A DNA stretch of 52,947 nucleotides from assembly GCA_947475225.1 (NCBI GenBank), contig CANJMQ010000021.1, positions 1-52,947 of the forward strand. The letters are read 5' to 3'. The position numbers and the translations under genes were made by a program. The stretch comes from Bradyrhizobiaceae bacterium. GTDB taxonomy: Bacteria > Pseudomonadota > Alphaproteobacteria > Rhizobiales > Aestuariivirgaceae. The first letter of the stretch is position 1. Every line of letters starts with the position of its first letter. The notes below the pieces were generated by a model, which saw nothing but the letters and a program-made list of their open reading frames with translations, did not search any database and was not told the DNA's origin. This document shows positions 1 through 52,947 of the stretch, piece by piece.

Positions 1-131
1 GCACCATCGCCTGGCTCAATCGCTGCCGAAGGCTGGCCAAAGACTGGGAATGCTTCAACCGAAAAGCCCTTTCCTTCCTGCACCTCGCCTCAATCAGGCT
101 CATGCTCAGGAAGCTATGCAATCCAGCATGA
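1..131 (+). CDS. IS5-family transposase, C-terminal end only (partial)
   Basis: The window opens inside this gene. Reading from base 3, the frame gives 42 residues ending at TGA 129-131, with the tail pattern AWLNRCRRLAKDWE, then FLHLASIRLMLRKL. This is the characteristic C-terminus of IS5-family DDE transposases. The N-terminal part and catalytic residues lie outside the window, so it cannot be said whether the copy is intact. The stop codon abuts a terminal inverted repeat, as is usual in these short elements. Confidence 0.8.
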   Translation, partial: TIAWLNRCRRLAKDWECFNRKALSFLHLASIRLMLRKLCNPA

Positions 132-151
132 ACTCTTCGGACAGACTCTTA
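1..151 (+). mobile_element. Right end of an IS5-family insertion sequence
   Basis: The transposase tail is followed at once by AACTCTTCGGACAGACTC (131-148), which has the form of an IS5-family terminal inverted repeat: its reverse complement starts GAGTCTGTCC. It is followed by TTA (149-151), a possible target duplication. The left end is outside the window, so neither the matching repeat nor the duplication can be confirmed. The element sits about 23 bases beyond the stop codon of the convergent binding-protein gene and does not disrupt it. Confidence 0.65.
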
Positions 152-173
152 GGGGGATAGGAACCGGTGAGGT

Positions 174-1181
174 TTACATCGGCGGCGCGTAGAGCAATCC
201 TCCCGCGTTCCACAAAGCGTTGATGCCCCGATTTATGGCGAGTGGCGTGTTGGGGCCGAGGTTCCGGTCGAAGATTTCGCCGTAGTTGCCCGTCGCCTTG
301 ATGGTGCGGGCTGCCCAGTCGGCGTCGAGTCCCATGCTCGGACCGTCATTTCCTTCGAGGCCCAGCAGGCGGCGCACCGCGGCGTTCTTGGACTTGGCCT
401 TCATGTCGTCGACATTTACCGAGGTGACCCCCAGCTCCTCGGCGTTCACCAGCGCATAGAGCGTCCAGCGCACGATGTTGAACCACTGCTCGTCGCCCTG
501 GCGAACTGCCGGGCCCAGCGGCTCCTTGGAGATCACGTCCTGAAGCACCATGGCATCTTCCGGGTTCTTGAGTCTGAGACGCACCGCATAAAGCGCCGAC
601 ATGTCGGTTGTGAAGGTGTCACATTTGCCTTCGTCGAAGGCAACGACCAGGTCATCCAGCTTGTCGAAGCGGACGGGCACGAAGGTCATCTCCTTCTCGC
701 GGAAGAAATCCTCGACGTTGCTTTCCGTGGTGGTCCCCGTCTGGAAGCAGATCGAGGCGCCGGAGAGTTGCAGTGCGGAGGTGACGCCGAGCAGCTTCTT
801 CACGATGAAGCCCTGCCCGTCATGGTAGGAGATGCCGGCAAAGCGCAGCGGCATGGTCGTCTCGCGGTCCATCGTCCACGTTGTGTTCCGGGCCAGCACA
901 TCAACCTTGCCCGCCTTCAGCGCATCGAAGCGCTCCTGCGCGCTGAGCGGCACGTAAGTGACCTTCGCCGGGTCACCCAGCGCTGCGCTGGCCACGGCGC
1001 GGCAGAAGTCGACGTCAAAACCGGCATAGGCACCGTCCGCCCCCTTCGCCCCGAAGCCCAGCAGGTTCTGGTTGACGCCGCAGTTGAGGCTGCCCCGCGC
1101 CTTCACATCGTCGAGCGTCGATGCCTGTGCGGCCGTCGCAAACCCGAGAAACAGCGCCGCAGCGACAAGAAGAGCTTTCAT
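174..1181 (-). CDS. Amino-acid ABC transporter substrate-binding protein, second AapJ-like copy
   Basis: A periplasmic solute-binding protein of 335 residues, the usual AapJ size. It starts with a signal peptide (MKALLVAAALFLGFATAAQA) and continues with the family pattern TLDDVKARG, FDVDFCRAVA, NTTWTMDRET, SKEPLGPAVRQGD and YGEIFDRNLG. The start at 1181 was chosen over an in-frame ATG 24 bases upstream because the signal peptide begins there and GGAGG lies just ahead. It is the last gene of the aap operon, 26 bases after the ATPase gene, and is clearly paralogous to the binding protein at 4330-5376 (same motifs throughout). A second binding protein would let the one membrane complex take a different set of amino acids; that is inference. 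Confidence 0.88.
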   Translation of the reverse strand: MKALLVAAALFLGFATAAQASTLDDVKARGSLNCGVNQNLLGFGAKGADGAYAGFDVDFCRAVASAALGDPAKVTYVPLSAQERFDALKAGKVDVLARNTTWTMDRETTMPLRFAGISYHDGQGFIVKKLLGVTSALQLSGASICFQTGTTTESNVEDFFREKEMTFVPVRFDKLDDLVVAFDEGKCDTFTTDMSALYAVRLRLKNPEDAMVLQDVISKEPLGPAVRQGDEQWFNIVRWTLYALVNAEELGVTSVNVDDMKAKSKNAAVRRLLGLEGNDGPSMGLDADWAARTIKATGNYGEIFDRNLGPNTPLAINRGINALWNAGGLLYAPPM

Positions 1182-1207
1182 TCCGATTCCTCCGATATGG
1201 GGCAAAA

Positions 1208-1945
1208 CTAGCGCAGGATCTGGCTGAGGAACAGCCGGGTGCGTTCACTCCGGGGATTACCGAAGAATTCCTTCGGCGCATTCATTTCAACGATCTGGCC
1301 CTGGTCCATGAAGATCACCCGGTCGGCGACCTGCCGGGCAAAACCCATTTCATGAGTGACAACCAGCATGGTCATGCCCTCGCTGGCAAGCGTCACCATG
1401 GTGTCGAGTACCTCTTTCACCATCTCGGGGTCCAGCGCGGACGTCGGCTCGTCGAACAGCATGATGTTGGGTGTCATGCACAGCGCACGAGCGATGGCCA
1501 CGCGCTGCTGCTGGCCACCCGACAGTTGGCCCGGATACTTGTTGGACTGCTCGGGGATGCGAACCCGCTCCAGGAACCTCATGGCCAGCGCATCCGCCTC
1601 GCGCTTCGGCAGCTTCCGCACCCAGATTGGGGCCAGCGTACAGTTTTCCAGAACCGTCAGGTGCGGAAACAGGTTGAAGTGCTGGAACACCATGCCAACG
1701 TCGCGCCGTACCTCCTCGATCGCCTTGATGTCGTCGTTGATCTCGACGCCGTCGACGATGATGCGGCCTTCCTGGTGCTGCTCCAGCCGGTTGATACAAC
1801 GGATCAGCGTCGACTTGCCGGAGCCCGATGGACCGCAGACCACGATCCGCTCGCCCTGCGCCACATCGAGGTTGATATCACGCAGCACATGGAAACTGCC
1901 GAACCACTTGTTGACGCCGATGAACTGGACAGCGGTTTGCGGCAT
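1208..1945 (-). CDS. aapP: Amino-acid ABC transporter ATP-binding protein (AapP-like)
   Basis: The ATPase subunit of a polar amino-acid importer (GlnQ/HisP class), 245 residues. Visible motifs are Walker [11 protein letters not shown]-loop [11 protein letters not shown], signature LSGGQQQR, Walker [15 protein letters not shown] and the switch VTHEMGF. An open frame continues 43 codons upstream, but the start MPQTAVQF at 1945 is preferred: it is the family N-terminus and its ATG overlaps the stop of the permease gene by one base (TGATG), indicating translational coupling. It follows both permease genes and precedes the second binding-protein gene. Confidence 0.93.
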
Positions 1946-3066
1946 CAACGCCGGCCTGCCGGTTCGAGGCGCCGCTCGGTAAAGAGCGCATAGCGCGACA
2001 TTGCGAAGCAGAAGGCGAAATAGACCAGCGCCGCGACGAAATAGCCGGTGTTGGCGGTTTGCGGTGCCGCCCACTTCGCGTCCTGCAGCCCGGCATTGAT
2101 GATGCCGAGGAAGTCATAGATCGAAACCACCAGCACCAGCGTCGTGTCCTTGAACAGTCCGATGAAGATCCCGACGATATTGGGGATCGAGATGCGCAGC
2201 GCCTGCGGCAGCACGATCTTCAGCGTCGTCTGCCAGCGGCTGAGGCCCAGCGCAAGCCCCGCCTCCGTCTGCCCCTTGGTCACCGCCTGCAGCCCGCCCC
2301 GCACCGCCTCCGCCATATAGGCCGAGGCGAACAGCGACAGGCCCACGATGGCCCGCATCAGCTTGTCGAGGCTGACCCCGTTGGGAAGGAACAGCGGCAG
2401 CATGACGCTTGCCATGAACAGCACGGTGACCAGCGGCACGCCGCGCCAGATCTCGATGAATGCAACCGAAGCCGAGCGGATGATGGGGAGACTCGACTGG
2501 CGCCCCAGCGCCAGCAATATGCCGAGCGGCAGCGAGAACACGATGCCGGTCACCGCCACCACCAGCGTCACCGTGAGTCCACCCCAACTCGTGGTCTCGA
2601 CCTCCGGGAGCCCAAACAGCCCACCCGCCAGCAACTCGAAGGCAATGACCGGGTAGACGACCAGCAGGAACAGCGCGTTCGACTTCTTCGCCCCCAAGCC
2701 CGGCATCAGCATTGGCACCAGCGCCGCCGCGCCGATCAGGAAGGCCGTCACCGGCCGCCAGCGTTCACTGATCGGATAGAAGCCGAAAATCCATTGCGGG
2801 AACTTCTCCCACACGAAGGGCCAGCAAGCCCCGGCATTGTTGATGGCGCAGGCTGCACGGTCAGCCCCCGTCCATACGGCGCGCAGCACCGCCCAGTCGA
2901 GGACACCCCAGGCAATGTATCCAATTGCCACTGCCAGCAGAAGCGTCAGGAGGCTGTTGCCAAGGCTTGAGAAAAGATTCTCACGGAGCCAGCCCAGAGC
3001 ACCGGCCGTTCCGACGGGTGGCGCCCTCAGTGGCGCGTCGCGGTCCCTCACATAGGCCATGCTCAT
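1945..3066 (-). CDS. aapM: Amino-acid ABC transporter permease (AapM-like)
   Basis: An inner-membrane permease of 373 residues. It is long for the HisM class because, as in AapM of rhizobia, a large N-terminal part with several membrane segments precedes the transport domain. The EAA-loop region is visible as [19 protein letters not shown] followed by LGLSRWQT and a hydrophobic segment with [18 protein letters not shown] second Met two codons in (3060) could be the start. It lies 4 bases after aapQ and is coupled to aapP by a TGATG overlap. Confidence 0.92.
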
Positions 3067-3070
3067 GGCC

Positions 3071-4249
3071 TCACCTCCCCACCAGACGGTGGCGGGCGTT
3101 GAACCAGTTCATGAAGCCCGAGGTGAGCAGGCTGAGGCTCAGGTAGACAACCATCCAGATCAGCACCACCTCGATCGCTTGCCCCGTCTGGCCGAGGACC
3201 GTGCCGCCCGTCGAGACAAGGTCAGGATAACCGATGGCCACCGCAAGGGAGGAGTTCTTGGTCAGGTTCAGGTACTGGCTGGTCAGCGGCGGGATGATTA
3301 CCCGCAGCGCCTGCGGCAGCACCACGAGGCGCATGGCAAGGCCGGGCTTCAGGCCCAGCGCGGCGGCGGCCTCACCCTGCCCCTTGGACACTGCCATGAT
3401 GCCGGCCCGCACCGCCTCCGCGATGAAGGCTGCCGTGTAAATCGACAGGGCCAGCAGGAGTGCCATGAATTCAGGCACAAGCGTCATGCCGCCCGAAAAA
3501 CCGAAGTTGCCCTTCACCGGATAATCGAAGCTCACGGGCCAACCAACGGCGGCAAGAAACAACAACGGAAAAGCAACAGAGAGCAACACGGACAGCATGC
3601 CCGTGGGCAACTTTCGACCCGTTACTTCCTGTTGACGTCTACCCCATCGCGAGAGCAACACGGATGCTCCGACGGCAACGAAAAAACCAACCAAAACCAT
3701 CCACGCGCCATCACCAAATACCGGGGCGGGCATCGTCAGTCCCTTGTTGGAAAGCGTCACGGACCCGATTGCAATCGCGTCCTTGGCTTGTGGCAGCGGC
3801 GTCAGCACAAGCCTGTACCAGATGAAAAGCTGCAGCAGCAACGGCACATTCCGGACGAGTTCGATGTAGCCCAAGGCAATGTGGGAGGCGAGCCAATTGC
3901 GCGACAACCGCATCAAGCCGATCACCAAACCCAGCACCGTCGCCACCACGATGCCCACGGCCGATACCAGTAACGTATTGAAAAACCCCACCATTAAGGC
4001 CCGGGCGTAATTGTCCTCGCCCGAATACGGAATCAGCGAGAACGACACCTCGAAACCCGCTTTCCGCCACAGGAAATCGAATCCAGAGACAATGTGCCGG
4101 TTGGCCATGTTGTTCGCGGTATTGATGATCAGGTCGTAGACCAGGCCGCCAAGGATCAACAAAACCAAGGCCTGAAGTGCGTAACCGCGCACACGGCCAT
4201 TGTTCCAAAACGAGCGTTTCTGAAGGCCTGCAGTCAACTCAAGGCTCAT
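3071..4249 (-). CDS. aapQ: Amino-acid ABC transporter permease (AapQ-like)
   Basis: The partner permease, 392 residues, also of the long AapQ type. An N-terminal membrane segment (residues about 20-45) is followed by a periplasmic stretch, several hydrophobic segments and a cytoplasmic EAA loop reading AEAVRAGIMAVSKGQGEAA then ALGLKPGLAMR. With AapM it forms the transmembrane pore. It lies 80 bases downstream of the first binding-protein gene; that gap holds a strong hairpin, annotated separately, which probably lets the binding protein be made in excess of the membrane parts. Confidence 0.92.
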   Translation of the reverse strand: MSLELTAGLQKRSFWNNGRVRGYALQALVLLILGGLVYDLIINTANNMANRHIVSGFDFLWRKAGFEVSFSLIPYSGEDNYARALMVGFFNTLLVSAVGIVVATVLGLVIGLMRLSRNWLASHIALGYIELVRNVPLLLQLFIWYRLVLTPLPQAKDAIAIGSVTLSNKGLTMPAPVFGDGAWMVLVGFFVAVGASVLLSRWGRRQQEVTGRKLPTGMLSVLLSVAFPLLFLAAVGWPVSFDYPVKGNFGFSGGMTLVPEFMALLLALSIYTAAFIAEAVRAGIMAVSKGQGEAAAALGLKPGLAMRLVVLPQALRVIIPPLTSQYLNLTKNSSLAVAIGYPDLVSTGGTVLGQTGQAIEVVLIWMVVYLSLSLLTSGFMNWFNARHRLVGR

Positions 4250-4285
4250 GGGTACGCAACCTCACTTGCCGTAGCGCGAAAACAC

Positions 4286-4312
4286 GAAACCCGGAGCGTT
4301 GCCCCGGGTTTC
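4286..4312 (-). promoter_or_regulatory. Intergenic hairpin between aapJ and aapQ
   Basis: GAAACCCGG (4286-4294) pairs perfectly with CCGGGTTTC (4304-4312) across a 9-base loop. No long T-run follows in the direction of transcription, so it looks less like a full terminator than a partial terminator or an mRNA-stabilising hairpin. This is a common arrangement after the binding-protein gene of ABC importers. Confidence 0.6.
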
Positions 4313-4329
4313 CAGTATTGAAGTGACGA

Positions 4330-5376
4330 TCAGCGAACCGGCGGAGCGTATTGAAGGCCGCCGTTCATCCACAACTCGTTCTTGCCTCGGGCAATCTTAA
4401 GAGGCGAGTCCTTGCCGACATTGCGATCGAAGATTTCGCCATAGTTGCCCACCTGCTTGAGCGCGTCGAAAGCCCAAGACTCGTCGATGCCCATGCCGAT
4501 GCCGAAGCCAGCGGCAGTGCCATCATCCGACGTCGCGCCGAGGAGACGCTTCACTTCCGGATCGGTCGATGTCGCCTTCATTTCATCGACGTTTTTCGAG
4601 GTGATGCCAAGTTCCTCGGCGTTCACGAGCGCAAAATAGACCCACTTTACGATGTTGAACCAGGCATCATCACCCTGCCGAACGACGGGACCAAGCGGTT
4701 CCTTTGAAATGATCTCTGGCAGCACCACGTTATCGTCGGGGCTCTGCATCTTCAGGCGCTGCGCATAGAGGCCGGACTGGTCCGTGGAGTATGAGTCGCA
4801 CCGGCCGTCCTGATAGGCTGCGATTGCTTCGTCATTCTTTTCGAAGGTCAGAAGCTTGTAGTCCATCTTGTGGGACTTGAAATAGTCCGCGATGTTGAGT
4901 TCCGTCGTGGTGCCGGACTGTGTACAGACGGTTGCGCCGCCAAGATCCTTCACCGAAGCGACGTTGGGGTGCTTGGTCTTGTTCACGATGAAGCCCTGGC
5001 CGTCATAATACATGATCCCGGCGAACTTCAGGCCGAGCGAAGTATCACGACTCATCGTCCAGGTGGTGTTGCGCGAGAGGACGTCGATCTCGCCCGATTG
5101 CAGCGCGGTGAAGCGCTCCTTGGCGGTGAGAGGCGTGAACTTCACCTTTGTACCATCACCCAGCACGGCAGCGGCGATGGCGCGGCAGAAGTCGACGTCC
5201 ATACCTGTCCAGTTGTTCTGTGCATCGGGCACCGAAAAGCCCATCAGCCCCTGGCTCACGCCGCACTGCACGAACCCGTGCTGGCGCACATCATCCAGAG
5301 TGCCCGCGCTAGCCGCACCGGCAAGCACCAGACTTGCAGCCGCGCCGAGCATGAGGGTTAAGAGCTTGTTCTTCAT
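4330..5376 (-). CDS. aapJ: Amino-acid ABC transporter substrate-binding protein (AapJ-like)
   Basis: The first gene of the aap operon, encoding a 348-residue periplasmic binding protein. It has a signal peptide (MKNKLLTLMLGAAASLVLAG) and AapJ motifs TLDDVRQHGFVQCGV, MDVDFCRAIAAA, NTTWTMSRD, SKEPLGPVVRQGDD and YGEIFDRNVG. The start at 5376 is supported by the signal peptide and an AGAGGAA ribosome site just upstream; an earlier in-frame Met at 5406 has no such support. The protein should bind several L-amino acids, by analogy with rhizobial AapJ, and deliver them to AapQMP. Confidence 0.92.
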   Translation of the reverse strand: MKNKLLTLMLGAAASLVLAGAASAGTLDDVRQHGFVQCGVSQGLMGFSVPDAQNNWTGMDVDFCRAIAAAVLGDGTKVKFTPLTAKERFTALQSGEIDVLSRNTTWTMSRDTSLGLKFAGIMYYDGQGFIVNKTKHPNVASVKDLGGATVCTQSGTTTELNIADYFKSHKMDYKLLTFEKNDEAIAAYQDGRCDSYSTDQSGLYAQRLKMQSPDDNVVLPEIISKEPLGPVVRQGDDAWFNIVKWVYFALVNAEELGITSKNVDEMKATSTDPEVKRLLGATSDDGTAAGFGIGMGIDESWAFDALKQVGNYGEIFDRNVGKDSPLKIARGKNELWMNGGLQYAPPVR

Positions 5377-5394
5377 TGAGATTCCTCTTTTTGA

Positions 5395-5409
5395 CCTGTG
5401 CAGCACAGG
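5395..5409. promoter_or_regulatory. 15-base palindrome in the aapJ leader
   Basis: CCTGTGC-A-GCACAGG is a perfect odd palindrome lying 18 bases upstream of the aapJ start codon. Its position suits an operator for a dimeric repressor or a leader hairpin near the ribosome site. No regulator gene is adjacent. The symmetry is directly visible; its function is a guess. Confidence 0.4.
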
Positions 5410-5498
5410 CTGCGCCGCCCTGACGACAATTTAGACCGCCCGAGGGGCGAATGAGTCCCCTGGTTGGCCACCAAAACAATCGGAAAACCGGTAGGAGG

Positions 5499-6242
5499 TC
5501 AAGGAGAAAGCACCCCTCCCACAGCCGATACCAGTTTACCGATTGCTCCGAAACTGCGGACGACCGGCTTACTTGGGCGGTTGATCATGAACACGGGAAT
5601 TTTCCGCTCCCGCGCCGCCAACAATTTGGCATTAGTGGAGGTGCCACCAGCATTCTTGGTGACGAGGTGGGTGACGGCATTCTCAGACATCAAAGTCAAC
5701 TCTCCGGCAAAGCTGAAGGGCGGGCGCTCGCGCAGAATTTGCCAGTTGCATGGGGGAGCGACAGGAGACGCCTCGATCATGCGGGCAATACCGGATATGT
5801 CCTGCCGGTCGAAGAAGGGTTGCAGGTCCTTGCGGCCGGTGGTGAGCAGAACACGTGCGCCGCTGGGAACAGCACTGGCAGCCTCTGCGGCCGAGGGACT
5901 ATAGGTCCAATCATCATCCTCTCCCGCGACCCACGGCGAGCGCTCGAAGCGGATGAGCAGCACACCAATGGCATGGCATGCCTCGAATGCCTGGACAGAC
6001 ATGCGCGCGGCAAAGGGATGGGTGGCATCGATGACCAAGCCTATGTGACCGGATTCAAGATAGGATTTCAATCCGACCACACCGCCGAAGCCACCAACCC
6101 GAACTTCGCCGGACGGCAAGACGGGCTGCTCGGTGACACCAGCAAGAGATGTCACCACGTTGCGGCCCGCCGCGACCAGCTCATCTGCGATTTCTCGCGC
6201 ATCGCGCGTGCCGCCAAGGATAAGAATGCGGTCAGATCGCAT
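5499..6242 (-). CDS. cobK: Precorrin-6A (cobalt-precorrin-6A) reductase
   Basis: An NAD(P)H-dependent reductase that saturates one double bond of the corrin ring, giving precorrin-6B. It has 247 residues, close to the usual CobK/CbiJ length. It opens with the nucleotide-binding pattern ILILGGTRDAREIADEL, and further in has VIDATHPFAARMS and TTGRKDLQPF, all typical. The ATG at 6242 was chosen because it gives the conserved N-terminus directly; five more codons are open upstream. Its start overlaps the 3' end of cbiD by 11 bases, so the two are co-transcribed. Confidence 0.93.
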   Translation of the reverse strand: MRSDRILILGGTRDAREIADELVAAGRNVVTSLAGVTEQPVLPSGEVRVGGFGGVVGLKSYLESGHIGLVIDATHPFAARMSVQAFEACHAIGVLLIRFERSPWVAGEDDDWTYSPSAAEAASAVPSGARVLLTTGRKDLQPFFDRQDISGIARMIEASPVAPPCNWQILRERPPFSFAGELTLMSENAVTHLVTKNAGGTSTNAKLLAARERKIPVFMINRPSKPVVRSFGAIGKLVSAVGGVLSP

Positions 6243-7278
6243 GGGCGATGATCTCACCCTGCCGCGACACGATGATTACATCGGAAACCACCGGCGCATC
6301 CTTCAACACGTCCCGCACCGTCGCGAGACCTGCCCCGGCGACGCGCTGCGCGAGATCAATCCCACCGGCCATTTCCAACACTTCCTGCGCTGTGTTGGCT
6401 GCGAGAACCCTGGGGCGTGGCAACTCTGGGCATTGCTCAGCAAGCCAGTCGAGGTCCACCTGCGAACGCCCCGAATGGAGGTCGAGCGCGCCCTGGCCCA
6501 GTTTGCTGATCTTTCCAAAGCCACCAGCGATGGTGATCCGCCCGACCGGGTGGGTGCGGAGATACTTCAACAGGCCGCCAGCGAAATCGCCCATATCGAG
6601 CATGGCTTCCAGCGGCAGCCCATAATGGGCGCGAACCGCATCCTCAGACGTCGACCCCGTGCAGCCTGCGACATGCTGCAGGCCCATGGCGCGGGCAACA
6701 TCGATGCCACGATGGATCGAGGATATCCAAGCCGCACAGGAGAACGGGTGCACGATACCGGTGGTACCAAGGATCGAGAGACCTCCGATGATGCCGAGCC
6801 GCGGGTTCCAGGTCTTTCCAGCCAGCGCTTCGCCGCCAGGGATGGAGATTTCGATTTCAACGTCGGTTCCACCCATTTCGACGATAACCGATCGCATCAT
6901 CTGACGCGGCACCGGGTTGATGGCGGGCTCGCCCGGCGGGATGGGAAGCCCGGCCTTGGTGACCACGCCAACTCCCGGCCCGGCCCTGAACCGGATGCCC
7001 TCACCACCGTCGCGGACCGTCGCCACAACCATACAGCCATGGGTGACATCGGGGTCGTCGCCCGCATCCTTGATGATTCCAGCCCGCGCCCAGCCGTCGC
7101 CTCTTTGCTCAAGTGCCAATGGAAAGGCAGGCGTTTCACCCTTTGGAAGGGTAATCGAGACCGGATCGGGGAATTCTCCCGTTTGCAATGCCGCAAATGC
7201 CGCCTTCACTGCCGCCGTTGCGCATGCGCCCGTTGTCCAGCCACGTCTTAACTCGCCTTCGGGCTTCTCTCTTCGCAT
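6232..7278 (-). CDS. cbiD: Cobalt-precorrin-5B C1-methyltransferase
   Basis: The CbiD enzyme methylates C1 of the corrin ring and removes the extruded C2 unit. The diagnostic N-terminus ELRRGWTTGACATAA is visible, followed by glycine-rich stretches such as EMGGTDVEIEISIPGG and the C-terminal VISRQGEIIAHAI. The start at 7278 gives 348 residues and places the conserved motif near the N-terminus; another ATG at 7302 adds eight residues. Both candidate starts fall in CATG palindromes, so the opposite-strand cobA also has an ATG at each place. CbiD belongs to the anaerobic-type route but is also found in alphaproteobacteria. Confidence 0.92.
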   Translation of the reverse strand: MRREKPEGELRRGWTTGACATAAVKAAFAALQTGEFPDPVSITLPKGETPAFPLALEQRGDGWARAGIIKDAGDDPDVTHGCMVVATVRDGGEGIRFRAGPGVGVVTKAGLPIPPGEPAINPVPRQMMRSVIVEMGGTDVEIEISIPGGEALAGKTWNPRLGIIGGLSILGTTGIVHPFSCAAWISSIHRGIDVARAMGLQHVAGCTGSTSEDAVRAHYGLPLEAMLDMGDFAGGLLKYLRTHPVGRITIAGGFGKISKLGQGALDLHSGRSQVDLDWLAEQCPELPRPRVLAANTAQEVLEMAGGIDLAQRVAGAGLATVRDVLKDAPVVSDVIIVSRQGEIIAHAI

Positions 7279-7300
7279 GAGGCCACTGTATAAGGCTGCC

Positions 7301-8170
7301 ATGGGACTTGGACCAACGAAAAGGATTGGCGACTGGGTGAACTCGGACGAGCAAAAGACGGGCTTTGCCCGGCTGGACGCCGAGACCTTCCCCAGCTTCG
7401 AGCCGGGCTGGGTATGGCTGGTGGGCGCAGGCCCCGGGGCTCCGGGTTTGATGTCGCTGATGTGCTACCACGCGCTACAGACGTGCGACGTGGTCGTTTA
7501 CGATGCGCTGGTAAACCCTGACATCCTGCGCTGGGTAAAGGTTGGCGCCGAACTCGAGTATGCCGGAAAGCGTGGCGGCAAGCCCTCCCCGACACAGAAG
7601 GACATCACCCTGCGCCTCATCGAACTGGCGCATGCGGGTAAGCGCGTGCTGCGGCTTAAGGGCGGTGACCCCTTTATGTTCGGGCGTGGCGGCGAGGAAT
7701 GTCAGCACCTGGCGTCCTCCCGGATACCCTTTCGGATCGTGCCGGGAATCACTGCCGGAATTGGCGGACTGGCCTATGCGGGAATGCCCGCAACCCACCG
7801 TGATACCAACCATTCCGTGATTTTCCTGACCGGCCATGACGCCACCGGCCAGATGCCGGCCAGCGTAAACTGGAGCGCCGTCGCTTTGGCCTCCCCCGTC
7901 ATCGTCATGTATATGGCCGTCAAGCACCTGGGCGAGATCGCCGCCGCACTGATGGCAGGCGGACGATCTGTCGATGATCCGGTGACCATCGTGTCCAACG
8001 CCTCCATGCCGCATCAGGAAGTGTCCTCCACGACGCTGGGCGGGGCGGGACACTTTGTGGCTGCCAATGAACCGCCGACGCCGGCCATCGTTGTGGTGGG
8101 CAAGGCGGCCGACTGGCGGAGCCTGCTGGACTGGTACAAGGGGCCCCTGCGGGAGAACCCGGTTGGCTAA
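7301..8170 (+). CDS. cobA: Uroporphyrinogen-III C-methyltransferase
   Basis: An S-adenosylmethionine-dependent enzyme that methylates uroporphyrinogen III at C2 and C7 to give precorrin-2, the branch point into cobalamin synthesis. It has 289 residues. Visible motifs are WLVGAGPGAPGLMSL, VVYDALVNPDIL, AGKRGGKPSPTQ, VLRLKGGDPFMFGRGGEE, VPGITAGIGGLAYAGMPATHR and MYMAVKHL. The siroheme-specific CysG reductase domain is absent. The ATG at 7301 is preferred (an AAGG site 7 bases ahead), but 7277 is possible; the frame is open further left into cbiD. The gene leads the rightward cobA-cobB-cobQ-cobD run. Confidence 0.93.
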   Translation: MGLGPTKRIGDWVNSDEQKTGFARLDAETFPSFEPGWVWLVGAGPGAPGLMSLMCYHALQTCDVVVYDALVNPDILRWVKVGAELEYAGKRGGKPSPTQKDITLRLIELAHAGKRVLRLKGGDPFMFGRGGEECQHLASSRIPFRIVPGITAGIGGLAYAGMPATHRDTNHSVIFLTGHDATGQMPASVNWSAVALASPVIVMYMAVKHLGEIAAALMAGGRSVDDPVTIVSNASMPHQEVSSTTLGGAGHFVAANEPPTPAIVVVGKAADWRSLLDWYKGPLRENPVG

Positions 8171-9437
8171 GGCCATCGTCGTCGCGGCGCCCTCCTCCGG
8201 CAGCGGCAAAACACTGATTACACTCGGGCTTCTCAGGGCCTTCCGAAATGCGGGAGTGCGCGTTGCCTCAGCCAAGGTAGGCCCGGACTACATTGACCCG
8301 CGCTTCCACCAAGCCGCCACCGGCAGGGCCTGCTACAACCTCGACCCCTGGGCCATGAACGTCGGCCAGATCAATGGATTGGTCACTGAGCTGGCGCGGG
8401 ATGCCGACCTTGTGATCATCGAGGGCGTCATGGGCCTGTTCGACGGGCCGCGCGGGGCCAAGGGTTCGACTGCCGACCTGGCCGTGATGCTGGGGCTGCC
8501 TGTGCTCTTCACGCTGGATTGCCGCCATCAGGCCCAGTCTGCGGCCGCGCTGGTGCATGGTTTCGCGAGCTACCGCAAGGACTTGGACTTCGCAGGCGTA
8601 ATCCTCAATCGGACTGCCAGCGACCGCCATGAAATGTTGCTGCGCGAGGCCCTCGGCGCACAGGTGTTGATGGCCCTCAGGAACGACGAGGCGTTGGCCT
8701 GGCCCTCCCGACACCTCGGATTGGTGCAGGCTCAGGAGAGCGGCGATCTCGAGGCCTTCATCGAGGCTACCGCGCTACGGTTGAACCACAAGAGCGCGCT
8801 GGAACGGATTCTCGATCTGGCCAGGCCCCTGGCGGTAGGCTATGGAACGCCCGTCGTGCCACCACTTGCGCCTTCCATCGCGGTTGCGCGAGATGATGCT
8901 TTTTCTTTTGCTTATAGCCACTTGCTGGACGGCTGGCAGTGTCAGGGTGCATCACTTTCCTTCTTCTCGCCGCTGGCCGATGAGGCACCCGATGAAACAG
9001 CAGAAGCGGTGTTCCTGCCGGGCGGCTACCCCGAACTCCAAGCGGGACGAATCGCCGGGAACGCCCGCTTCCTCAACGGGCTCCGCCACCACCGAGGCCT
9101 CATCTACGGAGAGTGCGGAGGCTACATGGTTCTGGGCGACAACCTAATTGATTCCAATGGTATAAGCCATGTCATGGCGGGGCTTCTGCCGGTGACGACG
9201 AGTTTCGCCAGTCGGAAGCTGCATCTCGGCTACCGGCAACTCGAACCACTGACCGGAGGCCCTTGGAACGGCAGGCTGACGGCGCATGAGTTCCACTACT
9301 CCACGGTGGTTTCCGAAGGCCCCGCCGACCGCCTGTTCGGAGCGCGGGATGCGGCAGGAAATGTATTGGAGAACATGGGATTGCGGCGTGGGCGTGTCAT
9401 GGGCTCCTATGGCCATGTGATCGCGGTGGCACCATGA
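8163..9437 (+). CDS. cobB: Cobyrinate (hydrogenobyrinate) a,c-diamide synthase
   Basis: A glutamine- and ATP-dependent amidase acting on the a and c side chains of the corrin ring. It has 424 residues, the normal size. The N-terminal ATPase part begins AKAIVVAAPSSGSGKT, with GPDYIDPRFH and EGVMGLFDG. The C-terminal triad-type glutamine amidotransferase part has FLPGGYPEL and the nucleophile region YGECGGYMVLG. No ATG fits the conserved N-terminus; the TTG at 8163 does, giving an 8-base overlap with cobA. A rare TTG start with overlap suggests translation coupled to cobA. Confidence 0.92.
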   Translation: MAKAIVVAAPSSGSGKTLITLGLLRAFRNAGVRVASAKVGPDYIDPRFHQAATGRACYNLDPWAMNVGQINGLVTELARDADLVIIEGVMGLFDGPRGAKGSTADLAVMLGLPVLFTLDCRHQAQSAAALVHGFASYRKDLDFAGVILNRTASDRHEMLLREALGAQVLMALRNDEALAWPSRHLGLVQAQESGDLEAFIEATALRLNHKSALERILDLARPLAVGYGTPVVPPLAPSIAVARDDAFSFAYSHLLDGWQCQGASLSFFSPLADEAPDETAEAVFLPGGYPELQAGRIAGNARFLNGLRHHRGLIYGECGGYMVLGDNLIDSNGISHVMAGLLPVTTSFASRKLHLGYRQLEPLTGGPWNGRLTAHEFHYSTVVSEGPADRLFGARDAAGNVLENMGLRRGRVMGSYGHVIAVAP

Positions 9438-10894
9438 CCCGGGCCATAATGATCATGGGTACGGGCTCCGACGTCGGCAAGTCGTTGATCGTGTCCGGGC
9501 TGGCAAGAGCCTTTGCGAACAGGGGCTTAAGGGTCCAGCCCTTCAAGCCGCAGAACATGTCCAACAATGCGGCAGTGACGGCCGACGGCGGCGAGATCGG
9601 CAGGGCCCAGGCCCTGCAGGCCCGGGCGGCAAGGGTTCCGCCGTCGGTGCATATGAACCCGATCCTGCTGAAGCCCGAGACCACGACCGGCGCGCAGGTC
9701 ATCGTGCAGGGAAAGCGCCAGTCCTCAATGACGGCGCGGGAGTATTTCCGTAGTCGAATGAATTATATGGAAGCATGTCTTGAGAGCTTTCATAAGGTTT
9801 CCGGGCTGGCTGACCTGGTGCTGGTGGAAGGCGCGGGCAGCCCGGGCGAGATCAATCTTCGCGATGGTGACCTCGCCAATATGGGCTTCGCGGAGGCGGC
9901 GGACCTGCCTGCCATCCTGATCGGTGACATTCACCGCGGTGGCGTGATCGCCTCGATCGCGGGGACATTCGACATTCTGCCACAGTCGGATCGAAATCGT
10001 TTAAAAGGTTTTTTGATCAACAAGTTCCACGGTGATCCGGAACTGTTTTCAGAAGGATTGGATTTCCTCGAGAACCGCACCGGAACCCCGTGTGTGGGAA
10101 TTGTGCCACACTTCGCAGCGGCCCGAAACCTACCCGCCGAAGATGCGGTAGCTCTTGAGGATATACTCACAACTTCCGAAATTGGAATACGAATTTCAGT
10201 TCTTCGTTTGCCTCGGATCGCCAATTTCGACGACCTTGATCCATTGCGCCTCGAGCCGGGCGTGACGCTGACCTTCGTACAACCGGGGGAGCCAATCCCC
10301 GCCGATAGCCGTCTCGTGATCATTCCTGGTTCAAAATCAACGGTTTCTGATCTTGTAGCACTGCGGAACGAGGGCTGGGATATCGACCTTCTCGCCCATG
10401 TGCGACGCGGCGGCCTGGTGCTGGGGCTGTGCGGCGGATACCAGATGCTGGGCAAATTCGTGAGCGACCCGCTTGGCCTTGAGGGAAAACCCGGCAGAGT
10501 GCCGGGCCTGGGGTTGCTGAACGTCGAAACCACCCTGGTCTCCGACAAGACACTGACCCGCATCGCCGGCATCCATGTGCCCAGCGGTGCGGTGGTGGAA
10601 GGGTACGAAATCCATCTCGGGACCACCTCGGGTCCGGATTGCACGCGCCCATTCGCACTCCTTGGAGGTCGACAGGACGGGGCGATCAGCGCATCCGGGC
10701 AGGTGATGGGGAGCTACCTCCATGGCTGCTTCAGCAGCGATGATTTCAGATCCAAATTCCTGATATCACTCGGTGTTCAGGCAAGCGAACTGCGCTTCGA
10801 GGAGACTATCGAACGCGTGCTGGACCAGCTTGCGGAGCATCTTGAAGCCAATCTGGATCTCGATCTTATCCTGTCGCTGGCGAGGGAGTTGTGA
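9434..10894 (+). CDS. cobQ: Cobyric acid synthase
   Basis: Amidates the b, d, e and g side chains of adenosylcobyrinate diamide using glutamine and ATP. It has 486 residues, as expected. Motifs are MGTGSDVGKS (P-loop), FKPQNMSNNAAVT, AQALQARAA, VEGAGSPGEINLR and the amidotransferase segment GLCGGYQMLGK with a late GSYLHG. The start overlaps the cobB stop in ATGA. The stretch around 10000-10240 is noticeably richer in A and T than its surroundings, but the reading frame is intact. Confidence 0.94.
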   Translation: MTRAIMIMGTGSDVGKSLIVSGLARAFANRGLRVQPFKPQNMSNNAAVTADGGEIGRAQALQARAARVPPSVHMNPILLKPETTTGAQVIVQGKRQSSMTAREYFRSRMNYMEACLESFHKVSGLADLVLVEGAGSPGEINLRDGDLANMGFAEAADLPAILIGDIHRGGVIASIAGTFDILPQSDRNRLKGFLINKFHGDPELFSEGLDFLENRTGTPCVGIVPHFAAARNLPAEDAVALEDILTTSEIGIRISVLRLPRIANFDDLDPLRLEPGVTLTFVQPGEPIPADSRLVIIPGSKSTVSDLVALRNEGWDIDLLAHVRRGGLVLGLCGGYQMLGKFVSDPLGLEGKPGRVPGLGLLNVETTLVSDKTLTRIAGIHVPSGAVVEGYEIHLGTTSGPDCTRPFALLGGRQDGAISASGQVMGSYLHGCFSSDDFRSKFLISLGVQASELRFEETIERVLDQLAEHLEANLDLDLILSLAREL

Positions 10895-11871
10895 CGGGTT
10901 GGCCGATGCTGGTCTTCGGGCGCGCTGCCTGGGCGCTGCTGATCGAGCGCTTCGCGGGCTACCCAAAGCCTCTGTTCGACCGCATCAGCCACCCCGTGGT
11001 GTGGATCGGAAGGCTCATCGACTGGCTCGACAAACAATTGAATATACGAGGCGTTTCACCGCAGGAAGGACGGGTGCGCGGGGCCCTGGCGGTGGCCAGC
11101 CTGATGGTGGCGGTGTTCATACCCAGCTACTACCTGTCGCGGATCCTCACCCATTGGCCGTACGGCTGGCTCGCGGAGGCCTTGCTGGCGACCACGCTGA
11201 TTGCGCAGAAATCACTGAAAGATCATGTGGTTGCCGTCTATGACGGGCTCGGCCGCTCACTCGCCGAGGGGCGGCAGAAGGTGAGCCTGATCGTGGGGCG
11301 CGACCCAGCCGAACTGGACGAGGCCGGGGTGGCGAAGGCAGCACTTGAAAGCCTGGCAGAGAATGCCTCGGACGGGGTCGTGGCGCCGGTGCTGTGGTAT
11401 GCACTGCTCGGGCTGCCGGGCATCGTGATGTACAAGGCGATCAACACCGCTGACTCGATGATTGGGCATAAGAATGAGAAATATCAGTGGTTTGGCTGGG
11501 CAGCGGCGCGGCTGGACGACCTTGTGAACCTGCCTGCTTCGCGCCTCACGGGGTTTCTTTTCGCGGCGGCCGATCCGTCACGGTTCGGGGAAATTGTCCA
11601 AGTCATGCAACGGGATGCGCCGAAGCACCAGTCCCCCAATGCGGGCTGGCCGGAGGCGGCGATGGCGGCGGCGCTGGGCGTCCGCTTCGGAGGCTCGCGG
11701 CTCTACGATGGAGAAATGGTTGAACTGCCCTACATGGGCGACGGCCGGGACAACATCACCCGCGATGACATCCAGCGTGGCTTGCGCGTGTTGTCCCGCG
11801 CAATGTGGTTGTTGTTTCTTGGCATGCTTTTGGTGTCGCTTTTCGTTGCCGCGGTAGACATCAACCCTTGA
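10891..11871 (+). CDS. cobD: Adenosylcobinamide-phosphate synthase (CobD/CbiB)
   Basis: An inner-membrane protein that joins the aminopropanol arm to adenosylcobyric acid. It has 326 residues with hydrophobic segments near the start, near residue 70 and at the extreme C-terminus. Family motifs are visible: YPKPLFDRISHPVVWIGRLI, GRDPAELDE, SLAENASDGVVAPV, YKAINTADSMIGH and LDDLVNLPASRLTG. It begins with GTG at 10891, overlapping the cobQ stop (GTGA). Its 3' end overlaps the 3' end of the convergent cobU by 11 bases. Nomenclature follows the aerobic (Pseudomonas denitrificans) naming. Confidence 0.92.
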   Translation: MTGWPMLVFGRAAWALLIERFAGYPKPLFDRISHPVVWIGRLIDWLDKQLNIRGVSPQEGRVRGALAVASLMVAVFIPSYYLSRILTHWPYGWLAEALLATTLIAQKSLKDHVVAVYDGLGRSLAEGRQKVSLIVGRDPAELDEAGVAKAALESLAENASDGVVAPVLWYALLGLPGIVMYKAINTADSMIGHKNEKYQWFGWAAARLDDLVNLPASRLTGFLFAAADPSRFGEIVQVMQRDAPKHQSPNAGWPEAAMAAALGVRFGGSRLYDGEMVELPYMGDGRDNITRDDIQRGLRVLSRAMWLLFLGMLLVSLFVAAVDINP

Positions 11872-12364
11872 GCTTGAGTGGCAACCCGGCAGCGATGAAG
11901 TAAACGTTGTCAGCAATCGCTGCGAACGACTGATTGGCAAGGCCCTGCTCATCCCGGAAGCGGCGGGCCATAGCGTTCTCCGGCACGATGGACAAACCAA
12001 CCTCGTTGGAGACGAGAATGACCTGCGCAGGGCAGGCCTCAAGCGCTGCACAAAGGCTGGCCACCTCGGACGTGATGTCCCGACCATGGTGCATGAGGTT
12101 TCCGAGCCAGACTGTGACGCAATCGAGCAGCACGAGTCCTTCGCCCGGGAGCGCAGAAGCGGGGTCAAGTATCGACTCGATCGTAACCCAGCCATCCCCC
12201 GCCCGCTGGGCCCGGTGCCGGGCGATGCGCTGGCGCATCTCTTCATCGAACGCCTCTGCGGTGGCGATGTAGGTCCTGGGACCGCCGTGCTGCCGGGCAA
12301 GTGTTTCGGCAAAACGGCTCTTGCCGGAGCGGGCGCCGCCCAAGACGAGGGTCAGATTGCTCAT
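11861..12364 (-). CDS. cobU: Adenosylcobinamide kinase / adenosylcobinamide-phosphate guanylyltransferase
   Basis: A bifunctional enzyme that phosphorylates adenosylcobinamide and adds GMP, preparing it for the lower ligand (also named cobP). It has 167 residues. The P-loop VLGGARSGKSRFAE opens the protein, followed by YIATAEAFDEEMRQRI and LLDCVTVWLGNL and VSNEVGLSIVPEN. The start at 12364 puts the P-loop at the usual position; the frame is open 18 codons further. It is coupled to the DUF1636 gene by an ATGA overlap and ends inside the 3' end of cobD. Confidence 0.93.
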   Translation of the reverse strand: MSNLTLVLGGARSGKSRFAETLARQHGGPRTYIATAEAFDEEMRQRIARHRAQRAGDGWVTIESILDPASALPGEGLVLLDCVTVWLGNLMHHGRDITSEVASLCAALEACPAQVILVSNEVGLSIVPENAMARRFRDEQGLANQSFAAIADNVYFIAAGLPLKLKG

Positions 12365-12732
12365 GCCGGAGCCCTGGGGATGCGGGCAATGAAATGGCCC
12401 CTCATCCGGTCGGGCCACTGGCGAAACGACACTTCGCCGCTCTCCGACTGCTCATGGAGGGCGAACCAGTCGAGGATGGCCTCCGCCTGTTCGCGCGAGG
12501 GTTCATGGTCGCCGGTGAAATAGGTGAAGCGCGCGCCATCGCGCAGGACCACGGAACAGTGGCGCCTGCAGTTCCACAGGCAAGCCTGGCTGACAACGGG
12601 AAGCTCGATGCCCCTGGCGGCGATGGCGTCTGCCATGTGGGCGATCAGTGTCTCGCCGCCGGTGCGACCGTCGGGAGCCAGCTTCTCGGTCGCCGAGAAC
12701 TTGCAGGTCGAGCACATGATGATGTCGCGCAT
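12361..12732 (-). CDS. DUF1636 metal-binding protein
   Basis: A 123-residue protein of the DUF1636 type. It carries six cysteines arranged as CSTC near residue 7 and a CLWNC-RRHC cluster near residue 51, resembling a thioredoxin-like [2Fe-2S] ferredoxin pattern. Family members often sit with cobalamin genes; here it is translationally coupled to cobU (ATGA), which agrees. A role in cobalt or electron supply to the pathway is inferred from position only. Confidence 0.75.
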
Positions 12733-12815
12733 GCGGGGCGGGTTTTCTCAGGGTTGCCAAAGGACTGGCCTTCAATGTAGGCAATCACCTGACCTGTCAA
12801 CGCGGTGAAAACGGC

Positions 12816-13583
12816 ATGACCTTCCGCTCGATCGCCTTCCTCGCGTCGGATTCACCCGAAGCCCGCGAGGCCGTGAAGACCCTCACGGCGCTGCACGGCA
12901 ACGCCGACCCGGACAAGGCCGACTGCGTGGTGGCGCTCGGCGGCGACGGGTTGATGCTGCAGGCGCTTCACCGTTTCGTCTCCACCGCTATTCCGATCTA
13001 CGGCATGAACCGGGGCACGGTTGGCTTCCTGATGAACGACTATGCGGCCGACGGGCTGCTGGAGCGGCTGGCGGCGGCGGAACTCACCACCATCCACCCG
13101 CTGGCAATGACGGCAGTTGACGAGACCGGAAAGACCCACCGGGCCATTGCCTTCAACGAGGTTTCACTGCTCCGCCAGCGCCACCAGGCGGCTAAGCTGA
13201 TGATCGCCATTGACGACAAGACGCGGCTGGACGAGTTGACCTGCGACGGCGTGCTGGTGGCGACCCCCGCCGGTAGCACGGCCTATAACTTGTCCGCCCA
13301 CGGACCGATCCTGCCAATCAACTCGGACCTCCTCGCGTTGACCCCGATCAGCGCCTTCCGCCCGCGCGGCTGGCGCGGCGCCATCCTGCCCTCAGCGGCC
13401 AAGGTGACGATCACCATCGTCGAAGGCGACAAGCGCCCGGTGGCCGCGGTGGCCGACCACGTGGAAGTGCGCCACGTGCGGCAGGTGGAAATTGAGCAGG
13501 ACACAAAGCACGCCGCGCGCATCCTGTTCGACCCGGGCCATAGCCTGGCGGAGCGGGTGCTGAGGGAGCAGTTCAGGTTCTAG
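12816..13583 (+). CDS. nadK: NAD kinase
   Basis: Phosphorylates NAD to NADP. It has 255 residues, a short form common in alphaproteobacteria. Visible motifs are [15 protein letters not shown] (the catalytic GGDG), [47 protein letters not shown] and a C-terminal [10 protein letters not shown]. It is divergent from the DUF1636 gene with 83 bases between. It is followed by a hairpin at 13586-13609. Confidence 0.95.
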
Positions 13584-13585
13584 GG

Positions 13586-13609
13586 GGCGAAGCCACGCTG
13601 TGCTTCGCC
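13586..13609 (+). terminator. Hairpin after nadK
   Basis: GGCGAAGC (13586-13593) pairs with GCTTCGCC (13602-13609) across an 8-base loop, starting three bases past the nadK stop. There is no T-run, so it may be a weak or factor-assisted terminator between the convergent nadK and DUF2336 genes. Confidence 0.45.
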
Positions 13610-13697
13610 ACTTATCATCGCTGGATCAAGCCGTGCGGTGATGAACTATGTGACTGGTCCTGACTGCAGAATGGCGAAAGGCGGCGCCGCGCGACGT

Positions 13698-14870
13698 TTA
13701 CGCTGCCCGTTGCAGATCGGCCCGCAGCCTTGCCGCCAGATGCCTTGTCTTCTGGGCGGCGTAGCGGCCGACCAAGTTCAGGTTGCGGGGCTGCTCGGAG
13801 AGCGGCATAGCCTCGTAGCGGGTGAGGATATTCTCGATAATCATGGCGCCGAACTCATCCGCCGAGAGGTGGAGCCCGTCTTCCTGCTCGTCGCCCGCGA
13901 CGTCGCAGGCGGCCTGAAGCGTCCAGTAGCAGCTTTTCGGCAGGCCACAACGGGTGTGCAGGGACTTGAACTTGCCGCGCGCGTACATCTGCTCCTCGAC
14001 GCGGCGACGCGGCAGCCCCGACAGGCTGACGAGACATTCGGCAACCACGTGCATGGCACCCTGACAGGCAGCGTGGACAATGAGCGAGGGCGTCAGCATC
14101 TCATTGCCGAGCAGGAAGGCAACAGCTTGGGGCAGATCATGCGGCCCGGCGTTGCTGAGGATATCGAGCGTGGTGGTTTCCTCGGCGTCCACCACCAGTT
14201 CGGCGGCCTGTGCCGATGGAAGCCAGTCGTGCTCCGCAAGAAGCGTGTGGATGTTGGAGGCGGCGCGGCGGGCCTGTACGATCCGGATGACCGGCGGCAG
14301 GTCTGGCCTTTCAAGCAGCAGATCCAGAATCTCCCTCTCCGCGCCGAAGCGCTGGTAAAGGGTGCGAAATTGCTCCGGCATGAACTTCACCGCTGGGTTC
14401 TCAAGAAGCAAAGCGTTGACCGGAAGCGACAGTTCCCGGGTGATCACCTCGACTGCCTCTCGCGAAAGATCGGGGCGGGTTGCGATAACGGCCTGGTGGG
14501 CCTGCCCACCGGCGCGCAGCACGGCGAGCATGCGCAGCGAATCGAGAGCGGGCGTCTGGCTGAGGAAGGGCAGCGCTATATCCTCATCATCCGAGACAAT
14601 GGTGAACAGGAGATCGGCATCGAGGGTTTCGAGGCGGGACAGTGCCTCCACGAAGGCGCGGCGCACGGAAAAATCCTCATCCGCCGCGAGGCGTCGGGCA
14701 GCTGGCATGACCTGCTCGCGCTCGCCGGCCAGTGTTGCCGGATCTGCCAGGAACCGCGCGATCTGCAGCGCGAGGCTGGTGCGCCGCCGCGCATCGCCGC
14801 AGGCTATGACATCCATGAACACCTGGATGTCGAGCCCGAAGGTGGGTTCCTGCTTTTCGTTGTGATGCAT
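13698..14870 (-). CDS. DUF2336 domain-containing protein
   Basis: A 390-residue, mostly helical protein of the DUF2336 type, restricted mainly to alphaproteobacteria and of unknown biochemical function. Repeated helical hairpins are visible, such as DEDFSVRRAFVEALSRL and RPDLPPVIRIVQARRAAS, as in HEAT-like proteins. The open frame runs on to 15962 but the upstream part lies across the MFS gene. The ATG at 14870 has a GGAG 9 bases ahead and is the first sensible start. A one-mismatch CtrA-like site (14908-14922) lies 38 bases upstream. Confidence 0.8.
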   Translation of the reverse strand: MHHNEKQEPTFGLDIQVFMDVIACGDARRRTSLALQIARFLADPATLAGEREQVMPAARRLAADEDFSVRRAFVEALSRLETLDADLLFTIVSDDEDIALPFLSQTPALDSLRMLAVLRAGGQAHQAVIATRPDLSREAVEVITRELSLPVNALLLENPAVKFMPEQFRTLYQRFGAEREILDLLLERPDLPPVIRIVQARRAASNIHTLLAEHDWLPSAQAAELVVDAEETTTLDILSNAGPHDLPQAVAFLLGNEMLTPSLIVHAACQGAMHVVAECLVSLSGLPRRRVEEQMYARGKFKSLHTRCGLPKSCYWTLQAACDVAGDEQEDGLHLSADEFGAMIIENILTRYEAMPLSEQPRNLNLVGRYAAQKTRHLAARLRADLQRAA

Positions 14871-14907
14871 GATGTGAGTCTCCACCACCCATGATGGCGG
14901 CTGAGGT

Positions 14908-14922
14908 TTAATTTTTGGTTCA
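14908..14922. promoter_or_regulatory. CtrA-like box, one mismatch, upstream of the DUF2336 gene
   Basis: TTAA-TTTTTGG-TTCA matches the CtrA consensus TTAA-N7-TTAA except for one base. It lies 38 to 52 bases ahead of the DUF2336 start, near where a -35 region would be. By itself it is a weak match, but two perfect boxes occur within the next 4 kb. Confidence 0.35.
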
Positions 14923-15007
14923 CCATACCGACTGGAGCGTGTGGACGCGTGGCAGCGGGCGACGCGCGCAGGGACTCTCGAGATGAGCCCTGCCAGCTCC
15001 GGCGTGA

Positions 15008-16225
15008 TCAGTCCTGCAGCAACGGCGCGTTGCCAGGGGTGGACACCGGGCTCACCGACATCACGTCGCGCCCATGGGCCTTGATGTGGTCGGGGTGACG
15101 CCAGTTTCGCCAGAAGGCGAAGCCGGCGAGAGCGCCGTTGACGACGATCATGAAGATCAGGAAGCCCGCCTGACCGATCTCGCTCATCAGCCAGCCCGCG
15201 AGGATGGGGCCGATGATAGAGCCCACGCCATAGAGCAGCACGAGCTTGGCAGACGCGCCCAGCACCTGCTCCTTGCGGAGGTGGTCGTTGGCGTGGGCGA
15301 TGACGAGCGAATAGATGGGAAGTGACACGATGCCGAACAGGGTCATCAAGCCGATGAGCATGAACCAGGTGACATAGTAGCCACCCGCGAGAATGATTGC
15401 CGGGACAACGGCCGCGGCGAGGCTGAGCAGCATGATGATGGTGCGCCGGTCGATGCGGTCCGACACCCAGCCGATGGGGTATTGCGAGAGGATGACACCG
15501 AAGGGTGGCAGCGCCATCATGATCGACACCCAGACCAGCGGCAGCCCCTTGGCCATACCGAATATGACGCCCAGTGCGAAAAAGGCGCTCTGCCCCAGTC
15601 CGCAGGCGATGACGCCGGCCACGGCGAGCGGCGAGGCATGCCAGATATCGGCGATTTTCACGCTCCTGGCCCCTTCGACGCTCGGCTGCTGCGATGGAAC
15701 GAGGATCAACGGCACGAGGGACATGGAGAGCAGGCACGAAACGACGATGAAGCGCGCGTAACCCGACTGGTCGGTGACATTGAGCAACAATTGCCCAAGG
15801 CCAAGCGCGCCGTAGGTGACGATCATGTAGAACGACAGCATCTGGCCACGGTTGCGGTTGGTCGACGCCGCGTTGAGCCAGCTCTCGCAGACGATATACA
15901 TGCCGGAGACGCAGAGCCCGGTGAGAATGCGCAGCAGGAACCAGAAGCCGGGGTTGACCCACAGCGGGAACAGCAGCACCACCGTGGACACGATGGAGGC
16001 AAGCCCGCCGAACGTGCGCACATGACCGACGCTCTTGACGAGCCGCGGGGCGGCAAAGGTGGAGAGCAACATGCCAGCCGAATAACCAGCCATCACCAAA
16101 CCGGTGGTGGATGTCGAGAAATGGGCGTGGTCAGCGGCAAGTGACACGAGCGAACCGTTGAGACCGTGACCAAGGCAGAGCATGGCGACGCTGGCGAGAA
16201 GGACCCAGAGGGAGGCGTTGTTCAT
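15008..16225 (-). CDS. MFS transporter, YcaD-like
   Basis: A 12-segment major facilitator carrier of 405 residues. The N-terminal half begins ASLWVLLASVAMLCLGHGLNG, with the loop GYSAGMLLSTFAAPRLVKSVGH typical of the YcaD group and an aromatic-acidic stretch YIVCESWLNAAS. The second-half loop reads YPIGWVSDRIDRR. Substrate is unknown. It lies 32 bases after the receiver gene and is probably co-transcribed with it. Confidence 0.88.
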   Translation of the reverse strand: MNNASLWVLLASVAMLCLGHGLNGSLVSLAADHAHFSTSTTGLVMAGYSAGMLLSTFAAPRLVKSVGHVRTFGGLASIVSTVVLLFPLWVNPGFWFLLRILTGLCVSGMYIVCESWLNAASTNRNRGQMLSFYMIVTYGALGLGQLLLNVTDQSGYARFIVVSCLLSMSLVPLILVPSQQPSVEGARSVKIADIWHASPLAVAGVIACGLGQSAFFALGVIFGMAKGLPLVWVSIMMALPPFGVILSQYPIGWVSDRIDRRTIIMLLSLAAAVVPAIILAGGYYVTWFMLIGLMTLFGIVSLPIYSLVIAHANDHLRKEQVLGASAKLVLLYGVGSIIGPILAGWLMSEIGQAGFLIFMIVVNGALAGFAFWRNWRHPDHIKAHGRDVMSVSPVSTPGNAPLLQD

Positions 16226-16257
16226 GTCTCGCCTCTCTCAGGCCATTGCGGCGGGAA

Positions 16258-16626
16258 TCAGACGGCGATGCCGGCCTGGCGCAGTTTGAAGTGCAGGATG
16301 TCGCGGTCCAGCGGCATCATCAGCACGTCAGCGGCCCCTTCAAGGATGGTCTGGCCAAACATCTCGGTATCCGGCGTCTCGGCAAAGAGGAAGACCACCG
16401 GCGGCTTGCCGCGCGCCGCCATGCGCAGGCGCTTGACGAAATCCCTGGGCGCGCCGCCGTTGGCGCGGGCCGACAACATGACGACATCAGGCGAATTGTC
16501 GTTACAAAAACGCATAGCCTCTTCGGCCCCGCTGGTGAGGGACGTCTCGAGCCCAAGGCCAGACAGCATCTCACCGAGATGCTGTCGTCCCCCGCCCTCC
16601 ACATCAATCAGCAGACACCTGGTCAT
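16258..16626 (-). CDS. Degenerate single-domain receiver (CheY-like) protein
   Basis: A 122-residue protein with the overall receiver layout: MTRCLLIDVE at the N-terminus, SPDVVMLSARANG in the middle, and VLMMPLDRDILHFKLRQAGI at the end. From memory it resembles an alphaproteobacterial CheY-like group with CLIVDDS, LLDWNMP and IMKPFDKDI motifs. Compared with that, one of the acidic pair is Val, the phospho-acceptor Asp is Ser, the conserved Thr position is Ala and the conserved Lys is Met. It should therefore not be phosphorylated in the normal way and may act as a constitutive binding partner. The start at 16626 has GGAGAGG upstream. Confidence 0.75.
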   Translation of the reverse strand: MTRCLLIDVEGGGRQHLGEMLSGLGLETSLTSGAEEAMRFCNDNSPDVVMLSARANGGAPRDFVKRLRMAARGKPPVVFLFAETPDTEMFGQTILEGAADVLMMPLDRDILHFKLRQAGIAV

Positions 16627-16672
16627 GCCCACAAACCTCTCCGAATCCTCCTGAACCGGGCGCAACTGCCGT

Positions 16673-16801
16673 TGGTCCACAAGATGAAAACCTGCGCCGG
16701 GCTGGTTAATGAGGGGTTAACGAGGTTATCCACAGCTTTTCCACATGCCGTAAACAGTTGAGGCAAAGCGAGAAATGGCGTTATTCACAGGCTTGTCCAC
16801 A
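16673..16801. promoter_or_regulatory. Cluster of DnaA-box-like 9-mers
   Basis: Upstream of the receiver gene lie four same-orientation 9-mers: TTATCCACA (16726-16734, perfect), TTTTCCACA (16737-16745), TTATTCACA (16781-16789, fits TTATNCACA) and TTGTCCACA (16793-16801). A weaker TGGTCCACA is at 16673-16681. They form two pairs, each spaced 11-12 bases, about one helical turn. The intergenic stretch 16627-16880 holds no gene. Options are a DnaA-controlled promoter, a DnaA-titration site or part of a replication origin. Confidence 0.6.
16706..16720. promoter_or_regulatory. CtrA box (perfect TTAA-N7-TTAA)
   Basis: TTAA-TGAGGGG-TTAA matches the alphaproteobacterial CtrA consensus exactly. It begins 80 bases upstream of the receiver start and ends 5 bases before the perfect DnaA box. 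The side-by-side layout suggests cell-cycle control by both regulators. Confidence 0.6.
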
Positions 16802-16880
16802 GTGGCGGAAATGCGGCGTCTGGCGAGTCGTCTGGCAGACCGTGCGGGGTGAGTCGCGGCCAGAAACCATGCGCAAGCGA

Positions 16881-17471
16881 CTAATCCGGACGGCGCATGC
16901 GCCAAGCCTCGGTAACCGTGGCGTATTCGCTGTAGCCCATCCGGGCAATTGGGCGCATGGCCGCCGTATCGACCCTGCCCTCATGGATGAAGCGGTCATC
17001 GATGTGGATGCCCAGCACACGGCCGATGATAAGGAAATTCTCCGACTGACCATCGTCATCGGGCAGCGCCACGATCCGGTGAAGGCAGCATTCCAGCGCC
17101 GCCGGGCTTTCGGCGACGCGCGGCGGATGGACGATCCGGCAGGGTGCCTTGGCGAGTCCGGCCAGCTCGAACTCGTCAGCTGCCACATGCGCCGAGCTGG
17201 CGTTCATCTGCTCGCGCAGGTCGAAGGTGGCGAGGTTGACCACGAACTCCCCGGTGGCCTCGATGTTGCGCATCGAATCCTTGCCGGCACCACTGCCGAA
17301 GGCCACGTAATGCGGCGACTGCGAGAAGGCATTGAAGAAGCTGTAGGGCGCGAGATTGGCCACGCCTTCCGGCGACAGCGTCGAAACCCAGGCAATGGGA
17401 CGCGGCGCGACAATCGCCTTGAACGGGTCAACGGGAAGGCCATGGTCATTCTTCACGGCGTCGTAGAACAT
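16881..17471 (-). CDS. Flavin reductase family protein
   Basis: A 196-residue FMN-binding protein of the flavin-reductase-like split-barrel type. The pattern IVAPRPIAWVSTLSPEGVAN near the N-terminus, then LAPYSFFNAFSQSPHYVAF, ATGEFVVNLAT and VLGIHIDD, is typical. It could reduce FMN for a partner oxygenase or be a nitro or quinone reductase. The ATG at 17471 overlaps the HAD stop by one base (TGATG); a GTG one codon earlier is also open. It forms an operon with the HAD and nitroreductase genes. Confidence 0.88.
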   Translation of the reverse strand: MFYDAVKNDHGLPVDPFKAIVAPRPIAWVSTLSPEGVANLAPYSFFNAFSQSPHYVAFGSGAGKDSMRNIEATGEFVVNLATFDLREQMNASSAHVAADEFELAGLAKAPCRIVHPPRVAESPAALECCLHRIVALPDDDGQSENFLIIGRVLGIHIDDRFIHEGRVDTAAMRPIARMGYSEYATVTEAWRMRRPD

Positions 17472-18175
17472 CACAGTCTCCGCAAGAGCGCGGGGAGATC
17501 GGCCACGCTGTCGATGGTGTAGTCGGCCAGATGCGCGATGTCCTCTCGCCCGGCATTGCCGGAGAGCACCGCGATGGCGAGCCCTGCCCCGCCGTTGCGC
17601 GCCTCTTCCATGTCATGGTGGTTGTCGCCGACCATGGCGATCGATGCCGCCGGAAGTCCGGTGAGGGCCGCGAACCTGCGGATCATGTTGCCGGCGGGCT
17701 TGGCGACGGGGACGGTGTCCGCCGCGATGATGTCTTCGAAATGCGCGATGACACCCACCTCCGCCATGTGCGCCCGGGCCGAGAGGTGACTGTCATTGGT
17801 GGCGACGCCGAGCTTGAGGCCCATCGCGCGGAGATCGCTGAGGATCGGTTCGAGCGGCATCAGCGGCACGAGCCTGTCACGCGCCATCTGCCCGAAGCGG
17901 TGTTCGAGGCGGTCAAGATGAGCGTCGAGCGCACCACCCTTCAGTTCTGGCCACCAGATGGCGGCAATCTCGCGGTTGGTGCCACCGGCCAGCGGCGAAC
18001 CGGCCTTGAGCTTGCCGGTCGCGCGGTCATAGCCCGCCTGAACCATCAGCGCTTCGGCGCCGGCGTCGTCGACGCTGAACAGTTGCTTCAGCGCTTCGCG
18101 GTAGATCGGCACCCACGTCGCGTTGACGTCGATCAGCGTGCCATCCTTGTCGAAGAGGACACCGTGGATCTTCAT
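17471..18175 (-). CDS. HAD-family phosphatase, phosphoglycolate-phosphatase-like
   Basis: A 234-residue haloacid-dehalogenase hydrolase. Motif I is VLFDKDGTLID, motif II GVATNDS, the motif III lysine is in VAKPAG, and motif IV is MVGDNHHDMEEA. The cap sits between residues about 17 and 85. The natural substrate cannot be told; phosphoglycolate phosphatase is the usual label. It is coupled at both ends: ATGA with the nitroreductase gene upstream and TGATG with the flavin reductase downstream. Confidence 0.88.
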   Translation of the reverse strand: MKIHGVLFDKDGTLIDVNATWVPIYREALKQLFSVDDAGAEALMVQAGYDRATGKLKAGSPLAGGTNREIAAIWWPELKGGALDAHLDRLEHRFGQMARDRLVPLMPLEPILSDLRAMGLKLGVATNDSHLSARAHMAEVGVIAHFEDIIAADTVPVAKPAGNMIRRFAALTGLPAASIAMVGDNHHDMEEARNGGAGLAIAVLSGNAGREDIAHLADYTIDSVADLPALLRRL

Positions 18176-18762
18176 GACGGCTGCCAGCGCGTGAGGAGCG
18201 CTGCCGGATCGGGGCGTGGACGCTCCTCGAGAGGCGCGGCGGGGGTTCCGAAATACATGAGGCCGGCTAGCCTTTCATTGGGAGCAAGGCCCATCGCCCT
18301 GGCGATCTCGGCATCATAGACGACCCAGTCGGTATTCCACTGGCAGCCGAGCCCCAACGCGGTGGCGGCATAGAGGATGTTCATGCAGACAGCGGCGGCG
18401 GAGAGCTGCTGCTCCCACACCGGGATCTTATGATTGTCATGGGGGGCCGAAACGACGCCCAGCACGGTGGGAGCACGCAGGAACAGCCCATAGGCGGAGC
18501 CCAGCGTCTGCTCGCCATGCTCCGGGTGGAGCACCTGCCAGCGCGCCTTCATCACGTCACCAAAGGACTGGCGCGCGTCGCCCTCCCACAGGATGAAGCG
18601 CCAGGGAGCCAGCTTGCCGTGGTCCGGCACGCGCACCGCGCAGCTGAGGATCTCGGACAATTGCTCTGGCGTCGGGCCCGGCGCCACCATGGCCTTGGCC
18701 GAGGCGGACTTGCGGGTCTTGAGAAGCGCGAGAATGGACGAGGTATCGTTGAACTGCTGCAT
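18172..18762 (-). CDS. Nitroreductase family protein, YdjA-like
   Basis: A 196-residue FMN-dependent nitroreductase-fold protein. The N-terminal LLKTRKSASAK, then VRVPDHGKLAPWRFILWEG and AAVCMNILYAATALGLGCQWNTDW, fit the YdjA/TdsD group. It is the first gene of a three-gene run with HAD and flavin reductase genes. Its start lies 52 bases from a perfect CtrA box (18814-18828) shared with a divergent gene. The physiological substrate is unknown. Confidence 0.87.
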   Translation of the reverse strand: MQQFNDTSSILALLKTRKSASAKAMVAPGPTPEQLSEILSCAVRVPDHGKLAPWRFILWEGDARQSFGDVMKARWQVLHPEHGEQTLGSAYGLFLRAPTVLGVVSAPHDNHKIPVWEQQLSAAAVCMNILYAATALGLGCQWNTDWVVYDAEIARAMGLAPNERLAGLMYFGTPAAPLEERPRPDPAALLTRWQPS

Positions 18763-18813
18763 GATCTTCGCAGTGTGGCGGGAGCGCCCGGAAAAGGCAA
18801 TGCCGAGGCCTCG

Positions 18814-18828
18814 TTAACCATTCATTAA
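18814..18828. promoter_or_regulatory. CtrA box (perfect TTAA-N7-TTAA) in a divergent promoter region
   Basis: TTAACCATTCATTAA fits TTAA-N7-TTAA exactly and also contains the 8-base form TTAACCAT. It lies between the nitroreductase gene (start 18762, minus) and the secreted-protein gene (start 18891, plus), so either or both could be controlled by CtrA. Confidence 0.6.
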
Positions 18829-18890
18829 GATCCGGATTGCCGGACCTGCAACCCACATGATTAGCTCATCCGACTTGGAGAGAGGGAACT

Positions 18891-19760
18891 TTGCCTTTGC
18901 ACGAACAAAACTCGCGTGCACGGCTTCATCGCCACCGCAGCCGCGGCCGTTCCGCCGCCCTTGCGGTGGCGTTTTTCCTTTTGACCGGTGTCCTCCCAGC
19001 CCTCGCGGAGGCAGCCCATGGCCTCGCCATCCAAATGGTACAGCCGGGTCGCGAAGGCCTTGAGCTCTCAGCGCGGCTGACCCCGGGCGGCGGACCGCTG
19101 CAGCAGAACATTTCGTGGACCATTCGCGACACCGATGGTGTGACCGTCTATTCCGGCACCGAGGGAACGGCCGATGTGTCACTCGCCCCCGGAGACTATG
19201 TTGTCGATGCCAGCTATGGCGCGACACTGATCGAGAAGCTGGTGAGCCTGCCCGCCGCCACACGGCTGAAAATCAACCTGGTGCTCGACGCGGGCGGGCT
19301 CAAGGTGGAGCCCAAGCTGGGCAAGATCGACGTGCCCCCAGTGGCCTCACGGGTGCGCGTGTTCTCGATGGACGGCAAGCGGCTGATGGCCGTGTCGGTG
19401 ACGCCGGGCGAAATCATCCGACTGCCCGAGGGCACCTATCGCGTCGAAAGCCAGGTCTCGACCGGCAACGTCAAGGCGGTGGCGGATGTTCATGTGACGG
19501 CGGGCCGCGCGGCCACCATCAGGATCGCGCACAAGGCAGGGTTGGCGCGGCTGGCCTTCGTTGGGGCTCCCAATGCTGCCGTGCGCTGGGACATCGAGGA
19601 CCAGTCCGGCAGCCCGATCGCCACGCGTGGCGGTATCAACGCAAATGTAACACTGCTGCCCGGCACCTACACGGCGCGCGCTGCGGTGGGCGCGGAGCTG
19701 CTCACCGCCACCTTCAACATCGCGGCGGGCGAAGTCCGCGACATCATGCTGGGCAACTGA
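18891..19760 (+). CDS. Secreted protein with three beta-domain repeats, unknown function
   Basis: I do not recognise this 289-residue protein. After a basic N-terminus comes a hydrophobic export segment (SAALAVAFFLLTGVLPALAEA). Three similar units follow, at about 45-130, 135-205 and 210-289. Each has a pattern like 'D.dG..v' then 'LapGdYvVdasyg', 'LPEGTYRVESQV' or 'LLPGTYTARAAVG'. These resemble Ig-like or carboxypeptidase-regulatory folds. The start is TTG at 18891, with GGAGAGAGGG ahead; no better start was seen. A CtrA box lies 62 bases upstream. A periplasmic or envelope structural role is a guess. Confidence 0.7.
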   Translation: MPLHEQNSRARLHRHRSRGRSAALAVAFFLLTGVLPALAEAAHGLAIQMVQPGREGLELSARLTPGGGPLQQNISWTIRDTDGVTVYSGTEGTADVSLAPGDYVVDASYGATLIEKLVSLPAATRLKINLVLDAGGLKVEPKLGKIDVPPVASRVRVFSMDGKRLMAVSVTPGEIIRLPEGTYRVESQVSTGNVKAVADVHVTAGRAATIRIAHKAGLARLAFVGAPNAAVRWDIEDQSGSPIATRGGINANVTLLPGTYTARAAVGAELLTATFNIAAGEVRDIMLGN

Positions 19761-19805
19761 GCCAGAAGAACGGCTCGCGCGTCCGCACCTCACACCAGCT
19801 TAACC

Positions 19806-19844
19806 TTGCCCGCGGCTTGACCGGGACATCCTCTTACCGGGCAA
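19806..19844. terminator. Weak inverted repeat between convergent genes
   Basis: TTGCCCG (19806-19812) and CGGGCAA (19838-19844) can pair across a 25-base loop in the gap between the secreted-protein gene and the convergent monooxygenase gene. There is no clear T-run, so a terminator role is only possible. Confidence 0.25.
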
Positions 19845-19887
19845 TACAAATCATCGCCCGGTGGCGGATCGGGCACAAGCGGCCGGC

Positions 19888-20901
19888 TCATGAGGTGGCC
19901 TCCTTCACCTTGGGAGCAACCCTGGTGCCGAGCAGTTCGATGGCGCGCAGCAGCTCCTTGTGCGGCGTGGCGCCGATTGCCATTTGCACGAGGATGCGAT
20001 CGTTGCGGAACAGCTTGTGCAGTTCGATGATGCGGTCCGCCACGCGGTCCGGATCGCCGATGAGAAGATGGCCCTTCGGCCCGCAGGCGGCCTCGAACTC
20101 ACGTCGGCCCGAGGGTTGCCAGCCGCGCTCCTTGCCGATGCGGTTCATCACCGCGGTGTGCGGCTCGTAGAAGATGTCCTTCGCGGCGTCCGTGCTGTCG
20201 GCGACGAAGCCATGCATGTTGAGGCTCAGCTTCGCCTCATCCGGCTTGCGGTTGGCGCGCGCCCAAGCCTCGCGGTAGAGATCGAAATAGGGCGCGAAGC
20301 GCTTGGGGTCACCGCCGATGATGGCTAGTGCCATGGGCAAGCCCAGCGTCGCGGCCCGCACCACCGACTGCGGCGTTCCGCCGACCGCGATCCACAAGGG
20401 TATCCTGTGCTGCTCAGGACGCGGATAGAGCGTCACCTTGTCGAGGCTCGGGCGCAGCTCGCCCTGCCATGTCACCGTCTCGTTGTCGATGAGTTTGAGG
20501 AGAAGCTCGAGCTTCTCGGCGAAGAGCGCTTCATAGTCGCTCAGATCATAGCCAAAGAGCGGGAAGCTCTCGATGAAGGAGCCGCGCCCGGCCATGATCT
20601 CGGCGCGGCCACTGGAGAGCCCGTCTAGCGTTGCGTACTGCTGAAACACCCGGACGGGATCATCGGAGCCCAGCACGGTGACCGCACTGGTGAGACGGAT
20701 GTTCTTCGTGCGCGCCGCTCCGGCGGCCAGCGCCACGGCCGGCGACGACACGGCATAGTCAGCGCGGTGGTGCTCGCCAAGCCCGAAGACGTCGAGGCCA
20801 ACCTGGTCGGCCAGCTCCATCTCCTCCACCAGTTGCCGCAGGCGCTGCGGGTGCGAGCCACCGGGGCCGACGTCCGCGAAGGTGTAGATGCCGATTTCCA
20901 T
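19888..20901 (-). CDS. LLM-class flavin-dependent oxidoreductase (luciferase-like)
   Basis: A 337-residue luciferase-like monooxygenase. It starts MEIGIYTFADVGPGG and has LDVFGLGEHHRADYAVSSPA, LTSAVTVLGSDDPVRVFQQYATLD and GRAEIMAGRGSFIESFPLFG, which are typical of the group that includes bacterial bioluminescence-like enzymes. FMN or F420 as cofactor cannot be decided; FMN is more likely in this lineage. It stands alone, with an intergenic inverted repeat on its upstream side (20977-21060). Confidence 0.88.
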   Translation of the reverse strand: MEIGIYTFADVGPGGSHPQRLRQLVEEMELADQVGLDVFGLGEHHRADYAVSSPAVALAAGAARTKNIRLTSAVTVLGSDDPVRVFQQYATLDGLSSGRAEIMAGRGSFIESFPLFGYDLSDYEALFAEKLELLLKLIDNETVTWQGELRPSLDKVTLYPRPEQHRIPLWIAVGGTPQSVVRAATLGLPMALAIIGGDPKRFAPYFDLYREAWARANRKPDEAKLSLNMHGFVADSTDAAKDIFYEPHTAVMNRIGKERGWQPSGRREFEAACGPKGHLLIGDPDRVADRIIELHKLFRNDRILVQMAIGATPHKELLRAIELLGTRVAPKVKEATS

Positions 20902-20976
20902 GGAGCCTCGCTTTCCAGAGGCTTATATGTAGCGGGATTGATTACAGTTCAAGGACCAAGTTGTGCCCCGTTATCC

Positions 20977-21060
20977 GGTCACCCCGGCGAAGGTCGGGCA
21001 GCGCTATGGGCGGTCGGAGCGTGGGCAGAAAGCAGCGTCTCGGCTTACGCCGGGATAGCG
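20977..21060. repeat. Intergenic inverted-repeat element (CCCGGCGAAGG type)
   Basis: The left arm GTCACCCCGGCGAAGGTCGG (20978-20997) and the right arm TCTCGGCTTACGCCGGGATA (21038-21057) are imperfect inverted copies. Similar arms occur at 35124-35206, 38731-38749 and 49953-49982, always outside genes. This looks like a short dispersed palindromic repeat. Confidence 0.5.
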
Positions 21061-21065
21061 AAAAT

Positions 21066-22561
<1,496 letters not shown>

Positions 22562-22565
<4 letters not shown>

Positions 22566-22714
22566 TTCACCTTCTTCAGGGCAGCACGGCAACGGTCGGA
22601 ACAGGTCTTGACATTATCCCAGTCACGTTCCCACTTCTTGCGCCACGTGAAGGGGCGGCCACAGACGGCGCAGGGCTTTGATGGCAGATCGGACTTCTTT
22701 ACGCCCCGCGGCAT
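22562..22714 (-). CDS. DUF2256 small zinc-ribbon-like protein
   Basis: A 50-residue basic protein with two cysteine pairs, C15-x2-C18 and C38-x3-C42, in [16 protein letters not shown] and [12 protein letters not shown]. This is the DUF2256 pattern. Such genes are often found beside or fused to cryptochrome/photolyase genes; here it is translationally coupled to the photolyase gene (ATGA). The start MPRGVKK at 22714 is the family N-terminus and follows the SDR stop by one base. Confidence 0.85.
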
Positions 22715-22715
22715 G

Positions 22716-23438
22716 TCAACCCTTGGTGCGGAGGCTGGACCGACCGCCGTCGACGCCAATCACCTGGCCCGTGATCCACGCGGAATCGGGCGAGAGCAGG
22801 AAGGCAGCTGCGGCGGCCACGTCATCCGCCTCGCCCAATCGCTGCAGCGGGTGCAACGCGGCGATGGCGGCGGCCATTTGCTCACTGCCGGTGAGGGCAG
22901 CGGCGAGAGGCGTCTTGGTGAGTGAGGGAGCGACACAGTTCACCCGGATCTTTGGTGCGAGTTCGGCGGCAAGCGACAGCATGAGACCCTCGACAGCGCC
23001 CTTGGCCATGCCGATCGAGGCATGAGACGCAAAACCCTGCGCCACGGCAACGGTGGAGAAGAGCACCACGCTGGCACTGCCACTGGCTTTCAGGGCCGGA
23101 AGGGCGAACTGCACAGACTGGAAGGCGCCGAGAGCGTTGAGACGGAAATCACGTTCCACGTCCTCATCCGTGATGCGAGAGACGGGCTTGAGGTTGATTG
23201 AACCGACGCAATAGGCGAGCCCGGAAGCGGTGGGACCTGCCGATTTGATGGCGGCTTCGAGTTGCCCGCGATCTGTGACGTCGGCAACAGCGCTGGTACC
23301 GCCGATCTCTGCCGTAAGGGCGGCCAGCTTGGCGGCGTCACGACCGATGGCGTGGATGATGTTGCCCGAGGACGCGAGCCGGCGGGAGAGGGCGGAGCCG
23401 ATGCCGCCGGTGGCGCCGATGATGATTATGGTGTTCAT
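22716..23438 (-). CDS. SDR-family oxidoreductase
   Basis: A 240-residue short-chain dehydrogenase. It has the NAD(P)-binding motif [18 protein letters not shown], the NAG-like position as [10 protein letters not shown], and a C-terminal [15 protein letters not shown]. The usual YxxxK catalytic motif is altered: the segment reads [13 protein letters not shown], with Ile-Gly where Tyr is expected, but the Lys is present. Catalytic activity is therefore uncertain. It is the first gene of the SDR-DUF2256-photolyase run, with one base to the next start. Confidence 0.85.
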
Positions 23439-23690
23439 GTGGTTTCATACGTGGCGCGAGAGGGAATGGTTCAGGATGCCCTCCTCTTCACCTTGACGGG
23501 ACTTGACCCCGACACACTTTGTCCTTGCCGAGCAAAGGATACGCGCGTCAAGCCCGGGTAAAGTGAATTGTAATCGAAATGCTCTGAATTCCGGTTTTTC
23601 TCGCTGACTGAACCACAGCCGCCATTGACTTGACGCCCGCCAGGCCACCGTGCGAACCACGTCGGCAGCACAGAGAAGAAAGATTCCCCC

Positions 23691-24686
23691 ATGCAAACCG
23701 CTTCCACCTCACGCCGCTCGGTTCTGGCCGCAGGCGTCATGTTCACCGCCTGGACCATCGCCGGCCGCACCGTGCGTGCCCAATTGGTCGATACCATCGA
23801 TTTCAAGGACATGAAACCCGGCCAGTACACGTGGCAACCTCAATCTTCGCCGGATGGACCGGTGGCGGTCATCGTGTCAATCCCTGACCAGAGGGTTTTT
23901 GTCTATCGCAACGGCATCCGCATCGCGGTCTCGACCTGTTCAACCGGCAAGCCGGGGCACGCGACGCCCACTGGCGTATTCACCATCCTCCAGAAGGACA
24001 AGGACCACCACTCCGACATTTACAACAATGCCGCCATGCCGAACATGAACCGGCTGACATGGTCCGGCGTGGCGTTGCACGCAGGCGAGTTGCCGGGCTA
24101 TCCGGCGTCTCACGGCTGCGTGCGGCTGCCGCTCGATTTCTCCGCCCTGCTCTTTACCGTCACGCAGGTCGGCACGGTGGTGATCATCGCCAATGCGGCA
24201 ACAGACCCCGTCGACGTCGATCACCCCGGCCTGATCCTCTCCAATGATGCCGAAAATGACATCAACACCGCAGCCCAGAAACTCAAAAACGCCCAGGCCA
24301 ACAGCCCGGACGATCCGAACGCCATTTCTGTTTCGGTGCTGGTGAGCAGCGCCGACAAGACCATCACCGTCCTGCAGAACGGCACCACAATTGCCACAGG
24401 TCCGGCAACAATTACCCCGGCAAACCAGCCGCTGGGCGACCACGTTTTCATTCTCGAGAAGGTGGCCGACGGGTCCATGAAGTGGTGCGCCATCGCGCAT
24501 GGAGAGACGGGCCAGGTCGACACCAAGGTGATTGACCGCATACACGCCGAGCCCAATGTGGTTGACGCCATCAAGAAAGGCTTCCACATCGGGCTGCTGT
24601 TCGTGACTACCGACCTTCCGAACACCCCCGACACCACGACCGACAAGAACTTCGTGGTCATGCAGCAGGAAGATCCGACGCAGTAA
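23691..24686 (+). CDS. L,D-transpeptidase (YkuD) with a degenerate second YkuD-like domain
   Basis: A 331-residue exported protein. The N-terminus SRRSVLAAGVMFTAWTIAG fits a Tat or Sec signal ending near VRAQ. The YkuD domain spans about 57-168, with H130 (ALHAGELPG) and the catalytic motif SHGCVRL (C143). It would cross-link peptidoglycan or attach proteins to it. Residues about 211-308 repeat the same layout, with V-x-VSS-x-D, NG-x-x-IA, a later ILEK, and RIHAEPN matching RLPLDFS. The catalytic His and Cys are missing there. A terminator follows at 24720. Confidence 0.88.
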   Translation: MQTASTSRRSVLAAGVMFTAWTIAGRTVRAQLVDTIDFKDMKPGQYTWQPQSSPDGPVAVIVSIPDQRVFVYRNGIRIAVSTCSTGKPGHATPTGVFTILQKDKDHHSDIYNNAAMPNMNRLTWSGVALHAGELPGYPASHGCVRLPLDFSALLFTVTQVGTVVIIANAATDPVDVDHPGLILSNDAENDINTAAQKLKNAQANSPDDPNAISVSVLVSSADKTITVLQNGTTIATGPATITPANQPLGDHVFILEKVADGSMKWCAIAHGETGQVDTKVIDRIHAEPNVVDAIKKGFHIGLLFVTTDLPNTPDTTTDKNFVVMQQEDPTQ

Positions 24687-24719
24687 TCAGCGACCAAATC
24701 ACATCAGCAGTGTTCACCA

Positions 24720-24748
24720 TCGCCCGGCATGACCGGGCGATCCTTTTT
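24720..24748 (+). terminator. Rho-independent terminator after the L,D-transpeptidase gene
   Basis: TCGCCCGG (24720-24727) pairs perfectly with CCGGGCGA (24733-24740) around the loop CATGA, followed by TCCTTTTT. It lies 33 bases past the stop codon. Confidence 0.85.
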
Positions 24749-24851
24749 GGTGACCAAAAAAACGCAACTCCGGGTCAAGCCCCGGCAAGGTGACTGTTTG
24801 GAAACGGGGACGCGTGTTGCCGCGAGATTCTGCCAAGCGAAGGCTGACTCC

Positions 24852-26810
24852 CTACTCCCGCTTGAGGTCTGGCGGGGTTGCCTCGTCCTTCAGCACTGAG
24901 ATGATCGCGTCGAGCTTCATCGGGGTCTGGTCCTGCGAGCCGAGGCGGCGGACGCTGACGGCGCGCTCGTCCATCTCGCGCTTGCCGACGACGAGGATGA
25001 CCGGCACCTTGCCAACCGAGTGTTCTCGGACCTTGTAGTTGATCTTCTCGTTGCGAAGATCGGCCTCAGCGCGCAGCCCTGCCTTGCGCAAAAGATCACG
25101 GACCTCCATGGCATAGGCGTCACCCTCGGAGGTGATGGTGGCAACCACCACCTGCGTCGGCGCGAGCCACAGCGGGAAGTGCCCCGCAAAATGCTCGATG
25201 AGGATGCCGAGGAAACGTTCCATCGAGCCGCAGATGGCGCGGTGGATCATCACCGGCACCTTCTTCTCGCCATCGGCGCCGATGTAGAAGGCCCCAAAGC
25301 GTTCGGGCAGGTTGAAGTCCACCTGCGTGGTGCCACACTGCCAGTCGCGGCCAATCGCATCGCGCAGCACATATTCGAACTTGGGGCCGTAGAAGGCACC
25401 TTCTCCGGGATTGATGGCCGTCTTGATCTTGCCGCCGGAGTCGGCCGCGATCTGCTCCAGCACCCTGGACATGATGCTCTCGGCGCGGTCCCACGCCTCG
25501 TCGCTGCCCACGCGCTTTTCAGGGCGCGTTGAGAGCTTCACAACGATCTGATCGAAGCCGAAGTCCTTGTAGGTGGAGAGGATGAGATCGTTGATCTTGA
25601 GACACTCGTCCTTCATCTGATCTTCGGTGCAGAAAATGTGAGCGTCATCCTGCGTGAAGCCGCGCACGCGCATGAGGCCGTGGAGCGCACCAGACGGTTC
25701 ATAACGGTGGACGTTGCCAAACTCGGCGAGGCGGAGCGGCAGTTCACGATACGAGCGCAAGCCATGCTTGAAGATTTGGACGTGGCCGGGGCAGTTCATC
25801 GGCTTGATGGCGAAAACCTGGTCATCCTCAGTCGTTTCACCCGCCGAGGTGGCGGCGAACATCGCCTCCTTGTACCAGCCCCAGTGGCCAGAGGTTTCCC
25901 ACAGTGACTTGTCGAGGAGCTGCGGTGCGTTGACCTCGTCATAGTCGAGCTTGGCTAAGCGGCGGCGCATGTAGGCGATCAATTGCTGGAACATCGTCCA
26001 GCCCTTCGCGTGCCAGAACACAACGCCCGGGCCCTCTTCCTGGAAGTGGAACAGGTCCATCTCCCGGCCGAGCTTGCGGTGATCACGCTTTTCGGCCTCC
26101 TCCAGCGCGTGGAGATAGGCCTTGAGGTCATTGTCGTTGGCCCAAGCAGTGCCGTAGATGCGCGTCAGCATCGGGTTCTTGCTGTCCCCGCGCCAATAGG
26201 CGCCGGCCACCTTCATGAGCTTGAAGGCGTTGCCGATCTTTCCGGTCGACGTCATGTGCGGGCCGCGGCACAGGTCGTTCCAGCCGCCCTGGTCGTAGAA
26301 CTTGATGTCCTGGCCCTGCGGGATCGCGTCCACGAGCTCCACCTTGAAGAGCTCGCCCTTGGCGCGGAAGAAATCCTTCGCCTCGTCGCGCGTCTTCGTT
26401 GTCTTGGTAAAGGGTTTGTCGCGCTGGATGATCTCGCGCATCTTCTTCTCGATCGCCGCGAAGTCCTCCGTGGTGAAGGGTTCATTGCGGAAGAAGTCGT
26501 AGTAGAAACCGTTCTCGATAACCGGGCCGATCGTTACCTGCGTACCCGGAAAGAGCTCCTGCACGGCCTCGGCCAGCACGTGGGCGGTATCGTGGCGGAT
26601 GAGTTCCAATGCTTCCGGATCATCGCGCGTGACGATGCGTAGCGAGGAATCGGTTGTGATGGGGTCGGCGAGGTCGACCAGCGTGCCATTCACAACGGCG
26701 GCCACGGCCTTCTTCTCGAGCGACTTTGAAATGGATGCCGCCACATCGCGGGCGGAGACCCCGGCTTCAACCTGGCGCATGGCGCCGTCCGGGAACGTAA
26801 GCGAAATCAT
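24852..26810 (-). CDS. thrS: Threonyl-tRNA synthetase
   Basis: A class II synthetase of 652 residues, full length. The N-terminal TGS domain ([20 protein letters not shown]) is followed by the editing domain with [17 protein letters not shown]. The catalytic core has [36 protein letters not shown] and the motif 3 [21 protein letters not shown]. The C-terminal anticodon-binding part has [23 protein letters not shown]. The start at 26810 begins the TGS domain; the frame is open ten codons further upstream. It ends convergent to the L,D-transpeptidase gene. Confidence 0.96.
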
Positions 26811-26882
26811 GTGTGTCCTCCTGCTCACTCCCGCAAACAAAGCGGGTAAGCGAAATCAATGGTTTAGAGTGCGATGCAGGAT

Positions 26883-27155
26883 TTAGTGGCTGTCGCCTTC
26901 AGGGTCAAGCGGCTCCTTCATGCGCCAGACCGGACCTTCATAGACCTCCGGTACCGGATCGAAGCCCGACTGGCCCCAGGGATGGCAGCGGCAGGCCCGC
27001 GCGAAAGCCAGCGCCAGACCATGCTTCACGCCGTGCCTGACGATGGCGTCGCTCGCATAGTCGGAACAGGTCGGTAAATAGCGGCAGCGGCGGCCGATCA
27101 GGGCCGATAAAGTGAGCTGGTAGAAACGGATGACGGCCAGAAGAACAGTTTTCAT
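26883..27155 (-). CDS. yidD: Membrane protein insertion efficiency factor YidD
   Basis: A 90-residue small basic protein with the YidD pattern: IRFYQLTLSALIGRRCRYLPTCSDYA, then RHGVKHGLALAFARACRCHPWG and GFDPVP. It helps YidC-dependent insertion of membrane proteins. The start at 27155 is the family N-terminus (MKTVLLAVIRF). It lies 72 bases upstream of thrS, and its 5' end is divergent from betC with about 30 bases between. Confidence 0.92.
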   Translation of the reverse strand: MKTVLLAVIRFYQLTLSALIGRRCRYLPTCSDYASDAIVRHGVKHGLALAFARACRCHPWGQSGFDPVPEVYEGPVWRMKEPLDPEGDSH

Positions 27156-27184
27156 TTTGGGTGCGCGCAGCATATAGGGCGGCC

Positions 27185-28729
27185 ATGTCTGACACAAAAC
27201 CCAATATCCTCTTCGTCATGGCCGACCAGCTGGCGGCGCAGTTCCTGCCCTTCCATGGGCACCGGCTGGTGCAGACGCCAAACCTTTCCCGGCTGGCGGC
27301 CGAAGGCGTCGTGTTCGAGAATGCCTACTCGACGAGCCCTCTGTGCTCGCCTGCCCGCGCCACGGTGATGAACGGGCTGCTGCCATCGCGCACCGGGGTT
27401 TATGACAACGCGGCCGAGTTCGCCTCCTCCATCCCCACCTGGGCCCATTACCTTCGCCTTGCCGGCTACAAGACCTGCCTCTCGGGCAAGATGCATTTCG
27501 TGGGGCCGGACCAGCTCCATGGCCTCGAGGAGCGGCTGACCACCGACATCTACCCCGCAGACTTCGGCTGGACGCCGGACTGGCGACTGCGGCAGGAGCG
27601 CATCGACTGGTGGTACCACAACATGACATCGGTGCTGCAGCCGGGCATTGCCGAAATCACCAACCAGCTTGAGTTCGACGACGAGGTGGCTTTCCTCGCC
27701 ATCCGCAAGATCTATGACTATGTTCGCTTCGACCCTGACAAGCCGTTCTGCCTGATGGCGTCCTTCACCCACCCGCATGACCCATACGCGGCGCGCAAGA
27801 AGTTCTGGGACCTCTACACGGACACGGACATCGACCTGCCCGCCGTTCCACGCATGGATCGCGCGGCTCTCGATGCCCACAGCCAGCGGCTCTATGACGT
27901 TTCGGCAATGGACGACTATACCGTGACGGAGGGAGACCTTCGCAAGGCGCGGCATGGCTATTACGCCAACGTCTCCTATGTCGATGACCTGATCGGGCAG
28001 ATGATCGCGGCCCTTGAGGCTTCCGGCAAGCTGGACGACACGGTGATCGTGTTCACCTCCGATCACGGCGACTTCCTCGGCGAGCGCGGGCTCTGGTACA
28101 AGATGAGTTACCTCGAACCCTCCGCCCATGTGCCGATGCTGGTGTGGAACCCCAAGCGCTTCAAGGCGCGCCGCGTGAAGGAGCCGGTGACACTGGCCGA
28201 TATCTTGCCGACGCTCGCTGATATCGGCAATGACGGCAAGGCGCAGTTGGCGCGGCCGGTGGACGGGCACTCGCTCTACCCGCTGCTGAAGGGCGCGCCG
28301 GAGAACCCGCAAGGCACCGCCTGGGGCGAGTACCTTGCCGAAGGCGCCATTGCGCCGATGTACATGCTCCGGCGAGGCCCGTGGAAGTTCATCCACTCCC
28401 CGGCGGACCCGGACCAGCTTTACAATCTCGATGACGATCCGCTGGAAATGAAGAACCTTGCCGCGACGCATCCGCTTGCAAATACTTTCCGGATCGAGGT
28501 CAACACCAAGTTCGATATCCCTCGCGTCAACCGTGACGTGTTGGAAAGCCAGCAAGCGCGGCACATGATGTTCGAGGCGCTGAAGCACGGCAACCATTTC
28601 CCATGGGATTTCCAGCCGCTGCGCGATGCCTCCGAGCAGTATACGCGGAACCACATGAGCGTGACGGACCGGGACTTGAAGTCCCGCTTCCCGCATGCGC
28701 CGGATATTGAGGACAAGAAGCGGAAGTAG
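27185..28729 (+). CDS. betC: Choline-sulfatase
   Basis: A cytoplasmic sulfatase of 514 residues that releases choline and sulfate from choline-O-sulfate. The formylglycine motif is C54-S-P-A-R (PLCSPARATVM). Metal-site residues are in NILFVMADQL and FTSDHGDFLGERG, and GKMHFVGPDQLHG is characteristic of choline sulfatases. The C-terminal region has the family segment ending SRFPHAPD. No betA, betB or betI gene is adjacent, so its product would feed a pathway encoded elsewhere. The ATG at 27185 starts the conserved N-terminus. Confidence 0.93.
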   Translation: MSDTKPNILFVMADQLAAQFLPFHGHRLVQTPNLSRLAAEGVVFENAYSTSPLCSPARATVMNGLLPSRTGVYDNAAEFASSIPTWAHYLRLAGYKTCLSGKMHFVGPDQLHGLEERLTTDIYPADFGWTPDWRLRQERIDWWYHNMTSVLQPGIAEITNQLEFDDEVAFLAIRKIYDYVRFDPDKPFCLMASFTHPHDPYAARKKFWDLYTDTDIDLPAVPRMDRAALDAHSQRLYDVSAMDDYTVTEGDLRKARHGYYANVSYVDDLIGQMIAALEASGKLDDTVIVFTSDHGDFLGERGLWYKMSYLEPSAHVPMLVWNPKRFKARRVKEPVTLADILPTLADIGNDGKAQLARPVDGHSLYPLLKGAPENPQGTAWGEYLAEGAIAPMYMLRRGPWKFIHSPADPDQLYNLDDDPLEMKNLAATHPLANTFRIEVNTKFDIPRVNRDVLESQQARHMMFEALKHGNHFPWDFQPLRDASEQYTRNHMSVTDRDLKSRFPHAPDIEDKKRK

Positions 28730-28859
28730 GGCTCTCCTCGTCAGGCGGGCCGTCCTTGCCGGTGAGGTAGAGGATGTCGCCACTCGGCCTTAGAACAGCC
28801 CGCAAGGGCGGTGGGTAGTGGTCTCGGTGCGGGTGGGCTGGCCAACGGAGCGGATGGGG

Positions 28860-29306
28860 TCAGCCGGGGGCCGCACGCCGCGTCGCTTCGATCTGGTTGA
28901 CCGCGTCGACCACCGCGTCGAAAGTGAGGAGCGTGGAGGCGTGCCGGGCCTTGAAGTCGCGCACTGGCAGCAGCGCCTCGAGGTCGGACCATTTGCCGGT
29001 TGGGGGCGGGCCCTCCTCCTTCAGCATGCTGTGCATCTGGTCGCGGACTTCCCGGAGTTCACGAGCCGTGGAGCCGACCACGTGGCGGGCCATGATCGAG
29101 GATGAGGCCTGGCCCAGGGCGCAGGCCTTGACCTCCTGGCCAAAGTCAGTGACCACCCCGTCCTTCATGGCAAGGTCAACCGTGACCTTCGAGCCACAGA
29201 GGCGGGAAATGGCCACCGCAGTGGCGTCCGGCGCGGCCAAGCGTTGCAAACGGGGTATGTCTGCCGCGAAGCCCAGAATCTGACGATTGTAAATCTCGTT
29301 AATCAT
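28860..29306 (-). CDS. Iron-sulfur cluster assembly scaffold (NifU/IscU-like)
   Basis: A 148-residue NifU-N-type protein: INEIYNRQILGFAADIPRL at the start, with the conserved cysteines in RLCGSKVTVD and VKACALGQASSSIMA. A third ligand Cys near the C-terminus, present in IscU, is not seen; the tail reads VRDFKARHASTLLTFDAV, where His may stand in. This variant is common in alphaproteobacteria next to folE. The start at 29306 is the family N-terminus. It is divergent from folE. Confidence 0.87.
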   Translation of the reverse strand: MINEIYNRQILGFAADIPRLQRLAAPDATAVAISRLCGSKVTVDLAMKDGVVTDFGQEVKACALGQASSSIMARHVVGSTARELREVRDQMHSMLKEEGPPPTGKWSDLEALLPVRDFKARHASTLLTFDAVVDAVNQIEATRRAAPG

Positions 29307-29443
29307 TCCAACATCATAGCCTAATCGCGTTTGGCCGGAAACTGTCGTTTGGTGGTTTGCCAGCGGGCCCTGCCCCATGATATGGGGGCGGCTTGTTCAC
29401 AGGTGCAAGTCTGGCCTGTCATGCGGAAAGTGAAGTCAGGATT

Positions 29444-30070
29444 ATGGAAGCCGTCATCAAGAAGATCCCGTCCAAGACCGTGAAGCGTCCCAGCCAGGAA
29501 GAGGCCGAGGCGGCCGTCCGCACCCTTCTCGCCTGGGCCGGCGACAACCCCGAGCGCGAGGGCCTGCTGGACACACCGAAGCGGGTAGCCAAGGCCTTCC
29601 GCGAATATTTCTCGGGCTATGAGGACGATCCGGCGGAGGCGCTCTCCCGAACCTTCACCGACGTGGGTGGCTATGACGACATCGTCATGCTGCGCGACAT
29701 CGAGTTCAACTCGCACTGCGAGCACCATATCGCTCCGTTCATCGGCCGCGTCCATGTGGCCTATCTGCCGAAGACGGCCATCGTCGGCATCTCGAAACTC
29801 GCCCGCGTGGTCGAGATCTTCGCCCGCCGCCTGCAGACGCAGGAGACCATGACGGCGCAGATTGCCAATGCGATTTCCGAATCGCTGAACCCGCGCGGCG
29901 TCGCCGTGCTGGTCGAAGCCGTTCACACCTGCATGTCGATGCGCGGCATCGGCAAACGCAACGTGGCCACCATCACCACGCAGTTCACCGGCGAGTTCAA
30001 GACAAACCCGGTACTGCAGGCGCGGTTCATGGAACTCGTCCGTGCGCCGAGCAACGGCTTCTCCCTCTAA
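29444..30070 (+). CDS. folE: GTP cyclohydrolase I
   Basis: Converts GTP to dihydroneopterin triphosphate, the first step of tetrahydrofolate and pterin synthesis. It has 208 residues. The zinc-site motif [22 protein letters not shown] is visible (C and H ligands), then [38 protein letters not shown] (second Cys) and a C-terminal [11 protein letters not shown]. The start MEAVIKK at 29444 was chosen over an upstream in-frame codon. Its TAA stop is followed immediately by the hisI ATG. Confidence 0.96.
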
Positions 30071-30472
30071 ATGAGATCCGACCTCGACGAGACCGACAGG
30101 TTTCAGCCGAGGTTCGATTCAGTCGGTCTGATCATGGTGATCGTGAGCGATGCGCGTGACAATGCCGTGCTCATGGTCGCTCACATGAATGCGGAGGCAC
30201 TCCGCCTGACGCAAGAAACCGGAATAGCCCATTTCTGGAGCCGGAGCCGCAACAGGCTGTGGAAGAAGGGCGAAACCTCCGGCGAGACGCTGATGGTCGT
30301 GGAAATCCTCACCGACTGCGACCAGGACGTGCTGCTGGTCAAGGCCCATCCCCAGGGCAAGGGTGCCGCCTGCCACACCGGGCGACGATCCTGCTTCTAC
30401 CGCCGTCTCGAAAACGGCCGCCTCGTCGTGATCGACGATGCCCTACTGTTCAATCCGAAGGACGTCTACTAG
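30071..30472 (+). CDS. hisI: Phosphoribosyl-AMP cyclohydrolase
   Basis: Third step of histidine synthesis: opens the purine ring of phosphoribosyl-AMP. It has 133 residues and no fused HisE domain. Visible motifs: [54 protein letters not shown] and the zinc Cys in [12 protein letters not shown]. It starts the base after the folE stop, so the two genes are surely co-transcribed, although their pathways differ. Both enzymes hydrolyse purine rings. Confidence 0.95.
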
Positions 30473-30503
30473 AAGACCACAGCCAGCGCGCAGGGCGTAA
30501 GCG

Positions 30504-30938
30504 TCAGCCAGCCGAGGCGATATAACTCTTCATGTGATCAGCCTCACGTTCCACCGCTTCGATGCGGAACTTGACCACGTCACCGATCGAAACCATGCCG
30601 GCGAGCCGTCCATTTGCAACAACCGGGAGATGACGGATACGGTTTTCGGTCATCACCTGCATAAGGTCAGCCTCGGAGTCGCTGGGCGTGCAGGTTCGAA
30701 CCCTGGCCGTCATGATGTCATTTGCGGTTTTCGTAAAGACACCCGAAACATCGCCCGCCATGGCGCGCACCACGTCACGCTCCGAAACGATGCCGACAAG
30801 GTTGCCAAGCGGATCGACAACCACAACGGCGCCAATACGGTGCGTTGCCAGCATGTTGACGATCGTCTGCACGGGCGCCTCCAGCTCGACGGTGAAGACC
30901 GCGGAGCCTTTCTGCCTGAGGATGTGAGCAACTGCCAT
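30504..30938 (-). CDS. CBS-domain pair protein
   Basis: A 144-residue protein made almost wholly of two CBS domains (about 10-65 and 75-130). The repeats read THRIGAVVVVDPLGNLVGIVSERDVVRAM and ENRIRHLPVVANGRLAGMVSIGDVVKF. Such proteins sense adenine nucleotides, and similar ones are common in alphaproteobacteria. The ATG at 30938 gives the family N-terminus MAVAHIL; an upstream ATG at 30959 is less likely. Partner unknown. Confidence 0.9.
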   Translation of the reverse strand: MAVAHILRQKGSAVFTVELEAPVQTIVNMLATHRIGAVVVVDPLGNLVGIVSERDVVRAMAGDVSGVFTKTANDIMTARVRTCTPSDSEADLMQVMTENRIRHLPVVANGRLAGMVSIGDVVKFRIEAVEREADHMKSYIASAG

Positions 30939-30983
30939 TGGGGAGTCTCCTTCCTGCAAGATAGGGGAGACCCTAGCACGTAA

Positions 30984-31721
30984 TCAGGCAGGCCGCATCC
31001 GTGGTGCCAGCACGTAGAAGGCGAAGATACCGCCAATGAACCCGCCGATGTGAGCTTCCCAGGCGATGGAACTGTCGGCCATGAAGGAGTTTCCGGTCCA
31101 TCCCGTGCCTCCCGAAAAGAGCGTGATGGCCATCACGACGGCCGTGAAAACAAGCGCGCGGCGGTTGGTCAGCAGTTCACCGATGGATGCCGGCCGCCAG
31201 CCGCCATGCGCCAGACGCACGCCGTACATGAGCGGAATTGCCGCCCCCATCAGGCCCATCACCGCTCCTGAAGCGCCCACGATGATCGTCACCTGCCCCC
31301 AGTGCAGAAACAGGCTGCAGAGACCGCCGATGATTCCCGAAAAAGCGCTGAGCAGCAGAAACTTCGCGACGCCAAAATAGCGTGCCACGGGTGTCCCGAA
31401 AATCAAAAGCCAGATGCAGTTGAACACAAGGTGCATCCAGCTGCCATGGAGCAGCATGTAGGTGGCGAGCGTCCAGTACTGGGAGCCCGGGATCATTGGA
31501 TAGCCCGGAAAGGTGAAGCGCGCCGGGATCAACGAAAGGGCATAGAGCGACCAGACCTGCCAGTCCTCTCCGGCCAGCCACAGCCCGGCATGCACGGCGA
31601 CCAAAACCGCGATGACCGCCGCCACGACGGCGGGAACATTGAAGGCCGGCGGCGGCTTGGACGGAGCCCAGTTGCCCCGCGGGGAATTGTGTTCCGACAC
31701 GCTGGTACTTCCTTCTGGCAC
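30984..31721 (-). CDS. Rhomboid-family intramembrane serine protease
   Basis: A 245-residue membrane protein with about six hydrophobic segments. The rhomboid signatures are present: HLVFN (H97, N101), GASGAVMGLMG with the catalytic S151, and AHIGGFIGG with the catalytic H224. It should cut membrane proteins within or near their transmembrane segments. Substrate unknown. The proline-rich first 28 residues are cytoplasmic and variable. Confidence 0.9.
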   Translation of the reverse strand: MPEGSTSVSEHNSPRGNWAPSKPPPAFNVPAVVAAVIAVLVAVHAGLWLAGEDWQVWSLYALSLIPARFTFPGYPMIPGSQYWTLATYMLLHGSWMHLVFNCIWLLIFGTPVARYFGVAKFLLLSAFSGIIGGLCSLFLHWGQVTIIVGASGAVMGLMGAAIPLMYGVRLAHGGWRPASIGELLTNRRALVFTAVVMAITLFSGGTGWTGNSFMADSSIAWEAHIGGFIGGIFAFYVLAPRMRPA

Positions 31722-31794
31722 AAAGGCTGCAGCGAGAGCCTCGTGAGGTCATTCTGGAACACCGGGGGGAAAATCCCCGGAGAGGGTTTACGAC

Positions 31795-32412
31795 ATGTGG
31801 GTTAGCGGGGAGGCACGGGGAAGCCAAGAGGATTTGATCCTCCATCCAGGCGCCCGCCTGCTTCTGGACACGTGGCTGACGCTCAAAGGGGAGCGCGCAG
31901 CCCCGTTGCGCAGTGATCTCGATTTGAGACAGATGCATCGTCAGGCCCCCTGGCTGTTCATCCTGGAACCTGTCCAAGGGGCCCGCACCTTCACCTATCG
32001 GCTTGCCGGCACCGGGCTTTGCGGCTTCCTGAAGCAGGATATGACGGGATGCGATTTCCTCGCCGGATGGGAACGCTTCGAACGCGGGGCCATTTCCCAA
32101 GCCCTTGCCGCCGTGACGACCAAACAGCAACCTGCACACTTTCGCCTCCGTTACCTGACCGACCTGGAACAGCGCATTGGCGCCGACATGCTGGCGCTCC
32201 CGATGACAGCGCGTGACGGCGAGACCGTTCATGTGCTTGGCGGCCTGTTCCCCCATGGCAACCCCGACATCTGGTCCTATGAAAGGTTGGCACCTGCCGA
32301 CCTCGCGGCGGTGCGGCTGTTTGGCAACAAACCGGAAAAGATAGGTGTGCGGCCTGACGTACAGGCCCCCCGCAAGTTCCGCCTGATATCGGGTGGCCTC
32401 GACCTTTCCTGA
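31795..32412 (+). CDS. PAS_5-type PAS-domain protein
   Basis: A 205-residue protein with the alphaproteobacterial PAS_5 layout: LLLDTWLTLKGERAAPLRSDLDL, then WLFILEPV, TFTYRLAGTGLCGFLKQDMTG and later ALPMTARDGETVHVLGGL. No output domain follows. Such proteins may bind a small ligand, but the function is unknown. It is divergent from the rhomboid gene with 73 bases between. Confidence 0.78.
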   Translation: MWVSGEARGSQEDLILHPGARLLLDTWLTLKGERAAPLRSDLDLRQMHRQAPWLFILEPVQGARTFTYRLAGTGLCGFLKQDMTGCDFLAGWERFERGAISQALAAVTTKQQPAHFRLRYLTDLEQRIGADMLALPMTARDGETVHVLGGLFPHGNPDIWSYERLAPADLAAVRLFGNKPEKIGVRPDVQAPRKFRLISGGLDLS

Positions 32413-32796
32413 GGCCTCCTTACGGAGTTCTATGTCCCGACGTAGTTCGGACAGCGGCTCGCACCTGCCGCCATGTCCGCCACCCAAAAGCCGCAGAGCT
32501 TTTCCGGGCACCTGCTGTCGCCAGGCGGAGCGCCGCTCAATTCGTCCATCGAGGAGGTCAGGCGGCTGATCGGAACGGTGGTAGAGCCCACTCGGGCACG
32601 GGGTTGCCCAGCCGACTGCACGAGCGTCGTCTCCCCCCGTCACGTCGCGCAGAGGTGAGTGGTAAGGGCCAGGTCATTCGCCACTTCCAAAAACGGCTTT
32701 GCGATCAAATCCCTGACCCCGCTCGAGCAAAGCGAACTCGACAGCATACTCCGCTGAGCGATAGAGTTGCTGCCTCAAACTTACAGAGGCCATCCC
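32413..32796. other. 384-base gap without a recognised gene
   Basis: GC-rich DNA between the PAS_5 gene and the fumarylacetoacetase-family gene. One plus-strand frame is open from ATG 32473 to TGA 32757 apart from a single TGA at 32656-32658. Its last part translates sensibly, as SFATSKNGFAIKSLT then PLEQSELDSILR. I do not recognise it. It could be a decayed gene or a short coding tail restarted at GTG 32659. No RNase P, tmRNA or tRNA features were seen. Confidence 0.4.
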
Positions 32797-33969
32797 ATGC
32801 CGTCGATTTCACCGTATCTCTCGTCATCCTCGCTTCCCGCAGGGGGCCTTCTGGTCGGTCGCGCGTGGAGCCCCGCTGTCGATGGGCCCTGCGTCGTCCG
32901 GCGCGAGGGAAACGACCTCATCGACATCACCTCCGCATATCCAACGATGCGGGACCTGTGCGAGGCGCCCGACCCCGCAGCTGCGGCCCGCGCAACCTCA
33001 GGACCAAGGCTCGGCAGCATCGACGACATCATGGCCAACACCCCACTCGAGACACGGGACACGGCGAAGCCATGGTTGCTGGCGCCCGTGGACCTGCAGT
33101 CGCTGAAGGCTGCCGGCGTCACCTTTGCCACCTCAATGCTGGAGCGGGTGATCGAGGAGCGGGCGCGCGGCAACCCAGCAGCCGCCGTCGAGATCCGCGC
33201 CACCATCGGTGATCTCATCGGAGACGACCTGTCGAAGCTGCGCGCTGGTTCCCCGGAGGCGATGGCGCTCAAGAAAGTGCTGATGGAGAAGGGCGCCTGG
33301 TCACAGTATCTTGAGGTGGGCATTGGTCCGGACGCCGAGATATTCACCAAATCGCAGATCATGGCCGCGGTGGGTAGCGGCATGGAGGCGGGGCTCAACC
33401 CGATATCTACTTGGAACAACCCGGAGCCGGAAGTGGTGGTGGTGGTCGCCTCCTCCGGCCGCATCGTGGGTGCCACGCTGGGCAATGACGTGAACCTGCG
33501 CGACGTCGAGGGCCGTTCGGCCCTGCTGCTCGGCAAGGCCAAGGACAACAACGCATCCTGCGCATTGGGGCCAATGATCCGATTGTTTGATTCGTCCTTC
33601 TCGCTCGACGACGTGCGCAACATGCAACTCTCTCTCACGGTCGAGGGCGACGACGGCTATGTGCTGAACGGCGGTTCCAACATGTCGAAGATCAGCCGCG
33701 ACCCGGCCGACATCGTGGCCCAGATGATCAACAACCACCACCAGTATCCCGATGGCGCCGTCCTGTTCCTCGGCACGCTGTTCGCGCCGGTGGAAGACCG
33801 CGACGAGCCCGGCAAGGGTTTCACCCACAAAATGGGCGACGTGGTGACGGTGAGCAGCCCGCAGCTCGGGACGCTCGCCAACCGAATGACCTCCACCGAC
33901 AAGGCGGCGCCCTGGACCTTTGGGGCGAGCCACCTGTTCCGGAACCTCGCGAAGCGGGGTTTGCTCTGA
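32797..33969 (+). CDS. Fumarylacetoacetate hydrolase family protein
   Basis: A 390-residue member of the FAH superfamily, whose members hydrolyse or isomerise beta-diketo acids and related compounds with a divalent metal. Visible motifs: VGIGPDAEIFTKSQIMAAVG, WNNPEPEVVVVVASSGRIVGATLGNDVNLRD, and ASCALGPMIRLFD. The acidic E-E-D metal ligands are probably the Glu of NNPEPE, the Asp of GNDVN and an upstream Glu. The start at 32797 is the first ATG of the conserved part. It is followed after 13 bases by a Rieske oxygenase gene, which suggests shared catabolism of an unknown compound. Confidence 0.85.
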   Translation: MPSISPYLSSSSLPAGGLLVGRAWSPAVDGPCVVRREGNDLIDITSAYPTMRDLCEAPDPAAAARATSGPRLGSIDDIMANTPLETRDTAKPWLLAPVDLQSLKAAGVTFATSMLERVIEERARGNPAAAVEIRATIGDLIGDDLSKLRAGSPEAMALKKVLMEKGAWSQYLEVGIGPDAEIFTKSQIMAAVGSGMEAGLNPISTWNNPEPEVVVVVASSGRIVGATLGNDVNLRDVEGRSALLLGKAKDNNASCALGPMIRLFDSSFSLDDVRNMQLSLTVEGDDGYVLNGGSNMSKISRDPADIVAQMINNHHQYPDGAVLFLGTLFAPVEDRDEPGKGFTHKMGDVVTVSSPQLGTLANRMTSTDKAAPWTFGASHLFRNLAKRGLL

Positions 33970-33982
33970 GAGGGCGAAAGTA

Positions 33983-35119
33983 ATGAACGACCGTCACGTC
34001 ATGGACCCGATTGCCGAACTTGCGGCCAATGTCGCTCTGCCGTTTGAAGAGGCGAGGGCAATGCCAAAGAGCGTTTATACGTCTCAAGCCTTCCTTGATG
34101 CCGAGATGGAGAAAGTGTTCTCGCGCGAATGGTATTGCGCGGGGCGTGCCTCCTCGCTGCAGGAGGTCGGGGACTACATCGCCTTCGAGCTCGCGGGCCA
34201 GCCGCTGATGGTGATCATGGGCAAGGACGGCACGATCCACTGCCAGTCCAACGTCTGTCTGCATCGCATGTCGACGTTGCTCGTCGGACGTGGCAATGCG
34301 CGGCTGATCACCTGCCCCTATCACGGCTGGACCTACGAGGCCGACGGAACCCTGCGCGCAGCACCCGCCATGAAGGCCAACGAAGCCTTCTGCAAGGAGC
34401 ATTATCGCCTGCCGCAGGTGAAATGCGAGGTGTGGCTCGGTTGGGTGATGGTGTCACTGAACCCGAAGGCAACGCCGGTTGCCACGCTCTTTGCCGATGT
34501 CGAGGACATGATACGGCCTTTTGATCTAGCGAACTATACCGAGTGGTTTCACGAGCACTTCGTGTGGGATACAAACTGGAAAATTCTTGCTGAAAATTTC
34601 ATGGAGAGCTACCACCTGCCGGTCTGCCATGCGGGCACCATCGGTGGTCTCTCCAAGATCGACGAGATGATCTGCCCGCCCTCGCCGCCGCATTTCAACT
34701 GGCACACCATCCTGAAGGACCCAGCCTTCCGCATCGCCTGTGCGCATCCCAACAACACGAGGATGGAGGGTGACCTCCGGCGCACCACCTTCCTGCTGGC
34801 ACTCTATCCTTCACTGCTCATCACGCTGACCCCCGGCTATTTCTGGTATCTCTCGCTGCACCCTAAAGCCGTGGGATCGGTGCACGTCACCTTCGGCGGC
34901 GGGATGTGCAATGACTTCCTCGGCGATGCGGACGTCCCGGAACTGTTCGCCACGCTCAAGGGGTTGCTCGACAAGGTGAACGTCGAGGACAAGGGCTGCA
35001 CGGAGCGGGTGTATCGCGGGCTATGTTCGGACATGGCGGTGCCGGGGCACCTGTCGCCTCTGGAACGGCCGAATTACGATTTCGCGACCTATCTGAGCCA
35101 GATGACGCGCTCCGAGTAG
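33983..35119 (+). CDS. Rieske [2Fe-2S] ring-hydroxylating oxygenase, alpha subunit
   Basis: A 378-residue terminal oxygenase. The Rieske site is C-L-H with C-P-Y-H-G-W (CLHRMSTLLVG, then LITCPYHGWTYEADG). The mononuclear iron site is in ILAENFMESYHLPVCHAG, with the two His residues of the 2-His-1-carboxylate triad. Substrate cannot be told; choline, carnitine or aromatic acids are possibilities for this general group. No reductase gene is adjacent. It is probably co-transcribed with the FAH-family gene. Confidence 0.9.
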   Translation: MNDRHVMDPIAELAANVALPFEEARAMPKSVYTSQAFLDAEMEKVFSREWYCAGRASSLQEVGDYIAFELAGQPLMVIMGKDGTIHCQSNVCLHRMSTLLVGRGNARLITCPYHGWTYEADGTLRAAPAMKANEAFCKEHYRLPQVKCEVWLGWVMVSLNPKATPVATLFADVEDMIRPFDLANYTEWFHEHFVWDTNWKILAENFMESYHLPVCHAGTIGGLSKIDEMICPPSPPHFNWHTILKDPAFRIACAHPNNTRMEGDLRRTTFLLALYPSLLITLTPGYFWYLSLHPKAVGSVHVTFGGGMCNDFLGDADVPELFATLKGLLDKVNVEDKGCTERVYRGLCSDMAVPGHLSPLERPNYDFATYLSQMTRSE

Positions 35120-35123
35120 CGCA

Positions 35124-35206
35124 GTCAACGCGGCGAAGGCCGGGCCACCGGTTTGGTTCTGCATGTGGGGAGAAGCAGCGGAATCCCGACCTTCGCCAGG
35201 ATGACG
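35124..35206. repeat. Intergenic inverted-repeat element (CCCGGCGAAGG type)
   Basis: The left arm GTCAACGCGGCGAAGGCCGG (35124-35143) and the right arm CCCGACCTTCGCCAGGATGA (35185-35204) are inverted copies with a few mismatches. The element lies between the convergent Rieske oxygenase and dnaE genes, where it could also end transcription from both sides. Confidence 0.55.
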
Positions 35207-35227
35207 GCCTCGAGGGGAGCGCGGGAG

Positions 35228-38662
<3,435 letters not shown>

Positions 38663-38730
38663 GGAGAGCATATTAGCGCCAGCGCGGGGTCGGATGCACC
38701 CTTGCCGAGGGCGCGATGCACACCCTTATC

Positions 38731-38749
38731 GCCTTCGCCGGGATGATGG
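38731..38749. repeat. Partial copy of the CCCGGCGAAGG-type intergenic repeat
   Basis: GCCTTCGCCGGGATGATGG is the inverted-arm sequence also seen at 20977-21060, 35124-35206 and 49953-49982. It lies in the 199-base gap between dnaE and lolD. Only one arm is clear. Confidence 0.4.
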
Positions 38750-38861
38750 CATCAGGATTGGTTCGTAACGATTGATTTTGTCCGGAATTTTCCCAGCTAG
38801 ACCCCTAGCCGCCAGGAGGTAGAACCCGTTCAAAACCGACCAAAACGCGCCCTGGACGATC

Positions 38862-39545
38862 TCAGGAAACGATCATCCCGCGCTCAAGCCTGGCGATCCG
38901 GCTCATGCCCTCGGCCAGATCGAGGTTGTGGGTGGCGACCAGGGCGCCGAGACCCTCGTCCGCAATAAGGCGGAGGAGCTCGTCGTGGACGCGCGCGGCT
39001 GTTCCGGGATCAAGGTTGCCGGTTGGCTCGTCCGCCAGCAACAGCAGGGGCCGGTTGGCCAGAGCGCGGGCGATAGCAACGCGCTGCTGCTCACCGCCTG
39101 AGAGTTCCGTAGGGCGATGTTCCAGCCGTGGCTCAAGACCCAGGCGGGTCAGCAGGTCACGCGCGCGATCCTTTGCGGCGGGCCGGGTGGAGCCGGCGAT
39201 CAATTGCGGCATCATCACATTCTCCACGGCCGAGAACTCCGGCAACAAGTGATGGAACTGATACACGAACCCGATGCCGATCCGGCGGATCCGCGTCCTC
39301 GCCTTGTCGTCGAGCTTCGCGCAATTCTGGCCGGCGATGAAGACCTCGCCTGCTGTGGGCGCCTCGAGTAATCCGGCGATGTGAAGAAGCGAGGACTTGC
39401 CGGAGCCGGATTGGCCGACCAGCGCTACAATCTCGCCTGCCCTCACTGTGAGGTTGAGATCCTTGAACACGTCCAGGCGACCCTTGCCCTCGGCATAGGA
39501 GCGGGCGACGTTCTTCAATTCAAGTGCTGGCGTGATCGCGTTCAT
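38862..39545 (-). CDS. lolD: Lipoprotein-releasing ABC transporter ATP-binding protein
   Basis: The ATPase of the LolCDE complex that extracts lipoproteins from the inner membrane for transfer to LolA. It has 227 residues. Motifs: Walker [14 protein letters not shown], the MacB/LolD-type Q-loop [21 protein letters not shown], signature [16 protein letters not shown] and Walker [13 protein letters not shown], then VATHN. It is coupled to the permease gene by an ATGA overlap. Confidence 0.95.
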
Positions 39546-40852
39546 TCGTAGCGCAGTGCCTCGACGGGGTCGAGCTTGGCGGCACGCCAGGACGGATAAA
39601 GCGTAGCTGCGAAGGACAGGAGCAGCGACATGACGACGATCAGCAACGTCTGGTAGGAATCCATGCGGGCCGGAAGCTGGGCGAGGTAATAGAGCTCCGG
39701 GTTGAACGGATCGACGCCCGAAACCCAGGAAATGAACTGGCGGATACGCTCGGTGTTCAGGCAGATCAGCAGGCCAACGAGAAAACCGCCGATCGTGCCC
39801 GCGGTGCCGATGGCGGCCCCGGTGAGAAAAAACACACGCTGGATCGTGCCGCGCGTGGCACCCATGGTGCGCAGGATGGCGATGTCCCGGCCCTTGTCCT
39901 TCACCAGCATGATGAGACCGGAGATAATGTTGAGCGCTGCCACCAGGATGATCATCGTAAGAACCAGGAACATCACGTTACGCTCAACGGCGAGCGCATT
40001 GAAGAATGTCGAATTCCGATCCTTCCACGTCGAGAGCGCCATGCCATCTCCAGCTGCGGCCATGATCGACGACGTGTACTGGTCAATGTTATCCGGATCA
40101 TCGACCATGACCTCGATCTGGTTCACGCCATTGTCTGTGACGAAGTAGTCCTGAGCTTCGGACAGTGGCATGTAGATCACGTTTTCGTCATAGTCCGACA
40201 TGCCAACCTTGAAGATCGCTGTTACCGGATAGTCGCGGATGCGCGGCGCGTTGCCGATAACAGTGTCGGGTCCATCAGGAGAGATGATGGTGATCCGGGA
40301 CCCGAGCCCAACCTGATGTCGCCACGCCATGCGTTCACCGATTGCCACGCCGCCCGCCGTGTCAAAGCCCTTGAAAGACGGATGCTCGTCAGGTTCGAGG
40401 GCCTTGTTGAAGGCGGTACGCAGACTGTCGTTGTTGATGCTTGGCAGCTTCTGGATATCGGCCTCCGAGATCCCCCGCACCAGCGCACCGGTATTGTTAT
40501 GGAGGCTCGAGGCCATGGCCTGGCCTTCGACGAGCGGCACCGCGCGCTTGACGCCCGGAACATTGGCGAGCCTGTTGGCGAGGTCCTGGTAATCCTCGAT
40601 CGGCGACACGTCGGCGTGATAGACGCTGACATGGCCCTGGAAACCAAGAATTTTGTCCAGCAACTCGCCGCGAAAACCATTGAGCACCGCCATCACCACG
40701 ATGAGTGTCGCCACACCGAGCAGGATGCCGAGGAAAGAGAAAAGCGAGATGACAGAGATGAAGCCTTCGCGCCGGCGCGCCCTCAGATAACGCCCTGCGA
40801 GCATCCACTCGAAGCGTGCAAAGGGCCCGGTATCGGGCAGGCTATTGTCCAT
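39542..40852 (-). CDS. Lipoprotein-releasing ABC transporter permease (LolC/LolE)
   Basis: A 436-residue membrane protein with the FtsX-like layout: one membrane segment near residue 35, a large periplasmic domain, then three segments after about residue 290. Motifs include [57 protein letters not shown] and the C-terminal [18 protein letters not shown]. One such gene usually replaces separate lolC and lolE in this class, forming a homodimer. The ATG at 40852 overlaps the proS stop (TGATG); a GTG just before it is also open. Confidence 0.93.
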
Positions 40853-42177
40853 CACGTGGCAAAGCGAGAGACCAACTGGTCGATGGCAACATTCTCGCGC
40901 TCACCCGTTTTGCGGTTCTTCACCTCGGCGATCCCGTCCTTCAGGCCGCGCGGTCCGATGATGACCTGCCAGGGCAGACCGATGAGGTCCATGGTGCCAA
41001 ACTTGGCGCCGGCACGATCGTCGCGGTCGTCGTAAAGAACGTCGACCCCCTTTGCCTCCAGCGCCCTGTAGAGCCTGTCGCAAACCGCATCGACATCGGC
41101 GTCACCGACCTTGAGATTGATGAGGCCCACCTTGAAGGGAGCAACGGGCTCTGGCCAGATGATGCCCGCGTCGTCATGGCTGGCCTCGATGATACCGCCC
41201 ACGAGGCGCGACACGCCGATGCCGTAGGAACCCGACTGCACGGGCACCATCTTGCCGTCCGGCCCCTGCACCACCGCACCCAAAGGCTCGGAATACTTGG
41301 TGCCGAAGAAGAAGATGTGGCCCACTTCGATACCGCGGCCGGTGACACGCCGGTCGGCGGGGACGCGGTTCTCGTAATCGGCCTGGTCATGCATCTCGGA
41401 GGTGGCGGCATATTTGGAGGTGAAATCATCCACCACCTTGGCGACGGCATCGACGTTGTCGTAGTCGATCTCGAAGGCCTGCCAGTCCATGTCGTGGAAG
41501 GCGCGGTCGAGGAACACCTCCGACTCACCGGTGTCGGCGAGGATCAGGAATTCATGGCTGTCCTTGCCGCCGATGGGTCCCGTCTCGGCGCGCATCGGCA
41601 CGGCCTTGAGCCCCATGCGGGCAAAGGTCCTGAGGTAGGACACGAACATCTTGTTGTAGGAGTGCTGGCCGGCCTCGCGTGTCAGGTCGAAGGAATAGGC
41701 ATCCTTCATCAGGAACTCGCGGCCACGCATCACGCCGAAGCGCGGACGCACCTCGTCACGGAACTTCCACTGGATGTGATAGAGATTACGCGGCAGGTCC
41801 TTGTAGGATTGGACACCCTGGCGGAAGATGTCGGTGATCATTTCCTCGTTGGTGGGACCGAACAGCATGTCGCGTTCATGGCGGTCCTTGATGCGCAGCA
41901 TCTCCTTGCCATAGGCGTCATAGCGACCGGACTTGCGCCACAGGTCGGCGGGTTGGATGACCGGCATCAGCACCTCGATGGCACCTGCACGGTTCTGCTC
42001 TTCGCGCACGATCTGTTCGATCTTGCGGAGCACCCGATAGCCGAGCGGCAACCAGGAATAACTGCCCGCCGCCTCCTGCCGGATCATGCCGCAGCGCAAC
42101 ATGAGCTTGTGGGATACAATCTCCGCTTCCTTGGGATCATCGCGCAGAATGGGCATGAAGTACTGGGAGAGACGCAT
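40852..42177 (-). CDS. proS: Prolyl-tRNA synthetase, short form
   Basis: A class II synthetase of 441 residues. It lacks the editing insertion found in the roughly 570-residue bacterial form, as is normal in alphaproteobacteria. Motifs: [92 protein letters not shown] and [21 protein letters not shown]. It leads a coupled run proS-lolC/E-lolD. Confidence 0.96.
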
Positions 42178-42404
42178 GGGAATCCTGCTTGGGAGGAGTT
42201 TGCGGCTCTTTTACGGGAAACAACCCGGAACTCAAGACAAGGACAGGCGATTCAGTTGGAAAGCGCCCGTTCACCCGCTTTCGGCTATCTTCTACCCTAG
42301 GTGAAGTCCAAACCCTTGACCATGTCAAAACACGGATTGTGGCAAGCATGTGACATTTTTAACGTGACAAGCTCAGGTGTTGTGATAGCTTTTCTTGCAA
42401 TAAG

Positions 42405-42562
42405 AAAACAACGACCACGGTGTTGCACTTAAACGGTGACCCAGGTCTGGGGAGGTTGGTTTCCGGGCGCGCCAATGGCAGTTGCCCCGCTGGTCCAGTG
42501 ACCGGTAGCAAGAGGAACCACGGAGTAGACGGCAAAAGGCGAGACTTCGGTCTCGCCTTTTT
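42405..42562 (+). ncRNA. Candidate small RNA gene, unidentified
   Basis: A plus-strand transcript ending at the UUCG terminator could fold into a long rod. Visible pairings include TTGC 42423-42426 with GCAA 42508-42511, GGGG 42449-42452 with CCCC 42485-42488, and TTGG 42456-42459 with CCAA 42472-42475. Both flanking genes are on the minus strand, so a plus-strand terminator needs its own transcript. The 5' end is only estimated. A 6S-like rod is possible, but I cannot assign a family. Confidence 0.45.
42534..42562 (+). terminator. Rho-independent terminator with a UUCG loop
   Basis: GGCGAGAC (42538-42545), the loop TTCG, and GTCTCGCC (42550-42557) form a perfect 8-pair stem followed by TTTTT. 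On the plus strand the loop is C(UUCG)G, the extra-stable tetraloop. Read leftward it has only a four-T tail and a CGAA loop, but could still end the DUF1467 transcript, whose stop is 22 bases away. Confidence 0.85.
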
Positions 42563-42584
42563 CGATTCGCGTTGTTGGGGAACG

Positions 42585-42860
42585 TCAGTCCGTGGTGATT
42601 GCCTTCACGAACGGCAAGTCGTCGAAGCTCACCCAGTGATATGTGACCTGGCCATAGATGATCGCGAACAGGATGGCTGACAGAATTGTGGTCGCAAGCA
42701 CCTTGCGAAACAGCATTGGCCTCACAGGGGCGCCCTGTTCGTTGCCCATTTCCACCGCTTCACCCGCCTCGTGAGCATTCCTGACGCCGAAGGGCAGCGT
42801 CATGAACAGGCACAACCACCAGGTGATGAAGTAGATGGCTATGGCGCTACCGGTTTTCAT
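42585..42860 (-). CDS. DUF1467 membrane protein
   Basis: A 91-residue protein with two membrane segments (about 5-23 and 53-72) and the DUF1467 pattern: YFITWWLCLFMTLPFGVR near the start and RKVLATTILSAILFAIIY later. Function unknown. In Hyphomicrobiales it regularly sits between the methylmalonyl-CoA epimerase gene and proS, as here. It overlaps the epimerase stop by ATGA. Confidence 0.88.
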   Translation of the reverse strand: MKTGSAIAIYFITWWLCLFMTLPFGVRNAHEAGEAVEMGNEQGAPVRPMLFRKVLATTILSAILFAIIYGQVTYHWVSFDDLPFVKAITTD

Positions 42861-43261
42861 GCCTGCTCCAGTTCGACGAGCGTGCCGCAGAAGTCCTTTG
42901 GGTGGAGAAACAGCACGGGCTTGCCATGGGCGCCGATCCTGGGGTTGCCGTCGCCCAGCACGCGCGCGCCCTGCTCCTTGAGGTGGTCACGCGCGGCGAG
43001 AATGTCAGCCACCTCGTAGCAGAGGTGGTGGATGCCGCCCGACGGGTTCTTTTCCAGGAAGGCGATAATCGGCGACGTGTCGCCCAAGGGTTCCAGCAGT
43101 TCAATCTTTGTGTTGGGTAACTCGACAAAGACCACGGTGACACCATGGGCAGGCTCGGCCTGCGGAGCGGAGACTTTCGTGCCCAGCATGGAGCGATAAA
43201 CCTCAACCCCCTTGGCGAGATCCGGGACCGCAATGGCCACATGGTTCAGACGTCCGAGCAT
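42857..43261 (-). CDS. mce: Methylmalonyl-CoA epimerase
   Basis: Interconverts the (R) and (S) forms of methylmalonyl-CoA in propionate metabolism. It has 134 residues of the glyoxalase/VOC fold: LNHVAIAVPDLAKGVEVYRSMLG, then LELLEPLGD-like KIELLEPLGD, NPSGGIHHLCYEVADI and FLHPKDFCGTLVELEQ, giving the metal His and Glu ligands. The mutase that uses the product requires B12, which links to the cobalamin genes in this window, though at a distance. Confidence 0.93.
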   Translation of the reverse strand: MLGRLNHVAIAVPDLAKGVEVYRSMLGTKVSAPQAEPAHGVTVVFVELPNTKIELLEPLGDTSPIIAFLEKNPSGGIHHLCYEVADILAARDHLKEQGARVLGDGNPRIGAHGKPVLFLHPKDFCGTLVELEQA

Positions 43262-43310
43262 GGTGAAGTTCTCCTGTGGGAGCGGTATCTAGGGGGAAGT
43301 GCGCCCGGGC

Positions 43311-44036
43311 TCAATGCGGCTTTTCGGCCAGTTTCCGGATGATCCACTCCTGCTGCTCCGGAAAGCTGACCCCGCGTGGCTCGAACAGATGACGGTCAAG
43401 AAAATAGGCCGCCAGCTTGAGGCCCTCGATCACGTCGCGCGACGGCGCTGCCGCGCCCGCTTCGCGCAAGAACGCGGGAAGGCCGAACAGCCGGTCGCGG
43501 AACGGTGCACCTGCCTCCGCCGAGACCGCCTTGCCGCTTTTCGGCGAGACATAGACGAGATGCTCACGACTGCCGGTAGCGGCGCATTTCGACAGGTCGA
43601 GTCCGAAGCCCAGTTCGTCGAGAAGCCCCAGTTCCCAGCGCACCAGCAGCGCGGGCCACACCTCGTCATTATCGATGGCATTGAGCACGATGCGCAAGGC
43701 TTCATACACGCGCGGGTGTGGCTCGCGTTCGGGCAGCAACTGCGACAACGCGGAGAGGCTCGCCAATCCGGCGAGCCGGAACGGCTCTTCCATGATGGCG
43801 CCGGCCTTAAGGTCCAGCGGTTCCAGCACGAAGGTGCCAAGCTGCTCTTCGAGGCGGGCGCGCCACACAGCCTGCACGGCATTGCCGGCCTGCAGCACGG
43901 GGCGCTGCTGCTTGGAACGGCCACCGCGAACCAGTCCCATGACGCGGCCATGCCCGGCAGTAAGGACTTCGGCAATCGCGCTGGTTTCCCCGTGGCGGCG
44001 GACGGACAGGATCACGCCCTCGTCGCGCCACTCCAT
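43311..44036 (-). CDS. recO: DNA repair protein RecO
   Basis: Helps load RecA at gaps through RecFOR. It has 241 residues. The N-terminal OB-fold reads MEWRDEGVILSVRRHGETSAIAEVLTAGHGRVMGLVRGGRS, in pieces typical of RecO, followed by the helical part. The zinc-finger cysteines seen in some RecO proteins are not present as a full set. It starts 3 bases after the era stop. Confidence 0.93.
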   Translation of the reverse strand: MEWRDEGVILSVRRHGETSAIAEVLTAGHGRVMGLVRGGRSKQQRPVLQAGNAVQAVWRARLEEQLGTFVLEPLDLKAGAIMEEPFRLAGLASLSALSQLLPEREPHPRVYEALRIVLNAIDNDEVWPALLVRWELGLLDELGFGLDLSKCAATGSREHLVYVSPKSGKAVSAEAGAPFRDRLFGLPAFLREAGAAAPSRDVIEGLKLAAYFLDRHLFEPRGVSFPEQQEWIIRKLAEKPH

Positions 44037-44039
44037 GGC

Positions 44040-44954
44040 CTAGACGTCGAGACCCATGTTGCGCAGACGCTCCTTGTCCTCCGCCCAGTTCTCGCGAACC
44101 TTCACGAAGAGGAAGAGGTGAACCTTGCGGCCGAACTGCGCCTCCATCTCCTTCCGGGCCATCTGGCCAAGCAGCTTGATGGACTGGCCGCCCTTGCCAA
44201 GCACGATGGCCTTCTGGCTGTCGCGCTGCACGAAGATGATCTGACCGATCTTGACGGAGCCGTCCTTCATCTCCTCCCAGGTCTCGGTCTCGACGGTGGA
44301 CGAATAGGGGAGTTCCTCGTGCAGCCGCTCATAGATCACCTCGCGGGTCATCTCGGCGGCCATGAAACGCAGCTGCACATCGGCCACCTGATCAGCCGGA
44401 TAAAGCCACGGGCTCTCCGGCATTTTGCTGGCGAGATACCTGAGAAGGTCCTGCGTGCCGGAACCGTTGAGCGCACTCACCATGAAGGTTTGCTCGAAGG
44501 GATAAGCGGCGTTGAACTCCGTCGCCACTTCCATGAGGCGCTCGCGCGACATCAGGTCGATCTTGTTGATGACGAGCACGGCCTTGGTCTTTGTATGCTG
44601 GAGGTGCGCGATGATTTCCTTGGCTTCCTCGGTGAGACCAGGACGGCCATCAATGAGCAGCACCACGGCATCGGCGTCCCCTGCCCCACCCCAGGCATTG
44701 CTTACCATGGCGCGGTCGAGCGTACGCTTAGGTTTGAAGATGCCCGGCGTGTCCACGAGCACGATCTGGGCATTGCCTTCCATTGCGATGGCGCGAATGC
44801 GGGCCCGCGTGGTCTGCACCTTGTGGCTGACAATCGACACCTTGGAGCCGGTAAGCTGGTTCACCAGCGTCGACTTGCCCGCATTGGGCGCGCCGATGAT
44901 GGCGCAGAAACCGGCGCGCGTCGGGCCCTCGGGAGTCTTCTGTTCCTCGCTCAT
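44040..44954 (-). CDS. era: GTPase Era
   Basis: A ribosome-assembly GTPase acting on 16S rRNA, 304 residues. G1 is IGAPNAGKSTLVNQL, G3 is VDTPGIFKPKR, and G4 is VINKIDL. The C-terminal KH domain (about 210-285) includes KAIVLGKGGQSIKLLGQMARKE. Its start overlaps the rnc stop (ATGA); recO follows after 3 bases. The order rnc-era-recO is widely conserved. Confidence 0.96.
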   Translation of the reverse strand: MSEEQKTPEGPTRAGFCAIIGAPNAGKSTLVNQLTGSKVSIVSHKVQTTRARIRAIAMEGNAQIVLVDTPGIFKPKRTLDRAMVSNAWGGAGDADAVVLLIDGRPGLTEEAKEIIAHLQHTKTKAVLVINKIDLMSRERLMEVATEFNAAYPFEQTFMVSALNGSGTQDLLRYLASKMPESPWLYPADQVADVQLRFMAAEMTREVIYERLHEELPYSSTVETETWEEMKDGSVKIGQIIFVQRDSQKAIVLGKGGQSIKLLGQMARKEMEAQFGRKVHLFLFVKVRENWAEDKERLRNMGLDV

Positions 44955-45640
44955 GGCCTGATTCCTTCTCTTTTCAGAAATTGCTCGGCGGCGTCCATCT
45001 CGGCCGCGCGCTTGCTCTTTGCCGTGCCCTCCGCCGGTGCGCGGTCCTTAACTTCCACCGCGACCACGAAAACCGGCTCATGTTCTGGCCCCTCGCGGCT
45101 GACGACATTGTAAGCCGGGATAGGCAGGGCGCGAGCCAGGGCCCACTCCTGCAGAAAAGTCTTGGGGTCCTTGACCGCCACTTTGGGCGCTCTGAGTTGC
45201 GTATCCCAGCAACGCAGCACGAAGGAGCGCGCTTCCTCCAGGTTGCTGTCAAGGTAGATCGCCGCCACGAGGGCCTCCATCGCGTCGCCAAGCACGGTGC
45301 GGTTGAGGTTCATGCCCTTGGCGCGCTCACCCGAGCCGATGATGACGAGGTCTGACAGCCCAATCGTGTCACCTGCTTCGGCGCAGGCTTCGGAGCGCAC
45401 CAGGCTGCTCAGCACGTGGGTCAGTTGGCCTTCACCGTCTTTTGGATGGCTGCGAAACAGATGCTCGGCGATGAGGAGCCCCAATACGCGGTCGCCCAGG
45501 AATTCGAGACGCTGATAATCACCCTTGTGCTGCTGGGTGGAGCCGTGCGTCAGCGCCTCGGTGAGCAGCGCCTCGTTGCTGAAGCGATAGCCGATCCGTT
45601 CAGTGATCTTGTCCAACCGCGCCGGTGTGAAGCTGTTCAA
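44951..45640 (-). CDS. rnc: Ribonuclease III
   Basis: A double-stranded-RNA endonuclease of 229 residues. The signature QRLEFLGDRVLGLLIAEHLF holds the catalytic acids, with the second site in DAMEALVAAIYLD. The C-terminal dsRNA-binding domain (about 157-225) ends with KSKRAAEMDAAEQFL. It starts 7 bases after the lepB stop and overlaps era by ATGA. Confidence 0.96.
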   Translation of the reverse strand: MNSFTPARLDKITERIGYRFSNEALLTEALTHGSTQQHKGDYQRLEFLGDRVLGLLIAEHLFRSHPKDGEGQLTHVLSSLVRSEACAEAGDTIGLSDLVIIGSGERAKGMNLNRTVLGDAMEALVAAIYLDSNLEEARSFVLRCWDTQLRAPKVAVKDPKTFLQEWALARALPIPAYNVVSREGPEHEPVFVVAVEVKDRAPAEGTAKSKRAAEMDAAEQFLKREGIRP

Positions 45641-45647
45641 GGCCTTC

Positions 45648-46460
45648 TCAGATCAGCGTGAAGAAACGGTTCCAGCGGATGGCAAAGGGCCAGTCCCACA
45701 CCTGCCAGAGGCTGGCATCCGGAGCCACCGAGAAGAAGATGATGTCGGCGCGGCCTACGAAATTCTCCAGCGGCACGTAGCCGACCTTCGGGTAACGCGA
45801 ATCCTGCGAATTGTCGCGGTTATCACCCATCATGAAGTAATGACCTGCCGGTACGACATATTCGTCCGTGTTGTCGGAAGCACCTTCGGGGTCGGTATCG
45901 AGCACATGATACTGGACACCGTTTGGCAACGTCTCAAGAAACTGCGGCACGGGAGCCTGCAGGCCAGGCTCAGAAAGATCCTCAAAATCCGCGATACGTT
46001 CTTTCTTGACCGCCTGACCGTTGATGTAGAGCACACCGTCGCGCATCTGGATGCGGTCGCCGGGCAAACCGATCACCCGCTTGATGTAGTCGATGTTGGT
46101 GTCGGTCGGCAGCTTGAACACGGCGACGTCGCCGCGCTTGGGATCATCCGGCAGGACGATGCGGCCAGGAAAGTCCAGCTTGCAGCAGGACACGATCTCG
46201 TGCCCGAACAGGCCCAGCGAGAAATTGAACGAATAGCGCCCGTACCCATAGGACAGTTTCGAGACGAACAGGTAATCGCCCACCTTGAGCGTCGGGTACA
46301 TGGACGCGGAGGGAATGTTGAAAGGCTGGTAGAGGAAGGTGCGGACGACGAAGGCGATGAGCAGCGCCTGGATAATAACCTTGACGGTCTCCCATAAACC
46401 GTCCTCTGACTTGCGCCGCGTGTCCTGTGCCGCCGCCATCTCGTGGTCTTTCTTATGCAT
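45648..46460 (-). CDS. lepB: Signal peptidase I
   Basis: Cleaves signal peptides from exported proteins. It has 270 residues with one N-terminal membrane segment (VIIQALLIAFVVRTFLYQPF). The catalytic Ser is in IPSASMYPTLKVGDY and the Lys in YIKRVIGLPGDRI; the late motif YFMMGDNRDNSQDSR is typical. The start may be at 46460 or at the second Met at 46439; neither has a strong ribosome site. It heads lepB-rnc-era-recO. Confidence 0.95.
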   Translation of the reverse strand: MHKKDHEMAAAQDTRRKSEDGLWETVKVIIQALLIAFVVRTFLYQPFNIPSASMYPTLKVGDYLFVSKLSYGYGRYSFNFSLGLFGHEIVSCCKLDFPGRIVLPDDPKRGDVAVFKLPTDTNIDYIKRVIGLPGDRIQMRDGVLYINGQAVKKERIADFEDLSEPGLQAPVPQFLETLPNGVQYHVLDTDPEGASDNTDEYVVPAGHYFMMGDNRDNSQDSRYPKVGYVPLENFVGRADIIFFSVAPDASLWQVWDWPFAIRWNRFFTLI

Positions 46461-46709
46461 TTTGCCAAGCCTGTCGTCGCCGGGCTTATAGAAAACCGGC
46501 TATAAACCGTTTCGCGGAGCGGATGCAACGCAGCCGTACTCAAGCCCGCCCACTGTTGCCAAATAGTGACAGTCGGTGGGCGCTTCCAGAGCCCTTTCGG
46601 CTTACACTCTCCAATTCATCACCCCGCAGCGGTACACGGCAACCCTTCTGAGGTCGAAAAAAGCCGCCAGGCACCAGAATCGACGTCATGACTGGGGACA
46701 GAGAAGCCA
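46461..46709. other. 249-base gap between acpS and lepB
   Basis: No gene was seen. CGCCCACTGT (46547-46556) can pair with ACAG-tcg-GTGGGCG (46570-46582), giving a hairpin that could end or attenuate the rsh-pyrE-acpS transcript. The A/T-rich part near 46487-46510 could hold a lepB promoter. Confidence 0.4.
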
Positions 46710-47111
46710 TTATGACAGCGGAAGCGCCTCGATCATCACAAAGGCGTGGGCATAGGGGAAATCGTCGGTGATGGTCAGGTGGATACGGGCCCTGTGGCCC
46801 TCAGGGACAAGGCTGTCGAGTTGGTCCTTCGCGCCACCGTTCAGCACCATTGTAGGCTTGCCGGAGGGCTCGTTCACGACCCCCATGTCCTTCCAGAAAA
46901 CACCCTTCCGAAAACCCGTGCCGAGCGCCTTGGAACAGGCCTCCTTGGCGGCAAAGCGCTTGGCGTAGGACGCGGCACGCTGGGCGCGCCTTTCGGATTT
47001 TCGGATTTCGACATCGGTGAAGATGCGGTCAATGAAGCGGGCACCGAAACGGCTGAGCGTTTCCTCGATCCGGCGGATGTCGATCACGTCATTGCCGATT
47101 CCGATGATCAT
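46710..47111 (-). CDS. acpS: Holo-[acyl-carrier-protein] synthase
   Basis: Transfers phosphopantetheine from CoA to acyl carrier protein. It has 133 residues. The N-terminus [23 protein letters not shown] and the motif [25 protein letters not shown] carry the magnesium ligands. It overlaps the pyrE stop by ATGA. In many relatives pdxJ lies just upstream of acpS; here pyrE takes that place. Confidence 0.94.
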
Positions 47112-47692
47112 TTGAGGCCGCGGCTCCCCGGCTTGATCGCGGGAATGCTCGCGAGATCAGACGGCAGCTTGTCGGCGGGATATGTCGGGATGTCGAGCCG
47201 GGTCAGTGCGGCCAGCGGAACGCCGATGTCAGCTTTGCCACCGGACCGGTCGATCAGGCAGGCGGCACCCACCGTGACGCCGCCTTCAGCACTGATGCCC
47301 TCGATGCACTCGCGTGAAGATAGCCCGGTGGTGACGATGTCCTCCACCATGACCACGCGGGCACCCTTTTCGATGTTGAAGCCGCGGCGCAACACCAGTT
47401 TGCCGTCGACGCGCTCAAAAAAGATCGACGGCACGCCGAGTTGACGACCCATCTCGTAACCAACGACGACGCCACCCATGGCGGGAGAGGCAACGAGGTC
47501 AATGTGACCATTGACCATGGCGCGCACCTGTTCCGCCAGCACGGCGCAAAGCCTGGCAGCGCGCTGCGGGTCCATCAGCACGCGAGCGCACTGCAGGTAA
47601 CGGTTGGAGTGCAAGCCGGAGGAGAGTATAAAGTGCCCCTCCAACAGCGCACCGGCGGCGCGGAACTCGTTCAGAACCTCGTCTTGGGTCAT
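47108..47692 (-). CDS. pyrE: Orotate phosphoribosyltransferase
   Basis: Adds the ribose-phosphate group to orotate in pyrimidine synthesis. It has 194 residues. The PRPP-binding motif is [21 protein letters not shown], with the acidic pair and the following TTG. Other features are [21 protein letters not shown] and [22 protein letters not shown]. It begins 6 bases after the rsh stop and is coupled to acpS. Confidence 0.95.
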
Positions 47693-47698
47693 TCGTCA

Positions 47699-49867
47699 CT
47701 ATCCTGTCTTACGGCTGACATCGCTGACCGACGGTTTGCCGCGCAACGATGTCATGATTTCATTGAGGTGCTTGAGGTCTTGGACCTCCAGCGTGATATC
47801 GACGTCGTAAAAATCACGGGCCCCCTCGCGAGCCACCATCATGAGTGCATCGATGTTGCCGCCGAGATCACTGATCGCCTGGGTCATCTGGGCAAGCGAG
47901 CCGACCTCGTTGAGAATCGTGACCGTAAGACGTGCCGGGAAGCGCTGTTCCTCGGCACCGGTGTCCCACGCAAGATCCACCCACCGTTCAGGCTGATTGT
48001 CAAATTGCTCCAGCGCCTTGGCGAAGATTGGGTAGATGGTGATCCCCTCGCCCGGCATCAGAATGCCGACGATCCTCTCGCCCGGCACGGCACCCGTCTC
48101 CGACGATATCTTGAGCGCCGTCGTCCGCGCAACGCCACGCACCGGCACGGACAGGTCAGGGTCGGTCTTCCTGGAAGGCGACTTGCGGCGCAATTCCTTC
48201 AGCTTGGTGTCATCGATGGTGTGGCCCATCGCCGTCAGCATGTCGACGGCGGAAAGCTCCCCGCGGCCGATTGCGGCCAGCGCGTCATCGACATTCTTGT
48301 GGCCGAGGCGGACGATGGCGGCGGTCACCTGCTTGTCGACATATTCCTTGCCGATCTTGGCCAGCATCTTCTGCAGGATGTCGCGACCCAGCCCCGCGAA
48401 CTGCTTGCGCGCCGCAGCGCGTGTCGCGCGGCGAATGGCGGCACGCGCCTTGCCGGTAACGGCAAGACCCTCCCATGCAGCAGGTGGCGTCTGCGCCTCT
48501 GAACGGATGATTTCCACCTCGTCGCCGTTCTGCAATTCGGTGACAAGGGGGGCGTGGCTGCCATTGACCTTGGCCCCGACGCAGCTGTCACCCACCGAGG
48601 TGTGGACGGCATAGGCGAAGTCGATTGGTGTGGCGCCCTTCGGCAGGGCGATGAGCTTGCCCTTGGGCGTGAAGCAGAAGACCTGGTCGTGGAACAGTTC
48701 GAGCTTGGTGTGCTCCAGGAACTCCCGCGGGGATTCACCCTCCTGCAGCATCTCCACAAGGTGGCGGAGCCAGCGATAGGCATTGGACTCCGCGGCCGGC
48801 GCCCTGAAACCATCAAGCGCCTCCTTTGCGTCGGGCGCGTCCTTGTAGATGTTGTGCGCGGCGACACCGCGCTCAGCGATTTCGTGCATCAGCCGCGTGC
48901 GGATCTGCATCTCGACGCGCATGTGGTGCGGACCGATCACCGTGGTGTGGATCGAGCGGTAGTCATTCTGCTTCGGGGTCGAGATGTAGTCCTTGAAGCG
49001 CCCGGGCACCGCCCGATAGGTGCGGTGGATGATGCCCAATGCGCGGTAGCACTGGTCCACCGTGCCAACGATGACCCGGAAACCGAAGATGTCGGAGAGC
49101 TGGCCAAGCGAGAGGAGCTTCCTCTCCATCTTGCGGAAGATCGAATACGGGCGCTTCTCGCGGCCATAGACGTCGGCCTTGATGCCGTTCTCGACAAGCT
49201 TCTGGGTGAGTTCCTGCTCGATGGATTTCAGGATGCCGCCAGACTCGGCGTGGAGCTTGGCAAGGCGGTCGATAATGATCTTGTAGGCGTCCGGATTGAG
49301 GACCTTGAAGGCAATGTCCTCGAGTTCGTCCCTCACCGCCTGCATGCCCATGCGCCCGGCGAGCGGCGCATAGATGTCCATCGTCTCCTGGGCAATGCGA
49401 ACCCGCTTCTCAGGCCCGACATGCTCCAGCGTGCGCATGTTGTGCAGGCGGTCGGCGAGCTTCACCAGAAGCACGCGTACATCGCGCGACATGGCAAGCA
49501 GCAGCTTCCTCAGGTTCTCCGCCTGGGCGGCTTCCTTGGTAACGAGGTCGAGCTTGGCGATCTTGGTCAGGCCATCGACGAGGGACGCGATCTCAGGGCC
49601 AAATTTCTCCTCGATTTCCTGATGAGTTGCCTCGGTGTCCTCAACTGTGTCGTGAAGAAGCGCGGCAGCGATGGTTGCCGAATCCAGCTTCATGTCGGTG
49701 AGGATGGCGGCCACTTCCAGCGGGTGGTTGAAATAGGCCTCGCCAGAAGCCCGCTTCTGGTTGCCATGCGCCTTCATGGCATAGACATAGGCGCGGTTGA
49801 GGAGGTCCTCATCCGCATCCGGGTCGTACTTGGTGACCCGCTCGACAAGCTCGTACTGACGCATCAT
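47699..49867 (-). CDS. rsh: Bifunctional (p)ppGpp synthetase/hydrolase, RelA/SpoT family
   Basis: A single stringent-response enzyme of 722 residues. The N-terminal hydrolase part has the HD motif LLHDTVEDTEATHQEI; the synthetase part has GRFKDYISTPKQNDYRSIHTTV. TGS (ATPIDFAYAVHTSVGDSCVGAKVNG) and a C-terminal ACT domain follow. Both catalytic parts look intact, as is usual for the only Rsh of alphaproteobacteria. Two adjacent ATG codons (49867, 49864) could start it. Confidence 0.95.
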   Translation of the reverse strand: MMRQYELVERVTKYDPDADEDLLNRAYVYAMKAHGNQKRASGEAYFNHPLEVAAILTDMKLDSATIAAALLHDTVEDTEATHQEIEEKFGPEIASLVDGLTKIAKLDLVTKEAAQAENLRKLLLAMSRDVRVLLVKLADRLHNMRTLEHVGPEKRVRIAQETMDIYAPLAGRMGMQAVRDELEDIAFKVLNPDAYKIIIDRLAKLHAESGGILKSIEQELTQKLVENGIKADVYGREKRPYSIFRKMERKLLSLGQLSDIFGFRVIVGTVDQCYRALGIIHRTYRAVPGRFKDYISTPKQNDYRSIHTTVIGPHHMRVEMQIRTRLMHEIAERGVAAHNIYKDAPDAKEALDGFRAPAAESNAYRWLRHLVEMLQEGESPREFLEHTKLELFHDQVFCFTPKGKLIALPKGATPIDFAYAVHTSVGDSCVGAKVNGSHAPLVTELQNGDEVEIIRSEAQTPPAAWEGLAVTGKARAAIRRATRAAARKQFAGLGRDILQKMLAKIGKEYVDKQVTAAIVRLGHKNVDDALAAIGRGELSAVDMLTAMGHTIDDTKLKELRRKSPSRKTDPDLSVPVRGVARTTALKISSETGAVPGERIVGILMPGEGITIYPIFAKALEQFDNQPERWVDLAWDTGAEEQRFPARLTVTILNEVGSLAQMTQAISDLGGNIDALMMVAREGARDFYDVDITLEVQDLKHLNEIMTSLRGKPSVSDVSRKTG

Positions 49868-49952
49868 GTCGTGATCTTAGCGCGGTTTACTCCGTTGGCG
49901 AGCGTGGTTTGGACAGATGCGACCTTGCAGTACGGATTTCCGTTGCGGGAAT

Positions 49953-49982
49953 GCGTCATCTCGGCCTGCGCCGGGATGACGG
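49953..49982. repeat. Short copy of the intergenic inverted repeat
   Basis: GCGTCATCTCGGCCTGCGCCGGGATGACGG has inverted ends CGTCAT and ATGACG and resembles the elements at 20977-21060 and 35124-35206. It lies between rpoZ and rsh. Confidence 0.4.
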
Positions 49983-49994
49983 ACGGGGGACAAC

Positions 49995-50023
49995 GAAAAA
50001 GGCCGGACCCTGGGGCCCGGCCT
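49995..50023 (-). terminator. Rho-independent terminator after rpoZ
   Basis: Read on the minus strand, AGGCCGG (50023-50017) pairs with CCGGCCT (50006-50000), with a further GGG/CCC-type pairing inside, followed by TTTTT (50000-49996 shared) and CG. It begins 22 bases past the rpoZ stop, separating rpoZ from rsh. Confidence 0.8.
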
Positions 50024-50045
50024 CGGAACCTTAAGTAACGAATAC

Positions 50046-50456
50046 TCAGTAGCCGTTGCGCTGGCTGCCGGGGCTCTCGGCCGGGGGCATGCCTTCGAGG
50101 CCGCGAAGGAGGTCTTCCTCGGTCATGCGCTCCATCTCGGGCGAGTCCTCGTCCACCGCATCATTTACGATGGACATGTCACCCGACTGCTGGATGAGAG
50201 GAACCTCGGTGGCCTCCGGCTCATCCACTTCCACATGCTTCTGCATGGAGTGGATGAACTCCTCACGGAGGTCTTCCGGAACGATCGTCTCCTCTGCGAT
50301 CTCGCGCAGTGCGACGACGGGATTTTTGTCGTTATCGCGCTCCACGGTGATGGGCGCACCCTGCGATACAAGGCGGGCACGATGGGCGGCCAGCAGCACA
50401 AGTTCGAAGCGGTTGGGAAGCTTGTCGATGCAGTCTTCAACGGTGACGCGCGCCAT
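50046..50456 (-). CDS. rpoZ: RNA polymerase omega subunit
   Basis: Aids assembly of RNA polymerase by holding the beta' subunit. It has 136 residues; the core [28 protein letters not shown] and the segment [14 protein letters not shown] are typical. The acidic C-terminal tail after about residue 75 is longer than in E. coli (91 residues), as usual in alphaproteobacteria. The start at 50456 is the family N-terminus; the frame is open far upstream but that part is not coding. It precedes rsh, as in many proteobacteria. Confidence 0.94.
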
Positions 50457-50570
50457 GGGGCTCGTGCACTCCTTTTGAATGGACGGGAATTCCGCGCTCT
50501 TAGGCGGGTTTTGCGGCCAAATCAAGCCCATGCTTGACATGGTGGACACAGGCGCCCTGAACTGCCGCCC

Positions 50571-51056
50571 ATGCCCGACCTGAAGCAACGCCCCAACACC
50601 ATACCCTGGCCGCCCATCCTGTTCGTAGGCGCCGCTCTGATCGCGCTCGGGTTGCAGGCGATCCTGCCCCTGCCGTGGCCCGGCGGGGCTGTGGCGGCGG
50701 CGCTTGCCATGGCGGGGCTGTTCTTTGGCGCGGCGGGAATAGCGCTCGACCTTGCCACCCTGCTGGCCTTCAGGCACCACCAGACGACCGTAATGCCCAA
50801 CAGGGGCGCCACACGGCTTATCACTGGCGGGCCGTTCCGCTACTCCCGCAACCCGGTCTATGTGGGCAACACCCTGCTGGTTGCCGGGGCCGGTCTGGTC
50901 TTCGGCGTTGCTTGGCTTCTCCCGGCGGCGCTGGTCGGGGCTTTCGCCACCGCCAGGCTTGCCATTGCGCGCGAGGAGGAACACCTCGCGTTGCGCTTCG
51001 GCCAGGAATGGTCGGATTATGCCGCACGCACGCCACGCTGGCTGTTCCGGGTCTGA
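50571..51056 (+). CDS. Isoprenylcysteine carboxyl methyltransferase (ICMT/PEMT)-like membrane protein
   Basis: A 161-residue membrane protein with about four hydrophobic segments and the family motif [18 protein letters not shown] followed by [25 protein letters not shown]. Related proteins methylate phospholipids or other membrane substrates using S-adenosylmethionine; the substrate here is unknown. It stands alone, divergent from rpoZ. Confidence 0.85.
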
Positions 51057-51367
51057 CGGACACTGCCCCTTGTCAAATTGACACTACCGCGGCCGAACCA
51101 TCGTCACCGGTCCAGAGGGTCCAGACACCCATTCCCGGCATCCTGCGCGCTCTCTCCCAGGCGTTGGTTGGGCTCTTGGGCGATGCACGCGGAGCCGCCG
51201 CCTTCGGATTCCCCGCATTCATCCGGGCGACAGCGCGCGGACTGAGGCAAGGTTGGGACTGTCATGAAGAACGCGACACCATCTCGAAGCCCAAACCGAG
51301 CGGGCGACACCTTCATTTCCGCCGGTGGCGCAAGGCCGCACACCGGTGTAGACAGCCTCTCGGCCGG
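51057..51367. other. 311-base gap before tRNA-Leu
   Basis: I see no gene here. The minus-strand frame across it starts inside the tRNA antisense and is rejected. The tRNA promoter must lie in the last part, but no clear -35/-10 pair stands out. Confidence 0.4.
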
Positions 51368-51453
51368 GCGGGCGTGGCGGAACGGTAGACGCAGCGGACT
51401 TAAAATCCGCTTTTCGCAAGGAAGTGTGGGTTCGATTCCCACCGCCCGCACCA
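51368..51453 (+). tRNA. tRNA-Leu, anticodon TAA
   Basis: The acceptor stem GCGGGCG (51368-51374) pairs with CGCCCGC (51443-51449), followed by ACCA encoded in the DNA. The anticodon arm is GCGGA-CTTAAAA-TCCGC, giving anticodon TAA. A long variable arm marks it as a class II tRNA, and the T arm is GTGGG-TTCGATT-CCCAC. An integrase remnant follows within about 110 bases, so this gene is likely an attachment site. Confidence 0.95.
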
Positions 51454-51515
51454 GAGAATACAGTAAGCCCTATAAATCAATGATTACCGGCTGATCTGCG
51501 AACGCTCGATTAGGG

Positions 51516-51539
51516 TTCAGTACCCAATTTCAGTACCCA
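51516..51539 (+). repeat. Tandem 11-base repeat next to the tRNA
   Basis: TTCAGTACCCA occurs at 51516-51526 and again at 51529-51539, with AT between. It lies between the tRNA and the integrase remnant, where arm-type or accessory sites of a recombinase might sit. It reads in frame with the remnant, so it could also be leftover coding DNA. Confidence 0.6.
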
Positions 51540-51562
51540 CCGTTTACACGTCATCAGAGGCC

Positions 51563-51796
51563 TTGAGCGTGATAGATGAACGGGAAGGCAAGCGCCGGTC
51601 ATTGGTTGACTTCCACTGCCTGCGCCGCACCGCCGACACCGCGATGATGGAGCATGAACCAGCAATCGCCCATCACGTTATCGATGCCTTCTTCGGATGG
51701 AGCTTTCAGGGGAAGATGCGGAACCGATGCGCTGTCGGCGCTGAACACATGGGACAGATGCGGAAGGCGTTAGCGGCCCTTGAGTGGAGCATGTGA
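51563..51796 (+). pseudogene. Tyrosine-recombinase (integrase) C-terminal remnant
   Basis: About 77 residues remain. VDFHCLRRTADTAMMEHE has the His-x-x-Arg form of the tyrosine-recombinase box II. GWSFQGKMRNRC is like the GHSS-x-x-M-x-x-Y stretch, with Cys where the catalytic Tyr is expected, and it ends QMRKALAALEWSM. The N-terminal and core domains are missing and only a TTG could start it, so it is a decayed fragment, presumably of the integrase that used tRNA-Leu. Confidence 0.6.
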
Positions 51797-52122
51797 GAGG
51801 ATCACCCGTAGATAAATGATCCTCCCCTGACTGTTACATACCCTTACCAGTCACGACGATTGCGGGAGAGGTTTAGGTACCAATCGCAAGCGAGATAACC
51901 AATCAGCGCGGGTGCCGATCTCAGTGGTGCCGCGGAGCTGTCGTGCGCGATTATGGCGCCGCTGTTCTTGTATTCCGTGTGCGATGGCGACTGCTTCCGC
52001 ACCCTTGAATTCATCCTTGTTGTTCAACAGGCCACCTGTTGACATGCTCGAGGACCAAGCCGGTGTGATTGGCGGCCGACACTGCAGGCGGGCGGCTTGA
52101 TTCACCTGACTTTCGCCCACGG
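51797..52122. other. Low-information stretch, no recognised gene
   Basis: Between the integrase remnant and the collagen-like gene there is mixed-composition DNA. A minus-strand frame from 52120 to 51851 (89 residues) is open but is not recognised and has no good ribosome site. It may be a remnant of the integrated element. Confidence 0.35.

Positions 52123-52947
<825 letters not shown>

Follow-up and report, generated by a model that had tools for sequence, protein, structure and literature searches.

The 52,947-nucleotide stretch of DNA analysed here (the window; contig C21 of a 177-contig, 4.10 Mb assembly close to Aestuariivirga litoralis) carries a full CtrA box next to a group of DnaA-type boxes upstream of a small receiver gene, and the question raised by this locus is what function such an arrangement serves. 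The first-pass annotation had offered three possibilities: a cell-cycle promoter, a DnaA-titration locus or a replication origin. The evidence presented below favors the first. With a probability of roughly three in four, we consider the site to be the regulatory region and promoter of the receiver gene, controlled by CtrA and DnaA and, in the majority of relatives, also by CcrM/GcrA.

A sequence motif scan of the window reproduced the earlier-reported positions of the CtrA box and the four DnaA-type boxes, including the perfect DnaA box five bases beyond the CtrA box and the three variant boxes that follow it. All four DnaA-type boxes lie on the plus strand in a single orientation, with starts spaced 11, 44 and 12 bp apart, in the two pairs with 11-12 bp spacing that had been described. 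Three GANTC sites and a conserved block were found in addition to these elements. The features of the locus are as follows.

15008-16225, minus strand: MFS transporter gene, 32 bp after the receiver gene (ORF, Pfam, synteny)
16258-16626, minus strand: receiver gene, encoding a single-domain CheY-like protein of 122 aa with Ser52 at the phospho-acceptor position (ORF, Pfam, predicted structure)
16643-16647, unstranded: GANTC site (GAATC) between the CtrA box and the start codon, offset -63 (motif match)
16688-16697, unstranded: putative core-promoter stretch AAACCTGCGC, in most relatives GACTCCTG or GAGTCCTG; no GANTC in the window's clade (alignment)
16706-16720, unstranded: full CtrA box (TTAA-N7-TTAA), TTAATGAGGGGTTAA (motif match)
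16726-16734, plus strand: DnaA box D1, perfect, TTATCCACA, 5 bp from the CtrA box
16737-16745, plus strand: DnaA box D2, TTTTCCACA, one mismatch
16781-16789, plus strand: DnaA-like box D3, TTATTCACA, one mismatch
16793-16801, plus strand: DnaA-like box D4, TTGTCCACA, one mismatch
16803-16817, unstranded: conserved block TGGCGGAAATGCGGC, often TGGCGGAATTGCGGC in relatives (alignment read by eye)
16825-16829, unstranded: GANTC site (GAGTC), far element, offset +119 (motif match)
16851-16855, unstranded: GANTC site (GAGTC), far element (motif match)
16881-17474, minus strand: flavin reductase-like gene on the far side of the site, co-directional with the receiver gene (ORF, Pfam, synteny)

The site occupies the 254-bp gap between the start of the receiver gene and the end of the flavin reductase gene, both of which are encoded on the same strand. 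Read in gene orientation, the elements follow the order far GANTC pair, conserved block, DnaA boxes, CtrA box, GANTC (where present) and start codon, which would place the CtrA box about where a -35 element is expected. The block at 16803-16817 separates D4 from the far GANTC pair; many relatives keep it, some alignment rows lack it, and it matches no motif that we recognized.

Conservation was assessed on 29 genus-level loci, defined as Aestuariivirga-type upstream regions, of which 27 belong to the same genus (L034 through its identity with G229) and two have no stated genus (L035 and L037); six duplicate loci (L031-L033, L036, L038 and L039) were omitted from the upstream alignment set. The CtrA box, which lies 60-110 bp from the receiver start codon across these loci, is full in 28 of the 29, and a DnaA box at precisely +20 relative to the first base of the CtrA box, the position of D1, is likewise present in 28. 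This placement is retained in 12 of the 13 loci whose receivers are less than 60% identical to each other, so recent common descent is not the explanation. The remaining boxes are more variable: D2 is kept in 16/29 loci, a box at the D3 position in 10/29 and one at the D4 position in 16/29, with at least one of the latter two in 23/29. Mean pairwise column identity is 0.92 for D1, 0.56 for D2 and 0.51 for the spacers; the alignment register was set by the CtrA box, so its identity of 0.99 is in part obtained by construction. Judged from the alignment, the strictly kept unit is the CtrA box plus D1, and the later boxes, which the first-pass annotation had emphasized, are looser.

A pattern search for the CtrA box-D1 arrangement across 397 genomes of the order identified matches in 29 genomes, comprising 12 of the 13 same-genus genomes and 17 elsewhere. 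All 12 matches in the genus lie beside the receiver gene, and none of the 17 matching genomes outside it presents a receiver in the fetched locus. The reversed-pattern control returned 22/397 genomes, none of them in the genus. Among same-genus genomes, the exceptions are G015, without a receiver match, and G327, without a match to the CtrA box-D1 pattern. The conserved spacing of the elements, together with the fact that every copy found in the genus adjoins the receiver gene, supports the option of a cell-cycle promoter.

Receiver-type matches extend beyond the genus: profile searches matched at least 290 of the 297 genomes in a sample of the order, the best-scoring matches among those listed being from the genus, followed by other families. 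Twelve loci outside the genus, the best-scoring non-genus rows among the matches listed, were selected for comparison, the scores showing no clear break at that point (106.5 bits for the twelfth versus 104.3 bits for the next). Eleven of these contain a full CtrA box, which lies 60-121 bp from the start codon when genus-level and outside loci are taken together. A D1-type box at +18/+19 is present in 6/12, a D4-position box in 2/12, D2 in none, and a reverse-strand box at +95 to +105 in 5/12; in two loci (L208 and L211) no DnaA box with up to one mismatch was found in the upstream region. As a control, we examined 15 lower-scoring CheY-type loci (L217-L225, L027-L030, L040 and L041), which the inferred tree unites in a clade (100/100) distinct from the genus and from the 12 outside loci, the latter not constituting a single clade. 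No full CtrA box lies within 300 bp of the start codon in any of the 15, L217 alone has a DnaA-type box nearby, and a CheW gene adjoins the receiver in both loci checked by Pfam (L217 and L028). The occurrence of the CtrA box in 11/12 outside loci and in 0/15 CheY-type loci suggests that the module goes with this receiver branch.

GANTC sites are concentrated in the same region: their density is 13.9 per kb over the 240 bp immediately upstream of the receiver gene, against a background of 1.38 per kb. A site at -21 to -18 is present in 23/29 genus-level loci and in 11/12 loci outside the genus, about 20 bp gene-proximal to the CtrA box. Two further positions lie on the far side, at +126 to +132 (17/29) and at +138 to +146 (26/29, and 8/12 outside the genus). 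The core site at -21 to -18 is missing in the window's clade (L001-L004 and L034) and in L014; in gene orientation, the relatives' AGGACTCG corresponds to AGGTTTT in the window's clade, and the GANTC lying between the CtrA box and the start codon in the window sits at -63, as opposed to -21 to -18 in most relatives.

The product of the adjoining gene is a CheY-like receiver. Pfam Response_reg matches it with an E-value of 6.2e-05 and 23.6 bits, below the 30.2 cut-off, and the predicted structure presents the five alternating strands and helices of the receiver fold (pLDDT 89.0, pTM 0.84); its profile matches are headed by a de novo protein, followed by PleD and CheY chains. The A. litoralis record NZ_QKVK01000004.1 encodes a receiver 91% identical to that of the window. 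Reading of the sequences revealed that the phospho-acceptor Asp expected after strand 3 is absent in all 29 genus-level receivers. Nine of them (L014, L015, L016, L018, L020, L023, L024, L043 and L046) have Glu at this position, a possible phospho-mimic, and the others Ser, Ala, Gln, Pro, Lys or Asn. Outside the genus, Asp is kept in 6/12 receivers and found one residue later in 5/12, in which the phospho-acceptor is possibly shifted. The retention of Asp in half of the outside receivers and its complete absence in the genus make acceptor loss in the genus look derived, and a receiver lacking the usual phospho-acceptor would probably act by binding a partner.

Gene order around the site is also conserved. 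The nitroreductase-HAD-flavin reductase-receiver order was found in all nine genus-level 10-kb loci and in G148, from another family, and a NAD kinase gene lies beyond the receiver gene in 8/9 genus-level loci and in G148. The MFS gene, possibly cotranscribed with the receiver gene in the window, was matched in 5/9 genus-level loci (L031-L035) and not in L036-L039, and lies beside the receiver gene in 7/12 outside loci (3-kb loci). Where a MaoC-family gene occupies the far side (Pfam-checked in L039 and L026), the site still adjoins the receiver gene. The regulators presumed to act on these elements are encoded in the genomes searched, the sets of which differ slightly among regulators: CtrA in 10/10 genomes, at 88-91% identity to the query, GcrA in 10/10 and DnaA in 8/8. 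A RAMA-domain protein was likewise found in 10/10, its assignment as CcrM-type resting on the RAMA domain in open frames of 370-406 aa. G000 is among the genomes positive for CtrA, GcrA, the CcrM-type protein and DnaA.

Under the promoter reading, CtrA would bind the full box at approximately the -35 position, and DnaA would bind the perfect D1 box just upstream, and probably further boxes too, their spacing being close to whole helical turns. DnaA bound at this location could help or hinder CtrA and the polymerase, and the timing of receiver transcription would be set jointly by DnaA availability and CtrA phosphorylation. In most relatives, the GANTC site between the CtrA box and the likely -10 element may add a third, replication-linked input through its methylation state and GcrA, an input that the window's clade would have lost at the core promoter. 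The partner of the receiver could plausibly be a kinase of the cell-cycle pathway. A more specific extension of this scheme, which we put forward as unlikely, is that the locus works as a timer, in which the pseudo-receiver, transcribed under DnaA and CtrA (and under GANTC methylation in most lineages), would feed back on the CckA-CtrA phosphorelay; its ancestor would have been phosphorylatable, and in Aestuariivirga control would have moved to the promoter, with Asp replaced (by Glu in 9/29). If this were true, replication start would directly tune CtrA activity.

A simple receiver promoter leaves two elements unexplained, the far GANTC pair and the TGGCGGAATTGCGGC block (16803-16817 in the window), which could together constitute the promoter of a second, outward transcript encoding a small RNA or, where present, the MaoC-family gene. 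A GACTCGC-type sequence read by eye at both ends of the region, with a TTGCGG-like hexamer about 17 bp before the far one, is compatible with this idea, as is the divergent MaoC-family gene that begins beyond the site in some relatives. The far pair, however, persists in loci such as L013 and L016, in which the gene that follows was judged by eye to be the flavin reductase in the same direction, and an Rfam search of 16200-17000 returned no match; we consider an outward promoter rather unlikely.

The DnaA-titration option fared less well. In E. coli, datA and DARS are DnaA-regulating loci consisting of intergenic groups of DnaA boxes, with a possible bend between them. The window site resembles these loci as an intergenic DnaA-box group with a possible bend between boxes, and differs from them in having a CtrA box and GANTC sites, in adjoining one gene and in its box arrangement. 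A datA/DARS-like titration or reactivation site, whose boxes would mainly hold DnaA, with CtrA and methylation as modulators and the adjacent gene as an incidental neighbor, would fit the head-to-tail boxes placed near whole helical turns and the A+T content of the gap between the box pairs (62% on average over a 34-bp stretch). Matches to IHF-like sites in this gap are also somewhat better than in shuffled gaps (mean best mismatches of 1.90 versus 2.66), but this signal is weak, and the shuffles preserved base content only. Against this explanation, box number varies among relatives, the matches to the CtrA box-D1 pattern in the genus all adjoin the receiver gene, and the most widely conserved elements are the CtrA box and the GANTC in promoter position, with the DnaA boxes varying more outside the genus. 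Titration as the main role of the site is accordingly improbable.

The proposal that the site is a chromosomal replication origin, very improbable in our assessment, is contradicted by GC skew and marker position in relatives. CtrA box, DnaA boxes, GANTC sites and an A+T-rich gap are all origin-like, and on the A. litoralis contig (G017:C21), whose site is at 46.8 kb, cumulative GC skew reaches a local minimum close by, at 50-55 kb. Skew sign nevertheless changes several times along this contig and the curve is lower at 345-350 kb, so that the local minimum is not specific. In G207, where the site lies at 603 kb of contig C1 (2.28 Mb), skew is positive in 77 of the 80 5-kb windows covering 400-800 kb and in 51 of 52 20-kb stretches of the contig. 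In G148, a single 4.63 Mb contig with the site at 27 kb, 28 of the 30 4-kb windows in the first 120 kb are positive; here skew turns from negative to positive between 2.1 and 2.7 Mb (samples 0.3-0.4 Mb apart), and hemE lies at 2.604 Mb. A distance of 1.87 Mb separates hemE from the site in the single-contig genome G079. The remaining eight genomes tested carry the two on different contigs, which proves little by itself, and in G207 hemE sits at no skew change and is only a rough marker. The skew in two relatives speaks strongly against oriC, and with no GC-skew switch at the site in G207 or G148 and hemE roughly 2 Mb distant in G148 and G079, the origin reading, for which hemE and dnaA served as marker genes, was rejected.

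Three observations on other sites were made during this analysis. Two full CtrA boxes, 21 bp apart, lie upstream of hemE in G000, G017 and G002 (L092, L094 and L095), and this region is a candidate for the true origin region. In G207 (contigs C1 and C2; L106-L133 and L160-L199), skew is positive in 51/52 stretches of C1 and negative in 16/16 of C2 (1.01 Mb), and origin and terminus therefore seem to be located where contigs end, the two arms being very unequal. Finally, two DnaA-box pairs exactly 332 bp apart were identified at G000:C4:62022-62041 and 62354-62373 (L153 and L158). The same spacing is found in G000, G001, G017, G018 and G229, and the reversed pattern occurs in none of these five and once in G005. 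In G000 the pairs lie inside one 280-aa ORF, beside a gene that by eye resembles a photosynthesis-type cyclase, and are perhaps a coding coincidence; this set, the strongest recurrent one of DnaA-box pairs elsewhere in the genus, was dismissed on account of its location within coding sequence in G000.

Single boxes carry little weight: the 4.10 Mb assembly contains 15 copies of perfect TTATCCACA and 12 of its reversed control, so that the box is hardly commoner than that control. In a same-genus background of 1,777,984 bases (the window, contig G017:C21 and 1.36 Mb from G207), full CtrA boxes occur at 9.6 per Mb and DnaA boxes with up to one mismatch at 115 per Mb. The combination of a full CtrA box and two or more such DnaA boxes within 110 bp is confined in this background to the window site and its A. 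litoralis (G017) ortholog, and the same holds for three DnaA boxes in 100 bp; the G207 copy is not counted here, one base of its CtrA box being changed. Chance matches, which the first-pass annotation named as what would be left if the sites were not conserved, bound by DnaA or CtrA, or near a skew minimum, and for which the frequency of single degenerate boxes and the lack of enrichment of the CtrA box-D1 pattern outside the genus (17/384 genomes, against 22/397 for the reversed control) could be invoked, are a practically negligible explanation, since sites and spacing were found to be conserved in relatives across 29 loci, the receivers of which share as little as about 35% identity with that of the window, and the reversed control matches 0/13 genus genomes.

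The preferred reading, a CtrA- and DnaA-controlled promoter of the receiver gene, has established parallels. Combinatorial promoters using DnaA, CtrA and GANTC are known in Caulobacter, for instance those of podJ and mipZ, which combine CtrA motifs with DnaA motifs located tens of bp further upstream and, in some cases, GANTC near the core promoter (PMC4287350). Like the podJ and mipZ promoters described there, the window site places several master-regulator sites upstream of one gene; unlike them, it has another target gene, a fixed unit of CtrA box, 5 bp and DnaA box, and up to four boxes in the same orientation (PMC4287350). A CtrA box near -35 is an activating layout in Caulobacter, as stated in PMC9430884. 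That source also describes, in Rhodobacter sphaeroides, the CtrA-activated single-domain response regulator Osp, which inhibits CckA and for which a non-phosphorylatable D51N variant was tested (PMC9430884). As in osp, the small CheY-like protein considered here is encoded behind a CtrA-type box, located 54 bp from the start codon in osp and 60-110 bp here (PMC9430884). In contrast to the window receiver, Osp keeps Asp51 and is described from clades of Rhodobacterales, and DnaA boxes, present at the window site, do not appear in the excerpted account of the osp promoter (PMC9430884). Osp may serve as the nearest functional model for the receiver, as a likeness of function. In most relatives, the GANTC near the promoter makes replication-linked methylation a likely input, as in ctrA P1 and other GcrA/CcrM promoters, whereas the window copy lacks the core GANTC (PMC8116508 and PMC7987155 for these promoters). 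Combinatorial cell-cycle promoters are thus a known kind, and what is new is the target gene and the rigid CtrA-DnaA unit; a search of the open-licence PMC literature with general terms found no publication on this locus.

The locus points to a precise regulatory module in a little-studied branch of the Hyphomicrobiales, the CtrA and GANTC parts of which are conserved across several families. Two, and often three, of the alphaproteobacterial cell-cycle master inputs would meet at one uncharacterized gene, and strict CtrA-DnaA spacing has been kept while the GANTC input and the phospho-acceptor were lost. The pseudo-receiver is thereby marked out as a candidate for a missing component of the cell cycle.
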